In this document: positions 1 through 64,000 of the stretch, piece after piece
Numbering within the stretch: the first letter of the stretch is position 1
Layout of the letters: every line of letters starts with the position of its first letter
NCBI RefSeq assembly: GCF_006274605.1
Contig: NZ_CP040846.1
Location: 186,001 to 250,000 of the forward strand
DNA from: Thermococcus indicus
Lineage (GTDB): Archaea; Methanobacteriota_B; Thermococci; Thermococcales; Thermococcaceae
Direction: 5' to 3'
DNA length: 64,000 nt
Notes under the pieces: model-generated
What the model was told of the DNA's origin: nothing
The model's database searches: none
The model's input: only the letters and a program-made list of their open reading frames with translations
Made by a program: the position numbers and the translations under genes

Positions 1-53
1 GATACCCGTTAATCCTGTGGCCGCACAGTACCCCCCCATGACGAGATTCAGAA

Positions 54-248
54 CTAACCTCCCGCCCTCGCCAGGCGGAGCTTCTCCATGAAGCGCTCTA
101 TCTCCCTTTGCTCCCCCTTTATCAGAACCCTGCTGAGGGGTATACCGTTTCTCTCCGTCTTCCCGAGGAGGATTAATCTAACCTCCGCCCCGCTCTTCCT
201 TTTTATATCCTCAAGCTCCTCCGGTGGAATCACGGTCTCGATAATCAA
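54..248 (-). CDS. Small conserved-looking protein, function unknown (64 aa)
   Basis: Unrecognised 64-residue acidic/basic protein rich in E, R and I, without membrane segment or signal peptide. It begins with TTG inside the last codons of the upstream ATPase gene (38-nt overlap). A GGAGG ribosome binding site lies about 6 nt before this TTG, which is the main reason for accepting it as a gene. The position implies translation coupled to the ATPase. The pattern (strand, helix, strand, helix) could suit a small RNA- or protein-binding fold, but this is inference only. Confidence 0.6.
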   Translation of the reverse strand: MIIETVIPPEELEDIKRKSGAEVRLILLGKTERNGIPLSRVLIKGEQREIERFMEKLRLARAGG

Positions 249-1509
249 GGAGGAACCTCCACAGGGGTATTATTTCGATTCCGTCTGTTTTCTTCTCTAT
301 GTCCCACGTTATCAACTTTGCTTTTTCCCACCCGAAGAGTCGTTTTGCTTTTTTCAGAGCTTTGAGTTCCCTTTCTAGTGTCTCCGGCCTCGAAACGTCG
401 TAGCTCACCTGAATCAACGTTTCCTCCTCTGGCAGAACGAAGTCCACCTCCCAGTTCTCGCCGGAGGCGTAGTTAACCTCCCTACCCCTCCTCATGAGCT
501 CGATGAAGACCGTGTTCTCCATGAGCCTGCCGATGTTATCACTGAACTTTACACTCAGGAACGTGAGGAAAGCCGTGTCCACGAAGTATATCTTCTTGGG
601 GTGCTGGATTCTCAGCCTGACCTTGGGGGAGTATACTTCCACGGGAAAGGTGAAGTAGCACTCGTTCAGGTAGCGGAGGTAGTTGGCCAGAGTTGCCTTG
701 CTGACCGAATACCCGAGGCTTCTCATGGTTCTCTCAGCTTTACTCAGGCTGAAGTACTCTGAGTTGAGAAGCAACCTGAGAAGCGCCCTCAGCTCCTCTG
801 GGTTCCGTACCCGGTACCTTTCGACAATGTCCAACGCAATAATCGTGTTGAAGTAGTCCCTGACTATCATCCCTTTTATTTTTTTATCGTTGGAGAGGAC
901 AACCTCCGGAAATCCCCCGTAGAGAAGATACTCCCTAAGGAGGTTTAGGAGCTGGCTCTTCTTCCCGCTGAATTCGACTCTTTGTGGTATGTCGAAGTTT
1001 TTGAAGCGGAGGAACTCCTGGAAGCTCAGCGGGAAGACTTCGAATGTGAGAGCCCTACCCCTGAGCGATGTGGGTATCTCCCTGCTTGATAGCTTTGAAG
1101 AGGAACCACTCAGGAAGAGCCTCACGTCTTTCCTTGAGTCATGTACCCGCCTGACCCATGAGTCCCATCCCGGAATATTCTGGATTTCGTCTAGAAACAG
1201 GTAAAGCCTCTCCTTCTTCCCAAATAGCTCTTCGATTGTGGGGATAAGCTCAGTCAGCGTTTCGGTTCTCTTCTCTATTCTCTCGTCCTCGAAGTTGATG
1301 TAAAAAATCTCATCCTGAGGTATTTTCTTAGAAAGCCCGTTTATCAGCTGGAACATTAGGTATGTTTTGCCTGTTCTCCTGCATCCGGCGAAGGTGATGA
1401 TCTTTCTTGGTCTTTCAGGAATCAAGGAGAAGTCGAAGTCCCTTTCGATTAGTTCCGGCGTCCAGTTTTCCTGCCACTCAACAATGACTCGCGCGAGGTT
1501 CTCGTTCAT
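211..1509 (-). CDS. AAA-type ATPase with DUF4143-like C-terminus
   Basis: Archaeal P-loop ATPase of 432 residues. Walker A is GCRRTGKT at residues 42-49 and Walker B is LFLDEIQ at 104-110. The C-terminal half, including a short winged-helix-like stretch and a PD-(D/E)XK-like tail with VDFVLPEEE, matches the AAA_14/DUF4143 arrangement. Such proteins are abundant in Thermococcales and mostly uncharacterised; roles in DNA transactions or as toxin-like mobile genes are suggested but unproven. The ATG at 1509 is the first in-frame start and lies about 21 nt downstream of a TTTATAAAT box. A perfect 18-bp palindrome sits just upstream of that box. The following small gene overlaps its 3' end. Confidence 0.85.
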   Translation of the reverse strand: MNENLARVIVEWQENWTPELIERDFDFSLIPERPRKIITFAGCRRTGKTYLMFQLINGLSKKIPQDEIFYINFEDERIEKRTETLTELIPTIEELFGKKERLYLFLDEIQNIPGWDSWVRRVHDSRKDVRLFLSGSSSKLSSREIPTSLRGRALTFEVFPLSFQEFLRFKNFDIPQRVEFSGKKSQLLNLLREYLLYGGFPEVVLSNDKKIKGMIVRDYFNTIIALDIVERYRVRNPEELRALLRLLLNSEYFSLSKAERTMRSLGYSVSKATLANYLRYLNECYFTFPVEVYSPKVRLRIQHPKKIYFVDTAFLTFLSVKFSDNIGRLMENTVFIELMRRGREVNYASGENWEVDFVLPEEETLIQVSYDVSRPETLERELKALKKAKRLFGWEKAKLITWDIEKKTDGIEIIPLWRFLLDYRDRDSTGGA

Positions 1510-1542
1510 GGTAACGTTTACTAACCCAACATTTATAAAGAT

Positions 1543-1560
1543 TGTTCAGTATACTGAACA
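1543..1560. promoter_or_regulatory. Perfect 18-bp palindrome upstream of the ATPase TATA box
   Basis: TGTTCAGTATACTGAACA is its own reverse complement. It lies immediately upstream (minus-strand sense) of the TTTATAAAT box at 1530-1538 that serves the ATPase gene, and a further GTTCAGT half-site occurs near 1579-1585. Position and symmetry fit a dimeric regulator site. The regulator is unknown. Confidence 0.6.
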
Positions 1561-1583
1561 GCCTTTTATAAATACTCGTTCAG

Positions 1584-2555
1584 TTAATCCACCCGGAACG
1601 TGAGTCCCTTCTCTCTGGCCTTCCTCTCGACCTGAAGGCGGAACTGGCAGGCCTTGCATATCTCTCCCGTCGTCGGCTGGCCGCATATCTTACAGCGGTT
1701 CAGCTCGCTCGTCCTTTTGGTGTACGTCCTCGCTATGAGGGGGAATAGCTTGTCGTAGCTCCTCAGTATCTGATACTTCGTCCCCGGATGCCTCTCCTCC
1801 ATCTCGTTGATCCAATCCCGAATTTCGGCCCTGAAGGCCTCAACGGCGTAGGGGCACTCGCTGAAATCAACCTCTATGTTGTTGAGGACCGCGTAGAGAA
1901 CTATCTCCTTCTCGGGAATCTCGCGGAGGGGCTTTATCCTGGGGACCAGCTCTGGGTGTATCTCCTCGTAGTAAGGGCCGGTCCTTCCGAGGCGTGCCAC
2001 ATCGCCGCGCAGTATGTTCATGATGAACATCTGAACCTCGTCGTCGAGGTTGTGGCCGACTGCCAGTTTGTCCGCGCCCACGTCCTTCGCCGCGTAGTTT
2101 AGGAGCCAGCGCCTCCAGACGCCGCAGTAGGAGCACGCCCCGACTCTCTCTCCCTTTTCAAAGCTCCCCATAATCTCAACGGTCTCGTCCAGGGTGAAGC
2201 CCATGTACTCCTTGAATGAATAGACCCTGTGCTCTATGCCCAGCTTCTCGGCGTTCCTCCTAGCTATCTCGACACTGGGAGGCCTGTACCCGGCTATTCC
2301 TTCGTCAATCGTTACGGCCACGAGCTCGAAGGGAAACTTCTCGCGCAGCTTCGCCAGGAGGTGCATGAGAACGACGCTGTCCTTTCCGCCGCTCACGCCC
2401 ACGGCTATCCTCTCACCCTTCTCTATGAGGCGGTACTTCTTCACCGTCTCCTTGAACTTCTTCTCCACCATCTCGTTGAAGTGTTTCCTGCAGTAGTACC
2501 GCCCGGTGTAGCGCGCGTGGTAAACGGCCGGGCGATTGCACTTGGAGCACTTCAT
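1584..2555 (-). CDS. TtuA/NcsA-family tRNA 2-thiolation protein (paralogue 1)
   Basis: PP-loop ATPase of 323 residues of the TtuA group, which adenylates a tRNA uridine and replaces its oxygen with sulfur. Visible: N-terminal zinc ligands C3, C6, C22, H25; PP-loop SGGKDS at 55-60; the three cysteines expected to hold the catalytic Fe-S cluster at C141, C144 and C234; C-terminal zinc ligands C288, C291, C300, C303. All key residues are present. The ATG follows a GGTGAAAAG ribosome site. A second family member lies at 22255-23169. This one is the more diverged from what I remember of Pyrococcus TtuA, so its tRNA target may differ; which uridine it modifies cannot be read from sequence. Confidence 0.88.
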   Translation of the reverse strand: MKCSKCNRPAVYHARYTGRYYCRKHFNEMVEKKFKETVKKYRLIEKGERIAVGVSGGKDSVVLMHLLAKLREKFPFELVAVTIDEGIAGYRPPSVEIARRNAEKLGIEHRVYSFKEYMGFTLDETVEIMGSFEKGERVGACSYCGVWRRWLLNYAAKDVGADKLAVGHNLDDEVQMFIMNILRGDVARLGRTGPYYEEIHPELVPRIKPLREIPEKEIVLYAVLNNIEVDFSECPYAVEAFRAEIRDWINEMEERHPGTKYQILRSYDKLFPLIARTYTKRTSELNRCKICGQPTTGEICKACQFRLQVERKAREKGLTFRVD

Positions 2556-2601
2556 CTTTTCACCCTTTCCGGGTTGAAAAAGGTATTAAAAAAGTTAAGC
2601 C

Positions 2602-3735
2602 TCAGCCGATGAGGTTCCTCAGTGCCGGAAGGATGTTGAGCGCCAGCAGGAAGAGGCCCACCCCTATGGTGAAGTACCTGACCGGCTTCGCGACGTTCTC
2701 CGGCAGGTAGCGCTTGAACACGTCGTCCAGCATCCTCCCGCCGTCCAGCGGGACGAGCGGGAAGAGGTTCATAAGGCCGATGCCTATGTTGAGCACGTAT
2801 ATCCAATAGAATGTGAAGAACAGCGAGAGCACCAGCCAGTCGGCTCCAACCTTTGAGACCACGTTCTGCGCGGGGTAGATTCCTATGTAGCCCTTCTCAG
2901 GGTTATCCGGATGCGCCCCGAGCCTCAGCTGGAGGTTAATCTCTTGGCCTCCCCTGAGGACCGTGAGCGTGACGGTCTGGCCGGGCTTCGTCCCGTTCAT
3001 GAAGTTTATGAAGTTCTCCATGTCCCTTATCTGAACCCCGTCCATCGCCACTATCACGTCCCCCTTCTGGAGAACCCCGTAGGCCGGGCCGTCGTCGAGA
3101 ACCCCTGACACGAGAATTCCCGAAGGCTGAAGAACGGGGGATATTGCGAAGTTAAGGATCAAAACAGCCAGGAACGCCGTTGTAACGTTGGCGAGTGAGC
3201 CGGCTCCGTAAACCCTCAGCCTGGTGCGCAGGGAGGCCCTCTCAAGCTCCTCCTCGTCCGGCTCGACGAAGGCACCGGGTATGACGGCTAGGAGAACCAG
3301 ACCCACGGATTTCAGCGGCAGGTTCTCGGCCCTTGCCACTATCCCGTGGCTGAGCTCGTGGACCACCATCACGACGGCGAGGGCTATCAGGCCGTACCAG
3401 AGGGGTATGGTTATCCCGGGGATGACGAGCTGAACCCCCGCCTGCTCACCACCCGTTTGGATGGTCTGCAGGGCGGTTCTGAGGAGGGCATAGAAGACGT
3501 AGACCATGCCCATAAAGCCGAGGGCGATTCCGACATCCGCGTAGACCTTCCAGAAGCGTCTGCTCCTGCGCGCGAGACCGTCGATGAACCCGAGCAGTCT
3601 CTTCGTTCTCCACATGGCGATGAAAAGATCAACCGTTAGGCCCTCCTCCCTCTCTTCCCGTCTTCCGAAGAGGGCGTAGAGGATAACCCAGAATGCGGCT
3701 ATTCCTGCGATGACTGCGATGAGGGTGGTGTTCAT
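2602..3735 (-). CDS. Site-2 protease family (M50) intramembrane metalloprotease with PDZ
   Basis: Multi-pass membrane metalloprotease of about 377 residues. Counted from an upstream GTG at 3744, the zinc motif HELSH is at 129-133, a PDZ domain spans roughly 205-285, and the second zinc/catalytic motif LDGG is at 333-336. The family cleaves transmembrane substrates such as anti-sigma or signalling proteins and clipped signal peptides; the archaeal substrates are unknown. The ATG at 3735 is preferred because GGTGA sits 5 nt before it, whereas the GTG at 3744 overlaps that site. It has its own TATA-like box near 3765-3780 and is divergent from the polysaccharide genes. Confidence 0.92.
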   Translation of the reverse strand: MNTTLIAVIAGIAAFWVILYALFGRREEREEGLTVDLFIAMWRTKRLLGFIDGLARRSRRFWKVYADVGIALGFMGMVYVFYALLRTALQTIQTGGEQAGVQLVIPGITIPLWYGLIALAVVMVVHELSHGIVARAENLPLKSVGLVLLAVIPGAFVEPDEEELERASLRTRLRVYGAGSLANVTTAFLAVLILNFAISPVLQPSGILVSGVLDDGPAYGVLQKGDVIVAMDGVQIRDMENFINFMNGTKPGQTVTLTVLRGGQEINLQLRLGAHPDNPEKGYIGIYPAQNVVSKVGADWLVLSLFFTFYWIYVLNIGIGLMNLFPLVPLDGGRMLDDVFKRYLPENVAKPVRYFTIGVGLFLLALNILPALRNLIG

Positions 3736-3836
3736 TTGGGTCACCTAATGGGACTTTTCTATGGGGGTTTAAAAATATAATGTGGAAGGCAATCCTTATA
3801 TTTTAGAACCCGGATATGTTTTTGGTGGTAGAATAA

Positions 3837-5036
3837 ATGGATAATTCGAAAAAGAGGGGCAGCCTTGTTGTATTTACTCAAACATTCCCGCCGGAGAAAG
3901 GGGGCAATGCTTCTCGAATTGGTGATCTGTACAGGTATTTGAGAGCTTTCGGTGTTAATGTAACCGTGGTATCGGCGATTGAGACTTATCCCTTTGGGAA
4001 TTTTCCGCGGGAATTTAAGCTTGCAAAACGAGAGGGGAACGTAATCAGGCTCTTCACTTATCAGCCATCAGAAAACGCATCAAGCCTTGAGAGGGTTTTG
4101 TACTATACGATTTTCCCGGTTCTTGCGGTTCTCTGGTTGATTCTGCGAAGAAACGAAGTGGATGCCGTTATGATAACATCCCCCCCACCGCAGCTGTATC
4201 TTGTGGCCTTAACTGCAAAACTTCTGAAAAAAAAGGTTATAGTTGATGTCAGGGATCTGTTCCTTGATGTTAGTGTTGGTTTGGGTTTTATAAAGCATGG
4301 AACTGTAGTTGAAAAATTATTTAGATTTTTGGAGTATAGTGCTCTAAATTTTGCCGATGCTGTGACTGTGGTAACTCCGATGATACGAAAGCGGCTGGCG
4401 GAAACATATGGGATGAACCCCGAAAAATGTTATATCGTTCCAAATGGCGTTGATCTGGATCTTTTTGGGTGTGACAAGCCGAGAAAGTATCCCAGAATGG
4501 TTTATGCTGGATACTTCGGGCATGCTCAGGATTTTAAAACCTTCCTGGAAGCTTATTCCCGCCTGGATGAAAAAGATAGGCTACCCATTATTCTGGCTGG
4601 TAGCGGGGAGACCCTCCAGGATGTGCTTGCGATGATTGAGAAACTGGGGTTGTCGGGATGGGTCAGATATGCTGGCATGTTACCCAGGGAGGAGGTCGTT
4701 AAACTTTTATGCTCTTCCCTGATTGGTGTGGCTCCAATAAAAGCCAACGAGAGTCTGAAATATGCCATTCCTTCAAAAATATATGAGTATCTTGCGTGTG
4801 GCCTTCCCTTTGTTGGGGTGGGACGTGGGGAAATTGAGCGGGTTGCCCTTGAGAGCAAAGCAGGGTGCGTTGGGGAGAATCCCACGGAAGTCATGGCATG
4901 CATGCTTAAAATGCTGGATTCAAACCTGTATAAGGCGTCTGCCTTGGGAAGAATTTATGTCATTCAGTACAGTCGGGAAAGTTCTGCAAAAAGATTACTT
5001 CGTGTCCTTGATTTAATAAAATCCAGTGATATATAA
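3837..5036 (+). CDS. Glycosyltransferase family 4 (WbuB-like)
   Basis: GT-B fold glycosyltransferase of 399 residues that would add a sugar to a lipid-linked glycan on the cytoplasmic face of the membrane. The N-terminal Rossmann half starts with FTQTFPPEKGG; a hydrophobic stretch at about 90-105 could dip into the membrane; the C-terminal half holds VPNGVD, then the donor-binding region around IPSKIYEYLACGLP (GT4 EX7E-like zone). Base composition is clearly more AT-rich than the flanking housekeeping genes, as is common for transferred surface-polysaccharide genes. First gene of the island; a GGTGG ribosome site lies 8 nt before the ATG. Donor and acceptor cannot be inferred. Confidence 0.88.
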   Translation: MDNSKKRGSLVVFTQTFPPEKGGNASRIGDLYRYLRAFGVNVTVVSAIETYPFGNFPREFKLAKREGNVIRLFTYQPSENASSLERVLYYTIFPVLAVLWLILRRNEVDAVMITSPPPQLYLVALTAKLLKKKVIVDVRDLFLDVSVGLGFIKHGTVVEKLFRFLEYSALNFADAVTVVTPMIRKRLAETYGMNPEKCYIVPNGVDLDLFGCDKPRKYPRMVYAGYFGHAQDFKTFLEAYSRLDEKDRLPIILAGSGETLQDVLAMIEKLGLSGWVRYAGMLPREEVVKLLCSSLIGVAPIKANESLKYAIPSKIYEYLACGLPFVGVGRGEIERVALESKAGCVGENPTEVMACMLKMLDSNLYKASALGRIYVIQYSRESSAKRLLRVLDLIKSSDI

Positions 5037-5129
5037 TTTTGCTTTCCTAAATTTATCTTGCCGTGGGTGTGTTTTCTCGAAAATGCGTGATTCTTATATA
5101 CCTGTTGGGGGTCTTTTTCTTGGGGAACC

Positions 5130-6038
5130 ATGAGAAGTACAAGAACCCGGAGCTACATACTTGTAACCCCGGCCAAAAATGAAGAGAAATCGCTCCCCTT
5201 ACTTGCCAGGAGCGTGATGAATCAGACAGTAAGACCCAAACTTTGGGTTATCGTGAATGATAACAGCACTGATGGGACCGGGAAACTGATTAAAGAGTTG
5301 TCCTCTAATCATGGGTGGATAGTTGGTTATGAACTGAGGGATCAATTTTTTGAATATGATTCTACATTTAGGTACTCTGTTGTAGTCAGAAAAGGGTTTG
5401 AGGTTGCTCGAAAGCTTGCCCACGAGAAGGGCATCCCCTACGGGTTTATTGCTCTGGTAGATGCCGATTTTATTTTGGAAAGAAGGTTCTTTGAGAAGGT
5501 TTTAAGGCAATTCACGAAAAATCCAAGGCTTGGGATCGCAAGTGGTGGCGTGTACATCCTGCGGGAGAAAAAGTTAACCTGGGAACGTACCAATCCAAAT
5601 TTTGCCCGGGGCAGTCCTCGAGTTTTTAGGCGGGAATGTTTTAATGATATCGGGGGATATAGGGAGTTCTATGCTCCGGATGTTCTCTCCAATTATATGG
5701 CCCGAGTAAAGGGTTGGGATGTTAGACAGATTGTCAATGCTATTGCGGTCCAGACGAGGCCGACTCAGGAGAGGTATGGGTACTACAAGGCCGCGATTCG
5801 GAGGGGATACGTTAATTATTGCCTTGGGACTCCTGTTCGTACGGTTCTTTTGTGGGCACTTTACATGGGTATAACCGGCAGCCCTATTAAAGCCTCCGGA
5901 TTTTTGAGGGGATATTTAGAAAAAATGCTTACAAAAGAGCATTGTATTGATAACGTTCGGGTTAGGGCCTTTGTTAAACGTGACATGAGCATTTGGAATA
6001 ACATTGTTAAAATAATCTTAACAGAGACCGTGAAATAA
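5130..6038 (+). CDS. Glycosyltransferase family 2
   Basis: GT-A type transferase of 302 residues. Features: N-terminal TPAKNEEKSLPLLARSV and VNDNSTDGT nucleotide-sugar binding region, LVDADF metal-binding D-x-D-like motif near residue 112, and a C-terminal region with a hydrophobic segment (TVLLWALYMGITG). AT-rich like its upstream neighbour, from which it is separated by 93 nt. It is convergent with the phosphodiesterase-like gene, with only 4 nt between the stops. Probable role: extending the island's surface glycan; the sugar is unknown. Confidence 0.87.
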   Translation: MRSTRTRSYILVTPAKNEEKSLPLLARSVMNQTVRPKLWVIVNDNSTDGTGKLIKELSSNHGWIVGYELRDQFFEYDSTFRYSVVVRKGFEVARKLAHEKGIPYGFIALVDADFILERRFFEKVLRQFTKNPRLGIASGGVYILREKKLTWERTNPNFARGSPRVFRRECFNDIGGYREFYAPDVLSNYMARVKGWDVRQIVNAIAVQTRPTQERYGYYKAAIRRGYVNYCLGTPVRTVLLWALYMGITGSPIKASGFLRGYLEKMLTKEHCIDNVRVRAFVKRDMSIWNNIVKIILTETVK

Positions 6039-6042
6039 CCGA

Positions 6043-6912
6043 CTAGTTCCTGTGCTTTGGGGATTTCATGATAATAAGCTTGAAGAGATCCTGGGGCCTT
6101 TCTATGAGTTCTCCCGTGTTACTGCTGAAAAATCCATGATCTGAGTGGTCTCCACCGCGTGGGTCTCCCGGAACGGGCTCCATTCCGTGGTCGGAGATTA
6201 TGTAGAGAACGTCGCCCTCGTCCAGCTTCTCGGAGACGAGCTTCGCCAGCTTGTTGAGGTCGAGGTAGAGGTTCATGAGCTTGAGCTTCTTCCCTATGAG
6301 GAAGTGGGACACCTCGTCGAGGAACGGGGTGTACCAGAAGATAAGCTCGTAATCCTCCTCCAGGGCCTCCATCAGTGCTTTCCTATCTTTTTCGTAAGTC
6401 TTCATTGCGTACTCTATGAGTGGTTTAAGGTTGCCTTTTACTGCTTCCCCCATGGTAGCTTTAACCTCCGGTGTTGAGACGTTTCTTCCGTAGGATGGGA
6501 TACCATTGGTCCAGGTTTTGTCAAAGTAGTCGAAGATTGTTTTGTATCTCTTTGTCCTGAGAAGATAATCGTAGGTTTTTTCAAAAGGGTTAGGAGCCAC
6601 TATGTCTCCGATTTTCCGCCTGACATTTTCCGGTAGTATTTTGGCCCCAATTTTAACATAGAGGGGCTTTTTAATGTTCTTCTCGATGGCAGTTTCTTGG
6701 GCTATAAATTTTTGCCTCCTGATGAAGGGTTTCTCTATTTCAGGAACTCTTCTGCCGGTAATCATGGATGCCCATATTGGGGGGGTAACTATGACCCTGA
6801 AGTCTGAAAGATCTGTCTTGGTGTAAGCCCTTTGTTTGATATGGTGTAAATCCCACTCTCTGACTAGATTATATTCCAGTCCGTCGATTCCTAATATGAT
6901 TATCCTTTTCAT
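6043..6912 (-). CDS. Type I phosphodiesterase/alkaline phosphatase superfamily protein
   Basis: 289-residue member of the alkaline phosphatase/nucleotide pyrophosphatase superfamily. The metal-site motifs are in the expected order: GIDGL at the N-terminus, TPPIWASM with the likely Thr/Ser nucleophile, FLDEVSHF, SDHGM, and DHSDHGFFSS near the C-terminus. No signal peptide, so it probably acts in the cytoplasm. It starts directly after the stop of the upstream glycosyltransferase (adjacent codons), so the two are co-transcribed. In a glycan cluster, plausible jobs are hydrolysis of a phosphoester in a nucleotide- or lipid-linked intermediate or transfer of a phospho-group; unproven. Confidence 0.8.
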   Translation of the reverse strand: MKRIIILGIDGLEYNLVREWDLHHIKQRAYTKTDLSDFRVIVTPPIWASMITGRRVPEIEKPFIRRQKFIAQETAIEKNIKKPLYVKIGAKILPENVRRKIGDIVAPNPFEKTYDYLLRTKRYKTIFDYFDKTWTNGIPSYGRNVSTPEVKATMGEAVKGNLKPLIEYAMKTYEKDRKALMEALEEDYELIFWYTPFLDEVSHFLIGKKLKLMNLYLDLNKLAKLVSEKLDEGDVLYIISDHGMEPVPGDPRGGDHSDHGFFSSNTGELIERPQDLFKLIIMKSPKHRN

Positions 6913-7914
6913 TTAACTCACCTCATCCCACCAGAAGTTTATTTCTCCTTTTTTAATCCGGTTTCGGTTTGAGAGGGCGAGCCACATGGCTTCAATCATG
7001 TAGATGACCTTGATAGCTCTCTCCTTTTTGAAGCCGGAAGTCACTAAGAGTATAGAGTGGAGCAGGAGGTCTCCCATCCTACCGAGAATGTAGATGACTT
7101 TATTTTTGGTGTTCTGATCGAAGAGCTTGTAGAATAAATACAGATGATAGACCTGTTTCATAGTTTCAAACTGCTTTGATGAAAGCCTCCCGGTAGGGGC
7201 CTCTCGATGTACTAACCTTGCGTGGGGAGTCTGGTAGAGTGAGGCTGGAAATAGTTTGTAGACCCTATATGAGAAATCTTTGTCTTCCCCTATTGCGTAT
7301 CTCTTGAGGCGCTCGTCGAATTTGAGGTCTTTAAAGACCCCACTTAGATATGACATATTAGTCCCACTGAGGCTTTCTCGTGTTATCACTCTAGTAACCC
7401 GGTAGGGGATGATCTCGGAGAGAGAGGGGAGTTGCCTATGAACATTGACTTCATAGTATCCTCGCTGGAGGAGCCACCAGAGGAACTTCAGAAAACTGAA
7501 CCTGATGAGCGGGTTGTTTGGGTTTATCCTATTGGTTATAAAACCTTGAACACCCATAGCGTTTGGATATTCCTCATACACTTTGATTAGGTTCTTTATG
7601 TAGTCTCTCTCAAGAACGACATCATCGTCGAGGAATAGAAGTATATCTCCTTTCCCTAGCTTTGCCCCTGTGTTCCGGGCATGGGGCAGACTAGCACCTG
7701 GGAGGGGAATATGTTTCACAGCGATTCCAGCATCTCGCATTTTCTTGAAGATGTTCTTGAACTCCTTATTAACTGCCTCCCATGAACCATCGAAGCTGCC
7801 GTTGATGATTATAACCTCTGTGGGACGGACTGTCTGTTCAATTATGGACTCAAGACACTCTTTGAACTCTTCGGGACGCTTGTAGAGTGTTGATATGATG
7901 ACCGATACATGCAT
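6913..7914 (-). CDS. Glycosyltransferase family 2
   Basis: GT-A transferase of 333 residues. Motifs: VSVIISTLYKRPEEF at the N-terminus, FLDDDVVLERDYI (DxD metal site), and GEDKDFSYRVYK (acid/base ED region). The open frame extends upstream to 8070, but the added 52 residues are unlike the family and run into the divergent sulfotransferase gene, so the ATG at 7914 is chosen. AT-rich. It is followed without gap by the phosphodiesterase-like gene. It probably adds one sugar in the island's glycan; specificity cannot be told. Confidence 0.87.
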   Translation of the reverse strand: MHVSVIISTLYKRPEEFKECLESIIEQTVRPTEVIIINGSFDGSWEAVNKEFKNIFKKMRDAGIAVKHIPLPGASLPHARNTGAKLGKGDILLFLDDDVVLERDYIKNLIKVYEEYPNAMGVQGFITNRINPNNPLIRFSFLKFLWWLLQRGYYEVNVHRQLPSLSEIIPYRVTRVITRESLSGTNMSYLSGVFKDLKFDERLKRYAIGEDKDFSYRVYKLFPASLYQTPHARLVHREAPTGRLSSKQFETMKQVYHLYLFYKLFDQNTKNKVIYILGRMGDLLLHSILLVTSGFKKERAIKVIYMIEAMWLALSNRNRIKKGEINFWWDEVS

Positions 7915-8035
7915 GGCATCACTACCAAAATGAGAACTTTGAAATGATTTAAAAATATAGCTGGGCAGATGTCGCAAACTATTTAAGTAGCCCCCATTAA
8001 CACATGTTTTGAGTGTCATCGGAGGGAGAAAGCTG

Positions 8036-9025
8036 ATGGGGTCACTCTCGTTCCTTGCTTCTGGAACCAATTATACCCTTGATCTAATCACTGCACACCT
8101 ACATAATTTTAAAACCGATGGCACCGTAGTAATCTCTGGAACTCCTCGTTCCGGCTCTACGTGGCTTATGGAGCTTCTGGAATCTCTTCCAGAATACAAA
8201 TCCATCTTCGAGCCATTTCATCCCTCTTGGTATCCTGAGTTTAAGAAGCTTGGCATACCATACGAACCATATGTTCCTGCACAGGGGGACTACCCAAAGC
8301 TGAGGACATATTTGGAAAAAGTTTTCACTGGCCGTGCCTATGCCCGCTTTCCTTACATGCAGTACCTTAGATTGGGGACTATAATCCGCCGTTTCAAGGC
8401 ATCCAAGCTCCTCGTTAAGTTTGTCAGGGCAAACACAATGCTTCCATGGATAGCAAATACGTTCAATCTGCGGGCTATCTACTTCATAATCCGCCACCCC
8501 TGCGCCACGATAGCCTCTCAGCTTGCCACGGGCTTCTTCTCAAAGATAACCGTAGGCCAGCTCCTGAACGAGGTTAACAAGGTTCCAGAGCTTGCGGAGG
8601 ATGAAGAGCTTGTCACGCGTCTGAGAGGGATCAATTCCGAGATAGAGCGCCTGGCTACCATCTGGGCCTTTGAGAACTACATTCCTCTGGCCTCCGAGAA
8701 ACCGTATCCATGGTACACTGTGATCTATGAGCGTCTCGTTGTGAATCCAGAGGAGGAGTTGAAGGTAATTTTTGGATACCTCGGAGAGGAAGTGCCGGAG
8801 GGAGCCGTAAAGCGGATACAAACGCCCAGCAGAGTAACCAGGAAGATCTACGGAAAGGAGCATATAGGAACTCCTAGACAGCTCCTCAAGTGGCGCGAGA
8901 AGCTGAGCGAGAGACAGGTTAGGGAGATACTTGAGGTTGTCTCATGGTTCGGCTTAGACTTCTACACCGCGGAGCCTGAGCCAGATTATGACGCCCTCGG
9001 GACGTGGGGTGTAGTAGTTGGATAA
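8036..9025 (+). CDS. Sulfotransferase domain protein
   Basis: PAPS-dependent sulfotransferase family, about 329 residues. The 5'-phosphosulfate loop GTPRSGSTWLMELL lies near residues 33-46, and the 3'-phosphate motif appears as IIRHPCATIAS further on. A C-terminal Lys/Arg-rich region (RVTRKIYGKEH) fits the third conserved block. The ATG at 8036 has GGAGGG at 8021-8026 in front of it; the TTG at 8009 does not. In a glycan island the natural role is adding sulfate to a sugar of the N-glycan or surface polysaccharide. Archaeal N-glycans can carry sulfate; here that is inference. Confidence 0.85.
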   Translation: MGSLSFLASGTNYTLDLITAHLHNFKTDGTVVISGTPRSGSTWLMELLESLPEYKSIFEPFHPSWYPEFKKLGIPYEPYVPAQGDYPKLRTYLEKVFTGRAYARFPYMQYLRLGTIIRRFKASKLLVKFVRANTMLPWIANTFNLRAIYFIIRHPCATIASQLATGFFSKITVGQLLNEVNKVPELAEDEELVTRLRGINSEIERLATIWAFENYIPLASEKPYPWYTVIYERLVVNPEEELKVIFGYLGEEVPEGAVKRIQTPSRVTRKIYGKEHIGTPRQLLKWREKLSERQVREILEVVSWFGLDFYTAEPEPDYDALGTWGVVVG

Positions 9026-9062
9026 TCTCCATACGATCTGCTCTTCACCGAACGAAGGTGCC

Positions 9063-10607
9063 TCACTCATCTGAAAGGAAGCGGGAGAGGAGTCTCTTGA
9101 CCGGCCCGAGCTTTACCCCTGTCTTGGATTCAATGGCATCGAGAAGCTCGATGTCCTCCACTTCCACCGTTCTCAGGCCCAGTATGGTGGCCAGGTAAAC
9201 GAGGTAGCCAGCAACGGTGACCGGGATCGCAGTGAGCAGGTTATCCCTCACTCCCATCGCCGTCATCGCCACGGTCAGACCCAGTCCTGGGGCCAGAACC
9301 TTGATGTAGTTCCTCCCGAAGGGGTGTATCCCCGTCTTCCTGTGGAGCCACCAGGTTCTGTACAGGTTGGCGGTGACGTACGATACGGAAGTCGCCACCG
9401 CTGCTCCTTCTATGCCGTAGACCAGTATCAGCAGGACGTTCAGGGCCACGTTGGCGGCCGACGCGAAGATGTTACCGGTCATGTTTGCCCTTGGTTCCCC
9501 GACTGCTATGAGGCTCATTCCGTTGAGGCCCATCATCACGTGGAACATGAAGCCCGCCGAGAGTATCCTGAGGGCGGTGGCGGCGTCGGTGTACTTGGAT
9601 CCGAAGAACAGGTTGATGGCGCTCTCGGGAAAGGCGAAGACGAAGAGGAAGACCGGGAAGGTCAGTATGAAGACCCACCTGGTGGTGGTGCGGTACAGCT
9701 TCCTGAGCCCATCGATGTCCCCATTCGTGAAGAAGGCCGTTGCTATTGGCATGTAGAGGAAGCCCATCGAGTTCAGGAAGAGGGGTAAAAGTCTCGCTAT
9801 CGGCGCCGCGCCGTTGTAGAGGCCAACCGTGTCGGGGTCGAAGTAGTAGCCGAGCATCAGCGAATCCGTCCAGCCCATCACGTAATCGAGGATTCCGGTG
9901 AGCATTAGTGGAAGGGAGAACAGGAACAGTTCCCTCGCTATTCTCCAGTCGAGGATCGGCCTCCTCGGCAGGAAGCCGAGGCTGAGGGACTCGCGGACGA
10001 GAAGGGCCGAGGAGAGCACCTGGGAGAGGACGTAGGCGAGGAACACGAAGGTAAAACCCGCCCCGGTCAGGAGTCCAGTCACGAGAATGATCAAAAACAG
10101 GAGGGGTGGCAGGACGTTGCGGTAATACAGGTTCTCGCGCACTCGCCCATAGCCTCTGGAAACTGCAACGAGGAGCGCCGTCATGACCATGAAGGGCAGC
10201 GCGGGAGCGGCCAGCCGCAGGGTTTCCCCGAGATAGCGGTCGTTGAGGAGGGGAGCGATGTGGGGGGCCATGTAGAGAGTCACCGCAGTCATTATTAGAG
10301 AGGCTGTTACTGCCATTAGCAGGCCGGTGGTGATGAGCGCGGGAACTTCTTCCCGTTTTCCCTTTAGATTGCGGGATATCTCCCGAGGAAGACCGCTCTG
10401 GAGGCCCAGGAGAGAGATGGTCACAGCTATGCTCAGAACAGTGAGGGTCAGGGTGAACGAGCCGTACTGATACCTGTCAAAGTGGCGCGCTATTATTGCC
10501 CTGCTCAGAAAAGTGAGGAGCATTGAGATTACCGTGCCAGCTAGGACTATGCCCATACCCCGTGCAACCTTCTGGAGTGCCTTCCCAGTCTCGTCCAAGC
10601 TGCTCAC
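9063..10607 (-). CDS. Wzx-like polysaccharide/oligosaccharide flippase
   Basis: 514-residue membrane protein with about 14 hydrophobic segments, of the MOP/polysaccharide-biosynthesis flippase type. It would move a lipid-linked oligosaccharide across the cytoplasmic membrane. Typical features include the N-terminal region with YGSFTLTLTVLSIA and a central GWTDSLMLGYYFDPDTVGLYN motif shared by archaeal Wzx relatives. Its GC content is higher than that of the glycosyltransferases, suggesting a resident rather than newly acquired part of the island. GTG at 10607 is used; a TTG at 10598 with GGTGA in front is an alternative. A TTAAAAAG box near 10660-10670 serves it. Confidence 0.9.
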   Translation of the reverse strand: MSSLDETGKALQKVARGMGIVLAGTVISMLLTFLSRAIIARHFDRYQYGSFTLTLTVLSIAVTISLLGLQSGLPREISRNLKGKREEVPALITTGLLMAVTASLIMTAVTLYMAPHIAPLLNDRYLGETLRLAAPALPFMVMTALLVAVSRGYGRVRENLYYRNVLPPLLFLIILVTGLLTGAGFTFVFLAYVLSQVLSSALLVRESLSLGFLPRRPILDWRIARELFLFSLPLMLTGILDYVMGWTDSLMLGYYFDPDTVGLYNGAAPIARLLPLFLNSMGFLYMPIATAFFTNGDIDGLRKLYRTTTRWVFILTFPVFLFVFAFPESAINLFFGSKYTDAATALRILSAGFMFHVMMGLNGMSLIAVGEPRANMTGNIFASAANVALNVLLILVYGIEGAAVATSVSYVTANLYRTWWLHRKTGIHPFGRNYIKVLAPGLGLTVAMTAMGVRDNLLTAIPVTVAGYLVYLATILGLRTVEVEDIELLDAIESKTGVKLGPVKRLLSRFLSDE

Positions 10608-10747
10608 CCATCGGGAAGTGTATAGAACGCTACCAGCAAAAATCCTGCGGTCAGGACTTTTTAAGTTTCCTCTTGCCAGTTCTATCTGTTACACTATTAA
10701 GGGGGTTCCTTGGAAACAATTTTAAGCCCTCCCGAGAACTTCAGAAC

Positions 10748-10804
10748 GCGATGATGAGTGATGGGCGAACCGATTGATGAGGACGGAAAGGTGATCTCTG
10801 AGCA
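10748..10804 (+). ncRNA. Candidate box C/D guide RNA (less canonical)
   Basis: Box C ATGATGA 10751-10757; 12-nt guide 10758-10769; D'-like CCGA 10770-10773; C'-like TTGATGA 10774-10780; box D CTGA 10798-10801. The D'-C' spacer is missing and the second spacer is 17 nt, so it is less regular than its neighbour. The first guide can pair 11 positions (one G-U) with the remembered archaeal 23S A-loop flank UUCGCCCAU, which would place the methyl near E. coli C2558. The guide next to box D could pair with the 16S 3' end, but it contains GGTGAT and may do so trivially. A TTTTAAG box lies about 25 nt upstream. Confidence 0.6.
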
Positions 10805-10833
10805 ATCCTTTTAAGGCCCATCTTCAACCTTTT

Positions 10834-10894
10834 CCGGGATGATGAGTTCAGCCTTGCCTGAGGCTCGTGATGATGGAGTGACGGACTGACCGTC
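10834..10894 (+). ncRNA. Box C/D guide RNA, predicted 16S targets
   Basis: Textbook archaeal layout: box C ATGATGA 10839-10845, 12-nt guide, D' CTGA 10858-10861, C' GTGATGA 10867-10873, 12-nt guide, box D CTGA 10886-10889, with a CGG/CCG terminal stem. A CCTTTTAAGG box lies about 25 nt upstream. From remembered Thermococcales 16S rRNA, the D' guide pairs 11 contiguous positions with GCAAGGCUGAA and the D guide 11 positions with CCGUCACUCCA. The N-plus-5 rule then predicts 2'-O-methylation at G902 and U1406 (E. coli numbering), the latter in the decoding site. Both boxes, spacer lengths and targets agree, so this is a confident call. Confidence 0.88.
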
Positions 10895-10912
10895 GGCTTA
10901 TTTTTATTGCTC

Positions 10913-10936
10913 TTTTATTAGGTTAGTCTAATAAAA
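10913..10936. promoter_or_regulatory. DtxR-type metal-responsive operator candidate
   Basis: Perfect 9-bp arms TTTTATTAG (10913-10921) and CTAATAAAA (10928-10936) around GTTAGT. The core from 10918 agrees at 15 of 19 positions with the classical DtxR/IdeR consensus TTAGGTTAGCCTAACCTAA. A further CCTAATAA half-site is at 10945-10952. It stands upstream of a cation efflux gene, a natural target for a metal sensor. Confidence 0.6.
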
Positions 10937-10982
10937 TTGGAAAACCTAATAAAGTTAAATATCCAAATAGGGGACGGTAAGG

Positions 10983-11007
10983 CTTAAATATTGTGTGCAT
11001 ATGCACA
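10983..11007 (+). promoter_or_regulatory. TATA box and 14-bp palindrome at the cation efflux promoter
   Basis: CTTAAATA at 10983-10990 is the likely TATA box. The perfect palindrome TGTGCATATGCACA at 10994-11007 follows within 4 nt and covers the expected transcription start, a position where a bound protein would block initiation. It differs in sequence from the upstream DtxR-like site, so two regulators may act here. Confidence 0.55.
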
Positions 11008-11023
11008 AAATTGTGGTGATACC

Positions 11024-11884
11024 GTGGAGGAGGTGTACCGGCCCATCTGGGTCAGCATCCTTGGCAACGTTCTCCTTTCCCTGCTCAAGCTAGCCGTGGG
11101 TTTCATGTATTCCAGCATCGCCCTGATATCCGACGGCGTCCACTCCTTAAGCGACGTTATCACGAGCGTCATCGGCTACGCGGGCATTAGAATATCCTCA
11201 AAACCGCCCGACAAAAGCCATCCCTTCGGTCATTCCCGCTTTGAACCTCTGGTGGCGTTTTTAATCGGCGAGGCGCTTCTCATAGTGGCCTACGAGATAG
11301 GCCGTGATGCCGTTTACAGGATAATTGAGGGTGGAGCCATAGAAGTCAACTCCATAATGCTCGGCGTCACCCTGCTTTCGATACTCTCTAAGGAGCTCAT
11401 GTTCCGCTATTCTGTCCACATCGGCAGGAAGCTCAACAGCCAGATACTCGTCGCCGATGCATACCACCACAGGAGCGATGCACTGAGCAGCGTTGCGGTT
11501 CTAATCGGTCTCGGTGCCCAGGAACTCGGTTTTATGTACGGGGATTCCATCGCGGGCCTCGTCGTCGCGGTCTTCCTCCTGAAGGTCTCGCTGGACATAA
11601 TCCTTGAGAACCTCCGCTATCTGACGGGGCAGGCCCCGTCCTTTGAGGTCTGCGAGGAAATAAAGGAGCGTGCCCTGGGCGTCCCGAACGTTCTCGGCGT
11701 CCATGACCTGAGGGCTCACTACGTCGGCAGCAAACTGCACGTTGAGCTCCACATAGAGGTTCCCCCGGAGCTGAGCCTCAAAGAGGCCCATGACGTCAGC
11801 GAGGAGGTGAAGAGGGTTATAGAGAGCCTCCCCGAGGTTGAGGTCGCCTTCGTTCACGTGGACATAAAGGGGGTTACGGAGTGA
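11024..11884 (+). CDS. Cation diffusion facilitator (CDF) metal efflux protein
   Basis: CDF transporter of about 286 residues with six hydrophobic segments and a soluble C-terminal domain. Metal-site motifs DGVHSLSD (second helix) and DAYHHRSD (fifth helix) give the paired acidic/His ligands. It exports divalent metal (Mn, Fe, Zn or Co) in exchange for protons. The GTG at 11024 is preferred: GGTGAT lies about 5 nt before it, and the frame extension to TTG 10991 would start at the palindrome and TATA box. The DtxR-like operator upstream points to Fe or Mn as substrate, which is inference. Confidence 0.9.
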   Translation: MEEVYRPIWVSILGNVLLSLLKLAVGFMYSSIALISDGVHSLSDVITSVIGYAGIRISSKPPDKSHPFGHSRFEPLVAFLIGEALLIVAYEIGRDAVYRIIEGGAIEVNSIMLGVTLLSILSKELMFRYSVHIGRKLNSQILVADAYHHRSDALSSVAVLIGLGAQELGFMYGDSIAGLVVAVFLLKVSLDIILENLRYLTGQAPSFEVCEEIKERALGVPNVLGVHDLRAHYVGSKLHVELHIEVPPELSLKEAHDVSEEVKRVIESLPEVEVAFVHVDIKGVTE

Positions 11885-11923
11885 TGTCTCAGTTTTAGTA
11901 TCGCGATATTAAATATCGTGTTA

Positions 11924-13078
11924 TTAACGTCCCAGCATGATCTCCCGCAAATCCCCCAGGAACTCCTCCAGATGCTCCCTCCTGACGTGGGGCATCATGA
12001 CGATCCTGATGTATCCCCTGTGGGCGCTCACGCCCCAGCCGCGCTTCTTAAGCTCCTCCTCGGCCTCTTCCAGGTTCCCTGCCCCGAAGGAAACGATGTT
12101 GAGAACCGGCTCGCGGATTAGATAAACGCCCGGGATTTTTTTCAATTCCGCGGCGAACCACCTGCTCAGCTCCATCGCTCTCCTCACGATCTCTTTGTAG
12201 CCCTCGAATCCGAGGTGCTTTATCATCGCCCACACCGCCAGCGCCTGTGCTCCGGGTCTCGTACCCGTTATCGTCGCCTGCCAGACCTTGCCACCTGCCA
12301 GATACGGCGCGGGAACGCTTATCGCCTCCAGGAACCGCTTCTCGCGGAATATTATCCCTCCCGCCGGGATGGGAACCATCCCCATCTTGTGGGGGTCTAT
12401 GGTTATGCTCTTGACGCCCCTCAGCCTGAAATCGAAGTCTGGGATATCGTAGCCGAGCGCCTTTGCGAAGGGAATGACAAAACCCCCGAAGGCTGCGTCC
12501 ACGTGGAGGGGAAGCCCGTAGTCCAGGGCCAGATCGCTCAGGGCCGGAATGTCGTCCACAACTCCGAGCCCGGTGGTTCCGGCGATTCCAACGATGCCTA
12601 TCGTGTTGGAGGTTATCTTTTCCTCAACATCCCTCACGTCAACGGAGTGGTCCTCCCGCAGGTCCGCCCAGACGAGCCGGACCTTCAGCATCTCGCTCGC
12701 CTTGAGGAAGGAGAAGTGGGCGCTTCTGGGAAGTATGAGCTCGGGGTTCTCCACATCCGCCAGGTTGCGGAAGGCTCTCACAGCTAAGATGTTCGCCTCG
12801 GTTCCCCCTGAGACTATGTTCCCGTAGCCCTTTTCGAGGCCAAGAAGGCTGGACAGCATTGCTATTGCCTCTCTCTCCACCCTCTGGCTTCCAACGTGCA
12901 GTCCGGGGTCGCCCAGATTCCTGTCGATGTAACGCCGCACCACCTCCGCGGCGAAGGGATGGGGATGGGTGCACATCGAGCCGAGGATTCTGCCTGAATC
13001 AAAGGTCAGGTCCTCCGACGTCTTCTCCTCCAGCTCCGCCAGAACTTCCTCTTCGCTCGCTCCTTTCTTCGGGAACAT
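11924..13078 (-). CDS. mfnA: PLP-dependent aspartate/tyrosine decarboxylase (MfnA family)
   Basis: Group II PLP decarboxylase of 384 residues. Visible: GGTEANILAV around 91-100, the PLP-stacking His in SAHFSF (H121), the aspartate in HVDAAFGG (D194) and the Schiff-base lysine K231 in DPHKMGMVP. Methanogens use MfnA to make tyramine for methanofuran. Thermococcales lack that cofactor, and the Thermococcus kodakarensis homologue is described as an aspartate decarboxylase supplying beta-alanine for coenzyme A; the same role is expected here. ATG preceded by GGTGAG. Monocistronic in appearance, convergent with the CDF gene. Confidence 0.88.
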   Translation of the reverse strand: MFPKKGASEEEVLAELEEKTSEDLTFDSGRILGSMCTHPHPFAAEVVRRYIDRNLGDPGLHVGSQRVEREAIAMLSSLLGLEKGYGNIVSGGTEANILAVRAFRNLADVENPELILPRSAHFSFLKASEMLKVRLVWADLREDHSVDVRDVEEKITSNTIGIVGIAGTTGLGVVDDIPALSDLALDYGLPLHVDAAFGGFVIPFAKALGYDIPDFDFRLRGVKSITIDPHKMGMVPIPAGGIIFREKRFLEAISVPAPYLAGGKVWQATITGTRPGAQALAVWAMIKHLGFEGYKEIVRRAMELSRWFAAELKKIPGVYLIREPVLNIVSFGAGNLEEAEEELKKRGWGVSAHRGYIRIVMMPHVRREHLEEFLGDLREIMLGR

Positions 13079-13115
13079 GGTCTCACCAGCCTGCCCCTAG
13101 TTTTATCCCCTGAAT

Positions 13116-14291
13116 TTAAGCCTTTGCCCTCTTCAGGTAGCCCTTGAAGAACACCGGTGTTGTCAGCGCGGTGAGCATGGAGACCGCTATGACGCTCGCG
13201 AAGAGAACCTGATCTATGAGGCCCGCGGAGAGGCCGAACGTGAGTATGGCCAGCTCTAGGCTTCCCCTGCCACCCATTCCGAGGCCTATCGTTACTGCGT
13301 CCCTCCAGCTCAGGCCGAAGAGCCTCGCACCGAGGCCGCAGCCGATGAGCTTGCCCATCACCGCCGCGAGGTAGAGAGCCGCTATAAGGGCAAGGCTTAT
13401 GTCTGCCAGGGGCGGGTTGAACATCAGTCCAACGTAGATGAAGAACAGGGGTATGAAGAACTCGGTGAGAACGACCTGGAGGTCGTTTATGAGTTCGTTG
13501 AGCTTTATTCTCGTCACGACGAGCGGGTCCTTCCTCTCGCGGAGGCGGCTTATCGTCAGTCCGGCCAGATATGCACCTATTATCTGGTTCAGGCCGACCT
13601 TCTCAGCTATGATCGCAAGGGCGAAGGTCAGGATGAGCGTGAAGGTGAAGAACACGTTGAGGTTCCTGACGATGGAGTAGAACCACCTGGCCCTCTTGAA
13701 GATGTACTCAGATACCAGAAGCGTTGCGGCTATGAACGCGAATATCTTGACCGTCAGTATTCCAAAGGAAGCCGCGTCGAGCCCCCCTCCCGCCAGGGCG
13801 GTGATTATGCCTATGAGGTAAACCGCCATTATGTCGTCGGCAAAGGCTGCCCCCATGAGTATTGAGGAGACCTCGCGCTTCACCCTCTCCCTGACTAGGA
13901 CGCCGCTGGTTACCTCTATTGCGGTGTTTCCGAGGGTCACTCCTATGAATATCGCGGCCGTAGTCCCCTTGCCGAAGGCCTCGACCGTGAGAAAGCCCAG
14001 GGCGAAGGAGAACGCCACGCCAAGGGCCGCGACGACCACCGCCTTCTTGGTGTTCTGGGCTATGGCCGAGAAGTTGCTCGTCAGCCCCATGTAGAGCATC
14101 ATCATTATCAGTCCGAACTCAGCTAAAACCGCCAGGTCCTCGGTCGGCTCGATGACCCCGAGAACGAAGGGCCCCAGGAGTATTCCCGTGAGGACGTGGG
14201 CTATTATCGGGTGTATCTCCACCCTCTCAAAGAGCCACTCTATGCTCTTAGCCGTGACGAGAAGAATTGCTAGAGCAGCGAGAAAGTCCAC
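13116..14291 (-). CDS. CPA2-type cation:proton antiporter
   Basis: Membrane antiporter of 391 residues with about 12 hydrophobic segments. The paired aspartates in GAAFADDIMAV are the ion-binding site of the electrogenic CPA2 class (KefB/NapA-like). It probably exchanges Na+ or K+ for H+ in the cytoplasmic membrane. The GTG start has GGAGTGA in front, which also contains the stop of the upstream 82-residue membrane protein, so the two genes are coupled. Ion specificity cannot be read. Two further members lie at 26826-29103. Confidence 0.9.
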   Translation of the reverse strand: MDFLAALAILLVTAKSIEWLFERVEIHPIIAHVLTGILLGPFVLGVIEPTEDLAVLAEFGLIMMMLYMGLTSNFSAIAQNTKKAVVVAALGVAFSFALGFLTVEAFGKGTTAAIFIGVTLGNTAIEVTSGVLVRERVKREVSSILMGAAFADDIMAVYLIGIITALAGGGLDAASFGILTVKIFAFIAATLLVSEYIFKRARWFYSIVRNLNVFFTFTLILTFALAIIAEKVGLNQIIGAYLAGLTISRLRERKDPLVVTRIKLNELINDLQVVLTEFFIPLFFIYVGLMFNPPLADISLALIAALYLAAVMGKLIGCGLGARLFGLSWRDAVTIGLGMGGRGSLELAILTFGLSAGLIDQVLFASVIAVSMLTALTTPVFFKGYLKRAKA

Positions 14292-14292
14292 T

Positions 14293-14541
14293 TCACTCCC
14301 CCCTCGTCAGCAGGGCCGCAAGCAGCCAGAGCACCATGAGTATTATCGCCAGTACGGCCGCGATTCCAGCGGCCCCCCTGCTTGTTCCGAATATTATCGG
14401 AACCGGGCCTATCATTATCACTCCCCCGCCCTCGACCTCCCCTTCGCCGCCGAGGGCAGAGACAAGGGTGCCTATGAAGACCAGCATGAAGCCGATGAAT
14501 ATCAGCGCCATCCCGCTCAGTATCAGCGTTTTCCCATCCAT
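14293..14541 (-). CDS. Small TIGR00304/DUF131-like membrane protein
   Basis: 82 residues with two or three hydrophobic segments and the motif GPVPIIFGTSRG in the middle, which I recognise from the TIGR00304 family found across Euryarchaeota. Function unknown. Its stop lies just before the antiporter start, suggesting one transcript and possibly an accessory role to that transporter. An A+T-rich box just upstream and almost no leader suggest a leaderless message. Confidence 0.8.
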   Translation of the reverse strand: MDGKTLILSGMALIFIGFMLVFIGTLVSALGGEGEVEGGGVIMIGPVPIIFGTSRGAAGIAAVLAIILMVLWLLAALLTRGE

Positions 14542-14622
14542 ACGGTATGGGCTTCCAGTTTATCTTTTAAAACTTAGCGCTGGTACCCAAAGGGTTAAAA
14601 CGACCCGTGGGGATTCTTTAAT

Positions 14623-15318
14623 ATGCTTGTGCTCGTTGACCTCGACGACACGCTCTGCAACACCTGGGAGGCCGGCAGGTACAGCGTTCTCCGTCTCATA
14701 CCCTACCTCCTTAGGCGGAGGAAGTTCAGGGCGTTCTTCTACATTCTCACAGCTAGATACCGCGAGCTGGAGCAGTCGCGGGAGATTCATACCCTTGACT
14801 TCGACAAGATGGTGGAGAAGGTGATGGGTAAGGTCTACGCCAGAATCAGCCCGGACGAGTTGGACGAGATAACGGAACTGGTTGATAGAGTGTTCTTCTC
14901 CAATCTGAAGCTTTATCCGGACGCGGTTCCTTTCCTGAGCGGTCTCAAGGCCATGGGTGCGAGGCTCGTTCTCATCACGGACTCCTCCACCAAGTGGCAG
15001 AGGAAGAAGCTGGAGTACCTCGGTATAAAGGACTATTTCGACGCACTGATAATAAGCGGCGAAACCGGCCACAGCAAGCTTGAACCCCACAACTTCAGAC
15101 TCGCCAGGCGTCTCTTTCCGGACGAGGAGATATACATGGTTGGAGACCGGGACGAGACCGACATGAGGGGGGGCAAGGAGATTGGGGCGACGACGATACT
15201 GGTTCAGAGGGGCTACTTCAGGGGGAGGCTCGCGAGGCACGCGGATTACGTGGTTAAGGACCTCATCGAAGCCCTGGAGGTGATAAAGCGTGAGCATGAA
15301 AAGCGAACTGAAGCGTAA
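14623..15318 (+). CDS. HAD-superfamily hydrolase
   Basis: 231-residue haloacid dehalogenase fold phosphatase. Motif I is DLDDTLCNTW near residue 5 (nucleophile and acid/base aspartates), motif II TDSST, motif III the lysine in GHSKLEP, motif IV VGDRDETD. A helical cap sits between motifs I and II, as in phosphoglycolate phosphatase-like enzymes. Substrate not predictable. It overlaps the following kinase-like gene by 29 nt, so the pair is one transcript; a GTTAAAA box about 30 nt upstream implies a very short leader. Confidence 0.87.
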   Translation: MLVLVDLDDTLCNTWEAGRYSVLRLIPYLLRRRKFRAFFYILTARYRELEQSREIHTLDFDKMVEKVMGKVYARISPDELDEITELVDRVFFSNLKLYPDAVPFLSGLKAMGARLVLITDSSTKWQRKKLEYLGIKDYFDALIISGETGHSKLEPHNFRLARRLFPDEEIYMVGDRDETDMRGGKEIGATTILVQRGYFRGRLARHADYVVKDLIEALEVIKREHEKRTEA

Positions 15319-15916
15319 GTCCCTTCACATGACCGGCCTCCTCGTTCCGCTCTCCTACCATCTGTTCGGCAGGGAGCTTACCCTCACGCTCATAGGCATC
15401 TCGTTCTTCCTCTTCGTCGTCCTCGAGCCCTTCCGGATAATAGAGGAGTTGAGGGACAACATAAAGAGGAAGCTGAGGATATACGTCGATGAGGACGTCA
15501 TCGGAAGGGTTGAGGTTCTGGAAAAACACATAGAAGAGATAACCCGCTCCCACGAGCGCTACCGCGTCGCGGCCCACATCTACTTCGCCGCGGCATCTTT
15601 CATAGTGGTGTATTTCTTCCCTATGGAGGTGGCCGTTGGTGCCATAACGGTCGCGACCGTCGGAGACGCCCTGGCGGCCATAGTGGGCAAGTCTCTCGGA
15701 AGGCACCGCTTCTCCAGCGGTAAGAGCCTCGAGGGTAGTTTAGCCTACTTCCTGGCAGGAGTTGCCATGCTCTGGCCCCTCGTTGGCCTCCCCCTGGCCC
15801 TGGTTGGTTCCATAGCCGGAACGGTGGCCGAGTTCTACAACCTTCCGCCCGACGACAACTTCTCCAACCAGCTGGCGGTGGCGCTGGCCGTTTACCTGGC
15901 GGGGTTCGTCATCTGA
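15290..15916 (+). CDS. Polyprenol/diacylglycerol kinase-like membrane protein (SEC59/DGK family)
   Basis: 208-residue integral membrane protein with about six hydrophobic segments. KRKSLHMTGLLVP at the N-terminus and VGDALAAIVGKSLGRHRF followed by GKSLEGS are characteristic of the CTP-dependent dolichol kinase/phosphatidate cytidylyltransferase-like group. Likely role: phosphorylating a polyprenol or diacylglycerol-type lipid, for instance a dolichol carrier for N-glycosylation. GTG 15290 is used; ATG 15296 is possible. It overlaps the HAD phosphatase gene upstream, giving a kinase and a phosphatase in one unit; whether they act on one lipid is speculation. Confidence 0.8.
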   Translation: MSMKSELKRKSLHMTGLLVPLSYHLFGRELTLTLIGISFFLFVVLEPFRIIEELRDNIKRKLRIYVDEDVIGRVEVLEKHIEEITRSHERYRVAAHIYFAAASFIVVYFFPMEVAVGAITVATVGDALAAIVGKSLGRHRFSSGKSLEGSLAYFLAGVAMLWPLVGLPLALVGSIAGTVAEFYNLPPDDNFSNQLAVALAVYLAGFVI

Positions 15917-15955
15917 TTCGGCTGAAAAATCCAGAAAAGGGGAAGAAACGGGCGG

Positions 15956-18900
15956 TCACTCTACCGTGACCGTCGCGAACTGGGTGAAGGTGTCCTCGTC
16001 ACCCCACTCCTGTCCGGGGTCGGTGTCCTTGACGGCGTCCTGGAGCGGCAGTGAATCGACGGCCGAGTCTCCGGCACCCTGTCCGGTGACGTAGGCGACG
16101 ATGTTTATCTCCCCTGGCTTGACGCCGAGGGCTTCCCATGGAATCGCTATCTCGAGGGTCTGGAGACCGTCTTTCTGGTTGCCCGTGTACGCGTAGAATC
16201 CGACCCACTTGAGGTCTTCGTACCGCCATCCGGTTCCGTTCCACAGGGCGAGCTGGGCGCTGGTTATGGTACTTGTTCCGGGGTCTCCGAAGAACTCCCC
16301 GTTCCAGAAGAAGTAGAGCTGTGCATCTATTCCCCTGTCAAAGCTCACCTTTCTGCTCCAGCTGTCCTGGCCGGTGGTGTAGCCGCCATCCTTGTAATCG
16401 AGGGCTATGCCGTAGGAGATCCTCCACGAGGCCCTGTTCTCGGTGGTTATCGCTATGTAGAGGAACTGGTCGTCGTAATCGACGTAGAGGGCCTTGAGGT
16501 TCGCTCCGTCCTGGCCGTAGCCGGTCTCGTCAGCGGCTATGGACTGGACGTCCCAGTCATCGAGGTTGCCGTCTATGGTCTTGGTGAGGTTCTTGGAGAG
16601 TTCCTTAAGGTACTCGAGCCTTTCAAGGTTGCCCTCCTCGACGATTTTCTTCAGCTCCTCCATCTCATGCACTACCTTTTTCAGCCCGGTGTACGCGCGG
16701 AATATCTTAATGGACGCCCCCAGAGCGGCGTTTCCGTTATCGATGTTCTCCTTCCCATCGTTGTAGAGTTTGAGGAGGTCGTTCACGGTGTTCTCGTATT
16801 CCTCAACCTTCTGCCTTATTTCCTCCGGCAGGGTGGCGTTCCTGAAGTATTCGTCGAGTTCGAGGTAGCGTCCGTAGTCGTTCTCGAAGTGCCACACTCC
16901 GTAGTACTTGTTGAGGGACACGAAACCCCTCCAGAACTTCTGCATCTGCATTTTCCTGCGGACGGGAGTGTAGTCCACATCGTTTGCCTTCTCGATCATG
17001 CCGTTGGTCTCGATGTGGATGTAATAGTCGAGGTATCCATCCCTAACCTCGTCCCGGGTGGGCTTGTCGCTGAGGACATCAACGGCGTCGCTGATCTCGT
17101 CGTCGCTGAAGGGCTCTCCGAAGTTCCATACCCCACCTCCCCAGCTCAGGCCGGTCGCGACCTGGAAGCTGAAGTCTCTGGCGCTGTTGAAGACCTCCAC
17201 AGGAATCTTGACCTCGACGGTGTTCGCCGAGAGGTTAACCCCAACGGCGGCCCCGTTCACGGTGATGATGTTGTTGTCCGGGTCTATGAAGTACAGCATG
17301 GACTCAACGTTTTCGCCGGCGGGCTCTACAGCGGTCTTCCCTGTGCACCCTGAGCACTTGAGGTTCACCGCCATCTGGATGTCCCATTCTATGACCGACT
17401 TCATGTCCATGCTGCCGGCGAAGCCACCGGCCTTTCCGCCGTCCTTGTAGTCTATCGGGACGGCTATGAAAGTGGCTCCGTCCGCCCCAAGCTCCATGTT
17501 GCTCATGTTCCTGAACCTGAAGAGGAAGTAAACGTAGTGGTCGTCCTTCGTCACCGCCACCTCCGTGAGGTCGGCGTGGCTGGAGGTGTGGTTGGTTTTA
17601 TCGAGATACCTGTCGTTGTCAGTTCTCTGGTCGTTCTCGGCGTCCCTCCAGATGAACGTTCCGTTAATGACCGTGTACGTGTCGTTGGCCAGGTCGGCAG
17701 ACGGCCAGTCGTCCGGATTGCCGTCAACCTCTATATTTCCGACCCATTCCACGTTAACGTCCATCGTGACGACGTTGTTGTCCTCGTTGGCCTCCTCGAT
17801 GAGGTTGTCCTCGTCCACCGTGACCTTCAGCACGTACCTGCCAGTTTCGTTTGGTTTCCATGTGAAGGTGAACTCTCTCTCCTCGCCTGGCCCGAGGTCG
17901 ACCGTCCAGTTGGAGATGAGCGTATCGTTGACGTATGCCCTGACCCTGGCGTCGGAGGCCGGAAGGGAACCGAGGTTTTTCACGGTGACGCGGTATTCGG
18001 TCGTTCTGTTGAGTCCCGCGATAGCGGGGCCGGTTATGCTGGCGGTGAGTTCGGGCACGGGAATGAACATCTCGAAGTCCGCCATCTCGGTGATAACGTC
18101 CGTGTCGTCCCATTCGTCCGTACTGTCTTCGGCGACACTTTCCTGCGGGAGGACATCAACGGCGGAACCACCCTCCCCTGTTACCCATGCGGCGACCGCG
18201 AATTTGCTGGGCATTCCTCCGATGGCTGACCATGGTACTGCGACTTCGAGGGTTTTAATGCCCGTTGAACTGTCTCCAGTGTAGTTATACTTTCCACCCA
18301 TATCGGTCAGGCTCGGCCAGCTCCAGCCGCCCTCGTACGGGTTGAGCTGCGCGGCGGTTATTGACGCGCTCCCGTCGTCCCACCAGAAATAAACTTCATA
18401 GTCCAGCGCGTATCCATTGGAGAATTCTATGCCCCGCCCCCATGCGTCTCCTCCTGCCGTGTAGCCGTTTCCTGTCCCGGGATCGATGTCAATTCCGAAA
18501 CCGTACGCCATTCCTCCGTTCTTGGTGTTGTTGGTCTCAATGGCAAGGTAGAGGTACTGGTCATCCCAGGAGACGTAGAACTTGCTGAGGTTGCCCACGT
18601 CAACGCCCGTACCCGTGGTGTCCTCGGCCGCCAGTTCGTTCTCGCTCCAGTCACTCAGGTTTCCATCGATGGTCTTGGGGGCGACGTAGAGAACCGCCAT
18701 GCTGGTGAATGTGTCGGTGTCCCCCCATTCTCCGCCTATGTTGGCGTAGTCTATGGCCGGATCCACAGGAAGACTGTCCACCGCCGAACCCCCGCTTCCA
18801 GTGACCCACGCCATTACCGCTATCTTCTCAGGCTTCCCACCGAGGGCGCTCCAAGGTATCTTTATCTCGATCATCTGGAGGCCCGTTGAGGTGTTTCCTG

Positions 18901-19387
18901 TGTATGTGAAGCTCCCTCCGACGCTGGAAATGCCCTTGTAATCCCATCCGCTCCCAGTCCACGTGTTGAAGTTGTCCGTGCCCATTCCGCTGCTATTACC
19001 CCACCAGAAGTAAACCTCGTAGTCAAGAGCAAAGCCGCTCGAGAACTCGATGCTCCTTCCCCATGAATCTCCACCGGAAACGTAGCCGTTTCCTGTTCCC
19101 GGATCGACGTCGATTCCTATTCCATATGCCACGTTCCAGCTCTGGGTGTTGTTGGTTTTGATGGCTATGTACAGGTAGTCGTCATCCCATGAAACATAGA
19201 GTCTGTCTAGGTTGGCTCCTTCAAGTCCAGTACCCTTGCCCACCGCAACCAAATCGCTTGGAGTCCAGTCACTCAGGCTGCCGTCGATGATTTTAGTGCC
19301 GTACATGGCGCTGACGAGGCCGCTAAACGTGGGCACTAAACCAAGCAACAGAACGAAGGTTAACACAACTGCCGCCGTTTTCTTCAC
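15956..19387 (-). CDS. Very large secreted multi-DOMON/CARDB protein
   Basis: About 1,143 residues. N-terminal signal peptide (KKTAAVVLTFVLLLGLVPTF). Four repeats each open with a DG-x-x-DW motif: domains 1 and 2 (about 30-235 and 240-445), a CARDB-like beta-sandwich (about 447-550), domain 3 (about 552-780), a helical linker (about 790-930) and domain 4 (about 940 to the end). The repeats resemble the glucodextranase-type DOMON/CBM9-like domains of thermococcal amylopullulanases, which bind polysaccharide. No catalytic domain or C-terminal anchor is visible. The GTG at 19387 is preferred because GGAGGTG lies 6 nt before it. Divergent from a GH57 gene with shared control, so a role in capturing alpha-glucan is likely. 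Confidence 0.82.
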   Translation of the reverse strand: MKKTAAVVLTFVLLLGLVPTFSGLVSAMYGTKIIDGSLSDWTPSDLVAVGKGTGLEGANLDRLYVSWDDDYLYIAIKTNNTQSWNVAYGIGIDVDPGTGNGYVSGGDSWGRSIEFSSGFALDYEVYFWWGNSSGMGTDNFNTWTGSGWDYKGISSVGGSFTYTGNTSTGLQMIEIKIPWSALGGKPEKIAVMAWVTGSGGSAVDSLPVDPAIDYANIGGEWGDTDTFTSMAVLYVAPKTIDGNLSDWSENELAAEDTTGTGVDVGNLSKFYVSWDDQYLYLAIETNNTKNGGMAYGFGIDIDPGTGNGYTAGGDAWGRGIEFSNGYALDYEVYFWWDDGSASITAAQLNPYEGGWSWPSLTDMGGKYNYTGDSSTGIKTLEVAVPWSAIGGMPSKFAVAAWVTGEGGSAVDVLPQESVAEDSTDEWDDTDVITEMADFEMFIPVPELTASITGPAIAGLNRTTEYRVTVKNLGSLPASDARVRAYVNDTLISNWTVDLGPGEEREFTFTWKPNETGRYVLKVTVDEDNLIEEANEDNNVVTMDVNVEWVGNIEVDGNPDDWPSADLANDTYTVINGTFIWRDAENDQRTDNDRYLDKTNHTSSHADLTEVAVTKDDHYVYFLFRFRNMSNMELGADGATFIAVPIDYKDGGKAGGFAGSMDMKSVIEWDIQMAVNLKCSGCTGKTAVEPAGENVESMLYFIDPDNNIITVNGAAVGVNLSANTVEVKIPVEVFNSARDFSFQVATGLSWGGGVWNFGEPFSDDEISDAVDVLSDKPTRDEVRDGYLDYYIHIETNGMIEKANDVDYTPVRRKMQMQKFWRGFVSLNKYYGVWHFENDYGRYLELDEYFRNATLPEEIRQKVEEYENTVNDLLKLYNDGKENIDNGNAALGASIKIFRAYTGLKKVVHEMEELKKIVEEGNLERLEYLKELSKNLTKTIDGNLDDWDVQSIAADETGYGQDGANLKALYVDYDDQFLYIAITTENRASWRISYGIALDYKDGGYTTGQDSWSRKVSFDRGIDAQLYFFWNGEFFGDPGTSTITSAQLALWNGTGWRYEDLKWVGFYAYTGNQKDGLQTLEIAIPWEALGVKPGEINIVAYVTGQGAGDSAVDSLPLQDAVKDTDPGQEWGDEDTFTQFATVTVE

Positions 19388-19430
19388 ATCATCCACCTCC
19401 AGTGGGGGTAAATCCCCAGGGGTGTACGGT

Positions 19431-19447
19431 AGTCACCCGTAGTGAGT
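19431..19447. promoter_or_regulatory. Degenerate glycolytic motif on the DOMON-gene side
   Basis: AGTCAC-CCGTA-GTGAGT keeps the TCAC-N5-GTGA core of the Thermococcales glycolytic motif. It lies about 20 nt from the shared TATA region on the side of the secreted DOMON protein, where its transcription start is expected. Weaker than the perfect copy at 19483, so assigned by position and core only. Confidence 0.5.
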
Positions 19448-19461
19448 ATTACGAGAAAAAG

Positions 19462-19471
19462 GTTTATATGC
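19462..19471. promoter_or_regulatory. Shared divergent TATA region
   Basis: GTTTATATGC reads as a TATA-like box on both strands (TTTATATG on plus, CATATAAAC on minus). It is the only good box in the 134 nt between the DOMON and GH57 genes and is centred between the two glycolytic-motif copies. Confidence 0.55.
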
Positions 19472-19482
19472 CTTTCTTTCCA

Positions 19483-19499
19483 TATCACTGGTAGTGATA
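19483..19499. promoter_or_regulatory. Thermococcales glycolytic motif (TrmBL1/Tgr site)
   Basis: TATCACTGGTAGTGATA is a perfect match to TATCAC-N5-GTGATA, the site bound by the sugar-responsive regulator TrmBL1 (Tgr). It lies downstream of the TATA box of the GH57 gene; in this family that arrangement gives repression without maltodextrin, while sites upstream of the box activate gluconeogenic genes. The regulator gene is not in this window. Confidence 0.88.
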
Positions 19500-19521
19500 A
19501 CAGCTTTGGTGGTGGTTGTCA

Positions 19522-21480
19522 ATGGTGAACTTCATCTTCGGGATTCACAACCATCAGCCCCTCGGAAACTTCGGCTGGGTCTTCGAGAGCGCCTATGACA
19601 GGTCTTACAGACCATTCCTGGAGACGCTTGAGGAGTACCCCAACATGAAGGCAGCTGTCCATATAAGCGGCCCCCTCCTCGAATGGCTCGATGCCAACAG
19701 GCCCGAGTACATCAAGCTAATCCGCTCACTGGTGAAGAAGGGCCAGCTGGAGATAGTCGTGGCAGGCTTCTACGAGCCGGTTTTAGCCGCCATTCCAAAG
19801 GAGGACAGGATAGAGCAGATAACCCTTCTGAAGGACTTCGCGAAGAAACTCGGCTACGACGCCAGGGGCGTCTGGCTCACCGAGAGGGTGTGGCAGCCCG
19901 AACTCGTTAAGAGCCTCCGCGAGGCGGGAATCGAGTACGTCATCGTCGATGACTACCACTTCATGAGCGCCGGCCTGGCCAAGGAGGAGCTCTACTGGCC
20001 ATACTACACGGAGGACGGCGGGGAGGTAATAGCTGTCTTCCCGATAGACGAGAGGCTACGCTACCTCATCCCGTTCCGCCCCGTTGAGAAGACCGTTGAG
20101 TACCTCCACAGCCTTGACAACGGTGACGAGAGCAGGGTCGCGGTCTTCCACGACGACGGCGAGAAGTTCGGTGTCTGGCCGGGGACGTACGAGTGGGTCT
20201 ACGAGAAGGGCTGGCTCAGGGAGTTCTTTGACAGGATTTCGAGCGATGAGCGGATAAACCTAACGCTTTACTCCGAGTACCTCTCTCGCTTTAGGCCGAA
20301 GGGACTGGTTTACCTGCCAATAGCTTCCTACTTCGAGATGAGCGAGTGGTCCCTGCCGGCAAGGCAGGCAAAGCTCTTCGTGGAGTTCGTTGAAAAGCTC
20401 AAGGGGCAGGGCCAGTTCGAGCGCTACCGCGTCTTCGTCAGGGGAGGAATCTGGAAGAACTTCTTCTTCAAGTACCCTGAGAGCAACTATATGCACAAGA
20501 GGATGCTCATGGTGAGCAAGCTCGTCCGGGATAGGCCCGAGGCGAGGCGCTTTATCCTCAAGGCCCAGTGCAACGACGCCTACTGGCACGGCGTCTTTGG
20601 CGGCGTTTACCTCCCGCACCTCCGCAGGGCCGTCTGGGAGAATATCATAACGGCCAACACCTTTGTTTCCACTGGAAGCTTCGTCCGCGACATCGACTTC
20701 GACGGCCGCGACGAGGTATTCATCGAGGACGGGAACTTCTACGCGGTGTTTAAACCCTCCTACGGGGGAGCGCTCTTCGAGTTCAGCTCCCGGGGGAAGG
20801 CGGTGAACTACAACGACGTGCTGGCGAGGCGCTGGGAGCACTACCACGAGGTTCCCGAGTCCGCCACCCCGGAGGAGGAAGACGGTGAGGGCGTGGCGAG
20901 CATACATGAGGTCGGCAGAAAGATTCCGGACGAGATACGGCGCGAGCTTGCCTACGATGACCACCTGAGGGCAATCCTGCAGGACCACTTCATTGACCCC
21001 GAGACGACACTCGAGGAGTACCGTCTCAGCAGGCACATCGAGCTTGGGGACTTCGTGACGGGTGCCTATGACTACAGCCTCTTTGAGGGCGGCGTCACCC
21101 TCGAGCGTGATGGAATAGTTTCGGGAAGGCCGGCGAGGGTGGAGAAGACCTTCCACCTGGCAGAGGATGGCTTCGTCGTTGACTACACCGTGAGGAGCGA
21201 GGCCAAAGCCCTCTTCGGTGTCGAGCTCAACCTCGCGGTTCACAGCGTCATGGAGAGTCCAGAAGAGTTCGAGGCTGAGAAGTTCGAGGTGAACGACCCC
21301 CACGGCATCGGAAGGGTGAAGATAGAGCTCGACAAAAAAGCGAGGGTGTGGAAGTATCCAATAAAGACCCTCAGCCAGAGCGAGGCCGGCTGGGACTTCG
21401 TGCAGCAGGGCGTCAGTTACACGGTCCTCCTGCCGGTTGATGGGGAGCTGAGGTTCCGGCTGGGGTTCAGGGAACTTTGA
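19522..21480 (+). CDS. GH57 4-alpha-glucanotransferase (alpha-amylase-type)
   Basis: Glycoside hydrolase family 57, 652 residues, very similar in layout to the Thermococcus litoralis 4-alpha-glucanotransferase. Numbered from the ATG, the nucleophile is E121 in WLTERVWQPE and the acid/base is D212 in FHDDGEKFG; the N-terminal signature FGIHNHQPLGNF is intact. The C-terminal third is the beta-sandwich (DUF1925/1926) part. There is no signal peptide, so it works in the cytoplasm, shortening and re-joining maltodextrins. The ATG at 19522 follows GGTGG at 6 nt; a TTG at 19516 is less likely. Controlled by the glycolytic motif directly upstream. Confidence 0.93.
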   Translation: MVNFIFGIHNHQPLGNFGWVFESAYDRSYRPFLETLEEYPNMKAAVHISGPLLEWLDANRPEYIKLIRSLVKKGQLEIVVAGFYEPVLAAIPKEDRIEQITLLKDFAKKLGYDARGVWLTERVWQPELVKSLREAGIEYVIVDDYHFMSAGLAKEELYWPYYTEDGGEVIAVFPIDERLRYLIPFRPVEKTVEYLHSLDNGDESRVAVFHDDGEKFGVWPGTYEWVYEKGWLREFFDRISSDERINLTLYSEYLSRFRPKGLVYLPIASYFEMSEWSLPARQAKLFVEFVEKLKGQGQFERYRVFVRGGIWKNFFFKYPESNYMHKRMLMVSKLVRDRPEARRFILKAQCNDAYWHGVFGGVYLPHLRRAVWENIITANTFVSTGSFVRDIDFDGRDEVFIEDGNFYAVFKPSYGGALFEFSSRGKAVNYNDVLARRWEHYHEVPESATPEEEDGEGVASIHEVGRKIPDEIRRELAYDDHLRAILQDHFIDPETTLEEYRLSRHIELGDFVTGAYDYSLFEGGVTLERDGIVSGRPARVEKTFHLAEDGFVVDYTVRSEAKALFGVELNLAVHSVMESPEEFEAEKFEVNDPHGIGRVKIELDKKARVWKYPIKTLSQSEAGWDFVQQGVSYTVLLPVDGELRFRLGFREL

Positions 21481-21483
21481 TTT

Positions 21484-22140
21484 TCACATTTTTATCGTCA
21501 TTCCCTCGAGTTTCGGGTCCACCGACTTCAGCACCCTGAACTCGGTCGCCCTGTCCTTTCTTGAGATCTGAATGACCGTGGTTGCGAGGTCCTCCAGGAG
21601 CCTGACGACCGGCTGCCTCATGCTGTCTATGACGTTTGCCTTCAGGAAGTGTACTGACAGCCTCCTCTCATCGCCAACGTATTTGGATATGGCGCTGATT
21701 ATGACCTGAACGTTCTTCGGGGAGAACTCCGATGCCACGAAGAGCTTCTCAAGGCCCACCACCGCGGTGAGGGTTGGACTCTCTGATTCGAGGATCTGGG
21801 TGTAGGTTTCCATGAACTTCTTTGCGAGGATCACCGGCTCGGAGATATCTCTTATCCATCCGACGACTTCCCCGGTTTTTATCGTGCCCCCTATCTTGAT
21901 GACCGTTACCTCGTTCAGAACCCCGTCATCCAGGCCGGCGAGCCGCGCCTTGGCCTTCAGGATGTGGAGTGAGTCCAGGATGTCGATGACCACGACCTTG
22001 TATCCCCTGCCCTTGCCCCAGTGTATCACCTGGTAGAATCCAAAGTACTGGTCCCCGCTGTCCGTCCTCTCCATGAGGACTATCTCGCCCATCCTTAGCG
22101 ATTCCCAGAGGTTCATCATGAGGCCGTCGGGTACGTTCAT
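21484..22140 (-). CDS. DUF257 family protein (copy 1)
   Basis: 218-residue soluble protein of the Thermococcales DUF257 family, function unknown. The beginning (MGEIVLMERTDSGDQYFGF, then VVVIDILDSLHILK) lines up with the other two copies at 23211 and 23825 and recalls the first strands of KaiC/RecA-like ATPases, but the place of the Walker A loop has no GKT/GKS, so ATP binding is doubtful. Start taken at ATG 22140 with GGTGAT a few nt before; a GTG at 22149 is the alternative. Convergent with the GH57 gene, 3 nt apart. Confidence 0.82.
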   Translation of the reverse strand: MNVPDGLMMNLWESLRMGEIVLMERTDSGDQYFGFYQVIHWGKGRGYKVVVIDILDSLHILKAKARLAGLDDGVLNEVTVIKIGGTIKTGEVVGWIRDISEPVILAKKFMETYTQILESESPTLTAVVGLEKLFVASEFSPKNVQVIISAISKYVGDERRLSVHFLKANVIDSMRQPVVRLLEDLATTVIQISRKDRATEFRVLKSVDPKLEGMTIKM

Positions 22141-22254
22141 TTTTATCACCCACCACTTCTGGTATCGAGGATGTAAGAAAATATTCCAGCTGGCTTTAAA
22201 TAGTCTTTTGTCTTACTCCCATCCCTCGAAAGCTGTCCTTCGGAAGGGAGAGGG

Positions 22255-23169
22255 TCAGAGCCGGAAGTTTATCGGCTCCTCCCTGCGCCAGAACCGGCAG
22301 AAAGAACAGACCTCACCGCTCGACGGCATGCCGCAGACCCTGCACTCCCTGAGGTCGGCCTCCTGGAGCTCGGCCTCGAAGAGTTCCTTCTTCCTGAGGT
22401 AGCCCTTCACGAAGTTTATCTTCGTCCCCGGCCTCTTTTCCTCCATCCCGTTGAGGATTTCCTTGTACTCTATCGTCGTGGCCCCGACCGCGTGGGGGCA
22501 TTCCTCGATGTGGTACTCTATACCGTTGGCGAGGGCGTAAGCTACAACCTCCCTCTCGGTCAGCTCGTAGAGGGGCTTTATCTTCTTCACGAGCTTTCCG
22601 TTGAACTGCGCCGGCGTTATTGGTCCCTGTTTTGCCAGGTACTGCGTGTTCCAGTTCATCAGGTTGGCGAAGATGAAGCTCGCCTCGTCGTCGAGGTTGT
22701 GGCCGGTGGCGACGGCATCAAAGCCGTTGTCGTAGGCGAACTTGTTGAAGATGTAGCGCTTGGTCAGGCCGCAGTAGGAGCAGGTCGGTCTGCGCGTTCT
22801 CACTTCCCCGATGCCCTTTTCGAGGAGTTCCTTAACCCTGACGATGTGGAGGGGAACCCCGAGCTTCTCGCACTGTTTCTTTGCGTACTCCTCGCTCTTC
22901 TCGGAGTACTCACCGATGCCCAGGTTGATGTGGAGGCACTCGATGTCGTAGCCGAGCTTCTTGAGGACGTGGGCTGTAACGGCCGAGTCCTTTCCCCCGC
23001 TCACCACGACCAGAATCCTCTCACCGGGTTTTATCAGCTTGTAGCGCTCTATCGTGCGCTTGACCTTTCTCTCGAAGTACTCGGTGAAGTGTTCGGGGCA
23101 CAGGTACATCCTCGGGTAGTGGAGTTTTATAAACGCCGGCCTCTCGCAGAACTTGCACCTCATGGGCAT
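22255..23169 (-). CDS. ttuA: TtuA, tRNA 2-thiouridine synthase
   Basis: 304-residue PP-loop protein closely resembling Pyrococcus TtuA, which makes the 2-thio group of the thermostabilising 5-methyl-2-thiouridine at tRNA position 54 using a ubiquitin-like sulfur carrier. Visible: N-terminal zinc ligands C5, C8, C24, H27; SGGKDS at 57-62; Fe-S cysteines C130, C133 and C224; C-terminal zinc ligands C276, C279, C288, C291. The first ATG has GGTGG in front. It lies between DUF257 copies 1 and 2, all on the minus strand with short gaps. The paralogue at 1584 shares every ligand, so the two presumably divide tRNA sites. Confidence 0.9.
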   Translation of the reverse strand: MPMRCKFCERPAFIKLHYPRMYLCPEHFTEYFERKVKRTIERYKLIKPGERILVVVSGGKDSAVTAHVLKKLGYDIECLHINLGIGEYSEKSEEYAKKQCEKLGVPLHIVRVKELLEKGIGEVRTRRPTCSYCGLTKRYIFNKFAYDNGFDAVATGHNLDDEASFIFANLMNWNTQYLAKQGPITPAQFNGKLVKKIKPLYELTEREVVAYALANGIEYHIEECPHAVGATTIEYKEILNGMEEKRPGTKINFVKGYLRKKELFEAELQEADLRECRVCGMPSSGEVCSFCRFWRREEPINFRL

Positions 23170-23210
23170 TTTCTTCCACCGAAAATAGAAGGGGGCTGAG
23201 GCTTTTAACG

Positions 23211-23828
23211 TTAATCCATGTCCCTTGTGAGTTCGGCGTTTTCCTCATCCAGATTTGGAGATTTCCTTACCCGAACAGTCCCGTCGTTATCTACTGCAAC
23301 GACCCTGGTGAACGCCTCCTCAAGGAGGGCGAGGTACCGCTCCTCGGAGAGTTCTCTGTTCACAAAGTAGAATGTTTTTCTTGAGGTATTGCCCAGAAAG
23401 GTTGAAGCCAGATCCGCCAGATTCAGTATAAAGCGTGGAGAGTTGTCCTGCAGTGGAATCAGTCTCTCGGGATTCATGACCACCGTGATGGTCCCCGGAT
23501 TCCGTTTGTAGTAATCCCGGATTCCACGGACGAACCTGCTCAGGAATATCGCGGGGTCATTGTGCGGATTCACCTCAAAGATTATCTCCCCCCAGTTCGA
23601 CGTTCCACCTGCCTTTACCCTCTTTAGCCGGGGGATTTCAGCTCCGGCCAGCCTCAGCCAGCGCAGGACGGGCAAGAAGGAATCTATCACATCAACCACA
23701 AGTATTCTCTCCCATCCATGGACATCGCCAATTGCGTGCAGGAGGACAGGGTACGGGGAAACCGATGTGTGCTCTATGAGTACGGTCTCGCCGGGCTTTA
23801 TTTCTCTCATGTACTCCTTGAGGTTCAT
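23211..23828 (-). CDS. DUF257 family protein (copy 2)
   Basis: 205-residue member of the DUF257 family. GETVLIEHTSVSPYPVLLHAI sits where KaiC-type proteins have their P-loop but lacks the Gly-Lys-Thr, followed by RILVVDVIDSF. Start chosen at ATG 23828 because it overlaps the TGA of copy 3 (ATGA), a typical coupled start; the longer frame to 23888 would lie within the preceding gene. Function unknown; the three copies may form a mixed assembly, which is inference. Confidence 0.82.
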   Translation of the reverse strand: MNLKEYMREIKPGETVLIEHTSVSPYPVLLHAIGDVHGWERILVVDVIDSFLPVLRWLRLAGAEIPRLKRVKAGGTSNWGEIIFEVNPHNDPAIFLSRFVRGIRDYYKRNPGTITVVMNPERLIPLQDNSPRFILNLADLASTFLGNTSRKTFYFVNRELSEERYLALLEEAFTRVVAVDNDGTVRVRKSPNLDEENAELTRDMD

Positions 23829-24421
23829 ACCAGCACCCCCGGCCTTTTTACTGTTTTCAATTCCCCTTTGACTATCTGCAAAACCCAATCCGAGTCCTGT
23901 TCGAGGCTCTTTCTGAGGTAGCGGGAGGCAATGTCCACGTTGAGGAACAGGAAATGTACCCGGTCACGAAGCGGTAGGAACTTCCTTGTTATGGTCTCGA
24001 AGTACCTTTCGAGCTTTGGGGGATCGTCTAGGAAGGTAAGCGAAAACTTTTCGATTCCGAGCACTATGGTGTGTTTCCTGCTCTCCAGGGGAACTTTCCT
24101 GACTATCCTCGCATAGTTCGCGAGGTGGTAGTCAAAGTCTTCCACAACCTCCACCTTCCCGACGACATTCCCGACGTTTATGGCCCCCCTTTCCTTTATT
24201 ACAGGCACGTCCTCCAGATTTACATCAACGCCGGCGTACCTAAGGTTCTGGACAAAGATGTTCAGCGTGTCGTTTATGTCAACGATCAGGGGTGTTACTC
24301 CCCTTTCCCGCCACCCGGCAAGAATCCCGGCGAAAATCCGCTCGGGGTGGTCTAGGGAGGAGTACTCAAGAAGCAGTATGCCGTCATCGAGATCCAGTAT
24401 CTCTCCAAGGATATCGTCCAT
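23825..24421 (-). CDS. DUF257 family protein (copy 3)
   Basis: 198-residue DUF257 protein, the first in this coupled pair. DGILLLEYSSLDHPERIFAGI followed by PLIVDINDTLNIFVQNL matches the other copies. ATG 24421 is preferred over GTG 24433 since GGGGAT lies a few nt before it. An AT-rich TATA-like box lies about 35 nt upstream. No Walker A lysine is visible. Its stop overlaps the start of copy 2. Confidence 0.78.
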   Translation of the reverse strand: MDDILGEILDLDDGILLLEYSSLDHPERIFAGILAGWRERGVTPLIVDINDTLNIFVQNLRYAGVDVNLEDVPVIKERGAINVGNVVGKVEVVEDFDYHLANYARIVRKVPLESRKHTIVLGIEKFSLTFLDDPPKLERYFETITRKFLPLRDRVHFLFLNVDIASRYLRKSLEQDSDWVLQIVKGELKTVKRPGVLV

Positions 24422-24615
24422 ATTAATCCCCACAGAGTTTTTGGAATTTGGAGCTAAAATATTTTTCTATCCGGCATTGGAGTATGACGGATTTCCTTTT
24501 GCTGTACTGCGGCTGGCTTCCGCCTGGGGCCTGCTTTCGAAAGAAAATGTAATGGGGAAATGGAAAATCGCGTGCTCGGCGGCAGCGAAAACTGTGGAGG
24601 GTTCGGATGCACGAT

Positions 24616-26082
24616 TTAAATTTCCATCTCTTCGATGCTCTTCTTCCAGTTCCCGGGCTTCCTGAAGTCTTTCTCCGTGTACACTCCCTCTTTCTTGAGT
24701 ATCCCCCTAGCGGCGAGCAGTCCCGTTGCCGCTGCATTAACTATGTCCCTGCTCAGGCCGGCACCGTCGCCGGCGGCGAAGATGCCCTCTATGCTCGTCT
24801 CAAGGTTCCCATCAACCTCGACCTTCATGGCGTAGTACTTGATCTCCGGCGCGTAGAGCAGGGTGTGGTCGCTCGCAACGCCCGGAAGAACGCGGTCCAG
24901 CTTCTCAAGCCCCTCTATGATGTTGGTCACGACTCGGTGCGGCAGGGCCATCGCTATGTCCCCCGGCGTGACGTGCCTCAGGGTCGGCTCGACGTCGCTC
25001 CTCTTTATGCGCGCCCACGTGCTCCTCCTCCCCCTCCTCAAATCCCCGAGGCGCTGGAGGAGCGGTTTGCCGCCGCCGATCGTCGTCGCGAGCTGTGCTA
25101 TGCTCTTCCCGTAGGCGGTGGTATCTTCCACCGGCTCGGTAAGCTCTATCCTCGTCAGGAAGGCGAAGTTGGTGTTGTTGCTCTTCTTCTCGTGCATCGA
25201 GTGCCCGTTGACGCCGACGTAGGAGTCGTACTTCTCCTCGACGACGAAGCCGTTCGGATTGGTGCAGAAAGTCCTCACGAAGTCGTCGTAGGTGTCGGTG
25301 TAGATATGGAACTTGGGGTCGTGGTTTATGCTCGTTATCGGCTCCATCACTATCGCCGGAACCTCGACGCGGACGCCAACGTCGATCGGCCCGTGCCGCG
25401 CCTTCAGGCCAATTTTCTGGGCGACGTTATGGAACCAGTCCGCCCCTCCGCGGCCGGGGGCGACGATTATGTAGCGGGCGTTGATCGTGAAGACACTCTT
25501 TCCCCGCTTCACCTTCACCCAGCCTTTCCCGAACTCCAGGGCTTTGGTCCAGAGGAGGAACTCGACGCCCTTGCCCTCGAGGTGCCTCTTTATGTCGGCT
25601 ATGACCTCGGGCGTCCTGTCAGAGCCTATGTGGCGCTGGATTATGGGGATGAACTTCACACCCGCCTGCGCCGCCCTCTGCTCCCAGTAGCGGATCTCCT
25701 CCGGGTTTCCCCTAAACAGGTTTCTGGGCGACCTGTGGCGCAGGAAAATCCTGTCAACCTCCCAGACGAGCTGCCAGGCGTAGTTCTCATCGTCGGTCAG
25801 CTCGCTCAGGTCACCGCCTATGTCCGGGCGGAGATTTATCGTGCCGTCGCTTAAGCCACCTGCACCGCCGACGCCGCTCATTATGTGGCAGGGCTGGCAG
25901 CCGATGCAGTAGCCGAGATCGTACATCGGGCAGATCCTCTGCTCGACGTTGCCGCCTTCCTCTATCACCAGAATCCTAAAATCGCCCTTCTCCGCCAGCT
26001 CGTAGGCCGCAAAAAGGCCAGCGGGGCCGGCGCCTATAATCACGACATCGTAGGTCTTTCCGTTTCCTGCTTCAGAAACCAT
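24616..26082 (-). CDS. FAD-dependent oxidoreductase (COG2509-like)
   Basis: 488-residue flavoprotein. The FAD-binding Rossmann motif DVVIIGAGPAGLFAAYELAE is near residue 12 and a second FAD contact is IEGIFAAGDGAGLSRDI near the C-terminus. A cysteine cluster CPMYDLGYCIGCQPC at about 52-66 resembles a metal or Fe-S site and is conserved in the HI0933/COG2509-type dehydrogenases as I remember them. No membrane segment. Electron partner and substrate unknown. Single gene with its own AT-rich upstream region. Confidence 0.82.
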   Translation of the reverse strand: MVSEAGNGKTYDVVIIGAGPAGLFAAYELAEKGDFRILVIEEGGNVEQRICPMYDLGYCIGCQPCHIMSGVGGAGGLSDGTINLRPDIGGDLSELTDDENYAWQLVWEVDRIFLRHRSPRNLFRGNPEEIRYWEQRAAQAGVKFIPIIQRHIGSDRTPEVIADIKRHLEGKGVEFLLWTKALEFGKGWVKVKRGKSVFTINARYIIVAPGRGGADWFHNVAQKIGLKARHGPIDVGVRVEVPAIVMEPITSINHDPKFHIYTDTYDDFVRTFCTNPNGFVVEEKYDSYVGVNGHSMHEKKSNNTNFAFLTRIELTEPVEDTTAYGKSIAQLATTIGGGKPLLQRLGDLRRGRRSTWARIKRSDVEPTLRHVTPGDIAMALPHRVVTNIIEGLEKLDRVLPGVASDHTLLYAPEIKYYAMKVEVDGNLETSIEGIFAAGDGAGLSRDIVNAAATGLLAARGILKKEGVYTEKDFRKPGNWKKSIEEMEI

Positions 26083-26200
26083 ATTTCCCTTGCCGAGTTC
26101 TATGGTTTCGGCCTTAAAAAGTTTTTGGCAAGTTCTTGGTTAACCTGTTGGGGACGCGCGGTATTTTTGACACGTAACACTCAAAGAAATCCCCGAAATC

Positions 26201-26230
26201 TTTAAACACTTTCGCACATTAGTGTTTAAA
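26201..26230. promoter_or_regulatory. 10-bp perfect inverted repeat over the CBS-gene promoter
   Basis: TTTAAACACT (26201-26210) and AGTGTTTAAA (26221-26230) are exact inverse copies with a 10-nt spacer. The left arm doubles as the TATA box and the right arm ends 1 nt before the GTG start, so a protein bound here would cover the whole promoter. Probably an operator; autoregulation is possible but unproven. Confidence 0.6.
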
Positions 26231-26231
26231 C

Positions 26232-26798
26232 GTGGGGCGTATGGACACTTTGAATGCCGGGGAAAAGTCCCGTGAGGCCAAGTCGAAGAAGATACGAATA
26301 ATCCACAGCAAGAGACGGCTCCTCCAGCTCAAGAGGAAGGAGGAGCTAAGCCACAACATCCGCTACATCTCCAAGGTCCCGGTGAGGATCGTCATGGACC
26401 GGGATTTCCTCATCCTCCATCCGAGTGATCCCCTCTCCAGACTTGTCCAGGAGCTCCGGGGCGAAGAAAGCTCCGCGGTCGTCACGGACGAGGAAGGGCG
26501 CCTCATGGGCTTCATCACGATGAAGGACCTCCTCCACTTTTTCGAACCTCCCCGGCGGTACTCCATAGTTGGCGTTGGTCTCCTGAAGAAGTACTCCGTA
26601 AACCGTGCCTCCAACGTTGCGGACATAATGGTTCGGAGGCCCGTAACGATTCACGTTGATGAGAACCTCGGCAGGGCGATAAAGGTCATGATAGAGACCG
26701 GAAAGCACCATCTCCCCGTCGTTGATGATGAAAACCGCGTCGTTGGTCTGCTCGAGGTCAAGGACATCATAAGGTTGATACGCATAGTGTCCTCGTGA
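26232..26798 (+). CDS. CBS-domain pair protein
   Basis: 188-residue protein. A basic N-terminal stretch of about 35 residues (GEKSREAKSKKIRIIHSKRR) precedes two CBS domains (about 50-115 and 125-188) that normally bind AMP, ATP or SAM. The very basic N-terminus could bind nucleic acid. The start is GTG 26232 or ATG 26241; the TATA box about 25 nt before argues for a leaderless message. It precedes two cation antiporters by 27 nt and may be their regulatory partner or a sensor of cell energy state. Confidence 0.8.
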   Translation: MGRMDTLNAGEKSREAKSKKIRIIHSKRRLLQLKRKEELSHNIRYISKVPVRIVMDRDFLILHPSDPLSRLVQELRGEESSAVVTDEEGRLMGFITMKDLLHFFEPPRRYSIVGVGLLKKYSVNRASNVADIMVRRPVTIHVDENLGRAIKVMIETGKHHLPVVDDENRVVGLLEVKDIIRLIRIVSS

Positions 26799-26825
26799 AC
26801 CGCTCGAATCCAAAGCGTCTAAGGG

Positions 26826-27977
26826 ATGATAATCATGGACGTATTCCTGGAGCTGGCGCTGATACTCGTGGTTGCGAAGCTGTTCGGCTACCTCACCCTT
26901 CGGCTTGATTTTCCAGCAGCACTTGGACAGCTCCTGGGTGGAATCCTCATAGGGCCGTCCCTGCTGGACCTTGTGTCCTACGATGAGGGAGTGAGGCTCG
27001 TTGCCGAGCTCGGGGTCGTCATGCTCCTTTTCCTGGCCGGCCTTGAGACGGACATCGAGGAGTTCAAAAACGTGGGCGTCCCCGCTTTCATAGTGGCGGT
27101 TCTCGGCGTCATAATACCCTTCGTTCTGGGCTACGTCGGCGCTTTGGCCTGGGGCTATTCGGACATTCAGGCGCTCTTTCTCGGTGGAATCCTCACGGCC
27201 ACGAGCGTCGGCCTCACAACGAGCATACTCATGGAGATGAAGAAGCTGAGGAGCCGCGTGGGAACGACGATTTTAGCCGCGGCCGTCGTCGATGACGTCC
27301 TCGGCATCATAATTCTGACGGTTCTCGTCGCCATGAACACGAAGGGCAGCGTCTATCCTGTGGACGTCCTTATAATCCTCGGTGAGGTCACCCTGTTCTT
27401 TATCCTCGGCCTCCTCCTCGGCAGTCCCGCCGTAAAGGAGGCCCTCCGGGCGTCCGAGAGGATAAACCTGCCCGAGACCATAACGGCCTTCGCCATAGCC
27501 ATAATGCTCATCTTCGCCTCCATAGCCGAGCGGTTCCAGCTCGCTGGAATAACAGGCGCCTACCTAGCCGGCCTCATCGTGGCGGGCAGTGCCGAGGCAA
27601 GGGAGGTGACGGGCAAGACACTGACCATCGGTTACTCCCTCTTCATACCCGTTTTCCTCGTCAGCATAGGTGTCGAGACCGACATCCACGTTCTGGCCCA
27701 CATCGGAGCTTTTGCCGGACTTTACGCGGTTCTGGCGATAGCTGGAAAGATAGTCGGCTGCGGCATCGGTGGACTGCTGACCAGGTTCAAGGGCAGGGAG
27801 GCCCTTCAGATTGGAATGGGAATGGTTCCGAGGATGGAGGTCGCGCTCATCATGGCCAACATCGGACTGAGGGAGGGTGTGTTCGACAGGGGGACGTTTT
27901 CGATACCGGTCAGCATGGTGATAATAACAACGCTTGTTACGCCTTTCCTCCTCAAGTGGGCGTTCTCGAGGGAGTGA
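26826..27977 (+). CDS. CPA2-type Na+/H+ antiporter (tandem copy 1)
   Basis: 383-residue membrane protein with about 12 hydrophobic segments. The ion-binding aspartate pair is in AAAVVDDVLGI; LGVVMLLFLAGLETD is another signature of the KefB/NapA group. Expected to exchange Na+ for H+. ATG 26826 is used, though the ATG at 26835 has a better placed GGATGA. Its TGA is followed after 1 nt by the start of a second antiporter, making a tandem pair; CBS protein upstream may be in the same transcript. Confidence 0.9.
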   Translation: MIIMDVFLELALILVVAKLFGYLTLRLDFPAALGQLLGGILIGPSLLDLVSYDEGVRLVAELGVVMLLFLAGLETDIEEFKNVGVPAFIVAVLGVIIPFVLGYVGALAWGYSDIQALFLGGILTATSVGLTTSILMEMKKLRSRVGTTILAAAVVDDVLGIIILTVLVAMNTKGSVYPVDVLIILGEVTLFFILGLLLGSPAVKEALRASERINLPETITAFAIAIMLIFASIAERFQLAGITGAYLAGLIVAGSAEAREVTGKTLTIGYSLFIPVFLVSIGVETDIHVLAHIGAFAGLYAVLAIAGKIVGCGIGGLLTRFKGREALQIGMGMVPRMEVALIMANIGLREGVFDRGTFSIPVSMVIITTLVTPFLLKWAFSRE

Positions 27978-27978
27978 T

Positions 27979-29103
27979 ATGGAGATACTCCTCCTGATGG
28001 CCTTGATGCTGGCAACGGCCAAACTCGTGGGCTACCTCTTCGAGCGCCTCGGTCAGCCGGTCGTTCTCGGGCAGATATTCGGGGGTCTCCTCATAGGGAT
28101 ATTCTTCGACACCAACCCGGTAATCGGCCAGTTCGCCAACCTGGGCGTCCTGTTACTCCTCTTTATAGCGGGCCTTGAGAGCGAGCTTGAGGAGTTCAAG
28201 CGCGTGGGCAGGCAGAGCGTGGTGGTCGCGGGTCTGGGAGTCCTTGTGGCGTTCGTCTTCGGGTTCTCGGTTGCTTACTTTTTCGTTCCTCTCCACGAGG
28301 CGGTTCTTTACGGCGCCATGATGACCCCGACGAGCGTCAGCATAACGGTGAAGGTTCTCATGGAGCTGAGAAAGCTAAACACCCGTGAGGGGACGACGAT
28401 TCTTGCCGCCGCGGTTGTCGACGACGTCCTTGGAATACTCATCCTCACCATTGCGATATCCATGATCAAGGGCGGCGAGGTCAACTACGCGGCCCTCCTC
28501 GAGGTTCTGGTCTCGGTCTCGCTCCTCCTTTTCTTCTTTCTCTACTTCGGACCCGGCCTCGCCGACAGGGCGTTCCGCTTCATCTCGCGCATAGACCTGC
28601 CCGAGGCAGATACTGCTTTCGCCCTGATATTTCTGATAGCCTTCGCCTTCCTTGCGGAGCACCTGAACCTCGCATCGATACTCGGCGCCTACCTCACGGG
28701 CCTCGCCCTCGGCCAGAGCTCCAAGAAAAAGTCGATAATGGATCACATGAACGTCCTCGGCTACTCCCTCTTCATCCCGCTGTTCTTCGTCGAGGTCGGC
28801 ATGAGGATAGAACTGGGCTACATCCTCCACGCAGGGGCCTTCGCGGTCCTCTACACCCTCGCGGCAATCCTCAGCAAGGTGCTCGGCTGTGGCCTCGGTG
28901 CCAGAGCTTCTGGGTTTGACTGGAACTCCTCCCTCAGGATAGGCGTCGGCATGATACCCAGACTGGGTGTGGAGCTGGCGATGCTGGCCGTTGCCATAGC
29001 CAGCGGCATAGTCGGCCCCGACGCCCTGACGGTGGCGATCCTCATGGTATTCGTCACGACGGTGATAACGCCGCCCCTCCTCAAGTCCCTCTACACCAGG
29101 TAA
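27979..29103 (+). CDS. CPA2-type Na+/H+ antiporter (tandem copy 2)
   Basis: 374-residue antiporter similar to its upstream neighbour (AAAVVDDVLGILILT pair of aspartates, LGVLLLLFIAGLESE). The ATG at 27979 starts 1 nt after the previous stop and is preceded by GGGAGTGAT; the frame upstream to 27934 lies inside the neighbour. Two adjacent but clearly diverged antiporters suggest either a hetero-complex or different ion preferences. Confidence 0.9.
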   Translation: MEILLLMALMLATAKLVGYLFERLGQPVVLGQIFGGLLIGIFFDTNPVIGQFANLGVLLLLFIAGLESELEEFKRVGRQSVVVAGLGVLVAFVFGFSVAYFFVPLHEAVLYGAMMTPTSVSITVKVLMELRKLNTREGTTILAAAVVDDVLGILILTIAISMIKGGEVNYAALLEVLVSVSLLLFFFLYFGPGLADRAFRFISRIDLPEADTAFALIFLIAFAFLAEHLNLASILGAYLTGLALGQSSKKKSIMDHMNVLGYSLFIPLFFVEVGMRIELGYILHAGAFAVLYTLAAILSKVLGCGLGARASGFDWNSSLRIGVGMIPRLGVELAMLAVAIASGIVGPDALTVAILMVFVTTVITPPLLKSLYTR

Positions 29104-29158
29104 CCCGAGTGCACACTTTATGGCATAGCTTTATAAAACCCTCACCGCAGTGGCGAAC

Positions 29159-29773
29159 ATGAGCGAGTGGCTTTCGATACTGAGCTCCGCACTCTTCATG
29201 CTCATCATGATAGACCCGAGCGATAAGATACTCTTGGTCAGCCTCCTTCGTGAGGACTTCCACATAGAGGACATTAGAACCCTTATCGTCAGGGCCAACC
29301 TCATAGGCTTTCTCCTGCTCTTCCTGTTCGCAGTTTCCGGACAGATAATCCTCCAGCAGATATTCCACATCGACATAAACGCCCTCCGCGTTGCAGGTGG
29401 CTTCGTGCTCTTCAAGATAGGTCTAGAGGCCCTCGAGAGCGGCGGAATGCTCACGCTCAAGAGGGAGAAGAACATACTGGCTTTGGCCGCGGTTCCGGTT
29501 GCCACCCCCCTGATAGCCGGCCCGGCCGCGATAACGACCGCGATAACCCTGACTGCCGAAAAGGGCCTCTACCACGCCACCGCGGCAGTGTTCCTTGCCA
29601 TCCTGATGACGGCCCTCGTCATGTTCGTGACGCTGTACCTGATCAAGAACGTCAGCAAAACGACCCTCGGCGTCTTCATCAGGATAATAGGTATGTTCAC
29701 GATGGCTATTGGTGCCCAGATGATGGTTCAGGGCGTCGTCGGGATATACCTCCTGATGACGTCTGCTGTCTGA
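29159..29773 (+). CDS. MarC family integral membrane protein
   Basis: 204-residue protein with six hydrophobic segments, typical of the MarC/UPF0056 family ([11 protein letters not shown] near the N-terminus, [13 protein letters not shown] in the middle). The family's function is unsettled; the old link to antibiotic resistance has been withdrawn. TTTATAAAA lies about 25 nt before the ATG at 29159, so this ATG would be almost leaderless, better than the GTG at 29150. A small GCCCG-GGGAA-CGGGC hairpin follows the stop. Confidence 0.85.
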
Positions 29774-29853
29774 CGCCCGGGGAACGGGCAGGGCCAAAAC
29801 TCTTGGGCTAACCTTTTAACCCCTTGAGCTTTTCCAGGAAAGGAGGGTTGAGA

Positions 29854-31167
29854 ATGAAGGTAAGGCTTGAAAAGGTTAAGGGAACGCGAGATTTGCTCCC
29901 GGAGGAGATGGCGAAGAGGAGATGGGTTTTCGAGAGAATCCGCGAGGTCTTCGAGCGGTATAACTTTCACGAGGTTCTCACGCCCACCTTTGAGTACACC
30001 GAGCTCTTCAAGCTGAGGAGCGGTGAGGAGGTGGTCGAGCAGCTCTACGCCTTCGACGACAAGGGCGGGCGGAACCTCTCGCTCCGGCCGGACATGACGT
30101 CCAGCGTCGCGAGGCTCTACGTCAACGGCTTCCAGAACGCCCCGAAGCCCGTTAAATGGTACTACATGGCCAACATGTTCCGCTATGAGGAACCCCAGAG
30201 CGGCCGCTTTAGGGAGTTCTGGCAGGCGGGGGTAGAGCTCCTCGGAAGCGATAAAGTTGAGGCGGATGCGGAGGTCATAGCGCTTTTCGTTGAGAGCTAC
30301 CTGGCGACCGGGCTCGAGGACTTCACCGTGAACATAGGCGACCGCGTTCTCCTCGACGAGTTCGCCAAGATGCTCGGCGTTGAAGATGACATAGGCCTGA
30401 TGAGGCTCATAGACAAGAAGGACAAGATGAGCCGGGAGGACTTCGCCGGCGCCCTGAGGGAGTTCGGGCTGGACGATGGGAGCGTTGAGAAGGTCCTGGC
30501 GCTCGTCGAGATTAAAGGGAAGCCAGAGGAGGTTCTTCCGAGGGCGGAAGAGCTCTTCACGAGCGAGAAAGCTAGGGAGGAAATCAAGCGCCTCTACGAG
30601 CTGGTCGATTTGCTCGACGCCTACGGCGTCTCGAAGTGGATAAGGATAGACCTCGGCATAGCGAGGGGCTTCGACTACTACACGAGCATTGTCTTCGAGG
30701 CAATAGCACCGAACGACCTCGGCATAGGCTCGATAGGCGGCGGCGGCCGCTACGACAACCTTATCTCCGTCTTCGGCGGAAAGCCAACTCCGGCGACGGG
30801 CTTTGCCATTGGAATCGAGCGCCTCATCCCGATACTCGAGTGGAAGGGGCTCATCCCGGAGCCGAAGCTCAGACCCGACGTCTACGTCGTGCCCATAGGG
30901 AAGGACGTCGAGCTGAGGCGGGCCGCCGTTGAGATAACGAGCGCCCTGAGGGCCGCGGGCGTCAAAACCGACTGCGAGCTAACTGGAAGGAAGCTCAGGA
31001 AGGCACTAGATTACGCCGGAAAGCTCGAGGTTCCGTACGTCGTCCTCGTTGGGAAGAAGGACCTGGCGGAAGGAAAGGTCACGGTAAGGGACATGGAGAG
31101 CGGCGAGCAGATAACGGTCTCAAAGGAGAAGGTTGTGGGGGAGGTTCTGGGCCTTTTGGGCCTTTGA
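29854..31167 (+). CDS. hisS: Histidyl-tRNA synthetase
   Basis: Class II synthetase of 437 residues. KVKGTRDLLPEE opens the catalytic domain, motif 2 is MFRYEEPQSGRFREFWQ, the histidine-specific block is IARGFDYYT and motif 3 is near GFAIGIERL. The anticodon-binding domain follows (VYVVPIGKD...). The ATG at 29854 has GGAGGG in front; the frame could extend to 29824 but without support. Single gene with a CTTTTAACC box about 35 nt upstream. Confidence 0.96.
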   Translation: MKVRLEKVKGTRDLLPEEMAKRRWVFERIREVFERYNFHEVLTPTFEYTELFKLRSGEEVVEQLYAFDDKGGRNLSLRPDMTSSVARLYVNGFQNAPKPVKWYYMANMFRYEEPQSGRFREFWQAGVELLGSDKVEADAEVIALFVESYLATGLEDFTVNIGDRVLLDEFAKMLGVEDDIGLMRLIDKKDKMSREDFAGALREFGLDDGSVEKVLALVEIKGKPEEVLPRAEELFTSEKAREEIKRLYELVDLLDAYGVSKWIRIDLGIARGFDYYTSIVFEAIAPNDLGIGSIGGGGRYDNLISVFGGKPTPATGFAIGIERLIPILEWKGLIPEPKLRPDVYVVPIGKDVELRRAAVEITSALRAAGVKTDCELTGRKLRKALDYAGKLEVPYVVLVGKKDLAEGKVTVRDMESGEQITVSKEKVVGEVLGLLGL

Positions 31168-31169
31168 AC

Positions 31170-31292
31170 TCACTTCTTCACCTCCACCCTGAACTCCCGC
31201 GCCTTTCTCTTCATCCTCCACTCCTCGAGCTTCCTCACGAAGGGGCAGCGGGAGCGCCAGTGCAGGTAGGCCTTCTTCAGCCTCTCCAGCAT
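31170..31292 (-). CDS. Small basic protein of 40 residues, unknown
   Basis: A short frame starting MLERLKKAYLHWRSRCPF and ending VEVKK, with about one third Lys/Arg. GGTGAT lies 4 nt before the ATG at 31292; an in-frame ATG at 31298 overlaps that site and would add two residues. The site itself overlaps the TAG of the PLD-like lipoprotein gene, so translation is coupled to it. A strongly basic amphipathic helix would suit binding to nucleic acid or membrane. Not recognised. Confidence 0.6.
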   Translation of the reverse strand: MLERLKKAYLHWRSRCPFVRKLEEWRMKRKAREFRVEVKK

Positions 31293-31301
31293 TTTCATCA
31301 C

Positions 31302-32069
31302 CTAATATCCTCTCCTGATCTCATCGAAGTAATCCAAGAGTGCCTCCGCAATCTCCTGGGACTCGATTCTAACGCTCACCTCGTGATTCCAGTCCAGCGC
31401 GGCCTCGCTCCAGTTGTGGCTTCCGATGTAAACCACCCCTCCGTCTATCACCACCATCTTGGTGTGGAGGGTTGTCGAAGGTGAATCAAAGACCACATCG
31501 ACCCCGTTGGAGCGGAGGTAGTCGTAAGTAACTTTGTTGTCCTCGATGCTGTTTTCGAGTACCACGTGGACGCTCACTCCCCTCCTTCTTGCCTCCACCA
31601 GCGCCCTTATCAGGTCGTTGGCGTGGTCGTGGCCATCAGCCGGGTCGTACTTCATCAGGAACATCGTGACGTAAACGCTCTCCCGCGCACCGCGTATGTC
31701 CTCGATGAGGCTCCTGTAATACGCATCGTCCACCAGCAGTTCCATTGGGGGAAGGTTTTCCTCAGTCTTCGAGTCTTTCAGAAGGCAGTCGCGGTACTTC
31801 TCGCGGAGTTCGCCTAAACTTTCACTCGTCCTGTCAAGCGTCGCGTTCAAAAGCCTTAGATTCTCCAGGCAGGCTGTTAGGTTTTTCCTCAGCTCCGTTT
31901 CGGCACTGTGGTTTACGATGTACTCCGTCTCAGTTACGGTGACGGTTTTTGTAATGGTCTTGGTTCTTTCCGATGTTACCGTCTTTTCAACGGTGGTGCT
32001 CCCGAGACAGCCCGCCACCGCGAGCATCGCTGCCACCAGTATTGCCGCGAGGTAGGTTTTTGACCGCAT
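31302..32069 (-). CDS. PLD-like (single HKD) secreted lipoprotein, probable nuclease
   Basis: 255 residues. Lipoprotein signal peptide with lipobox LAVAGC (lipid-modified Cys 21), a Thr/Lys-rich and coiled linker to about residue 105, then a phospholipase D-like domain with one HKD motif, HTKMVVID, followed by GSHNW. Single-HKD proteins of the Nuc type act as dimers, mostly as phosphodiesterases on DNA. Exported and anchored outside the cell, it may degrade external DNA. ATG start. A 40-residue gene follows at once. Confidence 0.85.
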   Translation of the reverse strand: MRSKTYLAAILVAAMLAVAGCLGSTTVEKTVTSERTKTITKTVTVTETEYIVNHSAETELRKNLTACLENLRLLNATLDRTSESLGELREKYRDCLLKDSKTEENLPPMELLVDDAYYRSLIEDIRGARESVYVTMFLMKYDPADGHDHANDLIRALVEARRRGVSVHVVLENSIEDNKVTYDYLRSNGVDVVFDSPSTTLHTKMVVIDGGVVYIGSHNWSEAALDWNHEVSVRIESQEIAEALLDYFDEIRRGY

Positions 32070-32145
32070 GAAGGGTCGTGGGAGAGTAGCCTTAAAGCTT
32101 TAGCGGGTGAAACCTTATTAACGTCCTCCTCCTACCTCGGGTGAT

Positions 32146-32202
32146 TGGGATGATGAGTCTGGAGCCCCCTGATCGGTGAGGAGGTTTCGCGGGGCTGACC
32201 GA
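32146..32202 (+). ncRNA. Box C/D guide RNA (targets not identified)
   Basis: Box C ATGATGA 32150-32156, 12-nt guide 32157-32168, D' CTGA 32169-32172, 3-nt spacer, C' GTGAGGA 32176-32182 (one change from consensus), 12-nt guide 32183-32194, box D CTGA 32195-32198, and a TTGG/CCGA terminal stem. A CTTATTAAC box lies about 28 nt upstream. Predicted targets are GGGGCUCCAGAC and CCCCGCGAAACC; I do not place them on rRNA or a tRNA with confidence. The 3' end abuts the next coding start. Confidence 0.83.
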
Positions 32203-32203
32203 G

Positions 32204-32500
32204 ATGATAAGAGAACGCCTCTGCCGGGAGTACCTGGAGGAAATCGACAGGCTGGAGCGCTCGCTCCGGGAGCTGGAGGATGAGCTTGTAGAGCTGAGAA
32301 TGCAGCTGAACCTCAAGGTGGACGAGGCCAACAGGCTCGCCATAGAGAACGCGAGTTTAAGGCACAGGATTGAGATGATGGAGCGGCGTGAGAAACGGCT
32401 GGTTGAGTTCCTCCGGAAGTTGAAGATTCCCCTGATATACATCGACGAGGAGAGATTTGAGGACGTTGATGTGGACCTCGGTCCCGATTCGAAGGACTGA
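32204..32500 (+). CDS. Coiled-coil protein, unknown
   Basis: 98 residues, nearly all predicted coiled coil (heptads of L, I and M from residue 8 to about 72), ending in an acidic tail (ERFEDVDVDLGPD). No enzyme motif. No good ribosome site precedes the ATG at 32204; the box D of the guide RNA ends 5 nt before it, so the gene may be read from a processed or shared transcript. Possibly a structural or adaptor protein. Confidence 0.65.
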   Translation: MIRERLCREYLEEIDRLERSLRELEDELVELRMQLNLKVDEANRLAIENASLRHRIEMMERREKRLVEFLRKLKIPLIYIDEERFEDVDVDLGPDSKD

Positions 32501-32555
32501 GGAAAACCTTAATAGCCCAACTTCCTTTTCTACTTCAGTTTAAGAGGTGAGGCTA

Positions 32556-35297
32556 ATGAGCATGGACATGACCACGAGGATGTTTAAGGAAGAGGGGTGG
32601 ATAAGGAAGCAGTGCCCCAAGTGCGGCAAATTCTTCTGGACGCTCGACCCGGACAGGAAGACCTGCGGTGACCCGCCGTGTGACGAGTACTCCTTCATCG
32701 GAAAGCCCGGAATACCGAAGAAGTACACCCTTGAGGAGATGCGCGAGAAGTTCCTGAGCTTCTTCGAAAAGCACGGCCACGGGAGGGTAAAGCGCTTCCC
32801 GGTTCTTCCCCGCTGGCGCGATGATGTTCTCCTCGTTGGGGCAAGTATAATGGACTTCCAGCCCTGGGTCATAAGCGGCGAGGCCGACCCGCCGGCGAAC
32901 CCGCTCACCATAAGCCAGCCCTCAATAAGGTTCACCGACATAGACAACGTCGGAATCACGGGCAGACACTTCACGATCTTCGAGATGATGGCCCACCACG
33001 CCTTCAACTACCCGGAGAAGCCGATTTACTGGATGGACGAGACTGTGGAGCTGGCCTTCGAGTTCTTCACCAAGGAGCTCGGGATGAAGGGTGAGGACAT
33101 AACCTTCAAGGAGAACCCCTGGGCCGGCGGAGGAAACGCGGGCCCGGCCTTCGAGGTGCTCTACCGCGGTCTTGAGGTTGCTACCCTGGTTTTCATGCAG
33201 TATAAGAAGGCGCCAAAGGACGCCGACCCCGCTCAGGTTGTGGAGATCAAGGGCGACTACTACGTCCCAATGGAGACAAGGGTTGTTGATACCGGTTACG
33301 GCCTTGAGAGGCTCGTCTGGATGAGCCACGGAACACCAACTGCCTACGATGCCGTCCTTGGCTACGTCGTCGAGCCCCTGAAGAGGATGGCGGGTGTGGA
33401 GAAGATAGATGAGCGCATCCTCATGGAGAACTCTCGCCTCGCGGGAATGTTCGACATCGAGGACATGGGCGACCTGAGGTACCTCCGCGAGCAGGTGGCC
33501 AAACGCGTCGGAATCAGCGTTGAGGAGCTTACAAAGGCTGTGCGGCCCTACGAGCTGATATACGCCATAGCTGACCACACCAAGGCCTTAACCTTCATGC
33601 TCGCCGATGGCGTTATCCCGTCCAACGTCAAGGCCGGCTATCTGGCGAGGCTCCTCATAAGGAAGAGCATAAGGCACCTCCGCGAGCTCGGCCTCGAGGT
33701 CCCGCTGGCGGAGATAGTGGCCATGCACATCAGGGAGCTCTCGCCGACCTATCCCGAGTTCAAGGAGATGGAGGAGGTCATTCTCGACATCATAAACGTC
33801 GAGGAGAAGCGCTATCATGAGACCCTCAGGCGCGGAAGCGACCTCGTGAAGCGCGAGGTGGCCAAGCTCAAGAAGGCCGGCAGGGATGAGATTCCACTCG
33901 AAAGGCTCCTCCTGTTCTATGAGAGCCACGGACTGACGCCGGAGATAGTTGCAGAGGTTGCACAGAAGGAGGGAATCAGGGTCGAGATCCCCGACAACTT
34001 CTACACGCTGGTCGCTAAGGAGGCGGAGAAGGCGGAGAAGAAGGCCGCCGCTGAATACGCCGTTGACTTTGAGCTGGTCAAGGACCTCCCCGACACGAGG
34101 ACGCTCTACTACGAGGATCCGTTCATGAGGGAGTTCGATGCCGAGGTTCTCAGGGTCATAGACGACTGGGTGATTCTCAACCAGACCGCCTTCTATCCGG
34201 AGGGTGGTGGTCAGCCCTACGACACTGGTGTCTTGGTCGTTGATGGTGAGGAAGTTAAGGTCACCAACGTCCAGAAGATAGGGAAGGTTATCCTCCACAG
34301 GGTCGAGAGGCCGGAGCCCTTCAAGGAAGGGGCCAAAGTTCATGGAACGCTCGACTGGGACAGGAGAATCCAGCACATGCGCCACCACACCGGAACCCAC
34401 GTCCTCATGGGTGCCCTCGTAAGGGTTCTCGGAAAGCACGTCTGGCAGGCCGGTTCACAGCTCCACACCGACTGGGCCAGGCTGGACATAATCCACTACA
34501 AGCGCATAAGTGAGGACGAGCTCAGGGAGATTGAGAGGCTCGCCAACAGGATTGTGATGGAGAACAGGAAGGTGACCTGGGAGTGGCTTCCGAGGACCGA
34601 GGCCGAGATGAAGTACGGCTTCCGCCTCTACCAGGGCGGTGTCGTTCCCGGAAAGACGATTAGAGTCCTTAAGATTGAGGACTGGGACGTCCAGGCCTGC
34701 GGTGGAACGCACCTGCCCAACACCGGTCTAATCGGCCCAATCAAGATTCTGAGAACCGAGCGCATACAGGACGGTGTCGAGAGGATAATCTTCGCCGCCG
34801 GAGAGGCCGCGGTTGACTGGATGCAGGAGACCGAGAGGCTTCTCAAGAGAACCGCCGAGACCTTCCGCGTCCCGCCCGAGAAGGTGCCGGAGACGGCCGA
34901 GCGCTTCTTCAGCGAGTGGAAGGAGGCGAGAAAGGAGGTCGAGAAGCTCAGAAAGGAGCTGGCCAAGCTCCTCGTCTACGAGCTCGAGGGGAAGGTCGAG
35001 AAGGTTGGGGAGGTTGAGTTCATCGGAGCCGTCGTTGAGGGCGCGATGGACGACCTCCGCGAGGCGGCGAACAAGCTCAGGAAGGAGAAGCGCGTCGTCG
35101 TCCTCATCAGCAGGGAGGGCCACTTCGTCGTTGCCGTTGGCGACGGCCTGGACGTAAAGGCCGGGGAGCTGGCCAGGGCGGTAACGAGTGTCGCCGGCGG
35201 CGGCGGTGGCGGAAGGAAGGAGCTCGCCCAGGGAAGAATCAAGAACCCGCTGAAGGCCGAGGAGGCTATTGAGGAGGTTAAGAGGAGGCTCGGCTGA
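32556..35297 (+). CDS. alaS: Alanyl-tRNA synthetase
   Basis: Archaeal AlaRS of 913 residues. An N-terminal zinc-like segment (CPKCGKFFW...CGDPPC) typical of archaeal enzymes precedes the class II core; [19 protein letters not shown] and [16 protein letters not shown] lie in the catalytic domain. The editing domain shows HHTGTH and CGGTH zinc motifs. The C-terminal part has a coiled coil and [13 protein letters not shown], the usual C-Ala end. ATG 32556 follows GGTGAGG; the GTG at 32547 overlaps that site. Confidence 0.97.
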
Positions 35298-35331
35298 GCC
35301 CAGTTCTTTCTTCCCTTCTTCCATCAGGGGA

Positions 35332-35700
35332 GTGATTTGCATCAAGGTCAAAACCCTGACACGTCAAATCGTCGCGCTCGCCGATGAGCTCGGTTTGAAT
35401 GCGGTTCCCGAATACAGAACGCCCGACGGCACGAGGATAGACATCGCGATCCTTCGGGATGGGCGAAAGCTCCTCGCGATAGAGCTTGAAGCTTCCTTTA
35501 AGTGGTTCCCTCAAAGGCTCCTCTACGACGTTGTTAAGGCCCACCGGGCGGGTTTCCCGGAGCTTTGGGTTGTCACACCCTTCCACGGCAGCCCTGGATG
35601 GGTTCGGGGGTACGCTGAGGAGCTCGGGCTGACCCTCAGGATAATGGGAGAAGAGGAGGCAATTTCAAGGCTCAGGACTTGCTCTCCTTGCGGTACTTGA
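35332..35700 (+). CDS. PD-(D/E)XK nuclease-like small protein
   Basis: 122 residues from a GTG at 35332; an upstream frame exists but lies in the AlaRS end. The pattern RIDIAIL...LLAIELEAS matches a PD-(D/E)XK core with ExE in place of ExK, and VVKAHRAGFPELWVV provides the following strand. Such proteins cut DNA or have lost activity. Start uncertain because GGGGAGTGAT overlaps the GTG. The 3' end overlaps the convergent membrane-protein gene by 29 nt. Confidence 0.6.
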   Translation: MICIKVKTLTRQIVALADELGLNAVPEYRTPDGTRIDIAILRDGRKLLAIELEASFKWFPQRLLYDVVKAHRAGFPELWVVTPFHGSPGWVRGYAEELGLTLRIMGEEEAISRLRTCSPCGT

Positions 35701-36136
35701 TGTATATGACGTCCTCCGCATGCCACATGGGTATCTTGTCGCCGGTTATCAGTATTTCGGCCTGGCCCTTCTGGTAAACTATCTCTTTGGTAAGTTCCGG
35801 TGGGAGCTGGAACTGTACGTAAACTTCACCGGGGAGGCCCTCCTTCTCGACCTGGATCCTGAATTCGTCGCTGCCCCTGTAGCTCATATCTCCGTAGCGC
35901 ACTAGGTACGAGGTTCCCTTGGGAAACGCTATCTTCAGCTCAAAGGAGTCCACGTGGGGCTCTATTCTCATGGTGAACAATCCGACGCCGTCCTTCGTTA
36001 CGAATGTGACACTCTGGTTGTCAATGTAAAATACCTCCTTGTACTCTATACTGGCGGGTGGTATCTGGGCGGTGTGGAACGCGTAGGCCACCAGGGCTAT
36101 GGTGATGACCGCCATGATTACCAGTACCTTGTTCAC
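35672..36136 (-). CDS. Membrane-anchored exported protein, unknown
   Basis: 154 residues: one N-terminal hydrophobic segment (VLVIMAVITIALVAYAF) and an extracytoplasmic beta-rich domain of about 125 residues with no cysteine or catalytic motif. A CTCCTTATGG-type ribosome site precedes the ATG (GGGGGAT in minus sense). Convergent, with overlapping end, to the nuclease-like gene. Not recognised; probably a surface protein. Confidence 0.7.
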   Translation of the reverse strand: MNKVLVIMAVITIALVAYAFHTAQIPPASIEYKEVFYIDNQSVTFVTKDGVGLFTMRIEPHVDSFELKIAFPKGTSYLVRYGDMSYRGSDEFRIQVEKEGLPGEVYVQFQLPPELTKEIVYQKGQAEILITGDKIPMWHAEDVIYIKYRKESKS

Positions 36137-36222
36137 GAGTATCCCCCTCCATAAGACTCTCCCGGAAGGTTATTAACACTTTTGTGTAGGTGTTTACGAT
36201 GATAAAATGAAACGTGTCGGTT

Positions 36223-36975
36223 TCAAAGCCCCGTCGGCTCGTCTATGAAGAGAACCTCCACGTCAAACTTTTCTCTGAGGACCTGCATCAGGGCCCTAAC
36301 TCCGAGAGTTTCCGTCTTGTAGTGGCCTGCGACGAGGACGCTCTGGGGCAGATCGATGGCCGTCAGGTAATCTGCATGCGTGAATTCACCTGTTATGAGG
36401 AGGTCTATGCCCTTTCTGTGGGCCTCCTCCAGGGCGAAGGCCCCGGCGCCGCTCACGGCACCGACCGTTTTTATCTCCCTCGCCCCGAACCCGTAGGTCT
36501 TCACGGTCGTTCCGAGCTTCTCGGCGATTGTCTGCGCCACCTTCTCGATCGGCTGCGGCTCAGTGAACTCCCCATAGAAGCCCACGCTCAGCCCCCTGTA
36601 CTCGCCGAAGGGTCCCCGGGGCTCAATGCCAAGAAGGCGGAGCAGCTCGACGTTGTTGCCCACCTCGGGGTGGGCGTCGAGGGGCAGGTGGGCGGCGTAG
36701 AGGTTTATCCCGCTCTCCATGAGGGCCTTCAGGCGTCTGTAGTGTATCCCGGTGATGTAGCCGAGACCACCCCATATCATGCCGTGGTGGACCACCATCA
36801 TGTCGGCCCCGGCCTTTGCGGCCCTCTCGATCGTTCTTAGTGTTGTATCAACTGCAAAGGCGACCCTTTCGACCTCCGCCTTTCCCTCCACCTGGAGGCC
36901 GTTGCTCGACTTGTCTGGATAAGCCGAAATCTGCAGGTACTCGTCGAGGAAGGCAACGAGCTCGTCGCGGTTCAT
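36223..36975 (-). CDS. Nif3/DUF34 dinuclear metal-centre protein
   Basis: 250-residue member of the Nif3-like family, which forms hexameric rings with a two-metal site. Visible: SSNGLQVEG near residue 24, the metal-binding VVHHGMIWGG near residue 60, and VAGHYKTE near the C-terminus carrying the remaining ligands. GTP cyclohydrolase-like or methyl-donor-related roles have been proposed; none is settled. The ATG overlaps the last codon of the upstream DUF234 ATPase (ATGA), so the two are translated together, a combination I cannot explain. Confidence 0.87.
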   Translation of the reverse strand: MNRDELVAFLDEYLQISAYPDKSSNGLQVEGKAEVERVAFAVDTTLRTIERAAKAGADMMVVHHGMIWGGLGYITGIHYRRLKALMESGINLYAAHLPLDAHPEVGNNVELLRLLGIEPRGPFGEYRGLSVGFYGEFTEPQPIEKVAQTIAEKLGTTVKTYGFGAREIKTVGAVSGAGAFALEEAHRKGIDLLITGEFTHADYLTAIDLPQSVLVAGHYKTETLGVRALMQVLREKFDVEVLFIDEPTGL

Positions 36976-38378
36976 CCTTCACCCTCCAGCAGGTTTTTTA
37001 TCCCATTCTCATCGAGGGGTATAACGTTTTCCGGAACGTTTCTAAACTTCCTCGCGATTAGGAGGTAATAAACCTCTCCCCTCCAGCCCGTTAGTTCGAC
37101 TTTTCTTCTGAGCTCCTGGAGGAGCTTTTCAGCGTTTATGGCCTTTTTTCTCCACTTACACTCGCCGAAGATGGCCCTTTTTCCTTCGGGGTCAAGGGCT
37201 ACGATGTCAATCTCGTAGACTTTTCTCTTTCCCCCCTCCCTGTAATGACCCCAGTGCCTTCCAATCCTCGAAACCTCAATTGGGAGAAGCCCTCTTTCGC
37301 CAGCCAGCCTTAGGAGTCCCCTGCAGGCGAAATCGAACCGTTTACCCACGTAATCGGGGAGGCTCCCTTTAACGTCTTCCCATAGCTTTTCCCGGTTTAG
37401 TTCGTACTCGCTCAGCCTCGGCTGTATAAATCGGAACCAGAAGTTTAGGAAGGGATGATTTATGTAGAGGACGCTCCCTTTTCCCAGGACTGCCCTGTCG
37501 TAATCGACCAGGCGGAAGTAGTTCACGAGCTCGTGAAGCTGTCTCGTTATCGAGGTTTCCTTCCTGTTCAGGTAGCCGGCAATCTCGCTGGGCGAAGTTG
37601 AGCCGTTAGCTATCGCTTCAAGGATGTCGTAGTAAATCCCTGAGCGCTTTCCAAACACCAGTGAGAGTATTCTCGGAACTTCTTCTTCGAGGGGCGCCGA
37701 ATAGCTGAAAATAAGCTCATCAATAATTCTCTCAGCTTTCTCGCCCTCAATCCCCTCATCTTCAATGGCCACCCAATATCGTGGAAAGCCCCCGAAGATG
37801 GAGTAGAGCGTGAAGAAGTCGTCGAGGCTTTCTATCTCAACCTCTCTCGCCATCCCGTAGCTTCCCATGATGTCGAGGGGTTCGAGGCGGAGTTCCCTCT
37901 TTATCCTTCCGTAGAAGGGCTCTTTGGAGTCTTTGAAGAGTCGCTCAACCATCCCAATCGTTGAGCCCGTGAATATGAGGAGTATTGGCTTTTCCTCGTT
38001 CTCGTCCATGAACCGCTGGAGCGCCGGGTAAACGGAGGGTTCGACGAAGCGAAAGTCTTGAAATTCATCGAAAGCTACCGCACCATTAAACCGCTCAAAG
38101 AGAACCTCGAAGAGGTCGTCCCAGCTTTTGAGTTCTTCCCTCTTGGAAAGAATGCCTTTTTCCCTGAGGATTTCTGAGTACTCCCTCAAGAGCGAGGTGG
38201 AGCTTTTGCCCCGGTTCACGAAGAAGTAGAGGTCGTTTTCACTCAAGAATTCCCGGAGAATCCTTGTTTTTCCAACCCTCCTGAGCCCGTAGATGGCAAC
38301 GCTGTAGAGCCTTTTCCGGGAGCGTTCCCTGGCCCTCTGAAGGACGTTCATCTCGCGCTCCCTGTCCACAAAGCGCAT
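36972..38378 (-). CDS. Archaeal ATPase with DUF234 C-terminus
   Basis: About 468 residues. P-loop GLRRVGKT near residue 35, Walker B-like GAVAFDEFQDF, a winged-helix segment around 270-330, then a DUF234 PD-(D/E)XK-like end with IDIVALDPEGKRAIFGECKWRKK (D...ExK). It resembles the AAA ATPases of unknown role widespread in hyperthermophilic archaea. ATG 38378 is taken; GTG 38387 or TTG 38390 would coincide with the predicted transcription start. A palindrome covers the promoter. Distinct from the DUF4143 protein at 211. Confidence 0.83.
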   Translation of the reverse strand: MRFVDREREMNVLQRARERSRKRLYSVAIYGLRRVGKTRILREFLSENDLYFFVNRGKSSTSLLREYSEILREKGILSKREELKSWDDLFEVLFERFNGAVAFDEFQDFRFVEPSVYPALQRFMDENEEKPILLIFTGSTIGMVERLFKDSKEPFYGRIKRELRLEPLDIMGSYGMAREVEIESLDDFFTLYSIFGGFPRYWVAIEDEGIEGEKAERIIDELIFSYSAPLEEEVPRILSLVFGKRSGIYYDILEAIANGSTSPSEIAGYLNRKETSITRQLHELVNYFRLVDYDRAVLGKGSVLYINHPFLNFWFRFIQPRLSEYELNREKLWEDVKGSLPDYVGKRFDFACRGLLRLAGERGLLPIEVSRIGRHWGHYREGGKRKVYEIDIVALDPEGKRAIFGECKWRKKAINAEKLLQELRRKVELTGWRGEVYYLLIARKFRNVPENVIPLDENGIKNLLEGEG

Positions 38379-38396
38379 TCTATTCACCAACTGAAT

Positions 38397-38413
38397 TATT
38401 CACTAAGTGAATA
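38397..38413. promoter_or_regulatory. Palindrome over the DUF234-ATPase promoter
   Basis: TATTCACT and AGTGAATA are exact inverse copies around a single A (38405). The site overlaps the minus-strand TATA box GGTTTATATTC and the expected start. A related ATTCA-N5-TGAAT pair lies just downstream at about 38382-38396. Likely an operator, perhaps for the encoded protein's own winged helix. Confidence 0.55.
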
Positions 38414-38474
38414 TAAACCTTCCGCATGGTGTGGTCTCGGAAAGTATTTAAGAGTTCTTAGTCTTCGTGCCATC

Positions 38475-39107
38475 GTGTGGGAAGGGAGTTTCATTGTTGA
38501 CCTTTGGGAGAGAATTTTTAGGGCACTGTCAAAGATATCCTGGTTTTACCTGGTTAAGCGTTTCTATCTTCGAGGAAAGGTTACCCATGATTTCGTTGAT
38601 AAATGGGTGCTCGCCAACACCGTACTGTCAATTTTGGGAATTCTTGTTCTATATCTCATCCCCTCTCGCTGGGTTGTCTATTCTTTCATTGTATACGGTT
38701 CGATCCGAATCTTTGAGGTGATTGTGTATCAGGTGAACGTTCTTCTCTTCGATCCATACCGGGCCTATCGCGCTGGAAAGGAGTACTCGATAAAGTCTCC
38801 CATCCGGACGGTTATACTACTTCTTCACAATCTCTTGGAAATCATAGCGTGGTATGCCGTCGTATACATGGGCATCGCCATCTTAAATAACGGGGCCCTA
38901 ACCCATGGTCCGGCGTTCTACTTCATGGGGAGTGCACTCTGCATGACGACATTCGACCCATCAATAAGTTCTGAGATAGCCCCGGGTACCGCTCTATCCA
39001 TCATTAAGACTGTTGCATTCTTTGAAGTTGAAACGGGGATAATTATGACCGTTATTTCCCTTGCGAGGTTCTTGGGTCTTCTCCCTGATGTTTCCCCAAA
39101 GTCTTGA
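38475..39107 (+). CDS. Membrane protein, unknown (210 aa)
   Basis: Five or so hydrophobic segments: about 45-65, 68-86, 108-130, a re-entrant-looking GPAFYFMGSALCMTTFDPS stretch, and a last helix near 185-203. The last two, resembling a pore loop and an inner helix, recall two-helix ion channel ends, but the selectivity sequence TVGYG is absent. GTATTTAAG about 28 nt before the GTG start suggests a leaderless message. Not recognised. Confidence 0.65.
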   Translation: MWEGSFIVDLWERIFRALSKISWFYLVKRFYLRGKVTHDFVDKWVLANTVLSILGILVLYLIPSRWVVYSFIVYGSIRIFEVIVYQVNVLLFDPYRAYRAGKEYSIKSPIRTVILLLHNLLEIIAWYAVVYMGIAILNNGALTHGPAFYFMGSALCMTTFDPSISSEIAPGTALSIIKTVAFFEVETGIIMTVISLARFLGLLPDVSPKS

Positions 39108-39165
39108 AATGGCAACGGCAAACCCTTTTAAAACCGAGCCTCAACTCCAGCAGAGAGGTGTTGAG

Positions 39166-40938
39166 ATGGGCGAGAAGTTCCGAAAGGCCGTTGAGGAGCT
39201 CGCGAGGGCCGTCATGAACGGCGAGATAAAGGGCCGTGAGGAGCTCAACAGGTATAAAATAGTCGTATCCAGGAAGTATCATCTATCAAAGATTCCCGGT
39301 AACTCGGACATCCTTAAGGCCATCCCAGAGGAGAGGCGCGAGGAGTTCAGGGACCTGCTCAAGAGAAAGCCGACGAGAACGATAAGCGGCGTCGCTGTAG
39401 TCGCCATGATGACCAAGCCCTTTCCGTGTCCGCACGGGCGCTGCATCTACTGCCCAGGAGGGCCCAGCGTCGGCTCTCCCCAGAGCTACACGGGAAAGGA
39501 ACCCTCCGCCCTGAGGGCCGTTCAGAGCGCCTATCATCCCTACATCATCATGATGCGTCGCCTTAAGCAGCTCACAGACATAGGGCACGACGTGGACAAG
39601 GTGGAGGTCATAATCCAGGGTGGCACCTTCCCGGCCGTTGATCTGGACTACCAGGAGTGGTTCGTCAAGTGCGCCTTCAAGGCGATGAACGACTTTCCAT
39701 ACTTCAGGGACATCGAAAACCTCGAGGAGAAGCTGATAAGGTTGATTGTGAAGAAAGACGAGTCCGTCCTTGACGAGGATCCGAAGTTCAAGGAGGCGTG
39801 GCAGAAAACACACGCAAAGCCCTACTACTACCTCGAAGACGAGCAGAGGAAGAACGAGAGGGCCAAAGTCAGGATGGTTGGTTTAACCATCGAAACCCGC
39901 CCGGACTGGGCCTTCGAGAGGCACATAGACAGAATGCTGAAGCTCGGGACGACGAGGGTTGAGCTTGGAGTGCAGACGATATTCAACTTCATCCACGAGA
40001 GAACCAAGCGCGGGCACGGAGTTGAGGAGATAGTTAAATCCACGCAGCTCCTCCGCGATGCGGGACTTAAAATCAACTACCACATAATGCCCGGCCTGCC
40101 GGGAAGCAACTTCGAGAGGGACCTCTACACCTTCCGCGCCATCTTCGAGGATCCCCGCTTCCGCCCGGACATGCTGAAGGTGTACCCCACCCTGGTTACC
40201 GCCGATGCACCGCTCTACCGCTGGTGGAAGGAGGGTAAATACCGCCCCTACCGCACGGAGGAGGCCGTTGAGCTTCTCGTCGAGGCCTACAAGCTCTTCC
40301 CCAAGTGGGTTCGCGTCATGAGAATCCAGCGCGACATACCCGTCCAGCTCATCGTTGACGGGGTGAAACACTCCAACCTCGGCCAGCTCGTCTTCAACGA
40401 GCTCGTGAAGAGGGGCATAAGACCGAGGGAGATCAGGTTTAGAGAAGTCGGCCACATGATGGAGAAGTTCGGGGTTCAGCCCGAGATCGAACACATCGAA
40501 CTCCTCCGCGAGGACTACGAAGCCGCCGGGGGAAGGGAGATATTCCTGAGCTTCGAGGACACAAAGAACGATGTTCTTATCGGCTTCATCCGCCTCAGGA
40601 TTCCGAGTGAAAAGGCCCACAGGAAGGAGATAAACTGCTGTCCCTCCTCTATAGTCAGAGAGCTCCACGTGTACGGCCCGCTCGTGCCGATAGGCGGAAA
40701 GCCGAAGTACGAGTGGCAGCACAGAGGCTACGGAAGGGAGTTGTTGGCGGAGGCCGAGAGGATTGCCCGCGAGGAGTTCGACGTGAAGAAGATGCTTGTC
40801 ATAAGCGGGGTCGGCGTCAGGAACTACTACAGGAAGTTCGGCTACCGGAAGAACGGGCCCTACGTGGCGAAGAGGCTCGATAGGGGCTACGCGGACTTTG
40901 AGACGGGAGGCCACTTCGACGGGCACCTGAACACGTAG
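39166..40938 (+). CDS. elp3: Elp3, tRNA uridine-34 modifying radical SAM/acetyltransferase
   Basis: 590 residues. Radical SAM half with the cluster motif CPHGRCIYCPGGP near residue 90, then GGTFPAVD, TIETRPD and MPGLPGSNFERD blocks, and a C-terminal GNAT acetyltransferase with the acetyl-CoA loop HRGYGRELL. Archaeal Elp3 alone makes the carboxymethyl group at the tRNA wobble uridine. ATG 39166 has GAGGTG 6 nt before it and a CTTTTAAAAC box at about 39122; the frame extension to 39061 lies in the upstream gene's end. Confidence 0.95.
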   Translation: MGEKFRKAVEELARAVMNGEIKGREELNRYKIVVSRKYHLSKIPGNSDILKAIPEERREEFRDLLKRKPTRTISGVAVVAMMTKPFPCPHGRCIYCPGGPSVGSPQSYTGKEPSALRAVQSAYHPYIIMMRRLKQLTDIGHDVDKVEVIIQGGTFPAVDLDYQEWFVKCAFKAMNDFPYFRDIENLEEKLIRLIVKKDESVLDEDPKFKEAWQKTHAKPYYYLEDEQRKNERAKVRMVGLTIETRPDWAFERHIDRMLKLGTTRVELGVQTIFNFIHERTKRGHGVEEIVKSTQLLRDAGLKINYHIMPGLPGSNFERDLYTFRAIFEDPRFRPDMLKVYPTLVTADAPLYRWWKEGKYRPYRTEEAVELLVEAYKLFPKWVRVMRIQRDIPVQLIVDGVKHSNLGQLVFNELVKRGIRPREIRFREVGHMMEKFGVQPEIEHIELLREDYEAAGGREIFLSFEDTKNDVLIGFIRLRIPSEKAHRKEINCCPSSIVRELHVYGPLVPIGGKPKYEWQHRGYGRELLAEAERIAREEFDVKKMLVISGVGVRNYYRKFGYRKNGPYVAKRLDRGYADFETGGHFDGHLNT

Positions 40939-40953
40939 AAATGGAAAGGGAGA

Positions 40954-42891
40954 TCAGCGCCTTCCGTATCTCCTCAGCAGGAGCCCCAGTACCAGGAGCG
41001 CTCCGAGGATTATGGCCAGCCCCAGGTACGTCTGACCGCTTCCTTTGCTCACGGTAACCCTGATGCTGGTCTCCTTAGTTTTCTGGTCGCTGATGGCGTT
41101 GAGGGTGATGAGATAGTCCCCGGCATCCACGTTCTCGGGAACCGCCACCTCAATTGTGAACTCTACTTCGTCGTCCCTTTCCAGAGATGGCACTTTCCGC
41201 GGCTCCACCTTTACGTTCCATCCCTTGGGAGCCTTGACCTCCAGCCCGACATTGGTCAGCGGGCTGGTGCCCGTGTTATACACCCTGACCGTGGTCTTCG
41301 CCTCGTCTCCAGCGTTCACCTTCAAGCTGTACCGTTCTAGAGTCACCGTCAGTCCGTAGCTGCCGGTCAGTCTTGCGGTGAGGTTTATCTCCCGCTCTTC
41401 ACCGCTCCCCGCTGAGGCCACCCGGAGGGTCGAGCGGTACGTTCCGAGTTCCGCCGTGTCCGGGGGTATCAGGAGCACGTAAAGTTTTTTCTCCTCCCCT
41501 GACCTGACGTATGCGCTGGTTATCCCAGTGTGCGATGATGGGTCCTCCACCACCATTCCGCCCCAGTCTTGCGGTACGCTCAGGCTCAGTGAGTACGTAT
41601 CGTCCTCCCTTCCGAGATTTCTCAGGATCACTTCGTAGGTGAAGACCCTTCCGAGAACCTGGCTCTTCGACGGCTCGGGAACACTGATGTCCATGTAGTA
41701 AGGCAGTCTGCGCATTCTTACCTGGAGTTCCTTTTTCCTGCCTGCCTTTATCTCGACACTCCTCTCAACGTCGCGGTAGGATTCCTTCGAGACCCTCACG
41801 GTGTAGTGCCCCTCTGGAGCTTCGATTGAGGCGGTTCCATCGGAAAGTGTCTTTGCTTCCGTCACAGTCTTCCCGTCCTGAATGAGCTCCACCCTGGCAC
41901 CGGCCACGTAGGTTCCCGAGTCCTCATCCGTGACCCTGACCGACAGTGTGCCGTTTTCACCGGCGTGGGTTCTGTTCACGTAGACCCCAAGCGTCTCCTC
42001 AGCATTCCCAGCCTTCACCGTAACGTTGTACATGCCCACTGGGGTATCGCTGGGAACGCCTATGACCAGCCTCACGGTGCTCTCACCGGAGACCCTCACC
42101 GCACGTACCGGCTCTCCCCCCGCGAGGAACTTTGCGCTCCATTTCTCTGGAATCTCTGCACTCAGGGAGACCACTGTGGGCGATGGAGAACTCAGACGGA
42201 GCTGGAATGATACACTCTCCCCGGCTTCCACTTCCTTCACCGGATAATCACACTGGATTCCGACGCCTCCCTCCTTTACCGTGACGGTGAGCTTCAGCTG
42301 GCTTTCACCGGCGTGGAGGAGAACATCAAACCTGCCCGTTTTCGTGGACGTTTCAATGGCCACGAGAACCTGGGCACTCTCTCCGTGCCGCAGGTAAATG
42401 CCGGTGATTTCAGAACTCCCCTCCGTTATCCTGGCTCCCCATCCGGAAGGGACTTCCACGGAGAGGGGGACGAACGCGTCTCCTCCGTTGTTCCTCACCG
42501 TCACCGAGAAGGTCACCTGTTCCCCGGGTTTGGCTACCTTGCTGGGGAACTGGGTTTCCAGTGCTATGCTGCCGGGAAGGCTTTCCACGCTAACGCTGTC
42601 TCCGGAGAGTATGATATGAACCTCACCCTCCTCCGGCTTAAGGCTGCCCACCGTCATGTTCAGGCCTTCCGTAACCTTCACGGTGTCCCCGAATAGGAGA
42701 ACGTACGTGGTTCCGTTTATCCTGAAGGCGGCTCTCCCATCGCCTGAAAAGTCCGCGAACTCTATGGGAATCCCGTTGACCGTCACGCTCTGCCCCACGC
42801 GAAGGGTTAGGCTGATGGTTTCAGCGGATGCCGCGGGTACGGCCAGAAGGAGGAAAAAAATGACTGCCGTGAGGGCCTTCTTCATCTCCAT
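40954..42891 (-). CDS. NEW3/CARDB-type exported surface protein
   Basis: About 645 residues. Signal peptide (LTAVIFFLLLAVPAASA), several beta-sandwich repeats of the NEW3 alpha-galactosidase-type kind (each with PxGW or similar, for example VPSGWGA, IPEKWSA, VPQDWGG, APKGWNV), a carboxypeptidase-regulatory-like domain at about 315-395, and a C-terminal helix (TYLGLAIILGALLVLGLLLRR) anchoring it. Its ATG overlaps the permease stop, so it belongs to the ABC operon 44809-40954 and probably acts as its outer partner. Confidence 0.82.
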   Translation of the reverse strand: MEMKKALTAVIFFLLLAVPAASAETISLTLRVGQSVTVNGIPIEFADFSGDGRAAFRINGTTYVLLFGDTVKVTEGLNMTVGSLKPEEGEVHIILSGDSVSVESLPGSIALETQFPSKVAKPGEQVTFSVTVRNNGGDAFVPLSVEVPSGWGARITEGSSEITGIYLRHGESAQVLVAIETSTKTGRFDVLLHAGESQLKLTVTVKEGGVGIQCDYPVKEVEAGESVSFQLRLSSPSPTVVSLSAEIPEKWSAKFLAGGEPVRAVRVSGESTVRLVIGVPSDTPVGMYNVTVKAGNAEETLGVYVNRTHAGENGTLSVRVTDEDSGTYVAGARVELIQDGKTVTEAKTLSDGTASIEAPEGHYTVRVSKESYRDVERSVEIKAGRKKELQVRMRRLPYYMDISVPEPSKSQVLGRVFTYEVILRNLGREDDTYSLSLSVPQDWGGMVVEDPSSHTGITSAYVRSGEEKKLYVLLIPPDTAELGTYRSTLRVASAGSGEEREINLTARLTGSYGLTVTLERYSLKVNAGDEAKTTVRVYNTGTSPLTNVGLEVKAPKGWNVKVEPRKVPSLERDDEVEFTIEVAVPENVDAGDYLITLNAISDQKTKETSIRVTVSKGSGQTYLGLAIILGALLVLGLLLRRYGRR

Positions 42892-43889
42892 CACCTTATT
42901 TCCGCCCGTACGAATCCAAGATATGCCGCGACAAATCCTATTATCAGATACGCCAGCAGGAAGACGATTTCCCTCTTGGCGAAGGACAGGCTCTCGGTCA
43001 GGCTGTACGTCGGCTGTTCTGGGCCCTCCATTCCGGCGGAATACATCGCGTCCTCCCAGGATTGTGCGTGCGGGTTAAGGACATACTGCGCTATCTGCTG
43101 GAAGTCCGCCCTTGGGGACAGGCTGCTGACCGTTTCGAGGGTGTCAAAGTATTTCTTGCTCCACTCCTGTATCTGTTCGTCGTACTCCTCCCACAGCTTT
43201 TCATACGCCTGCAGCTCCTCGATGGTCACGTTCTCGGAGTAGTCCATGAAAGCCCCCTCGGGTGGCTGGGGCTGTGGTCCCGCCACGTGATCTGCCACGA
43301 TTGGCGCCACGGCTTCAAACACCACCGTGACGGCCAGGAAGAGAACCAGGGCGTACATCAGGGCGCTGCCGCTGGACTTGGAGTGTGCCGAGAACGCAAC
43401 GGCTATCCCGAAGAACACCAGCAGGTACAGGTAGGCGAAAAAGAAGTACACCGCCAGTCTGGTGATTGAAGTGCCGTCCACAGTGACCCCCATCCACATC
43501 AGCGTTCCCAGAACGACGAGGAACGTTATCACCACCGCTACCGCCAGTGTCATGGCTCCCCCGAGGAGTTTTCCCAGTATCACCTGATCCCTGTAGACAG
43601 GATGGCCCATGAGGACCTTGAGAGTCCTGTTCTCCCTCTCACGGGTTATCGCGTCAAAACCGAGCGCGAGGGCGAATATTCCCCCGATGAGTCCAAGGTA
43701 GTATGTGACCCCCCACATGACTTCGTAGACCTTTGGACTTTCCCCTTCCATGCCCCTCCAGGACATTATGCCCGTTTTTACCTGTGCCAGTGCGAGCAGG
43801 GTTATGAGAAGCAGAAACCCGAACAGAACCAGAAACCGCCTGCTGGTCATATAGTCACGGAACTCCTTGCTCGCTATTGCCCCTATCAT
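42891..43889 (-). CDS. ABC-2 type transporter permease
   Basis: 332 residues: N-terminal MIGAIASKEFRDYMTSRRF, six hydrophobic segments and one large extracellular loop of about 90 residues (about 205-300) rich in acidic residues. Typical ABC-2 permease with FDAITRERENRTLKVLMGHP as the coupling region. Starts 4 nt inside the ATPase gene and ends overlapping the surface-protein start. Likely exports a lipid, glycan or peptide. Confidence 0.87.
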   Translation of the reverse strand: MIGAIASKEFRDYMTSRRFLVLFGFLLLITLLALAQVKTGIMSWRGMEGESPKVYEVMWGVTYYLGLIGGIFALALGFDAITRERENRTLKVLMGHPVYRDQVILGKLLGGAMTLAVAVVITFLVVLGTLMWMGVTVDGTSITRLAVYFFFAYLYLLVFFGIAVAFSAHSKSSGSALMYALVLFLAVTVVFEAVAPIVADHVAGPQPQPPEGAFMDYSENVTIEELQAYEKLWEEYDEQIQEWSKKYFDTLETVSSLSPRADFQQIAQYVLNPHAQSWEDAMYSAGMEGPEQPTYSLTESLSFAKREIVFLLAYLIIGFVAAYLGFVRAEIR

Positions 43890-44809
43890 TCGTCCTCCCT
43901 CCCGTAAACCAGCTCGAGGAATACCTCCTCCAGCGTTGGTTCATGCAGGTGAACATCGATGACGGTGTAGCCCATGTCCGTTAGTTCCTCCACCAGCTCC
44001 TCTCTGATGTCCCGGGATGCGTAGACGGTCAGTCTGTTGCTTCCCGCTTTGCGCCACTCTATCACTTCTGTGTTCAGGTCATTAAGAGCGAGCGGCTGCT
44101 TTGTTTCCACCGTTATAAAGACCCTCCCCTCAATGAATTTCCGCTTTATCTCCTCCTGGCTGCCGCTTATGAGGAGTTTTCCCCCGGATATTATCCCTAT
44201 CTCATCGCTTACCTCCTCGACCTCGGGGAGGATGTGGGACGAGAAGAACACCGTTTTTCCATCTTTCTTCAATCTGCGTATCAGTTCCCTCATTTCCACC
44301 GCTCCCCGGGGGTCAAGACCGTTGGTCGGTTCATCGAGGAAGAGAACCTCCGGGTCGTTCAGGAGGGCCTGGGCCAGCAGAAGGCGCTGCTTCATACCGG
44401 TGGAGAATCCCCCCACCTTTCTGTCCGCGGCGTCTTCGAGTCCCACGAGCTCGAGCAGTTCCTTTGCCCTCTTCTTGGCATCTTCTTTGGGAATCCTGTA
44501 GAATTTGGATATGTACATGAGGTTATCGAAGGCCGTCAGATTGGGGTAGAGTCCGCCCTCCGCGGGCATGAACCCGCTTATCCTTTTGACCTCCACCGGC
44601 TTTTCCTGAACGTCTATCCCTGCCACGTAGGCCCTGCCCTCCGTTGGCTGAATGAGGCCCAGGAGAAGAAGTATCGTCGTTGTTTTGCCCGCTCCGTTTG
44701 GTCCCAGAAATCCGTAGACGGTCCCTTTTTTCACGGTTAGGTTTAGGCGATCCACGGCGGCAATGCCGTCATAAACTTTCGTGAGGTTTTCAGTTTCGAT
44801 TATGTTCAT
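43886..44809 (-). CDS. ABC transporter ATPase
   Basis: 307-residue nucleotide-binding subunit. Walker A GPNGAGKTT, signature FSTGMKQRLLLA, Walker B VLFLDEPTNGLD, switch His in FFSSHILPEVE, then a regulatory C-terminal domain of about 80 residues as in DrrA-type exporters. ATG 44809 has GGTGAT 5 nt in front; the longer frame to 44881 has no support. First gene of the three-gene exporter operon. Confidence 0.93.
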   Translation of the reverse strand: MNIIETENLTKVYDGIAAVDRLNLTVKKGTVYGFLGPNGAGKTTTILLLLGLIQPTEGRAYVAGIDVQEKPVEVKRISGFMPAEGGLYPNLTAFDNLMYISKFYRIPKEDAKKRAKELLELVGLEDAADRKVGGFSTGMKQRLLLAQALLNDPEVLFLDEPTNGLDPRGAVEMRELIRRLKKDGKTVFFSSHILPEVEEVSDEIGIISGGKLLISGSQEEIKRKFIEGRVFITVETKQPLALNDLNTEVIEWRKAGSNRLTVYASRDIREELVEELTDMGYTVIDVHLHEPTLEEVFLELVYGREDE

Positions 44810-45015
44810 CTTAATCACCCAACATAGTAGGAAGCTCACTTTAATATAAGCGTTTTGGTTTGGATAGGTTAAGGTAAACAATACTTATTTCGTACGTTGT
44901 CTTTGTGATGCGTTGGTTTTGCTTTAGTGTTCCTCCGCAGGGACAAGATAAAACATTTTCAGTTCAGTAAACCTTTTAAGCACCGCTGAACAAGCATGGA
45001 CTGGGGTGTGTCTGA

Positions 45016-45591
45016 ATGGAGAAGGATGGTAAACCCCGATTATCGTACGAGACAACCTTCAGGGTGAAGGTTCTCATCCTGGCCCTCATCTTTGGAATAG
45101 CTATATTCATGATAGTCTATTATCCCATCATCTCCCACCAGGTTGACCCGTTTAAAGTTGAGTCCCCCCGGGGCCAGATACTGCTCGCCCAGAACTTCTC
45201 CGTTGCAGGGATCAACTACACGAACGCCGTTCCGTTCACCGCCAAGAACAACGCCCTCGTCCTGGGGGGAAGTGATGAGCTGGACGAAACCCTGACGATT
45301 ACCGTGTCCACACCGCAGTGGTGCGCTGATCTGTGGGTCTGGGGAGGCTCGGCCAACGGGTGGGTGAGGAAGTACGAGTGTGCGAGGGAACTCCAGCTGA
45401 GCAAGTACGCCTTCAACAGGGTTCCAATCCACGAGGCCAAGGAGATGGCCCGCTGGAGCCTGGAGCCGGGATACGTCATTGTTTTCCACAAGAACGGCCC
45501 GGTTAGGAGATATGAGCTCGTCAACTTCACCGTGACCTACGGGGGAGAAAGGGATTGGGGAGCCTTCAAAGTGTCCTTTAAAAGCTCGTGA
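45016..45591 (+). CDS. Membrane-anchored protein, tandem paralogue 1
   Basis: 191 residues with one N-terminal hydrophobic segment (VLILALIFGIAIFMIVYYPII) and an extracytoplasmic beta-rich domain with two cysteines (WCADLWVWGG, YECAREL) likely to pair. Ends in VNFTVTYGGERDWGAFKVSF, nearly identical in pattern to the following gene. A CTTTTAAGC box about 35 nt upstream. Not recognised; secreted domain of unknown role. Confidence 0.72.
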   Translation: MEKDGKPRLSYETTFRVKVLILALIFGIAIFMIVYYPIISHQVDPFKVESPRGQILLAQNFSVAGINYTNAVPFTAKNNALVLGGSDELDETLTITVSTPQWCADLWVWGGSANGWVRKYECARELQLSKYAFNRVPIHEAKEMARWSLEPGYVIVFHKNGPVRRYELVNFTVTYGGERDWGAFKVSFKSS

Positions 45592-45600
45592 GGTGTTCTC

Positions 45601-46128
45601 ATGAAACTCTCCTATGAAACTGCCTTCCGCCTCAAGGCCCTCTCCGTGGCGGTACTCTTTGGCCTGGTGATATTCTACATCGTGTACTACCCGATAATAT
45701 CCTACAACCCGGTGCCGTACGGCGTTGCCTCGCCCAAGGGGCAGCTGCTGCTCATGAAGAACATAACGTTCGGCGGCATGGAATGGGAGAACGCCGTCGA
45801 TCTGTACAACAACCTGGTTCTGAAGGGCGACGAGGACTACGGGGACTACGTGGTTCTTGAGCTCAAGACCCCCGGCTGGTGCATGGACGTGGTCGTTTGG
45901 AGCGGGACCGCTTATGTTAGAAAGGCAGAATGTGTTAGAAAGGTCACTATATCCAGGTACACCTTCCGCATACCCCCCGGCTCATACTGGTACCTCGACG
46001 GCTCCTACCACCTGATACTCTACAAACCTGACGATGTTCCAGAGAACTACGAGATGGTTAACTTCACCGTCACCTACGGCCCGAAGTCCGACTGGGGGGC
46101 CTTTAAGGCGGCCTATCCAAAGAAGTGA
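45601..46128 (+). CDS. Membrane-anchored protein, tandem paralogue 2
   Basis: 175 residues, same plan as the gene 9 nt upstream: LSYETAFRLK start, one helix, WCMDVVVWSG...AECVRK cysteine pair, and VNFTVTYGPKSDWGAFKAAY end. The two genes therefore arose by tandem duplication and are probably co-translated (GAGGTG before this ATG). A partnership of the two domains on the surface is plausible. Confidence 0.72.
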   Translation: MKLSYETAFRLKALSVAVLFGLVIFYIVYYPIISYNPVPYGVASPKGQLLLMKNITFGGMEWENAVDLYNNLVLKGDEDYGDYVVLELKTPGWCMDVVVWSGTAYVRKAECVRKVTISRYTFRIPPGSYWYLDGSYHLILYKPDDVPENYEMVNFTVTYGPKSDWGAFKAAYPKK

Positions 46129-46180
46129 CATCAAAGAGGGGGCAAAGGAAAGTTTTTCCCTCCTTTCGCTTTCCCCTGGC

Positions 46181-46303
46181 TCATGCCTGAGCCTCTGGTT
46201 CCTTCTTCGCGGACCTTGCCCCGAGGGACAGCGCTATAAAGCTCGCACCGGCGACTATAAGCTCAATCGCCACAAAGAGGCCTATGACTTTTCTCTTCTC
46301 ACA
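46181..46303 (-). pseudogene. 3' part of a membrane-hairpin gene split by the insertion element
   Basis: About 40 codons in the minus strand, reading ACEKRKVIGLFVAIELIV and ending AKKEPEAQA before the stop at 46181-46183. It has one membrane helix and no start of its own. Joined to the fragment at 47754-47935 it gives a complete small two-helix protein of about 100 residues. Confidence 0.7.
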
Positions 46304-47754
46304 AGCCTCGTCCTTTAGGGCGGGGTGCAGTGTTTGATAAATTGGCCCTCAACGAGGAAAGCAACACTCTTTTAAAGCATAAAACCCGTACCATACTTTG
46401 AAATGAAGCGAGCAGTAACGGTAAAACTACAACCGAGCAAAGAACAGGAGAAAGTCCTCTTCGAGTTAGCTCACGCTTCAGCAATAGTCTGGAACAAGCT
46501 CAACTACCGGAGGCTCAAACAGTTTAAAAAATTTGGCAAAATAGACTTTTCAACAACTGAAAAAGAAGCCTATCACGAGTTCAAAAACTGGATTGGCGGC
46601 TCAACAGTTCAACAATTAGCTCGAAAGAATGCAGAAGCGTGGCGAAGTTTCTTCACCCTCAATCGGAAGAAAAAGAGTGATGAATTACCAGAATGGTTCA
46701 AACCAAGACCACCAAAATTCGTCAGGGAAAAGAACGGCAGAAAACTCTTCGTAATCCCCTGAGAAACGACCAGTATCGGATTAATGGGAACGTTATTGAA
46801 TTGAGACGTCTCGGCAAGTTTGGGAAACTCAAAATCCAGTTTAAGGGCAGAATACACCTGAAGGGCAAGCAAGGGCGGTTGGAAATAACCTACGATCCGG
46901 TAAAGCGGAAGTGGTATGCTCACGTGAGCTTCACGGTTAGTGAGAAACTCGAAAATGGCGGGTGGGTTTCACTCCCAAGAACTCCAAAGGGAAGTCTCTC
47001 GGCGGGAATAGACTTGGGAGTGAACAATTTAATGGCGGTCTACGTTGAGAATGGGGAAAGCTTTCTGGTCAATGGAAGACCGTTAAAGAGCATTGATTTT
47101 TACTGGCGGAGGAAGATTGCCGAATACCAATCAAAACTCAACAAGAGTGGAGCTAAAACGAGTAGAAAACTCAAAAGAATGCACGAGAGGGCTAAACTCC
47201 AAGCAAGGCATTACATTAACACGGCGGTAAGAAGAACAGTGAAAAAACTTTACGACCTCGGTGTTTCGAGGATTATTGTGGGTTACCCGAATGGTATTGC
47301 AAGAAATTCTGACAAGGGTAGCAAGCAGAACTTTATCCTTTCCCACGTGTGGAGGTTTAATTACGTGATTAAACGCTTAACCGAGGTTGCGGAAGAGTAT
47401 GGTATTCGTGTTGTTGTGGTAGATGAGGCTTTTACTTCGCAAGTTTGCCCTCTCTATGGCCAACGCCATCCTAATGCTCGTTTTGTTAGGGGTTTATTCA
47501 AGTGCCACAGGGAGGGCGTTGTTATGAATGCTGACCTTGTTGGAGCGTTTAACATTTTGAAGAAGGTTTTGGAAACCATAACCCCGAACTTGGGCGGTTT
47601 GCTTGCCCAAGGGAGGGGTAATTGGCCTAAGACCGGGCCAGAGGGGTTGGAAACCCACTTTTTAGTGGGTTTGAATGAGACCCCTCAAACCTTCCCTCCA
47701 ATGGTGAGGGGTTAATTCGTTAGAACCCTCGCCCTCAAGGCGGGGAGGAGGTCA
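46301..47754 (+). mobile_element. IS605-type tnpB-only insertion element
   Basis: Both ends carry related GC-rich hairpin sequences, left near 46307-46325 (CCTCGTCC-TTTA-GGGCGGGG) and right near 47727-47750 (CCTCGCCCT-CA-AGGCGGGGAGG). The content is one tnpB, no Y1 transposase tnpA, so it would depend on another element to move. It lies inside a reading frame, splitting it. Ends are approximate to a few nt. The right end, next to tnpB, is where the guide RNA of such systems is made. Confidence 0.75.
46403..47715 (+). pseudogene. tnpB: Frameshifted tnpB (IS605 OrfB) RNA-guided nuclease
   Basis: Two frames, 46403-46762 and 46693-47715, join as one protein of about 437 residues if a nucleotide is added in the CCCC run 46756-46759. 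RuvC residues remain: Asp in GIDLGVNNL, Glu in VVVVDEAFTSQ, Asp in NADLVGAFN. In the zinc finger the expected CPLCG reads CPLYG (Cys to Tyr), and the second pair is KCHREG. TnpB normally uses its guide RNA to cut DNA at the target next to its element. Loss of frame and a zinc ligand suggest an inactive copy, unless a recoding event makes it. Confidence 0.82.
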
Positions 47755-47935
47755 GGAACGGCAGTATGCCGAGACCGACGATACCGAGAACGAGCAGAAC
47801 GATTCCCAGAACCAGGTACCACTGCCAGTGCGCCATCAGGCTGGCCACCTGCTTCCTGGCCATCTCCTCCCTGTATTCCGCAGGGGTCATTGGCTCCTTC
47901 TCCTCATCCCCGGCGGGTTCTTTAATCTCATCCAT
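47754..47935 (-). pseudogene. 5' part of a membrane-hairpin gene split by the insertion element
   Basis: Starts at ATG 47935 with GGAGGTAAT in front; about 60 codons encode an acidic N-terminus (KEPAGDEEKEPMTPAEY) and one helix (YLVLGIVLLVLGIVGLGIL). It then reads into the element and stops at 47735. The helix pair with the 46181 fragment recalls the DUF308/HdeD hairpin, which is inference. Confidence 0.7.
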
Positions 47936-48059
47936 GGGTATTACCTCCAAAACTCTTTTTTGCAAATATGGTGTACACTTCAAACTCATAAAAACATTTC
48001 GTCGAATAGTTTTCGGAAGCATCCGGTGCATTTTTAACCGGTTTTTTGAACGTATTTCT

Positions 48060-48575
48060 ATGAGGTTCAAACCGAGGCCTTTCACGGAGCCGGTACCCTT
48101 CAGGTGTCTCTACTGCCTAGACTGCTGCAGGGGGAGGCACATCTATCTAACTCTGGATGATATAGAGAGGATAGCGAGGGCTGGTCATGACCCCCAGGAC
48201 TTCGTGACGTTCTCCGTTGAGGGAAACAAAATACGCTTCGTCCTCGCGGTGAGGGAGTGGGACCTGGGCTGCGTCTTCCACGACCCGGAGACCGGAAAGT
48301 GCCGTGTTCACGATGCGAACCCGATAATCTGCCGCATCTATCCATTCATGGTCTCCCGCAAGCCCCTCGGTGTTGATGGAGAGATGCCCTTTGAGTACAT
48401 GGGTCAGAGGCTGTGGCTCTACTACGACGATAGCTGCCCGGGAATAAACGCTGAGGAGCCGGAAACGACGATAACCCCCGAGGAGATAGCGGAGCTCGGC
48501 CTCCGGTTCGAGAGGGAGTTCGAGAGAACGGACATGGACGGCTTTGTGAAGTTGCTCGACGAACTCGAAAGGTAA
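48060..48575 (+). CDS. YkgJ-type cysteine cluster protein
   Basis: 171 residues. CLYCLDCCRG near residue 14 and CVFHDPETGKCRVHDANPIICRIYPF in the middle form the family's cysteine pattern, proposed to hold zinc or an Fe-S cluster. Family function unknown. The ATG at 48060 lies about 30 nt after TTTTTAACC and looks leaderless; the frame further upstream overlaps the split membrane gene. Confidence 0.83.
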   Translation: MRFKPRPFTEPVPFRCLYCLDCCRGRHIYLTLDDIERIARAGHDPQDFVTFSVEGNKIRFVLAVREWDLGCVFHDPETGKCRVHDANPIICRIYPFMVSRKPLGVDGEMPFEYMGQRLWLYYDDSCPGINAEEPETTITPEEIAELGLRFEREFERTDMDGFVKLLDELER

Positions 48576-48602
48576 ATATACCCCGAGTCTAAAATTTGCA
48601 TT

Positions 48603-49163
48603 ATGAACCGGATTGCGAGTTACGCGCTTCCCCTCTGCTTCATTATTCAGGCGGTGCTCAACCTAGTTTTCTATGGCTTTCCCTCCCTTATGTTCTCCGT
48701 CCTGGTTCCCCACGGACTTTTCGGGTACATTGCATGGGCCCTTCCCCTTCTCGTGCTCGGTTACTTCGCGACCGGAGTCCTCTCACTCTACGCTCTGTCC
48801 TTCCTCAGCGCTCGCAGGGGGAAACAGTTTGGGGCGGCATATTTTGGGATCGGTTCCGTCGGTTCGGCCCTGGTTCTCGTGGATGGAACTTACGAAACTC
48901 CCATGTTGTTGATTATCTTTGCCCTCTGGCTCGTTCTCTCCCTGATCGGGATCGTTCTCCTCTTCAAGGGCGTTGAAACCAGCAGGGCGCTATCCATTGT
49001 GGCGATGGTTCTCCTAGCCATATCGGCCGTTGTTAGTGCTTCCCTGGCTCAGTGGGTCGTCGAGGACTACTACGCCCACGTCCACATAGGGGAAATCCCC
49101 GAAAACGCCACCGTTATTGTAGCCTACCCTGAAAACGTCAGTCCTCCGAACGGGACGGGCTAA
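48603..49163 (+). CDS. Membrane protein, unknown (186 aa)
   Basis: Five hydrophobic segments (about 5-27, 36-60, 73-92, 99-120, 128-150) followed by a short extracytoplasmic tail (EDYYAHVHIGEIPEN...). No known motif. GTAAATATACC about 28 nt before the ATG gives a very short leader. Probably conserved in Thermococcus; role unknown. Confidence 0.68.
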   Translation: MNRIASYALPLCFIIQAVLNLVFYGFPSLMFSVLVPHGLFGYIAWALPLLVLGYFATGVLSLYALSFLSARRGKQFGAAYFGIGSVGSALVLVDGTYETPMLLIIFALWLVLSLIGIVLLFKGVETSRALSIVAMVLLAISAVVSASLAQWVVEDYYAHVHIGEIPENATVIVAYPENVSPPNGTG

Positions 49164-49193
49164 GCTTTTAAGCTCGGTATCGAGGCTGGAATC

Positions 49194-49700
49194 ATGGAGA
49201 GGAAACTCAGGTACAGACGCGCTTCCTCGTGGGAATATGATTTAATCCTCCGCGAGGCCGAGAAGTACGGCGAGCTCAGGCACCACTTCTTTGCCGTGGT
49301 TGAGGGGAAATTCCGCGACGTCTACGCGGTAAATGAAACGGTCTGGGCCGAGATTGAGGGGATGCCCCTCAAACCCTACGCCTACGGAACCTTTGTGGGC
49401 ACGATAAAGGTGGACAAAAACCTGGTCGAGAAGTTCTATCCCAACGTCGAGTTCTTCTACTTCGTCGACGTTATGAAGAACTATGCCGTTCTAACACCCA
49501 AGGCGGGATTCCTCTTCACGACCGGTAAGGACGTGCCCAGGAGCGGCGTGAGGAGGTACGACTGGCAGGGGACGAAGAAGCTGGTGATCTACGACGAGAA
49601 CGGGATTATTCTTGGTATCGGCAGGATAAACCCCAAAAGCGGGAGGAAGTTCATTCTGAACGTTACCGACATAGGAGAGTTTCTGAGGAGGAAGCGCTGA
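49194..49700 (+). CDS. Nip7-like ribosome biogenesis protein with PUA domain
   Basis: 168 residues: an N-terminal pre-PUA domain starting [21 protein letters not shown], then a PUA RNA-binding domain with [20 protein letters not shown] and [13 protein letters not shown]. It matches what I remember of Pyrococcus Nip7, which binds AU-rich RNA and inhibits the exosome, and whose eukaryotic relatives act in 60S assembly. Own TTTTAAGC box a short way upstream of the ATG. Confidence 0.85.
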
Positions 49701-49773
49701 TTCAACAACCTTCCTTAACCGGTTAGGGGGTTGTGTAGAGAAAAGAAGACTAAAATTGAAAAAATGGATGAAC

Positions 49774-49914
49774 TCATTTCAACGTCACAACTATGGCATA
49801 GCCGTTGGTCGTTTTAAGTCCCGTCATCCTTATCGTTCCTTTTTTGGTGTTGGGCGCCACTCCAACGTTCCGAGGCCTTTGAGTACGCTGGCGGGTTATT
49901 CTGTCTACAATCAA
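49774..49914 (-). CDS. Small basic protein of 46 residues, unknown
   Basis: Begins with TTG at 49914; a full GGAGGTGAT ribosome site (49921-49929) stands 6 nt in front. The product starts MIVDRITRQRTQRPRNVG and ends NGYAIVVTLK; no cysteine, no membrane segment, strongly basic in the first half. It is divergent from the secretion cluster that begins at 50015, and both promoters lie in the same 100 nt. Not recognised. It fills most of the otherwise gene-free stretch 49701-50014. Confidence 0.66.
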   Translation of the reverse strand: MIVDRITRQRTQRPRNVGVAPNTKKGTIRMTGLKTTNGYAIVVTLK

Positions 49915-50014
49915 TAATTTATCACCTCCTTATTATGTTCTTCTTTAGTAAAATACTTTTGTTTAATGAAAAACTTTATATATTTTAATGACATTGTAAT
50001 AATGAAAACCTTCG

Positions 50015-50416
50015 ATGGGGGTGGTACGTACGAAAAAGCTCGTAAAACTAAGCTTGCTCCTCTGTCTCGTGAGTTTAGTTTCCATAGCCAGCGTGTCCGC
50101 GTGGACCTCAAAGACCGTCATCCCGTCGTCTGGATGCTGGAGAATGTACGACCACGATGCGGATACCCCTCAGTGGAGCCAGGATGAGTGGGTCTGGGCC
50201 GGCGTCTCTGGATGGCTGAACATCTGCGACGGAAGAATAACCGTCGACACTTCAACCGTGAAACATGTTGCGTACTGGTCTGGTGTCAAGGTGGACAGGT
50301 CCAAGGTGCAGAGATATACTGGGGCCCGAGTCTCCTTCACAAAGATACCCTACGAGAGGTATAACGGCGATCCAGGAGAGGCTTTCGCGTTAATCCCCCA
50401 CTTCTACAAGCACTGA
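50015..50416 (+). CDS. Small secreted protein, unknown (cluster start)
   Basis: 133 residues. Signal peptide at 7-29 (LVKLSLLLCLVSLVSIASVSA), mature part about 104 residues rich in Trp, Tyr and Asp with two cysteines (SGCWRMYDHD, NICDGRI) that could form a disulfide. CTTTATATATTTT at about 49974-49986 is a strong TATA element; the leader is about 7 nt. It lies first in a run of exported and ABC transporter genes. A secreted peptide, bacteriocin-like or surface factor are options; none is shown. Confidence 0.7.
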   Translation: MGVVRTKKLVKLSLLLCLVSLVSIASVSAWTSKTVIPSSGCWRMYDHDADTPQWSQDEWVWAGVSGWLNICDGRITVDTSTVKHVAYWSGVKVDRSKVQRYTGARVSFTKIPYERYNGDPGEAFALIPHFYKH

Positions 50417-50431
50417 CTTGGGTGACGTCGC

Positions 50432-51457
50432 GTGCGGGGTAAAATAATGCTAACCTTTTATGTTTTGATTTTTTATTTGGGGGCTACCGCAGTATCGGCC
50501 ACGCCAACCTGGCTTGAACCCGGAACCTACGTTACCTACGCGGTCATCGTTCCGAAGGACGCGAGGTTCGGGACGAACAGCGTCATGGTCAAGCTCGACA
50601 TGCTCAACGAGCGCTCCTTCGAGGCGCTCTATCCCTACCTTGTTAAGGCGGAGGGACGGAACGTCTCGCGGGACGAGAACTACGTTACCCCTCTCTGGCC
50701 GACCGGAACCTCCTACCTCACCTTCAGGGTCCTCTCCGTGGACAACAACACGGCCAAAATCCTCGTCAGGCTTGAGCTCCACGATGTGGCGATTGAAAGG
50801 CCCGACCTCGCGAACGCGAGCGTGCTCGTGCTTTCCGAGGTTCTCACCCTTGACTTGAGGACCGGCGCCTACGTTATAAACGGCACGCCCGTTGGCAGGC
50901 CGAGCTTCTTCGTAGACCCCTCCAATCCGCCGGGCCCCGGCGCCGTCCTCCTGAACGTCACGGTTCCGGAAGGTGGAAACTGGGTGATGGGAGTCAAAAA
51001 CCTGAGCTACTCCCGTTACAGGGACTTTGAAGTCCTGACGCACCTGCGCGCCTTTCATCCGCCGTTCATCTACCTCGAATCTGACGTGGTGAGGTTCAAC
51101 CTCCACGGCCCGGACTACAGCTTCTCAGGGGGCACGGGCTTCTCGGCCCTCTACGACCCCTCTACCGGCCTGATGATAGCGTCCGACATGTTCTCAACCC
51201 CTCCCGAACTCGTTCTCATGGGTGTGGTTAGCTCCACGATAGAGGACGTGAACGCCTCGCGGGCCCTCCGCAAACTCCTCGCCGAGAACTCTAAGAAACG
51301 CTGGCTTCAGGGCTGGAACCTCTACGCGACCAACGTGGAGTTTCGGGATGAGGGCCCCTTCGAGAGGCCCGGCAGTCCCCTCGTGTACTACTTTGCCCTC
51401 TCCGTCCTCATAGCCATCGCGGTTGGCATCAGGGACCTTTGGAGGTGGGTTCGATGA
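50432..51457 (+). CDS. Exported membrane-anchored protein, unknown
   Basis: 341 residues. Signal peptide (LTFYVLIFYLGATAVSA), a beta-rich extracellular domain of about 290 residues, then a C-terminal helix (YYFALSVLIAIAVGIRDLW) and WRWVR tail. No catalytic motif or cysteine. GTG start with GGTGA 7 nt before. Its TGA overlaps the ATG of the ABC permease, so it is part of the transporter unit. Function unknown. Confidence 0.72.
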   Translation: MRGKIMLTFYVLIFYLGATAVSATPTWLEPGTYVTYAVIVPKDARFGTNSVMVKLDMLNERSFEALYPYLVKAEGRNVSRDENYVTPLWPTGTSYLTFRVLSVDNNTAKILVRLELHDVAIERPDLANASVLVLSEVLTLDLRTGAYVINGTPVGRPSFFVDPSNPPGPGAVLLNVTVPEGGNWVMGVKNLSYSRYRDFEVLTHLRAFHPPFIYLESDVVRFNLHGPDYSFSGGTGFSALYDPSTGLMIASDMFSTPPELVLMGVVSSTIEDVNASRALRKLLAENSKKRWLQGWNLYATNVEFRDEGPFERPGSPLVYYFALSVLIAIAVGIRDLWRWVR

Positions 51458-52224
51458 AAATCCTCTGCTGGGAGCTTGAAGACCCGCTCAACTTAGCCGT
51501 CTTCGCCTTTGGCTTCCTGCTCATCGGAACTTCCCTCTTCCTCAGGGGAATTCGGGTCTCAAATCACTTTATGGTGTCCCCGCCGAGCGAGGACTTCATA
51601 AGGGCTTTCTCTTGGAGAGCCATGGGCATCAGCGTTCCCCTTCTCTCGGACGAAGTTTACACCGCCTTCATGCTGACGGCGGTTCTCCTGGCATCGCTCG
51701 TCCTGCGGAACGACAGGGACACGCGCTTCGCCCTCTCGCTCTACTCCCTCCCCGTAGGGAGAAAGAGGCTTGTTCTCTCCAAGGTTTTAGCCGTTTTCAT
51801 AATGCTCTTCGTTGCATCTTTCGTCCCGTTCCTTCTGACCGTTCTTTACATCTTCGGCGACACAGGAAACTTCTTTCTCACGGCCTTCCTCTCAAAGGGC
51901 CTCCTTCCCTTATACCTGCTTTACTGGACACTGGCCGTTCTCTACGTGGTCGCGGTTTCCTCCCTTGTTGCCATGGGTTCCCCCAACACCTTCGTCTCGG
52001 TGATGGTCGGGCTCTCGGTTCTCTACCTGCCCCACTCGTTCGGAGTCTCTTCGTTGCCCCCGGCGGTTCTCAACTCGGCGATATTCCACGCCTACACTTC
52101 AGGCGTTTCTCCTTCCGGATGGTCCATGGAACTCCTCTCGTCCGCTTTCCTCCCCTGCGTTCTTCTCCCCCTTTTCCTCATTGCCCTGACTCTTTACCTC
52201 GCTGAAAGGAGGGACGTGAGGTGA
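51454..52224 (+). CDS. ABC-2 type permease (cluster)
   Basis: 256 residues with six hydrophobic segments; the central part has LRNDRDTRFALSLYSLPVGRKRLVLSK, the coupling region of ABC-2 exporters. ATG 51454 follows GGAGGTGG and overlaps the previous stop. It pairs with the ATPase at 52637. Substrate unknown; the flanking genes all encode exported proteins. Confidence 0.82.
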   Translation: MKILCWELEDPLNLAVFAFGFLLIGTSLFLRGIRVSNHFMVSPPSEDFIRAFSWRAMGISVPLLSDEVYTAFMLTAVLLASLVLRNDRDTRFALSLYSLPVGRKRLVLSKVLAVFIMLFVASFVPFLLTVLYIFGDTGNFFLTAFLSKGLLPLYLLYWTLAVLYVVAVSSLVAMGSPNTFVSVMVGLSVLYLPHSFGVSSLPPAVLNSAIFHAYTSGVSPSGWSMELLSSAFLPCVLLPLFLIALTLYLAERRDVR

Positions 52225-52640
52225 GGCTCATCAGGCTCATCCTCTTCCTCGTCGCGGCCTTCACGCTGGTGGCTTTCGCTGTTCAGCACGCCGAGCTCTC
52301 CAAGCCCTACTCGGACTTCGCAGTTGGAACCTCCTGCTCGGTCGTCCCGTCGGCGAGGGTTCTCGTTCTCAACATGAACGGGCAGGGCAACTACTCCGTA
52401 ACCTTCTACGACCCGGTGGAGGGCAGAGTCCTCTACTCCTCCACGCTCTTCGGTTCTGGAGGAGCAATCGTAACGCTCAACCACTCGGGCCCCTACTGTG
52501 TCGTGGTATCCTCGGAGGCACCTGCTTCCGTGGCAATCTCCGGCCGGGGGAGCTACCCGTCTTCGAGGGCCCTCTCAATTGAGTACCTCGTAGGCGGCAC
52601 CTCGGCGCTCCTATTCGCCCTCCTGGGGGTGAGGAGATGA
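52221..52640 (+). CDS. Two-helix exported protein (cluster)
   Basis: 139 residues: N-terminal helix (LIRLILFLVAAFTLVAFAV), a short extracytoplasmic beta domain with two cysteines (GTSCSVV, GPYCVVV), and a C-terminal helix (YLVGGTSALLFALLGV). GTG start overlapping the permease stop; its end overlaps the ATPase start. Sandwiched between permease and ATPase, it is probably a transporter subunit or accessory. Not recognised. Confidence 0.7.
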   Translation: MRLIRLILFLVAAFTLVAFAVQHAELSKPYSDFAVGTSCSVVPSARVLVLNMNGQGNYSVTFYDPVEGRVLYSSTLFGSGGAIVTLNHSGPYCVVVSSEAPASVAISGRGSYPSSRALSIEYLVGGTSALLFALLGVRR

Positions 52641-53293
52641 TAATCCGTGCAGAGCACCTCACGAAGCGCTTCGGCCACGTAACCGCGCTCGACTCGGTGA
52701 GCGTTGGAATCGGCGAGGGCGTAACCCTAATCCTCGGACCCAACGGTGGGGGCAAGAGCACTTTTCTTAACCTCTGCGCCGGAACTTACAGGCCGACGGC
52801 CGGAACCGTCAGGGTGTTCGGCGGAGACCCGTGGGCAGATGAGAGGGTTAGGGCGAAGTTCGGCGTTTCCTTCGACCCTCCGGCGCTACCAAGGCACAGG
52901 ACGGGCCGCGAGTGGCTTGAGTTCCTGGCCGAAATCCGCGGGGGTTCAATCTCCGGTATCGTTGAGGCTTTCTCCCTTGGGGGCTTTCTCGACAGGAGGA
53001 TTTCAACCTACTCTGCTGGCATGGCGAAGCGCCTGAGCATAGCCTCAGCCTTTGTGGGCACCCCCGAGCTGGTTCTGCTGGATGAGCCGCTTGCGAACCT
53101 TGACTTTGACGCAATACCCGAAATTGCCGGTCTGCTGAGGCACTTTGCCTCCGAGGGCATCTCAATGGTTGTAGTTTCCCACATATGGAAGCCCTTCGTC
53201 GAGTTCGCCGACAGGGCGGTTGTTATAGCTGGAGGGAAGGTGAAGCTCGATGGCAGCGTTGAGGAGGTTGTTTCTGCTCTCAATCTTATTTAG
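52637..53293 (+). CDS. ABC transporter ATPase (cluster)
   Basis: 218 residues. Walker A GPNGGGKST, a degenerate signature YSAGMAKRLSIA, Walker B LVLLDEPLANLD and switch His in VVSHIWKP. Short form without the extra C-terminal domain seen in the 43886 ATPase. Energises the permease at 51454. Overlaps the neighbours on both sides. Confidence 0.88.
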   Translation: MIIRAEHLTKRFGHVTALDSVSVGIGEGVTLILGPNGGGKSTFLNLCAGTYRPTAGTVRVFGGDPWADERVRAKFGVSFDPPALPRHRTGREWLEFLAEIRGGSISGIVEAFSLGGFLDRRISTYSAGMAKRLSIASAFVGTPELVLLDEPLANLDFDAIPEIAGLLRHFASEGISMVVVSHIWKPFVEFADRAVVIAGGKVKLDGSVEEVVSALNLI

Positions 53294-54869
53294 CATGCTG
53301 TTCGTACCGTTCGCGTCCCCAACGCCGGTGCTCTTTGAATTCAGCGGTCAAGTAAAGGTTGGGGATTTAAACGCGACAGCTCCGACCGTGCTGAACCTGA
53401 GCACCGGGGTGTGGCCGGTTGAGCTGTCCGCCGGGAACGTCACTCTAATCTTTAACCTGAGCATTGGCGACGTGCCCCTCGTTGTGAGGGTGGACGAGCC
53501 TCTCCTGGACGGGGCCCTGAGCGGATTCTCGACCGCGACCGTTTTCTTAGATGGGAGAAAAGTCCCCGCGCCGGAGTCCGAGGAAACACCGTGTATGTTG
53601 GCTCCAAACTGGACCGCCGGGGAGGGTATGGACTCGGCGATGGGGCCATCAAAGCCCGTCCCGATGGAGACGGTTCTCTTCGCATCGTGCCGCGTGAGGG
53701 ACTACCTCCTCCTTCCCAGCGGCCTGCCGGTGGCGGTTGAGTACGCGGGCGTTAAAAAATACTGCCTCGTCAAAATTTCGGCGGAGGGGGGCGGCTGGAG
53801 CTCCTATGGGGGCTGTTCCCGCCAGCCAGTTGAGAACGCCGTGGTTCCTCTCCCCGTGAGAATCCTCTCGAAGCCGGCCAACGCCACCGTTTACGTCAAC
53901 GACTTTCACCTTTTCGGGGAGTGGTTTACCCCGATGAGGCTCTACCTGCCCTTCACTCCAGAATTGAGCTCTTACAGCATCTCGCTCGGCGCTAACGGCT
54001 ACCCCTTTGTCTCCGGCGTCGTGGCTTCGGAGAAAAATCTCACCGTCTTCGCAGATCTCTCAGCACTGTCACGGGTGGTTTCGGTTCATCCGGAGAAGGG
54101 AACCCTCAAAGTCTCGACGAGGCCCTCCAACGCAAGTCTGGCGATTTTTGCGGGAAATCGGAAGGTTTTCTCCGGCAGGAGTCCGCTCAGGCTGGCCCTT
54201 CCCGCCGGGACGTACACCGTCAGCGCCTCCCTCCCGGGCTACGGGGGGATTGTGGAGAACGTGACGGTTCCGGTCAACGGAAGCGTCTCGCTGAACCTGA
54301 CCCTCAGCCCCCTGCCGGCTGAGCTCAACGTTACCACCGTCCCGTTGGGAGCGGAGGTGAGGGTCGGGAACAGAACGTGCACCTCTCCCTGCTCCCTGAA
54401 CCTGACCCCCGGTGTTTACAACGTTTCGGCCTCCCTTCGGGGCTACCTTCCAAATTCCACTCTCGTTCTACTGTCCCCGGGGGATTTACGGAACATTTCA
54501 CTGCAGCTCGTACGGAGGCCTATCCTCAGAATCCTAACGTCGCCAGGGGGTGCCACCGTCACGGTTGGCGAAAAGAGGTGCCTCACACCCTGCAACATCT
54601 CCCTGATACCCGGTAACTACAGCGTGACCGTGGAAAAAGAAGGTTACGAGAAAGTCTTTCTCATGGTTTCCCTTCACGTTGGTGACGTGACCATGGTTAA
54701 TGTTTCCCTGAGGGAAAGGCTTCCCCTCACGTCGTCATCCGAAACGGCCTCTCATGAAACCACCGGGACGGTGCCACGGTCTGTGGGGGGAGATTGGGAA
54801 CCAGTGCTGGCAGTTCTTGCATTGCTAATTGTTGCGGCTCTGTTTATTAAAATACGGAGGGGAGGCTAA
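53250..54869 (+). CDS. PEGA-repeat surface protein (cluster end)
   Basis: 539 residues. Signal peptide (RRLFLLSILFSMLFVPFASP), a large first domain (about 25-250), then three PEGA repeats from about 285 (each with GxYxVxxxxxGY) with paired cysteines in RTCTSPC and KRCLTPC, and a C-terminal helix (VLAVLALLIVAALFIKIRR). The PEGA fold is an extracellular beta-sandwich common in surface proteins. The ATG at 53250 overlaps the ATPase gene by 44 nt but gives the complete signal peptide. Likely the outer part of the transporter unit. Confidence 0.8.
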   Translation: MAALRRLFLLSILFSMLFVPFASPTPVLFEFSGQVKVGDLNATAPTVLNLSTGVWPVELSAGNVTLIFNLSIGDVPLVVRVDEPLLDGALSGFSTATVFLDGRKVPAPESEETPCMLAPNWTAGEGMDSAMGPSKPVPMETVLFASCRVRDYLLLPSGLPVAVEYAGVKKYCLVKISAEGGGWSSYGGCSRQPVENAVVPLPVRILSKPANATVYVNDFHLFGEWFTPMRLYLPFTPELSSYSISLGANGYPFVSGVVASEKNLTVFADLSALSRVVSVHPEKGTLKVSTRPSNASLAIFAGNRKVFSGRSPLRLALPAGTYTVSASLPGYGGIVENVTVPVNGSVSLNLTLSPLPAELNVTTVPLGAEVRVGNRTCTSPCSLNLTPGVYNVSASLRGYLPNSTLVLLSPGDLRNISLQLVRRPILRILTSPGGATVTVGEKRCLTPCNISLIPGNYSVTVEKEGYEKVFLMVSLHVGDVTMVNVSLRERLPLTSSSETASHETTGTVPRSVGGDWEPVLAVLALLIVAALFIKIRRGG

Positions 54870-54969
54870 TCTTGAGTCGGAACAGTTCCCTAATTCCCCG
54901 TAACTTTTTTAAGGTCTTGCCCCCATGAACTAATTGATAACAAAAAGTAACTAAAGGGGGTGATGCCCG

Positions 54970-55716
54970 ATGGTGGGGAGGGTGAGGACGGGCATCCCCG
55001 GGATGGACGAGGTTCTCCACGGCGGAATCCCCGAGAGGAACGTCGTTCTCCTGAGCGGCGGTCCGGGGACTGGTAAGACGATATTCTCACAGCAGTTTCT
55101 GTGGAGCGGCATTCAGAACGGCGAGCCCGGCATATACGTGGCACTGGAGGAGCACCCCCTTCAGGTCCGGGGGAACATGGCGGGCTTCGGCTGGGACGTG
55201 AGGAAGTACGAGGATGAGGGCCTGTTTGCGATGGTGGACGCGTTCACCGCGGGCGTGGGAAAGAGCAGGGAGTACGAGAGGTACATCGTCCATGACCTGA
55301 CGGATATCAGAGAGTTCATAGACGTCCTGAGAACGGCTATCAAGGATATCGGCGCCAGGAGGGTGGTGATAGACTCCGTCACTACCCTCTACATCAACAA
55401 GCCGGCGATGGCGAGGAGCATCGTGATGCAGCTGAAGAGGGTTCTCGCCGGTCTCGGTGTTACGAGCATACTCGTGAGCCAGATAAGCGTTGGCGAGAGG
55501 GGTTTCGGCGGGCCCGGCGTCGAGCACGGCGTTGATGGCATAATAAGGCTCGACCTCGACGAGATTGACGGCGAGCTGAAGCGCTCGTTGATAGTCTGGA
55601 AGATGCGCGGAACTAGTCACAGCATGAGGAGGCACCCCTTCGAGATAACGGACAGAGGAATCGTCGTTTACCCCGACAAGGTTCTCAAGAGGAAGGGAGT
55701 AATAGAACTCGAATGA
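54970..55716 (+). CDS. KaiC-like RecA-superfamily ATPase
   Basis: 248-residue single KaiC domain. Walker A GGPGTGKT at 30-37, [10 protein letters not shown] after it, Walker [11 protein letters not shown] in the middle. Archaeal single-domain KaiC proteins act as signalling or regulatory ATPases, often next to DNA-binding partners. ATG preceded by GGGGGTGAT; a TTTTTTAAGG box lies about 60 nt upstream. Followed after 26 nt by an HTH/coiled-coil gene, most likely its partner. Confidence 0.88.
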
Positions 55717-55742
55717 AAAACCTGGAATGGGGGTGAGGAAAG

Positions 55743-56270
55743 ATGGTGGAGGTTCCCCTCAACCCCCTCGGGAGGGAAGAGATACACAGGCTTGAGAGCG
55801 TGCTCCTCTTCGCGACGCTCTTCAGGCCGGAGGTCATAGAGCTCATCAAGGACCCTGCGGAGAGGCTGACATGGGTGGACAGCTTAGCGGTAGCGGCCGG
55901 GGCGATAGCGAGGGAGAAGGCCGGCATGACCGTCAGAGAAATCGCCGAGGAGCTCGGCAGGACCGAGGCGACGATAAGGAAGCACCTCAGGGGCGAGACC
56001 AAGGCCGGTCAGCTCGTCAGGGAGACCTACGAGCTCATAAAGGGTGGCAAGCTCGATGAGCTCGTTAGGAACGTCGAGGTTTTGGCAAAAGGTGGTCAGC
56101 TGGTTGCACTTGAGGAGTACGAGAGGCTCAAGAGGGAGAAGGAGGAACTCGAGGGGAAGGTCAGGGCCCTCGAGGAGGAGAACAGGGAGCTGAAGGCGAA
56201 GCTTGAGAACGTCAAGAGAATCCTGGACGACGCGCTGGACAGGGTAAAAGAGATAGAAAAGCTTCTATGA
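55743..56270 (+). CDS. HTH and coiled-coil regulator next to KaiC
   Basis: 175 residues. Helix-turn-helix at about 60-90 (MTVREIAEELGRTEATIRKHL), then a long coiled coil from about 120 to the end (KREKEELEGKVRALEEEN). A DNA-binding protein that dimerises through the coil. Its place directly behind the KaiC gene suggests that ATP state or another signal sensed by KaiC controls its binding; this is inference. Target genes unknown. ATG has GGGGTGAGG in front. Confidence 0.82.
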   Translation: MVEVPLNPLGREEIHRLESVLLFATLFRPEVIELIKDPAERLTWVDSLAVAAGAIAREKAGMTVREIAEELGRTEATIRKHLRGETKAGQLVRETYELIKGGKLDELVRNVEVLAKGGQLVALEEYERLKREKEELEGKVRALEEENRELKAKLENVKRILDDALDRVKEIEKLL

Positions 56271-56276
56271 GACCTC

Positions 56277-56702
56277 TTATCCCTTCCCGTTCTTTCTGAG
56301 GGCCTCTTCCCACGTCATTATCATGTGGGTGTAGGTGTCGTCGTCCTCCTCGATGCCTCTCTTTATCTCGCTGACGTGGGCGTATTTGGCTTTGAACTGC
56401 TCGAGTATGTAATCGACGGCCTTCTCGGGGTCGGCCTTGGTGCCGCAGGTGTAGACGTCCAGAGCGGCGTAGCCTCTTTCAGGCCAGGTGTGGACCGAGA
56501 TGTGGCTTTCGGCGACTATGACGACGCCGCTGACACCGGTCGGGGAGAACTTGAAGAAATAGCTTGACTTGACCTCCATATTGCTGACCTTGGCCGCGTC
56601 GAGGAATATCTGCCTTATCCTGTCAGCGTCACCGAGAACCTCAGGATCGCAACCTGCCGCTTCGACAACGTAGTGGAACCCGATGGTCTCTATCTCGCTC
56701 AT
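56277..56702 (-). CDS. speH: S-adenosylmethionine decarboxylase proenzyme
   Basis: 141 residues. Self-cleavage site between E65 and S66 in VAESHISVHTWPERG; S66 becomes the pyruvoyl group that decarboxylates SAM for aminopropyl transfer to polyamines. DVYTCGTKAD carries the catalytic Cys. Thermococcus makes long and branched polyamines with aminopropylagmatine as intermediate, so this activity is expected. The ATG follows GGTGAGA; a TTTAAAAAG box lies about 35 nt upstream. Convergent with the HTH gene. Confidence 0.95.
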   Translation of the reverse strand: MSEIETIGFHYVVEAAGCDPEVLGDADRIRQIFLDAAKVSNMEVKSSYFFKFSPTGVSGVVIVAESHISVHTWPERGYAALDVYTCGTKADPEKAVDYILEQFKAKYAHVSEIKRGIEEDDDTYTHMIMTWEEALRKNGKG

Positions 56703-57035
56703 GGTCTCTCACCTCTTGTTGCTCCTATTACGTACCCTTTTTAAAGTTAAGCCCTTGAGCGGGGAACTATGGACGGGCCGTTCTGCCGTTGAACTGCTTT
56801 GAATTGGCCTGGAATGCATTGAACTGTTAAATTCTGGCTGTTATTGAAATTTTCCGAAAGCTCCTGGGGGATTGGGCTTAGTCCCGATTTGAAGGCTATT
56901 TCATTAATTAAGCCCCCTCTCCGCCCCCGTTTGGTCTGCTCATCGCTGGCCATTTCCAGGCATGAACCACTAATTTTAAAACTCATGCTTCCAACTAACG
57001 ACAAGTTTTGCAAAAACTAACGACGGGGTGAAGGT
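56703..57035. other. Gene-free interval before secF
   Basis: 333 nt. Contains the speH promoter at the left and, at the right, ATTTTAAAA (about 56972-56980) for secF followed by two exact copies of AACTAACGAC (56993-57002 and 57015-57024) around the predicted start. Three near-copies of TTGAACTG lie at about 56789-56827. A minus-strand frame of 88 codons here has no ribosome site or family look and is not called. Confidence 0.6.
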
Positions 57036-57950
57036 ATGTCGAAGCCTAAAACTAAGGCAAAGCCCACGGCCGGTGACGCCGTGAGGGCAAGGAAACGAAA
57101 GAAGCTTGGCTTTCTGGCCGAGATGGAATACAAAAGAATGATCCTGTATCCGTTGGTGGTATTCCTTGTGGCTCTGATTCTGCTCGCGGTTAACTTCCCC
57201 ACGCTTGGAATAGACCTCCAGGGCGGTGTGGTCGTCACCGCCTATGGAATCGATGCGAACCCCGATGAGCTCGCCAAGACCCTGAGCGCCCAGCTGGGAG
57301 TGGACGTGAGGGTCGAGAGCTTCACCAGCGTTGATACCAGCGGTATCAGGGTTTACGCTCCCGTCGGTACTGATCCCACGGAGATAATAAAGATACTGAA
57401 GCACGACTATCCCAACGCGGAGTACACCCACAGCGAGGTTCAGCCCACCTTCGGTAAAATCGCCCAGCAGCAGGGAATACGGGCCCTCGTCTTCGCGTTC
57501 CTCGCAATGGCGGTGGTGGTGTTCCTGTTCTTCAGGAACCTCGTGCCGTCGATGACCATAATCTTCTCGGCCCTCTCTGACATGACCATAGCCGTCGCCC
57601 TCATGGGCCTCTTCGGCATTGAGCTGACAACGGCCACGATAGCGGCCCTGCTCATGCTCATCGGTTACACCGTTGACAGCAACATCCTCCTGACCACCAA
57701 ACTCCTCAGAAGGAAGGAGGACAGCGTGGATGAAGCATACCTGAGCGCGGTCTCTACCGGATTCACGATGAGCACAACCACCCTCGGCGCCCTGCTCGTG
57801 CTCTGGATCATATCCACCAGCCAGACCATCGACAACATTGCCATAGTCCTCATCTTCGGTCTGCTCGCGGACTTCATGAACACGTGGGTTCTTAACGCCG
57901 GCGTGCTGAAGTGGTACCTCTCAAGCCCGGCAAGGGGTGGTAGCGAATGA
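57036..57950 (+). CDS. secF: Protein translocase subunit SecF
   Basis: 304 residues, six hydrophobic segments with the P1 domain between the first two (GIDLQGGVVVTAYG). It forms the SecDF complex with the next gene and uses the membrane ion gradient to help pull secreted proteins through the Sec channel. GGGGTGAAGGT precedes the ATG. It overlaps secD by 4 nt. The basic N-terminus (SKPKTKAKPTAG) is unusually long. Confidence 0.92.
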   Translation: MSKPKTKAKPTAGDAVRARKRKKLGFLAEMEYKRMILYPLVVFLVALILLAVNFPTLGIDLQGGVVVTAYGIDANPDELAKTLSAQLGVDVRVESFTSVDTSGIRVYAPVGTDPTEIIKILKHDYPNAEYTHSEVQPTFGKIAQQQGIRALVFAFLAMAVVVFLFFRNLVPSMTIIFSALSDMTIAVALMGLFGIELTTATIAALLMLIGYTVDSNILLTTKLLRRKEDSVDEAYLSAVSTGFTMSTTTLGALLVLWIISTSQTIDNIAIVLIFGLLADFMNTWVLNAGVLKWYLSSPARGGSE

Positions 57951-59470
57951 AGAGAAGAACCAGGAACCTTCTCCTCAACTGGAGGATAATCCTGCTCACC
58001 CTGTTCCTCGTGGGCTCCGTGGCCACCCTGGCCTTCAAGCCCCTGACGTTTGGAATCGATATATCCGGTGGCGTTGCCCTCGTCGCCCAGACGGAGCACC
58101 CCGTTGACAGCGATACGATGCAGCTCGTCGTCAGCTCGCTCCAGAAGAGGCTCAACACCCTTGGACTGAGGGACATCACCGTCGAGGCGCAGGGAGACCA
58201 GATAGTCCTCATCAAGGTCGCCAACGTCAGCACCGCGGAGGAGGCCAACCAGATAAAGTCCGTCATCGAGAGTCAGGGTGTGTTCTACATGGAGTTCAGC
58301 GGAACCGTGTTCGGAACCGGTGAGGACGTTGAGTACGTTGGAATATATCAGATAAAGCCCGACAACAGCTGGGCCGTTCCGTTCAGGATATCCAAGGGTG
58401 CCGCCGAGAAGTTCGCCGAACTCGCCTACGGTAAGAAGGGCTGGCCCGTTGACATGTTCCTCGATCCCCCGGTCAACTCCCTGATGGTGGTTCCGGACTC
58501 GGTTTACAGGCTCATGAACAGCACCGACTTCAACGCCGAGGCCCCGAACGCCCCGACCCTCATGGAGAGGATCGGCCAGGCCTTCAACGTAACCGTCGTC
58601 GCCTACGCCAACCAGAGCGCGGATGAGATAGCCAAACTCGCGGAGGGCAAGGATAAGATAGTCCTCGTCGATGTCCCGCAGGACCTGCAGACCCGGCTCG
58701 AGGGAATGAACCTCACGGTTCGCTATGTTCCGAGGGCCCCCGGCGAGAGCGATCACGCACTTATAGTAAGGGTTCTCGGTCTCTACGGCCCCTACTCCCT
58801 CGGTGAGGGTCTCACGGTCGGTGAACCCCAGCAGGACGTTCAGATCACCGGAGCCGCCCCGGACAGGCTCACCGCAGAGCAGGAGGCCAGCACGATATAC
58901 ACCGTTCTCAAGAGCGGCTCGCTTCCGGTCAAGCTCAACGTCGTCGGCATGGAGTTCATATCCCCGCGCCTCGGGGAGAACTTCAGGACCCAGGCCCTCT
59001 ACGCCGGTCTCGCCGCCCTGATAGCGGTGCTCCTGATCGTATACTTCCACTACAGGAACTGGAGGATTGCCATCCCCGTCGCGAGCACCAGCCTCTTTGA
59101 GGTTGTAATAATCCTCGGCTTCGCGTCCCTCATAAACTGGAACCTCGACCTCCCGAGCATCGCGGGTATCATCGCGGCGATCGGTACCGGCGTCGATCAG
59201 CAGATAGTCATAACCGACGAACTCCTCAGCGGTGAGAGAAGCACCAGGATAACCAGGCGCGCCAGCGTTCTCAGGAGGATGGGAAGGGCGTTCTTCGTCA
59301 TCTTCGCCTCCGCGGCGACGACCATAGCGGCCATGAGCTTCCTGCTGGTTTACTTCGTCGGAACGCTCAAGGGATTCGCCTTCACCACCATACTCGGCGT
59401 CCTCATCGGAATCCTCATCACCAGGCCGGCCTACGCGGAGATAGCAAAATACCTGCTCGGTGAGGACTGA
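57947..59470 (+). CDS. secD: Protein translocase subunit SecD
   Basis: 507 residues: first helix, GIDISGGVALVAQT, a large extracytoplasmic P1/P4 part of about 300 residues, then five helices with the ion-path region (GTGVDQQIVITDELLSGE). ATG overlaps the secF stop; its TGA overlaps the trkA-like start. Function as for SecF. Confidence 0.93.
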   Translation: MKRRTRNLLLNWRIILLTLFLVGSVATLAFKPLTFGIDISGGVALVAQTEHPVDSDTMQLVVSSLQKRLNTLGLRDITVEAQGDQIVLIKVANVSTAEEANQIKSVIESQGVFYMEFSGTVFGTGEDVEYVGIYQIKPDNSWAVPFRISKGAAEKFAELAYGKKGWPVDMFLDPPVNSLMVVPDSVYRLMNSTDFNAEAPNAPTLMERIGQAFNVTVVAYANQSADEIAKLAEGKDKIVLVDVPQDLQTRLEGMNLTVRYVPRAPGESDHALIVRVLGLYGPYSLGEGLTVGEPQQDVQITGAAPDRLTAEQEASTIYTVLKSGSLPVKLNVVGMEFISPRLGENFRTQALYAGLAALIAVLLIVYFHYRNWRIAIPVASTSLFEVVIILGFASLINWNLDLPSIAGIIAAIGTGVDQQIVITDELLSGERSTRITRRASVLRRMGRAFFVIFASAATTIAAMSFLLVYFVGTLKGFAFTTILGVLIGILITRPAYAEIAKYLLGED

Positions 59471-60162
59471 TGTTCGTCGTGATAATGGGCGCGGGAAGGG
59501 TCGGTTTCCTCGTCGCCAAGATGCTCGAGGAGGACGGCCACGACGTCACCATAATCGAGATGGACAAGGCGAGGGCCAAGGAGCTCTCCCTCCTCATCAA
59601 CGGTTTGGTTATCGAGGGCGACGCGACCGACCCGAAGACCCTCGAGGAGGCCAACATCAAGCAGGCGGACGCCTTCGCGGCTTTGACGGGCAAGGACGAC
59701 GCCAACCTGCTGGCCTGCATACTGGCAAAGCACCTGAACCCCAAGGTGAAAACCTCCCTCAGGCTGGGGAACCCCAAGAACAGGCGCATCTTCGAGGAGG
59801 TAACCGACCTCAAGCGCTACTTCGACTTCGTCATCAGTCCTGAGGAGATAGCGGCGGAGTACATAAGCAGGAACATAGTCACGCCGGGCTTCGACCGCGT
59901 CCTTTTCCCGAAGGAGGGCGCCGAGATAGTCCGCTTCACCATCGACGAAAACAGCGAGATAGCGGGCAAGTACGTCCGCGACCTCAAACTGCCCAGGGAT
60001 GCGCTCATGATAGCCGTTTACGACGAGAAGGGCAACCTGATAATCCCGTCCGGCGACACGAAGCTCCCGGAGAGGGGTCAGGTCATAGTCTTCGCCAAGA
60101 ACAGCATACTGGACAGCGTGAAGGGTCTCCTCGAAAGGAGAAAACCCAACAATGAAAGTTAA
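59470..60162 (+). CDS. TrkA family potassium channel/transport regulator
   Basis: 230 residues: RCK_N Rossmann domain (VVIMGAGRVGFLVAKML, with IIEMD binding the ribose) and RCK_C domain from about 145. Binds NAD(H) or ATP and gates K+ transporters. No K+ channel gene is adjacent; the link with secFD is by overlap only (ATG shares a base with the secD TGA). T-rich stretches after the stop (CTTTTC, CTTTTATG) probably end the transcript. Confidence 0.88.
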   Translation: MFVVIMGAGRVGFLVAKMLEEDGHDVTIIEMDKARAKELSLLINGLVIEGDATDPKTLEEANIKQADAFAALTGKDDANLLACILAKHLNPKVKTSLRLGNPKNRRIFEEVTDLKRYFDFVISPEEIAAEYISRNIVTPGFDRVLFPKEGAEIVRFTIDENSEIAGKYVRDLKLPRDALMIAVYDEKGNLIIPSGDTKLPERGQVIVFAKNSILDSVKGLLERRKPNNES

Positions 60163-60229
60163 TATGACATTCTTTTCAACTTTTATGTCCATCTCTGTTC
60201 TTTCCTCGTCATATCTTTGGCGTGGATGC

Positions 60230-60250
60230 CAAAAACTATTTAAACCGGTT
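60230..60250 (+). promoter_or_regulatory. Promoter of the ATP synthase operon
   Basis: CTATTTAAACC at 60236-60246 is a good BRE/TATA match about 30 nt before an expected start near 60270, leaving a leader of about 40 nt before the ATG at 60310. No palindrome was seen around it. Confidence 0.6.
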
Positions 60251-60309
60251 AGGGAAGCCAAAAGCGACGTGTGAGGAAACCTGTTTTCAGGGTCATTGGG
60301 GGGCTAATC

Positions 60310-60621
60310 ATGGAGGACGTCATCAAGCAGATTGTTGATGCAGAGAAGCAGGCCGAGGCACGCATCGAGAAGGCCAAGGAGGATGCCAGGGAGATAGTGC
60401 TCAAGGCCCGCGAGGAGGCCAAGCTTCTCGAGAGGGAGATAATACAGAACGCTGAGACTCAGGCGGAAGCCCTCGTCGAGAAGGCCCGCGCTGAGGGCGA
60501 GGAGGAGGCCAAAAAGGTCCTCGAGGAGGGCAACGCTGAGATAGAGGAGCTCAAGGTGAAGGCCACCAACAACTTTGAGAGGGCCATCTCGGCTGGTATA
60601 GCACTCGTGAGAGGGAGCTGA
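60310..60621 (+). CDS. atpH: A-type ATP synthase subunit H
   Basis: 103-residue coiled-coil subunit (MEDVIKQIVDAEKQAEARI...) forming, with subunit E, the outer stalk of the enzyme. Heptads run almost end to end. The ATG at 60310 gives the family's usual length; the frame reaches 60271. First gene of the operon H-I-K-E-C. Confidence 0.9.
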   Translation: MEDVIKQIVDAEKQAEARIEKAKEDAREIVLKAREEAKLLEREIIQNAETQAEALVEKARAEGEEEAKKVLEEGNAEIEELKVKATNNFERAISAGIALVRGS

Positions 60622-60623
60622 CG

Positions 60624-62603
60624 ATGTTCAAGCCTGAAGAGATGGTCAAAATAGAGGTCATCACGCTCAACCGCTACAAGGACAGTCTTCTCACCTACCT
60701 CCACGAGAACGGCGTGATTGAGATAAGGGAGCTCAGCGTTGACGTGGCCCAGAAGGACTCGCCGAACGAGTACCACAGGAAGGCCGCCTCGTACAGCATA
60801 ACCATATCCAGGCTCGTCGATTTCCTCAAGGTGTACAAGAAACAGACTGGGGGCGGCATAAGGGAGTTTATCTTCCCGAGCGAGAGGGCGAAGAAGAAGT
60901 ACCGGTACGAGGGAGTGGAGAAGCTCATCAAGGACGTTGAGGCGTTCCTGGCCACGGTCGAGCCCGAGATAAAGGCGGTTGAGGGCAAGATAACCTCCAC
61001 CCAGACCGAGATCGAGAGGATAAAGAACGACATCGCGATTCTTGAGCTGCTCTCCGCGCTCAACCTCGACGTTTCGTACCTTAAATCAACGGGCATGCTT
61101 GAAATAGTCGTCGGTACCGTTGACAGGAACAAGTTCAGGCCCCTCGTTGAGGAGGTCGAGAAGGCCACCGAGGGAAGGGCCGTCGTCGTCTCCAAGGAGT
61201 TCAAGGACAAGGTTTTAGCCGTTTTCGCCTTCCTCAAGCGCGACTACGAGAAGGCCAACCCGATATTAGCTAAGTACTCCCTCGAGAGGCTCGAGGTTCC
61301 CGAGGGGGAGGGAACGCCGAAGGAACTCATAGCGGTTTACGAGGAGAAGCTCAAGAAAAAGGAGGAAGAGCTTGAGAGCGCCAGGAAAGATGCCGAGATG
61401 CTGGCGGAGAAGTACTACGACGACGTCGTCTTCTACCAGGAGCTGATGGAGAACGAGCGCGACAAATCCACGGTGCTTCCGATGCTCGCCAGAACCAACA
61501 TGACCTTCGCTTTGACCGGCTGGCTCCCCAGGGCGGATGTTCCCAGGGTTCTCGAGGGAATAAAGAGGGTTACCGAGGGCAAAGCTTACATCAACGTCCG
61601 CGAACCGAGTGCGGAGGAGCTCGACGAGATTCCGATAAAGCTCAGGAACCCCGGCTGGGCGAGACCCTTCGAGATGCTCACCGAGATGTACGGCGTTCCC
61701 AAGTACGACGAGATAGACCCGACCCCGATAATAACCTTCACGTACTCGTTCTTCTTCGGCTTCATGCTCACCGACTTCATGTACGGTCTCATCATAGCCA
61801 TAATCGCGGCGCTCCTCGTCAAGGGACACAGGAAGTTCAACGACGGCACCTACAAGTTCTCCTACACCCTGCTCATCAGTTCGTTCTTCACCATGATCAT
61901 GGGCGCCATCTTCGGCAGCTACTTCGGCAACGCCCTCGACCTCGCTGGATTCACCGTCCCGCGCGTCTGGGACACCTTCCAGGACGCCCTCGTGGTGCTC
62001 CAGCTCGCCCTCGCGATAGGCATAGCCCACCTCTTCCTGGGTTACACCCTGGGCTTCGTGGTCAAGTTCAAGAACGGCGACAAGAAGGGTGCAGTACTCG
62101 ACCAGCTGTCATGGATGCTCATTATACTTGGAATAGTCACCCTCGTGCTCGGAAGCGGCAGCCCGAGCGCCGGAACCGCCGGCAAGGCGCTCTTTGGAAT
62201 AGGTCTGGTGCTCTTCGCGATAGGAGAGGTAGTCAACAACGGCGGGCTGGCGGTGCTGCTGATAATCTCGGACTTCTTCGGCTTCGTGGGAAGCTGGCTC
62301 AGCTACGCGAGGCTGATGGCGCTGGCCCTGGCGACGGCAGGAATAGCGATGGTCATCAACATCCTCGTGCAGATGGTCTGGGGTGTAAGCATAGGCCCCG
62401 TTCCAATAGGCATAGTCATAGGTCTCATACTCTTTGCCGGCGGCCAGCTGTTTTCGGTCGCCATCAACGCCCTCGGAGCGTTCGTCCACTCGCTCCGTCT
62501 CCAGTACGTTGAATTTTTCGGTACGTTCTATTCAGGTGAAGGTAAACCCTTCGAGCCCTTCAGGGCAAAAAGAGAAGTTTCCGAGTTGGAGTTTGAAGCT
62601 TAA
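60624..62603 (+). CDS. atpI: A-type ATP synthase subunit I
   Basis: 659 residues: cytoplasmic half of about 360 residues with long coiled coils (about 90-125 and 225-270), then seven or eight membrane helices. This is the a-subunit equivalent, with the half-channels that pass ions to the K ring; the conserved TM helices with SWLSYARLMALALATAGIAM hold the essential Arg. Starts 3 nt after the H stop. Confidence 0.93.
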   Translation: MFKPEEMVKIEVITLNRYKDSLLTYLHENGVIEIRELSVDVAQKDSPNEYHRKAASYSITISRLVDFLKVYKKQTGGGIREFIFPSERAKKKYRYEGVEKLIKDVEAFLATVEPEIKAVEGKITSTQTEIERIKNDIAILELLSALNLDVSYLKSTGMLEIVVGTVDRNKFRPLVEEVEKATEGRAVVVSKEFKDKVLAVFAFLKRDYEKANPILAKYSLERLEVPEGEGTPKELIAVYEEKLKKKEEELESARKDAEMLAEKYYDDVVFYQELMENERDKSTVLPMLARTNMTFALTGWLPRADVPRVLEGIKRVTEGKAYINVREPSAEELDEIPIKLRNPGWARPFEMLTEMYGVPKYDEIDPTPIITFTYSFFFGFMLTDFMYGLIIAIIAALLVKGHRKFNDGTYKFSYTLLISSFFTMIMGAIFGSYFGNALDLAGFTVPRVWDTFQDALVVLQLALAIGIAHLFLGYTLGFVVKFKNGDKKGAVLDQLSWMLIILGIVTLVLGSGSPSAGTAGKALFGIGLVLFAIGEVVNNGGLAVLLIISDFFGFVGSWLSYARLMALALATAGIAMVINILVQMVWGVSIGPVPIGIVIGLILFAGGQLFSVAINALGAFVHSLRLQYVEFFGTFYSGEGKPFEPFRAKREVSELEFEA

Positions 62604-62615
62604 GGAGGTGCATGA

Positions 62616-63107
<492 letters not shown>

Positions 63108-63149
63108 CTCCGTCCAAAACTTTCTTTATAGCAGCGAGGAGGAAGGAGG

Positions 63150-63761
63150 ATGGATGGAGCAGAGCTGATCATTCAGGAGATAAACAGGGAAGCGGAGCAG
63201 AAGATACAGTACATCCTCAGTGAGGCCCAGAAGGAAGCGGAGCAGATCAAGGAGGATGCGAGGAAGAGGGCCGAGGCTAGGGCTGAGTGGATAATGAGGA
63301 AGGCCCAGACCCAGGCAGAGATAGAGAAGCAGAGGATAGTAGCCAACGCCCGCCTCGAGGTCAGGAAGAAGAGGCTCGCCGTTCAGGAGGAGCTCATCCA
63401 GGAGGTCATCACCGCGCTTCGTGAGAGGCTTGCGGAGCTTCCCGACGAGGAGTACTTCCCGATGCTCGTTGACCTTGCGGTTCAGGCGGTTGGGGAGCTC
63501 GGTTCCGAGAGCGTCGTCGTTCGCTCCAACGAGAGGACTCTGAAGCTCCTCTCGGAGAGGGCCGATGAGTTCAGAAAAGCCCTCGGCGAGAGGCTCGGCA
63601 GGGAGATCGAGGTGAGCCTCGGCGAGCCGGTTGGCACCATAGGCGGCCTCGTCGTCGAGACCCCCGACGGCACAGTCAGGGTTGACAACACCTTCGAGTC
63701 AAGGATAGAGAGGTTTGAAGGCGAGCTCAGGGCGGAAATAGCCAAGGCTCTCTTCGGGTGA
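63150..63761 (+). CDS. atpE: A-type ATP synthase subunit E
   Basis: 203 residues: long N-terminal coiled coil (about 5-95) and a globular C-terminal domain with VGTIGGLVVETPDGTVRVDNTF, the E-subunit signature. Pairs with H in the peripheral stalk. GGAGGATGG before the ATG; 42 nt after the K stop. Confidence 0.93.
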   Translation: MDGAELIIQEINREAEQKIQYILSEAQKEAEQIKEDARKRAEARAEWIMRKAQTQAEIEKQRIVANARLEVRKKRLAVQEELIQEVITALRERLAELPDEEYFPMLVDLAVQAVGELGSESVVVRSNERTLKLLSERADEFRKALGERLGREIEVSLGEPVGTIGGLVVETPDGTVRVDNTFESRIERFEGELRAEIAKALFG

Positions 63762-63766
63762 GGGCG

Positions 63767-64000
63767 ATGGAACCAGGAGCGGTGAGCGGAATACTGGACA
63801 CTACCCTCGCAGTGGTGTTCACGTGGGTGGGATACAAAACGGCCAGGATAATCTGGAAATACACCCCCTACTCTTACCCCAACGCCAGGATAAGGGCGAT
63901 GGAGGCGAAGCTCCTCACAGAGCAGAGGTTCAACGAGCTGGCCGAGAGCAGGACGCTCCAGAACTTCGTCGTCGGTCTTGAGGACACCGACTACAGGGAT
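63767..64000 (+). CDS. atpC: A-type ATP synthase subunit C, cut by the window end
   Basis: First 78 codons, starting MEPGAVSGILDTTLAVVF and containing TPYSYPNARIRAMEAKLL, typical of subunit C (the d-like socket joining the rotor shaft to the K ring). The ATG is 5 nt after the E stop. The rest of the gene and the following F, A, B and D subunits lie beyond the window. Confidence 0.9.
   Translation, partial: MEPGAVSGILDTTLAVVFTWVGYKTARIIWKYTPYSYPNARIRAMEAKLLTEQRFNELAESRTLQNFVVGLEDTDYRD

Follow-up and report, generated by a model that had tools for sequence, protein, structure and literature searches.

The question raised by this locus is whether the short interval separating a polysaccharide-flippase-type gene (9063-10607, minus strand) from a cation-efflux transporter gene (10991-11884, plus strand) in Thermococcus indicus encodes an RNA that steers ribose methylation to the decoding site of the ribosome. 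The window considered here is the whole stretch of DNA that was analysed, 64,000 nucleotides in length, in which a first-pass annotation, made from the letters alone, had placed a box C/D sRNA at this point; the covariance-model search and the directly read boxes bear it out. When the whole window is searched with Rfam covariance models, positions 10835-10891 of the plus strand match the box C/D family sR60 (RF01309) over the full length of the model (1-55 of 55); the score is 68.6 bits (E 8.9e-15), and the gathering threshold of the family is 50. RF01309 is described in Rfam as a box C/D sRNA belonging to clan CL00132. The locus is thus a real guide RNA, ordinary for the Thermococcaceae and of a family that is already catalogued.

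The boxes follow one another in the order C (RUGAUGA), D', C' and D (CUGA), as for archaeal methylation guides, and they lie where the first-pass annotation had set them. On the plus strand, box C (ATGATGA, 10839-10845) is followed by the D' guide GTTCAGCCTTGC (10846-10857), box D' (CTGA, 10858-10861), a D'-C' loop with the sequence GGCTC between 10861 and 10867, box C' (GTGATGA, 10867-10873), the D guide TGGAGTGACGGA (10874-10885), and box D (CTGA, 10886-10889). Both guides span 12 nt, the spacer length that had been claimed; archaeal C/D guides have spacers of about 10-12 nt (PMC7994747). The terminal stem, described earlier as canonical, is present and covaries among relatives, but it is short, comprising the three base pairs between CGG (10835-10837, plus strand) and CCG (10890-10892, plus strand), with one base skipped ahead of box C. 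A thermodynamic fold of the single sequence is uninformative (z -1.2), and the terminal stem is invisible there.

The targets can be read by aligning the guides with the only 16S gene of the genome (G000:C1:2080486-2081969), beside which lies the 23S gene. The D' guide is complementary to positions 845-855 of this 16S rRNA and the D guide to positions 1351-1361, in each case through 11 consecutive Watson-Crick pairs; counting five bases upstream of each box designates G849 and U1354, respectively. By reference to the landmark primers 907F and 1406R, we take these nucleotides to be G902 and U1406 in the E. coli numbering. The first-pass annotation was therefore correct as to both rRNA segments, the two target nucleotides, and the 11-base length of the duplexes, and the pairing of at least 10 bp to the genome's own rRNA that it had proposed as a check is found for both guides. 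Its view that two such matches would hardly arise by chance also holds up, since shuffled versions of the D' guide reach 11 Watson-Crick pairs anywhere in 16S and 23S rRNA in 0.29% of trials and those of the D guide in 0.08%, which gives a joint chance of about 2e-6 for shuffled guides. Real 12-mers taken from the window form 11 Watson-Crick pairs with the 16S and 23S rRNA in 0.37% of cases.

Conservation across the family extends this picture. Of 94 Thermococcaceae genomes, 90 have an sR60 match above the cut-off, and a match is found in 73 of the 74 genomes of good quality. Among 50 copies examined, the core of the D guide, GGAGTGACGG, which addresses U1406, is invariant, while the base ahead of it varies and the final base is A in 48 copies and T in two. 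Box C reads ATGATGA in 37 of these copies and ATGAGGA or ATGAAGA in the others. The terminal stem takes the forms CGG/CCG, CCC/GGG, and AAA/TTT in different genera, thus covarying, and retains all three pairs in 44 copies and two pairs in the remaining six. A chance C/D-like sequence that yields no RNA product, for which nothing was found in favour, can be considered practically negligible in view of the family-wide conservation, the covarying stem, and the two 11-bp matches to rRNA.

The two guides differ in how well their targets are maintained. The segment TTCAGCCT of the D' guide, including the base at the box+5 position, is unchanged in all 50 copies, whereas the three bases beside box D' are variable; in Pyrococcus, they are mostly AGG or AAG and remain unpaired, leaving a D' duplex of about 8 bp. 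Consequently, U1406 constitutes a family-wide prediction, while G902 is less certain. It might be argued from this variation that the D guide alone is functional, the pairing of D' with G902 being either a relic or an auxiliary contact; we consider this unlikely, since the D' pairing runs for 11 bp up to the box both here and in many Thermococcus relatives, and the constancy of TTCAGCCT speaks against it as well.

Transcription of sR60 may be controlled locally. A probable TATA element, CTTTTAAG, is located at 10809-10816 of the plus strand, about 25 nt upstream of sR60, and a T-rich run lies just 3' of the RNA. Relatives retain a comparable T/A element at the same place, and they do so also at five loci in which sR60 is separated by about 750 bp from sR1, the guide RNA that precedes it here. 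That the element stays with sR60 upon such separation suggests, at the level of sequence, that sR60 has a promoter of its own. The result of a sigma-70 promoter scan was set aside as irrelevant to an archaeon.

Taken together, the most likely explanation is that sR60 is a double-guide box C/D sRNA directing 2'-O-methylation at both G849 and U1354. According to this mechanism, the C/D and C'/D' motifs would be bound by L7Ae, Nop5, and fibrillarin. With the D' guide annealed to 845-855 and the D guide to 1351-1361 of the 16S rRNA, fibrillarin would then place a methyl on the 2'-OH of the rRNA nucleotide that pairs with the fifth guide base upstream of each box. The predicted products are a methyl at G849 (E. 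coli G902) in helix 27 and one at U1354 (E. coli U1406) in the decoding helix 44. The genes for fibrillarin (PF01269, 335.9 bits) and Nop5 (PF01798, 253 bits) adjoin in the genome. From the family assignment, the motifs, the pairing to the organism's own rRNA, the conservation, and these protein genes, all of which are directly observed, we infer the expression of sR60, the assembly of its RNP, and the methyls themselves. Judged by the guide match, sR60 very probably directs methylation in the decoding region.

A second guide RNA, absent from the first-pass annotation, lies on the same strand 31 nt upstream of sR60. It is the box C/D sRNA sR1 (10747-10803, plus strand; Rfam RF01152, 56.1 bits), whose D' guide (10758-10769) pairs with positions 1348-1358 of the own 16S rRNA in a duplex of 11 bp that includes a single G-U pair. 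Its box+5 position falls on C1350 (E. coli C1402), the predicted target, where sR1 probably makes a methyl. The 16S footprints of sR1 and sR60 share positions 1351-1358; thus, with 8 nt of rRNA in common, the two duplexes cannot both form in full simultaneously and the RNAs must act in turn. In a genome that we take to be that of P. abyssi, an sR1 with the same D' guide is found directly beside sR60.

Several further features of sR1 may be recorded. Its D' box reads CCGA and not CTGA, and its D guide (window positions 10784-10797, plus strand) contains GGTGATC, which is kept in relatives; this guide pairs over only 8 bp with GATCACCT at the 3' end of the 16S rRNA, i.e., the anti-Shine-Dalgarno region, which is a tentative target. 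Six copies of the same genus have sR1 and sR60 about 750 bp apart, and in the five of these loci that were read (L042, L047, L057, L059, and L038), the intervening stretch is occupied, on the opposite strand, by a PIN-domain (VapC-like) gene and its small partner in a VapBC-like layout. The PIN frame appears to be broken in at least two of them (L057 and L059).

The P. abyssi 30S subunit, studied by 3.2 Å cryo-EM and mass spectrometry, provides the sole direct datum found on methylation at U1406, and it is negative. In that work, Cm1376 is seen and aligned with E. coli C1402, its counterparts being Cm1639 in yeast, Cm1703 in humans, and m4Cm1402 in E. coli (PMC7005279). The occurrence of Cm1376 in an organism that carries the same sR1 D' guide supports this guide reading in a close relative. 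Within the available part of the report, only Am373, Cm1376, and ac4Cm250 are given as ribose methyls of the 16S rRNA; its table of modifications other than ac4C has no entry for the equivalent of 1406, and for that of 902 it shows no methylated ribose (PMC7005279). Since the sR60 of the presumed P. abyssi genome has the same D guide core as the one described here, the methyl at U1406 must be regarded as unproven.

It may accordingly be asked whether sR60 serves mainly as a folding chaperone that contacts helices 27 and 44 during 30S assembly, or modifies few ribosomes, with U1406 being methylated little or not at all. Such a role has been proposed for double-guide sRNAs (PMC7994747), and the excerpted P. 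abyssi data, with a methyl at Cm1376 (C1402) and none four bases further despite a conserved guide, would fit it (PMC7005279). However, the canonical boxes, the 12-nt spacers, and the intact box+5 register are what methylation needs and are conserved across the sR60 family; there is no mismatch near the target, and ribose methyls might have been overlooked in a map at 3.2 Å resolution. We therefore regard a predominantly chaperone function, or methylation of only a small fraction of ribosomes, as improbable and retain methylation guidance as the preferred reading. A bolder proposal, for which we would give slightly less than an even chance, is that Um1406 is present throughout the Thermococcaceae in the A-site region of helix 44, beside Cm1402, that it is installed by two neighbouring guides acting in turn across their 8-nt overlap, and that it has been overlooked in structures.

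Other records provide context. For seven other archaea, Dennis et al. (2015) reported relatively sparse predictions in helix 44, naming the positions of E. coli A1408 and G1494, and placed helix 27 among the regions of highest prediction density (PMC4644070). Our literature search found no 2'-O-methylation map of Thermococcales 16S rRNA and no paper linking the name sR60 with sRNA and archaea. The portion available of a circular-RNA table for T. kodakarensis has no entry at 1626305-1626359, the position of sR60 in the genome presumed to be that of this species. Within the window, a third C/D sRNA is located at 32148-32200 of the plus strand (Rfam sR23, RF01138, 74.8 bits). Outside the family, sR60 gives weak matches of 25-29 bits (L085-L092), which were rejected as sR60, as the readable ones represent a different C/D RNA, in which a D guide, GATGGGCGGT, stands before CTGA and pairs with ACCGCCCGTC, a pairing that designates C1402 and not U1406. 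These matches come from other families of the same class, in which the same site, C1402, would be reached with a different RNA.

The interest of the locus resides in a pair of conserved, adjacent guides aimed 4 nt apart, at 1402 and 1406, in the decoding helix. Should Um1406 be real, hyperthermophilic archaea would modify a decoding-centre nucleotide that has no modification entered in the three-domain table of the P. abyssi study, as far as that table is accessible (PMC7005279), and the sR1/sR60 pair would offer a handle on the part played by the 1402 and 1406 ribose methyls in decoding accuracy and heat stability. Should it not be real, sR60 would amount to a routine annotation.

With respect to known systems, the Cm1402-type methyl is a ribose methyl of the decoding region in the same stretch of helix 44 as the sR60 target, from which it is four nucleotides away; in the portion of the comparison available, no methyl is entered at the 1406 equivalent for the species compared (PMC7005279). 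sR1 (RF01152) and sR60 are both C/D RNAs directed at the same 16S segment with targets four bases apart; however, C1402 is addressed by the D' guide of sR1 and U1406 by the D guide of sR60. Compared with sR60 of Pyrococcus, the present copy and many others from Thermococcus have 2 nt more in the D'-C' loop and a D' guide whose pairing extends three bases further toward box D'. The boxes, guides, and terminal stem are otherwise the same as those of sR60 in RF01309, which occurs in nearly all of the Thermococcaceae searched.

What the first reader, a model, noticed from the sequence alone, without database searches (positions are those of the whole stretch)
49774..54869. Unexplained secretion/ABC/PEGA cluster
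A divergent 46-residue gene, then a small cysteine-pair secreted protein, an anchored exported protein, ABC-2 permease, two-helix exported protein, ABC ATPase and a PEGA surface protein. The last five overlap each other's starts. The parts look like a peptide or surface-polymer exporter with its cargo (the 104-residue mature protein), but no known system has this composition.
Basis: inference. Interest (0 to 1): 0.68.

Follow-up and report, generated by a model that had tools for sequence, protein, structure and literature searches.

The report
Candidate archaeal bacteriocin and immunity cluster
Heat-loving Thermococcus archaea carry swappable gene cassettes that pair a small secreted protein with a matching surface protein and a membrane pump, which looks like a toxin with its own antidote but has not been tested.

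Summary
The genes are real and recur. A (secreted, one Cys pair), B (anchored exported protein), C (ABC-2 permease), D (two-helix protein), E (ATPase) and F (PEGA protein) form a cassette between two conserved genes that are directly adjacent in 13 of 30 relatives' loci read. The 46-residue gene is not part of it.

B-C-D-E is a Thermococcaceae module: B in 61 of 115 genomes of the phylum, A in 26, all within those 61. B's model resembles lipid-cavity/LolA-like folds (moderate support). Where A is missing, an unrelated small secreted protein often takes its place: six families in all. In 13 A-B pairs of one subtype, A's C-terminal part and B are hypervariable and vary together (Mantel r 0.68), unlike the transporter. 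Small genes decay with B intact far more often than the reverse. 13 of 14 unpaired B genes resemble B genes paired with A elsewhere.

Best reading: a Sec-secreted bacteriocin-like protein with an anchored immunity protein and a LanFEG-like ABC transporter. Untested; the window's own subtype gives no independent A-B signal. Rivals: pheromone/receptor, or envelope-lipid transport. The exporter-with-cargo idea is only partly supported.

The parts
49975..49982 (+). TATA-like box (TTTATATA) 33 nt before the start of A; probable promoter of the cassette
   Evidence: Seen in the sequence; similar boxes precede A in L128, L134 and L199
50015..50416 (+). A: small Sec-secreted protein, 133 aa (mature 104), invariant Cys pair; candidate bacteriocin-like effector
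   Evidence: Family in 26 of 94 Thermococcaceae genomes; alignment with invariant C41, W54, W61, C71; signal segment 9-27
50432..51457 (+). B: exported protein with C-terminal TM anchor, 341 aa; predicted lipid-cavity/LolA-like ectodomain; candidate immunity protein
   Evidence: Model pLDDT 81.7; VIA Z 9.3 to LmcA; family in 61 of 115 genomes of the phylum
51454..52224 (+). C: ABC-2 type permease, 256 aa, six hydrophobic segments
   Evidence: PF12730 3.6e-06
52221..52640 (+). D: 139 aa protein with N- and C-terminal TM segments and an exterior domain, conserved between C and E
52637..53293 (+). E: ABC ATPase, 218 aa
   Evidence: PF00005 1.5e-21; best NCBIfam relatives DrrA and lantibiotic-protection ATPase, both below cut-off
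53250..54869 (+). F: exported, C-terminally anchored surface protein with four PEGA stretches, 539 aa; present in the A-type cassettes, absent from the B-C-D-E type
   Evidence: PF08308 1.8e-39

Best explanation
The cluster is a secreted-effector/immunity cassette that works like a bacteriocin operon. A is exported by Sec through its own signal peptide, folds outside (probably with one disulfide) and inhibits related Thermococcales that lack the matching B. B stays anchored on the producer's membrane and binds or blocks its own A, possibly by covering A or its lipid target with its lipid-cavity ectodomain. C-D-E is an ABC-2 pump that clears A or the A-lipid complex from the membrane, in the manner of LanFEG beside LanI. 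F holds the assembly in the space under the S-layer. Shown: gene order, conservation, replacement of A by unrelated secreted proteins, A-B co-variation in one subtype, orphan B genes, decay of A with B intact. Inferred: killing activity, the A-B contact, the pump's substrate and F's role.
For: (1) A is directly upstream of a B wherever intact: 32 units; all 26 genomes with A are among the 61 with B. (2) In 13 A-B pairs from 10 loci, A's part after the second Cys co-varies with the adjacent B: Mantel r 0.679, p 1e-4; controlling for F 0.694; A's Cys-Cys part against B r 0.009; B against F r -0.047. Mean protein distance in 12 such units: A C-part 0.42, B 0.52, against C 0.14, D 0.18, E 0.15, F 0.27, A Cys-Cys part 0.13. 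(3) A-B units occur in tandem on one transporter (L140: A-B, A-B-B, A-B; L201) and 29 of 95 complete clusters carry two or more B. (4) 13 of 14 unpaired B genes of this subtype lie within 30% of a B that is paired with A in another genome. (5) Of 109 first-in-cluster B genes, 32 follow an intact A and 33 follow a member of five unrelated small secreted families; excluding A, the filter fires for 37 of 76 first B against 78 of 668 control genes and 1 of 37 internal B. (6) The nearest B at more than 25% divergence has the same small-protein family in 64 of 66 cases, 21.8 expected. (7) Decay: small gene broken but B intact in L129, L130, L145, L160, L205, L244, L261, L277, L288; small gene intact with B broken only in L136. 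(8) Presence/absence at a fixed site.
Against: No activity is known for any A. A's model is unusable (pLDDT 47.8). Over all 32 units A tracks C (0.79) and D (0.80) at least as well as B (0.72). In the window's own subtype (8 units) the A-B correlation vanishes once F is controlled for (r 0.11, p 0.31). The 13-unit set was picked after seeing the tandem arrays, and A's variable end lies next to B, so linked recombination could give co-variation without contact. The nearest A's partner is the nearest B in only 5 of 13 units. 39 of 109 first B have no small gene found, 31 of them without a relic. In L136 A is intact while B and C are broken, which an active toxin should not allow. B duplication also occurs where no small protein was found.
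Confidence: 0.5

Rival explanations
1. Envelope-lipid or lipoprotein handling: B is a Lol-like anchored lipid carrier, C-D-E moves a lipid or lipid-linked glycan, F links to the S-layer, and the small secreted proteins are cargo or accessory factors.
For: B resembles lipid-cavity proteins: LmcA Z 9.3, YmcC-like 7.8 and 7.3, RseB 4.0, LolA3 3.6. B-C-D-E occurs without A and F in many genomes.
Against: Hypervariability of A and B on a much less variable transporter, tandem A-B units, orphan B genes and replacement of A by unrelated families are odd for housekeeping; 54 of 115 genomes of the phylum have no B match.
Confidence: 0.2
2. Secreted pheromone or self-recognition signal: A is a ligand, B its polymorphic receptor, and C-D-E the signalling or uptake machine.
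For: The same A-B co-variation, orphan B genes and replacement of families would be expected of ligand and receptor.
Against: No kinase, regulator or signalling domain in the cassette; B has no sizeable cytoplasmic domain.
Confidence: 0.15
3. The ABC transporter exports A.
For: Tight co-directional operon; A sits in the operon.
Against: A has a Sec signal; permease split with an intact small gene in L136, L204, L242, L281; many A-less loci keep the transporter.
Confidence: 0.07

Closest known systems
Lantibiotic immunity LanI plus LanFEG (NisI/NisFEG)
   Same: Small secreted effector, membrane-anchored exterior protein, dedicated ABC-2-type pump in one locus; NisFEG expels nisin (abstract of PMC4234265); E's second NCBIfam relative is the lantibiotic-protection ATPase (below cut-off)
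   Different: A is a ~100 aa Sec-secreted protein; no lanthionine enzymes seen in the cluster; B has a C-terminal TM helix rather than a lipid anchor; extra proteins D and F
Lactococcin 972-type bacteriocin loci
   Same: By recall: Sec-secreted unmodified protein with an associated ABC transporter
   Different: A matches no bacteriocin family in Pfam or NCBIfam; C's only NCBIfam hit is a weak SagH permease match
LolA-fold, LmcA and CD36/LIMP-2 lipid-cavity proteins
   Same: Fold of B's ectodomain, moderate support
   Different: No sequence match; B is genetically tied to a variable small secreted protein
VARTIG modules of Thermococcales (PMC8416519; abstract, sections 10, 11, 13 and passages read)
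   Same: Hypervariable C-terminal part with linked membrane proteins in patchy islands of the same order
   Different: VARTIG centres on a large Ig-domain protein; the words ABC, PEGA and LolA do not occur in that paper's main text; no Ig family in A-F

Membership tests
Lantibiotic operon with LanI/LanFEG | ABC-2 type permease and ATPase | tested here: met
   PF12730 and PF00005
Lantibiotic operon with LanI/LanFEG | Lanthionine precursor and modification enzymes in the cluster | tested here: not met
   No such family among the ten proteins from 48603-55716 that were scanned
Lantibiotic operon with LanI/LanFEG | Anchored immunity protein that binds the effector | not testable with these tools
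   B is anchored; binding needs an experiment
Lactococcin 972-type locus | Effector matches a bacteriocin family | tested here: not met
   0 families for A in Pfam and NCBIfam; 18 members scanned against Pfam at E up to 10 gave only unrelated weak hits
Lactococcin 972-type locus | Associated ATPase of the group | tested here: inconclusive
   Only the best 25 of 200 NCBIfam matches of E are listed
LolA / lipid-cavity fold | Fold of B's ectodomain | tested here: inconclusive
   VIA Z 9.3, rmsd 5.0 over 196 residues to LmcA, with YmcC-like, RseB, LolA3 and CD36-type proteins in the list; Foldseek alone gives no match at E 0.001
VARTIG | Large Ig-domain protein at the head of the island | tested here: not met
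   No Ig or CARDB family in A-F
Known anti-phage defence systems (PADLOC) | Match of a component specific to the system | tested here: not met
   Only generic ATPase matches of E; none for A, B, C, D, F

The most novel reading that the evidence does not exclude
A polymorphic archaeal conflict system spread through Thermococcaceae: at least six unrelated families of small Sec-secreted inhibitors, each with a dedicated lipid-cavity-fold membrane immunity protein and a shared ABC pump, in which the inhibitor's C-terminal end and the immunity gene are exchanged together while the transporter stays nearly constant, and strains keep orphan immunity genes against inhibitors made by others.
Probability: 0.4. 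Interest if true: 0.85.

Novelty: new variant of a known kind. Interest (0 to 1): 0.66.

Why it matters
Protein weapons of archaea are known from few groups, mainly haloarchaea and Sulfolobales (general knowledge). If right, this would be a widespread bacteriocin-like system in Thermococcales, with readable pairs of inhibitor and resistance gene, and it would give function to several protein families that now have no name. Some Thermococcus strains can be genetically modified, so the idea is directly testable.

Tried and rejected
Rejected: the 46-residue ORF as part of the cluster; a viral or plasmid home for the cassette (scan of viral contigs with alignment A2, none confirmed; B in plasmids, no match); known anti-phage defence or phage families.

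Led nowhere: A's structure (four sequences, pLDDT 47.8), so no fold search was made with it; profile searches of A and B against solved structures (best E 0.23 and 0.042); Foldseek alone on B; B in another archaeal phylum, 0 of 151, which the tool itself calls uninformative; profile comparison between the small-protein families (all probabilities 10% or less), which does not prove separate origin. VIA lists no fold outside Foldseek's own candidates. Pfam found nothing for ten proteins of the other small families.

Rows set aside: small-ORF candidates at L201 and L276 were dropped before families were made; four of the 37 non-A filter hits at first B genes are unclassified (an A fragment in L130, L276, and second loci in L284 and L286); L191-L194 were left out of counts as duplicates of G-handle loci; L205 was left out of the A-B units because its A is broken; L287, L288 and L295 were left out of the cluster count.

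Print check: ten searches of the paper library listed no paper describing this cluster, judged from titles, abstract starts and the passages read; the 2019 mBio survey of archaeal antimicrobial peptides is not held, so it may contain part of this.

Full report
What is there. Between 50015 and 54869 on the plus strand lie six co-directed genes, here called A to F. A is a 133-residue protein with a clear signal segment and a Cys pair. B is exported and anchored by a C-terminal helix. C is an ABC-2 permease with six hydrophobic segments. D has one hydrophobic segment at each end. E is an ABC ATPase. F is an exported, anchored protein with four PEGA stretches. A, B, D and F's N-terminal part match no Pfam or NCBIfam family. 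C to F each overlap the gene before; B starts 15 nt after A. A TATA-like box lies 33 nt before A (sequence; similar boxes in L128, L134, L199). The 46-residue ORF at 49774-49914 has an equivalent in one of seven orthologous loci and is not part of this.

A cassette at a fixed site. The gene before (49194-49700, NIP7/UPF0113-like) and the gene after (54970-55716, KaiC-like) are neighbours in other species. Of 30 loci read around the first gene, 13 have the KaiC-like gene directly next to it (89 nt away in L213), 6 hold the A-F cassette and 11 show neither arrangement within the 1.5 kb read. By coordinates two more genomes (G034, G086) also hold it, so 8 of the 61 genomes of the genus carry the cassette here. 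G086, a fragmented assembly, shows one filled and one empty site. I saw no obvious target repeat at the junctions.

Distribution. With an A profile, 26 of 94 Thermococcaceae genomes and 26 of 115 genomes of the phylum match; some of these hold only broken copies. With a B profile, 61 of 115 match, all in the same family. All 26 A genomes are among these 61; 35 of the 61 have no A. A search of 151 genomes of another archaeal phylum found no B, but had no positive control. No A relative was confirmed among viral contigs, and no B in plasmids.

Gene order. I read 33 + 17 + 54 stretches from these genomes. Among the clusters with B, C, D and E I counted 95; 29 carry two or more B genes. The commonest gene strings are B-C-D-E (39), A-B-C-D-E-F (10, the window's type), B-B-C-D-E (8), A-B-B-F-C-D-E and A-B-F-C-D-E (6 each). 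L140 carries A-B, A-B-B and A-B before one transporter; L200 alternates B and F.

The small-protein slot. In clusters without A, a small ORF with a signal peptide often lies directly before the first B. Grouping by BLAST gave six families with no link between them (A with 32 members, then 19, 9, 4, 1 and 1); profile comparison gave probabilities of 10% or less for every pair. The genome of the window has a second locus with a member of the third family (L153). Of 109 first-in-cluster B genes, 32 follow an intact A, 33 follow a member of the other families, 1 follows a broken A, 4 are unclassified and 39 have none. With A set aside, the filter fires for 37 of 76 first B, for 78 of 668 control genes, and for 1 of 37 B genes inside arrays. 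Eight of the 39 without a small gene hold a decayed one. Loci are related, so these are counts and not independent events.

A and B vary together. In the subtype with tandem units, 13 A-B pairs from 10 loci were compared. The part of A after its second Cys correlates with the adjacent B (Mantel r 0.679, p 1e-4 from 20,000 permutations); the Cys-Cys part does not (0.009), and B does not follow F (-0.047). Leaving out close relatives keeps r at 0.567 (p 0.002), and controlling for F in the full set gives 0.694. Mean distances over 12 of these units are 0.42 for A's C-part and 0.52 for B, but 0.14 to 0.18 for C, D and E, 0.27 for F and 0.13 for A's Cys-Cys part. Thirteen of 14 unpaired B genes of this subtype lie within 30% of a B that is paired with A in another genome, as orphan immunity genes would.

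Results against this. Over all 32 units A follows C and D as well as B. In the eight loci of the window's own type the A-B signal disappears once F is controlled for (r 0.11). The nearest A's partner is the nearest B in only 5 of 13 units. A's variable end is next to B, so shared recombination is an alternative to contact. In L136 A is intact while B and C are broken.

What B may be. B's model is good (mean pLDDT 81.7 from six sequences). Foldseek alone finds nothing below E 0.001. The structural aligner ranks LmcA first (Z 9.3, rmsd 5.0, 196 residues), then YmcC-like lipoproteins (7.8, 7.3), vitellogenin and ApoB, LIMP-2/CD36, RseB and LolA3. LmcA is described as an elongated beta-barrel with two cavities (abstract in the search listing), related to CD36 and LIMP-2 (passages of PMC8972800); RseB and LolA share the LolA fold (passages of PMC6363788). 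A lipid or hydrophobic ligand is therefore plausible, not shown.

Reading. A secreted effector, an anchored partner that varies with it, an ABC-2 pump, orphan partners and preferential decay of the effector fit a bacteriocin with immunity genes, working like LanI and LanFEG (NisFEG expels nisin; abstract of PMC4234265) without being a lantibiotic system. Pheromone signalling and envelope-lipid transport remain open. No killing, binding or transport has been measured.

Noticed in passing
window 40954-44881 (minus): A second surface-protein/ABC group: 646 aa protein with NPCBM-associated and CarboxypepD_reg domains, a probable permease (42891-43889) and a DrrA-like ATPase; a similar ATPase and surface-protein pair also lies near the A-F cassette in L128, L131, L134, L136, L198 and L199.
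   Followed up: partly
L153 6847-7257 (G000:C1, about 1216.8 kb): The window's own genome has a second locus of this kind, with a small secreted protein of another family (three Cys after the signal) before B.
   Followed up: partly
L136 8215-13059: A intact while B and the permease are each split in two; either A is inactive there or the immunity reading is incomplete.
   Followed up: no
L200 2-10094 and L287: An array in G081 where B and the PEGA protein F alternate several times after one A, suggesting that F may also be part of the specificity.
   Followed up: no
window 45016-46128 (plus): Two similar membrane-protein ORFs in tandem (191 and 175 aa), unassigned.
   Followed up: no
PMC10667668, Table 2 (passages read): A 54 kDa PEGA-domain protein (TERMP_00292) was detected in the supernatant of Thermococcus barophilus; whether it is an F protein was not checked.
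   Followed up: no
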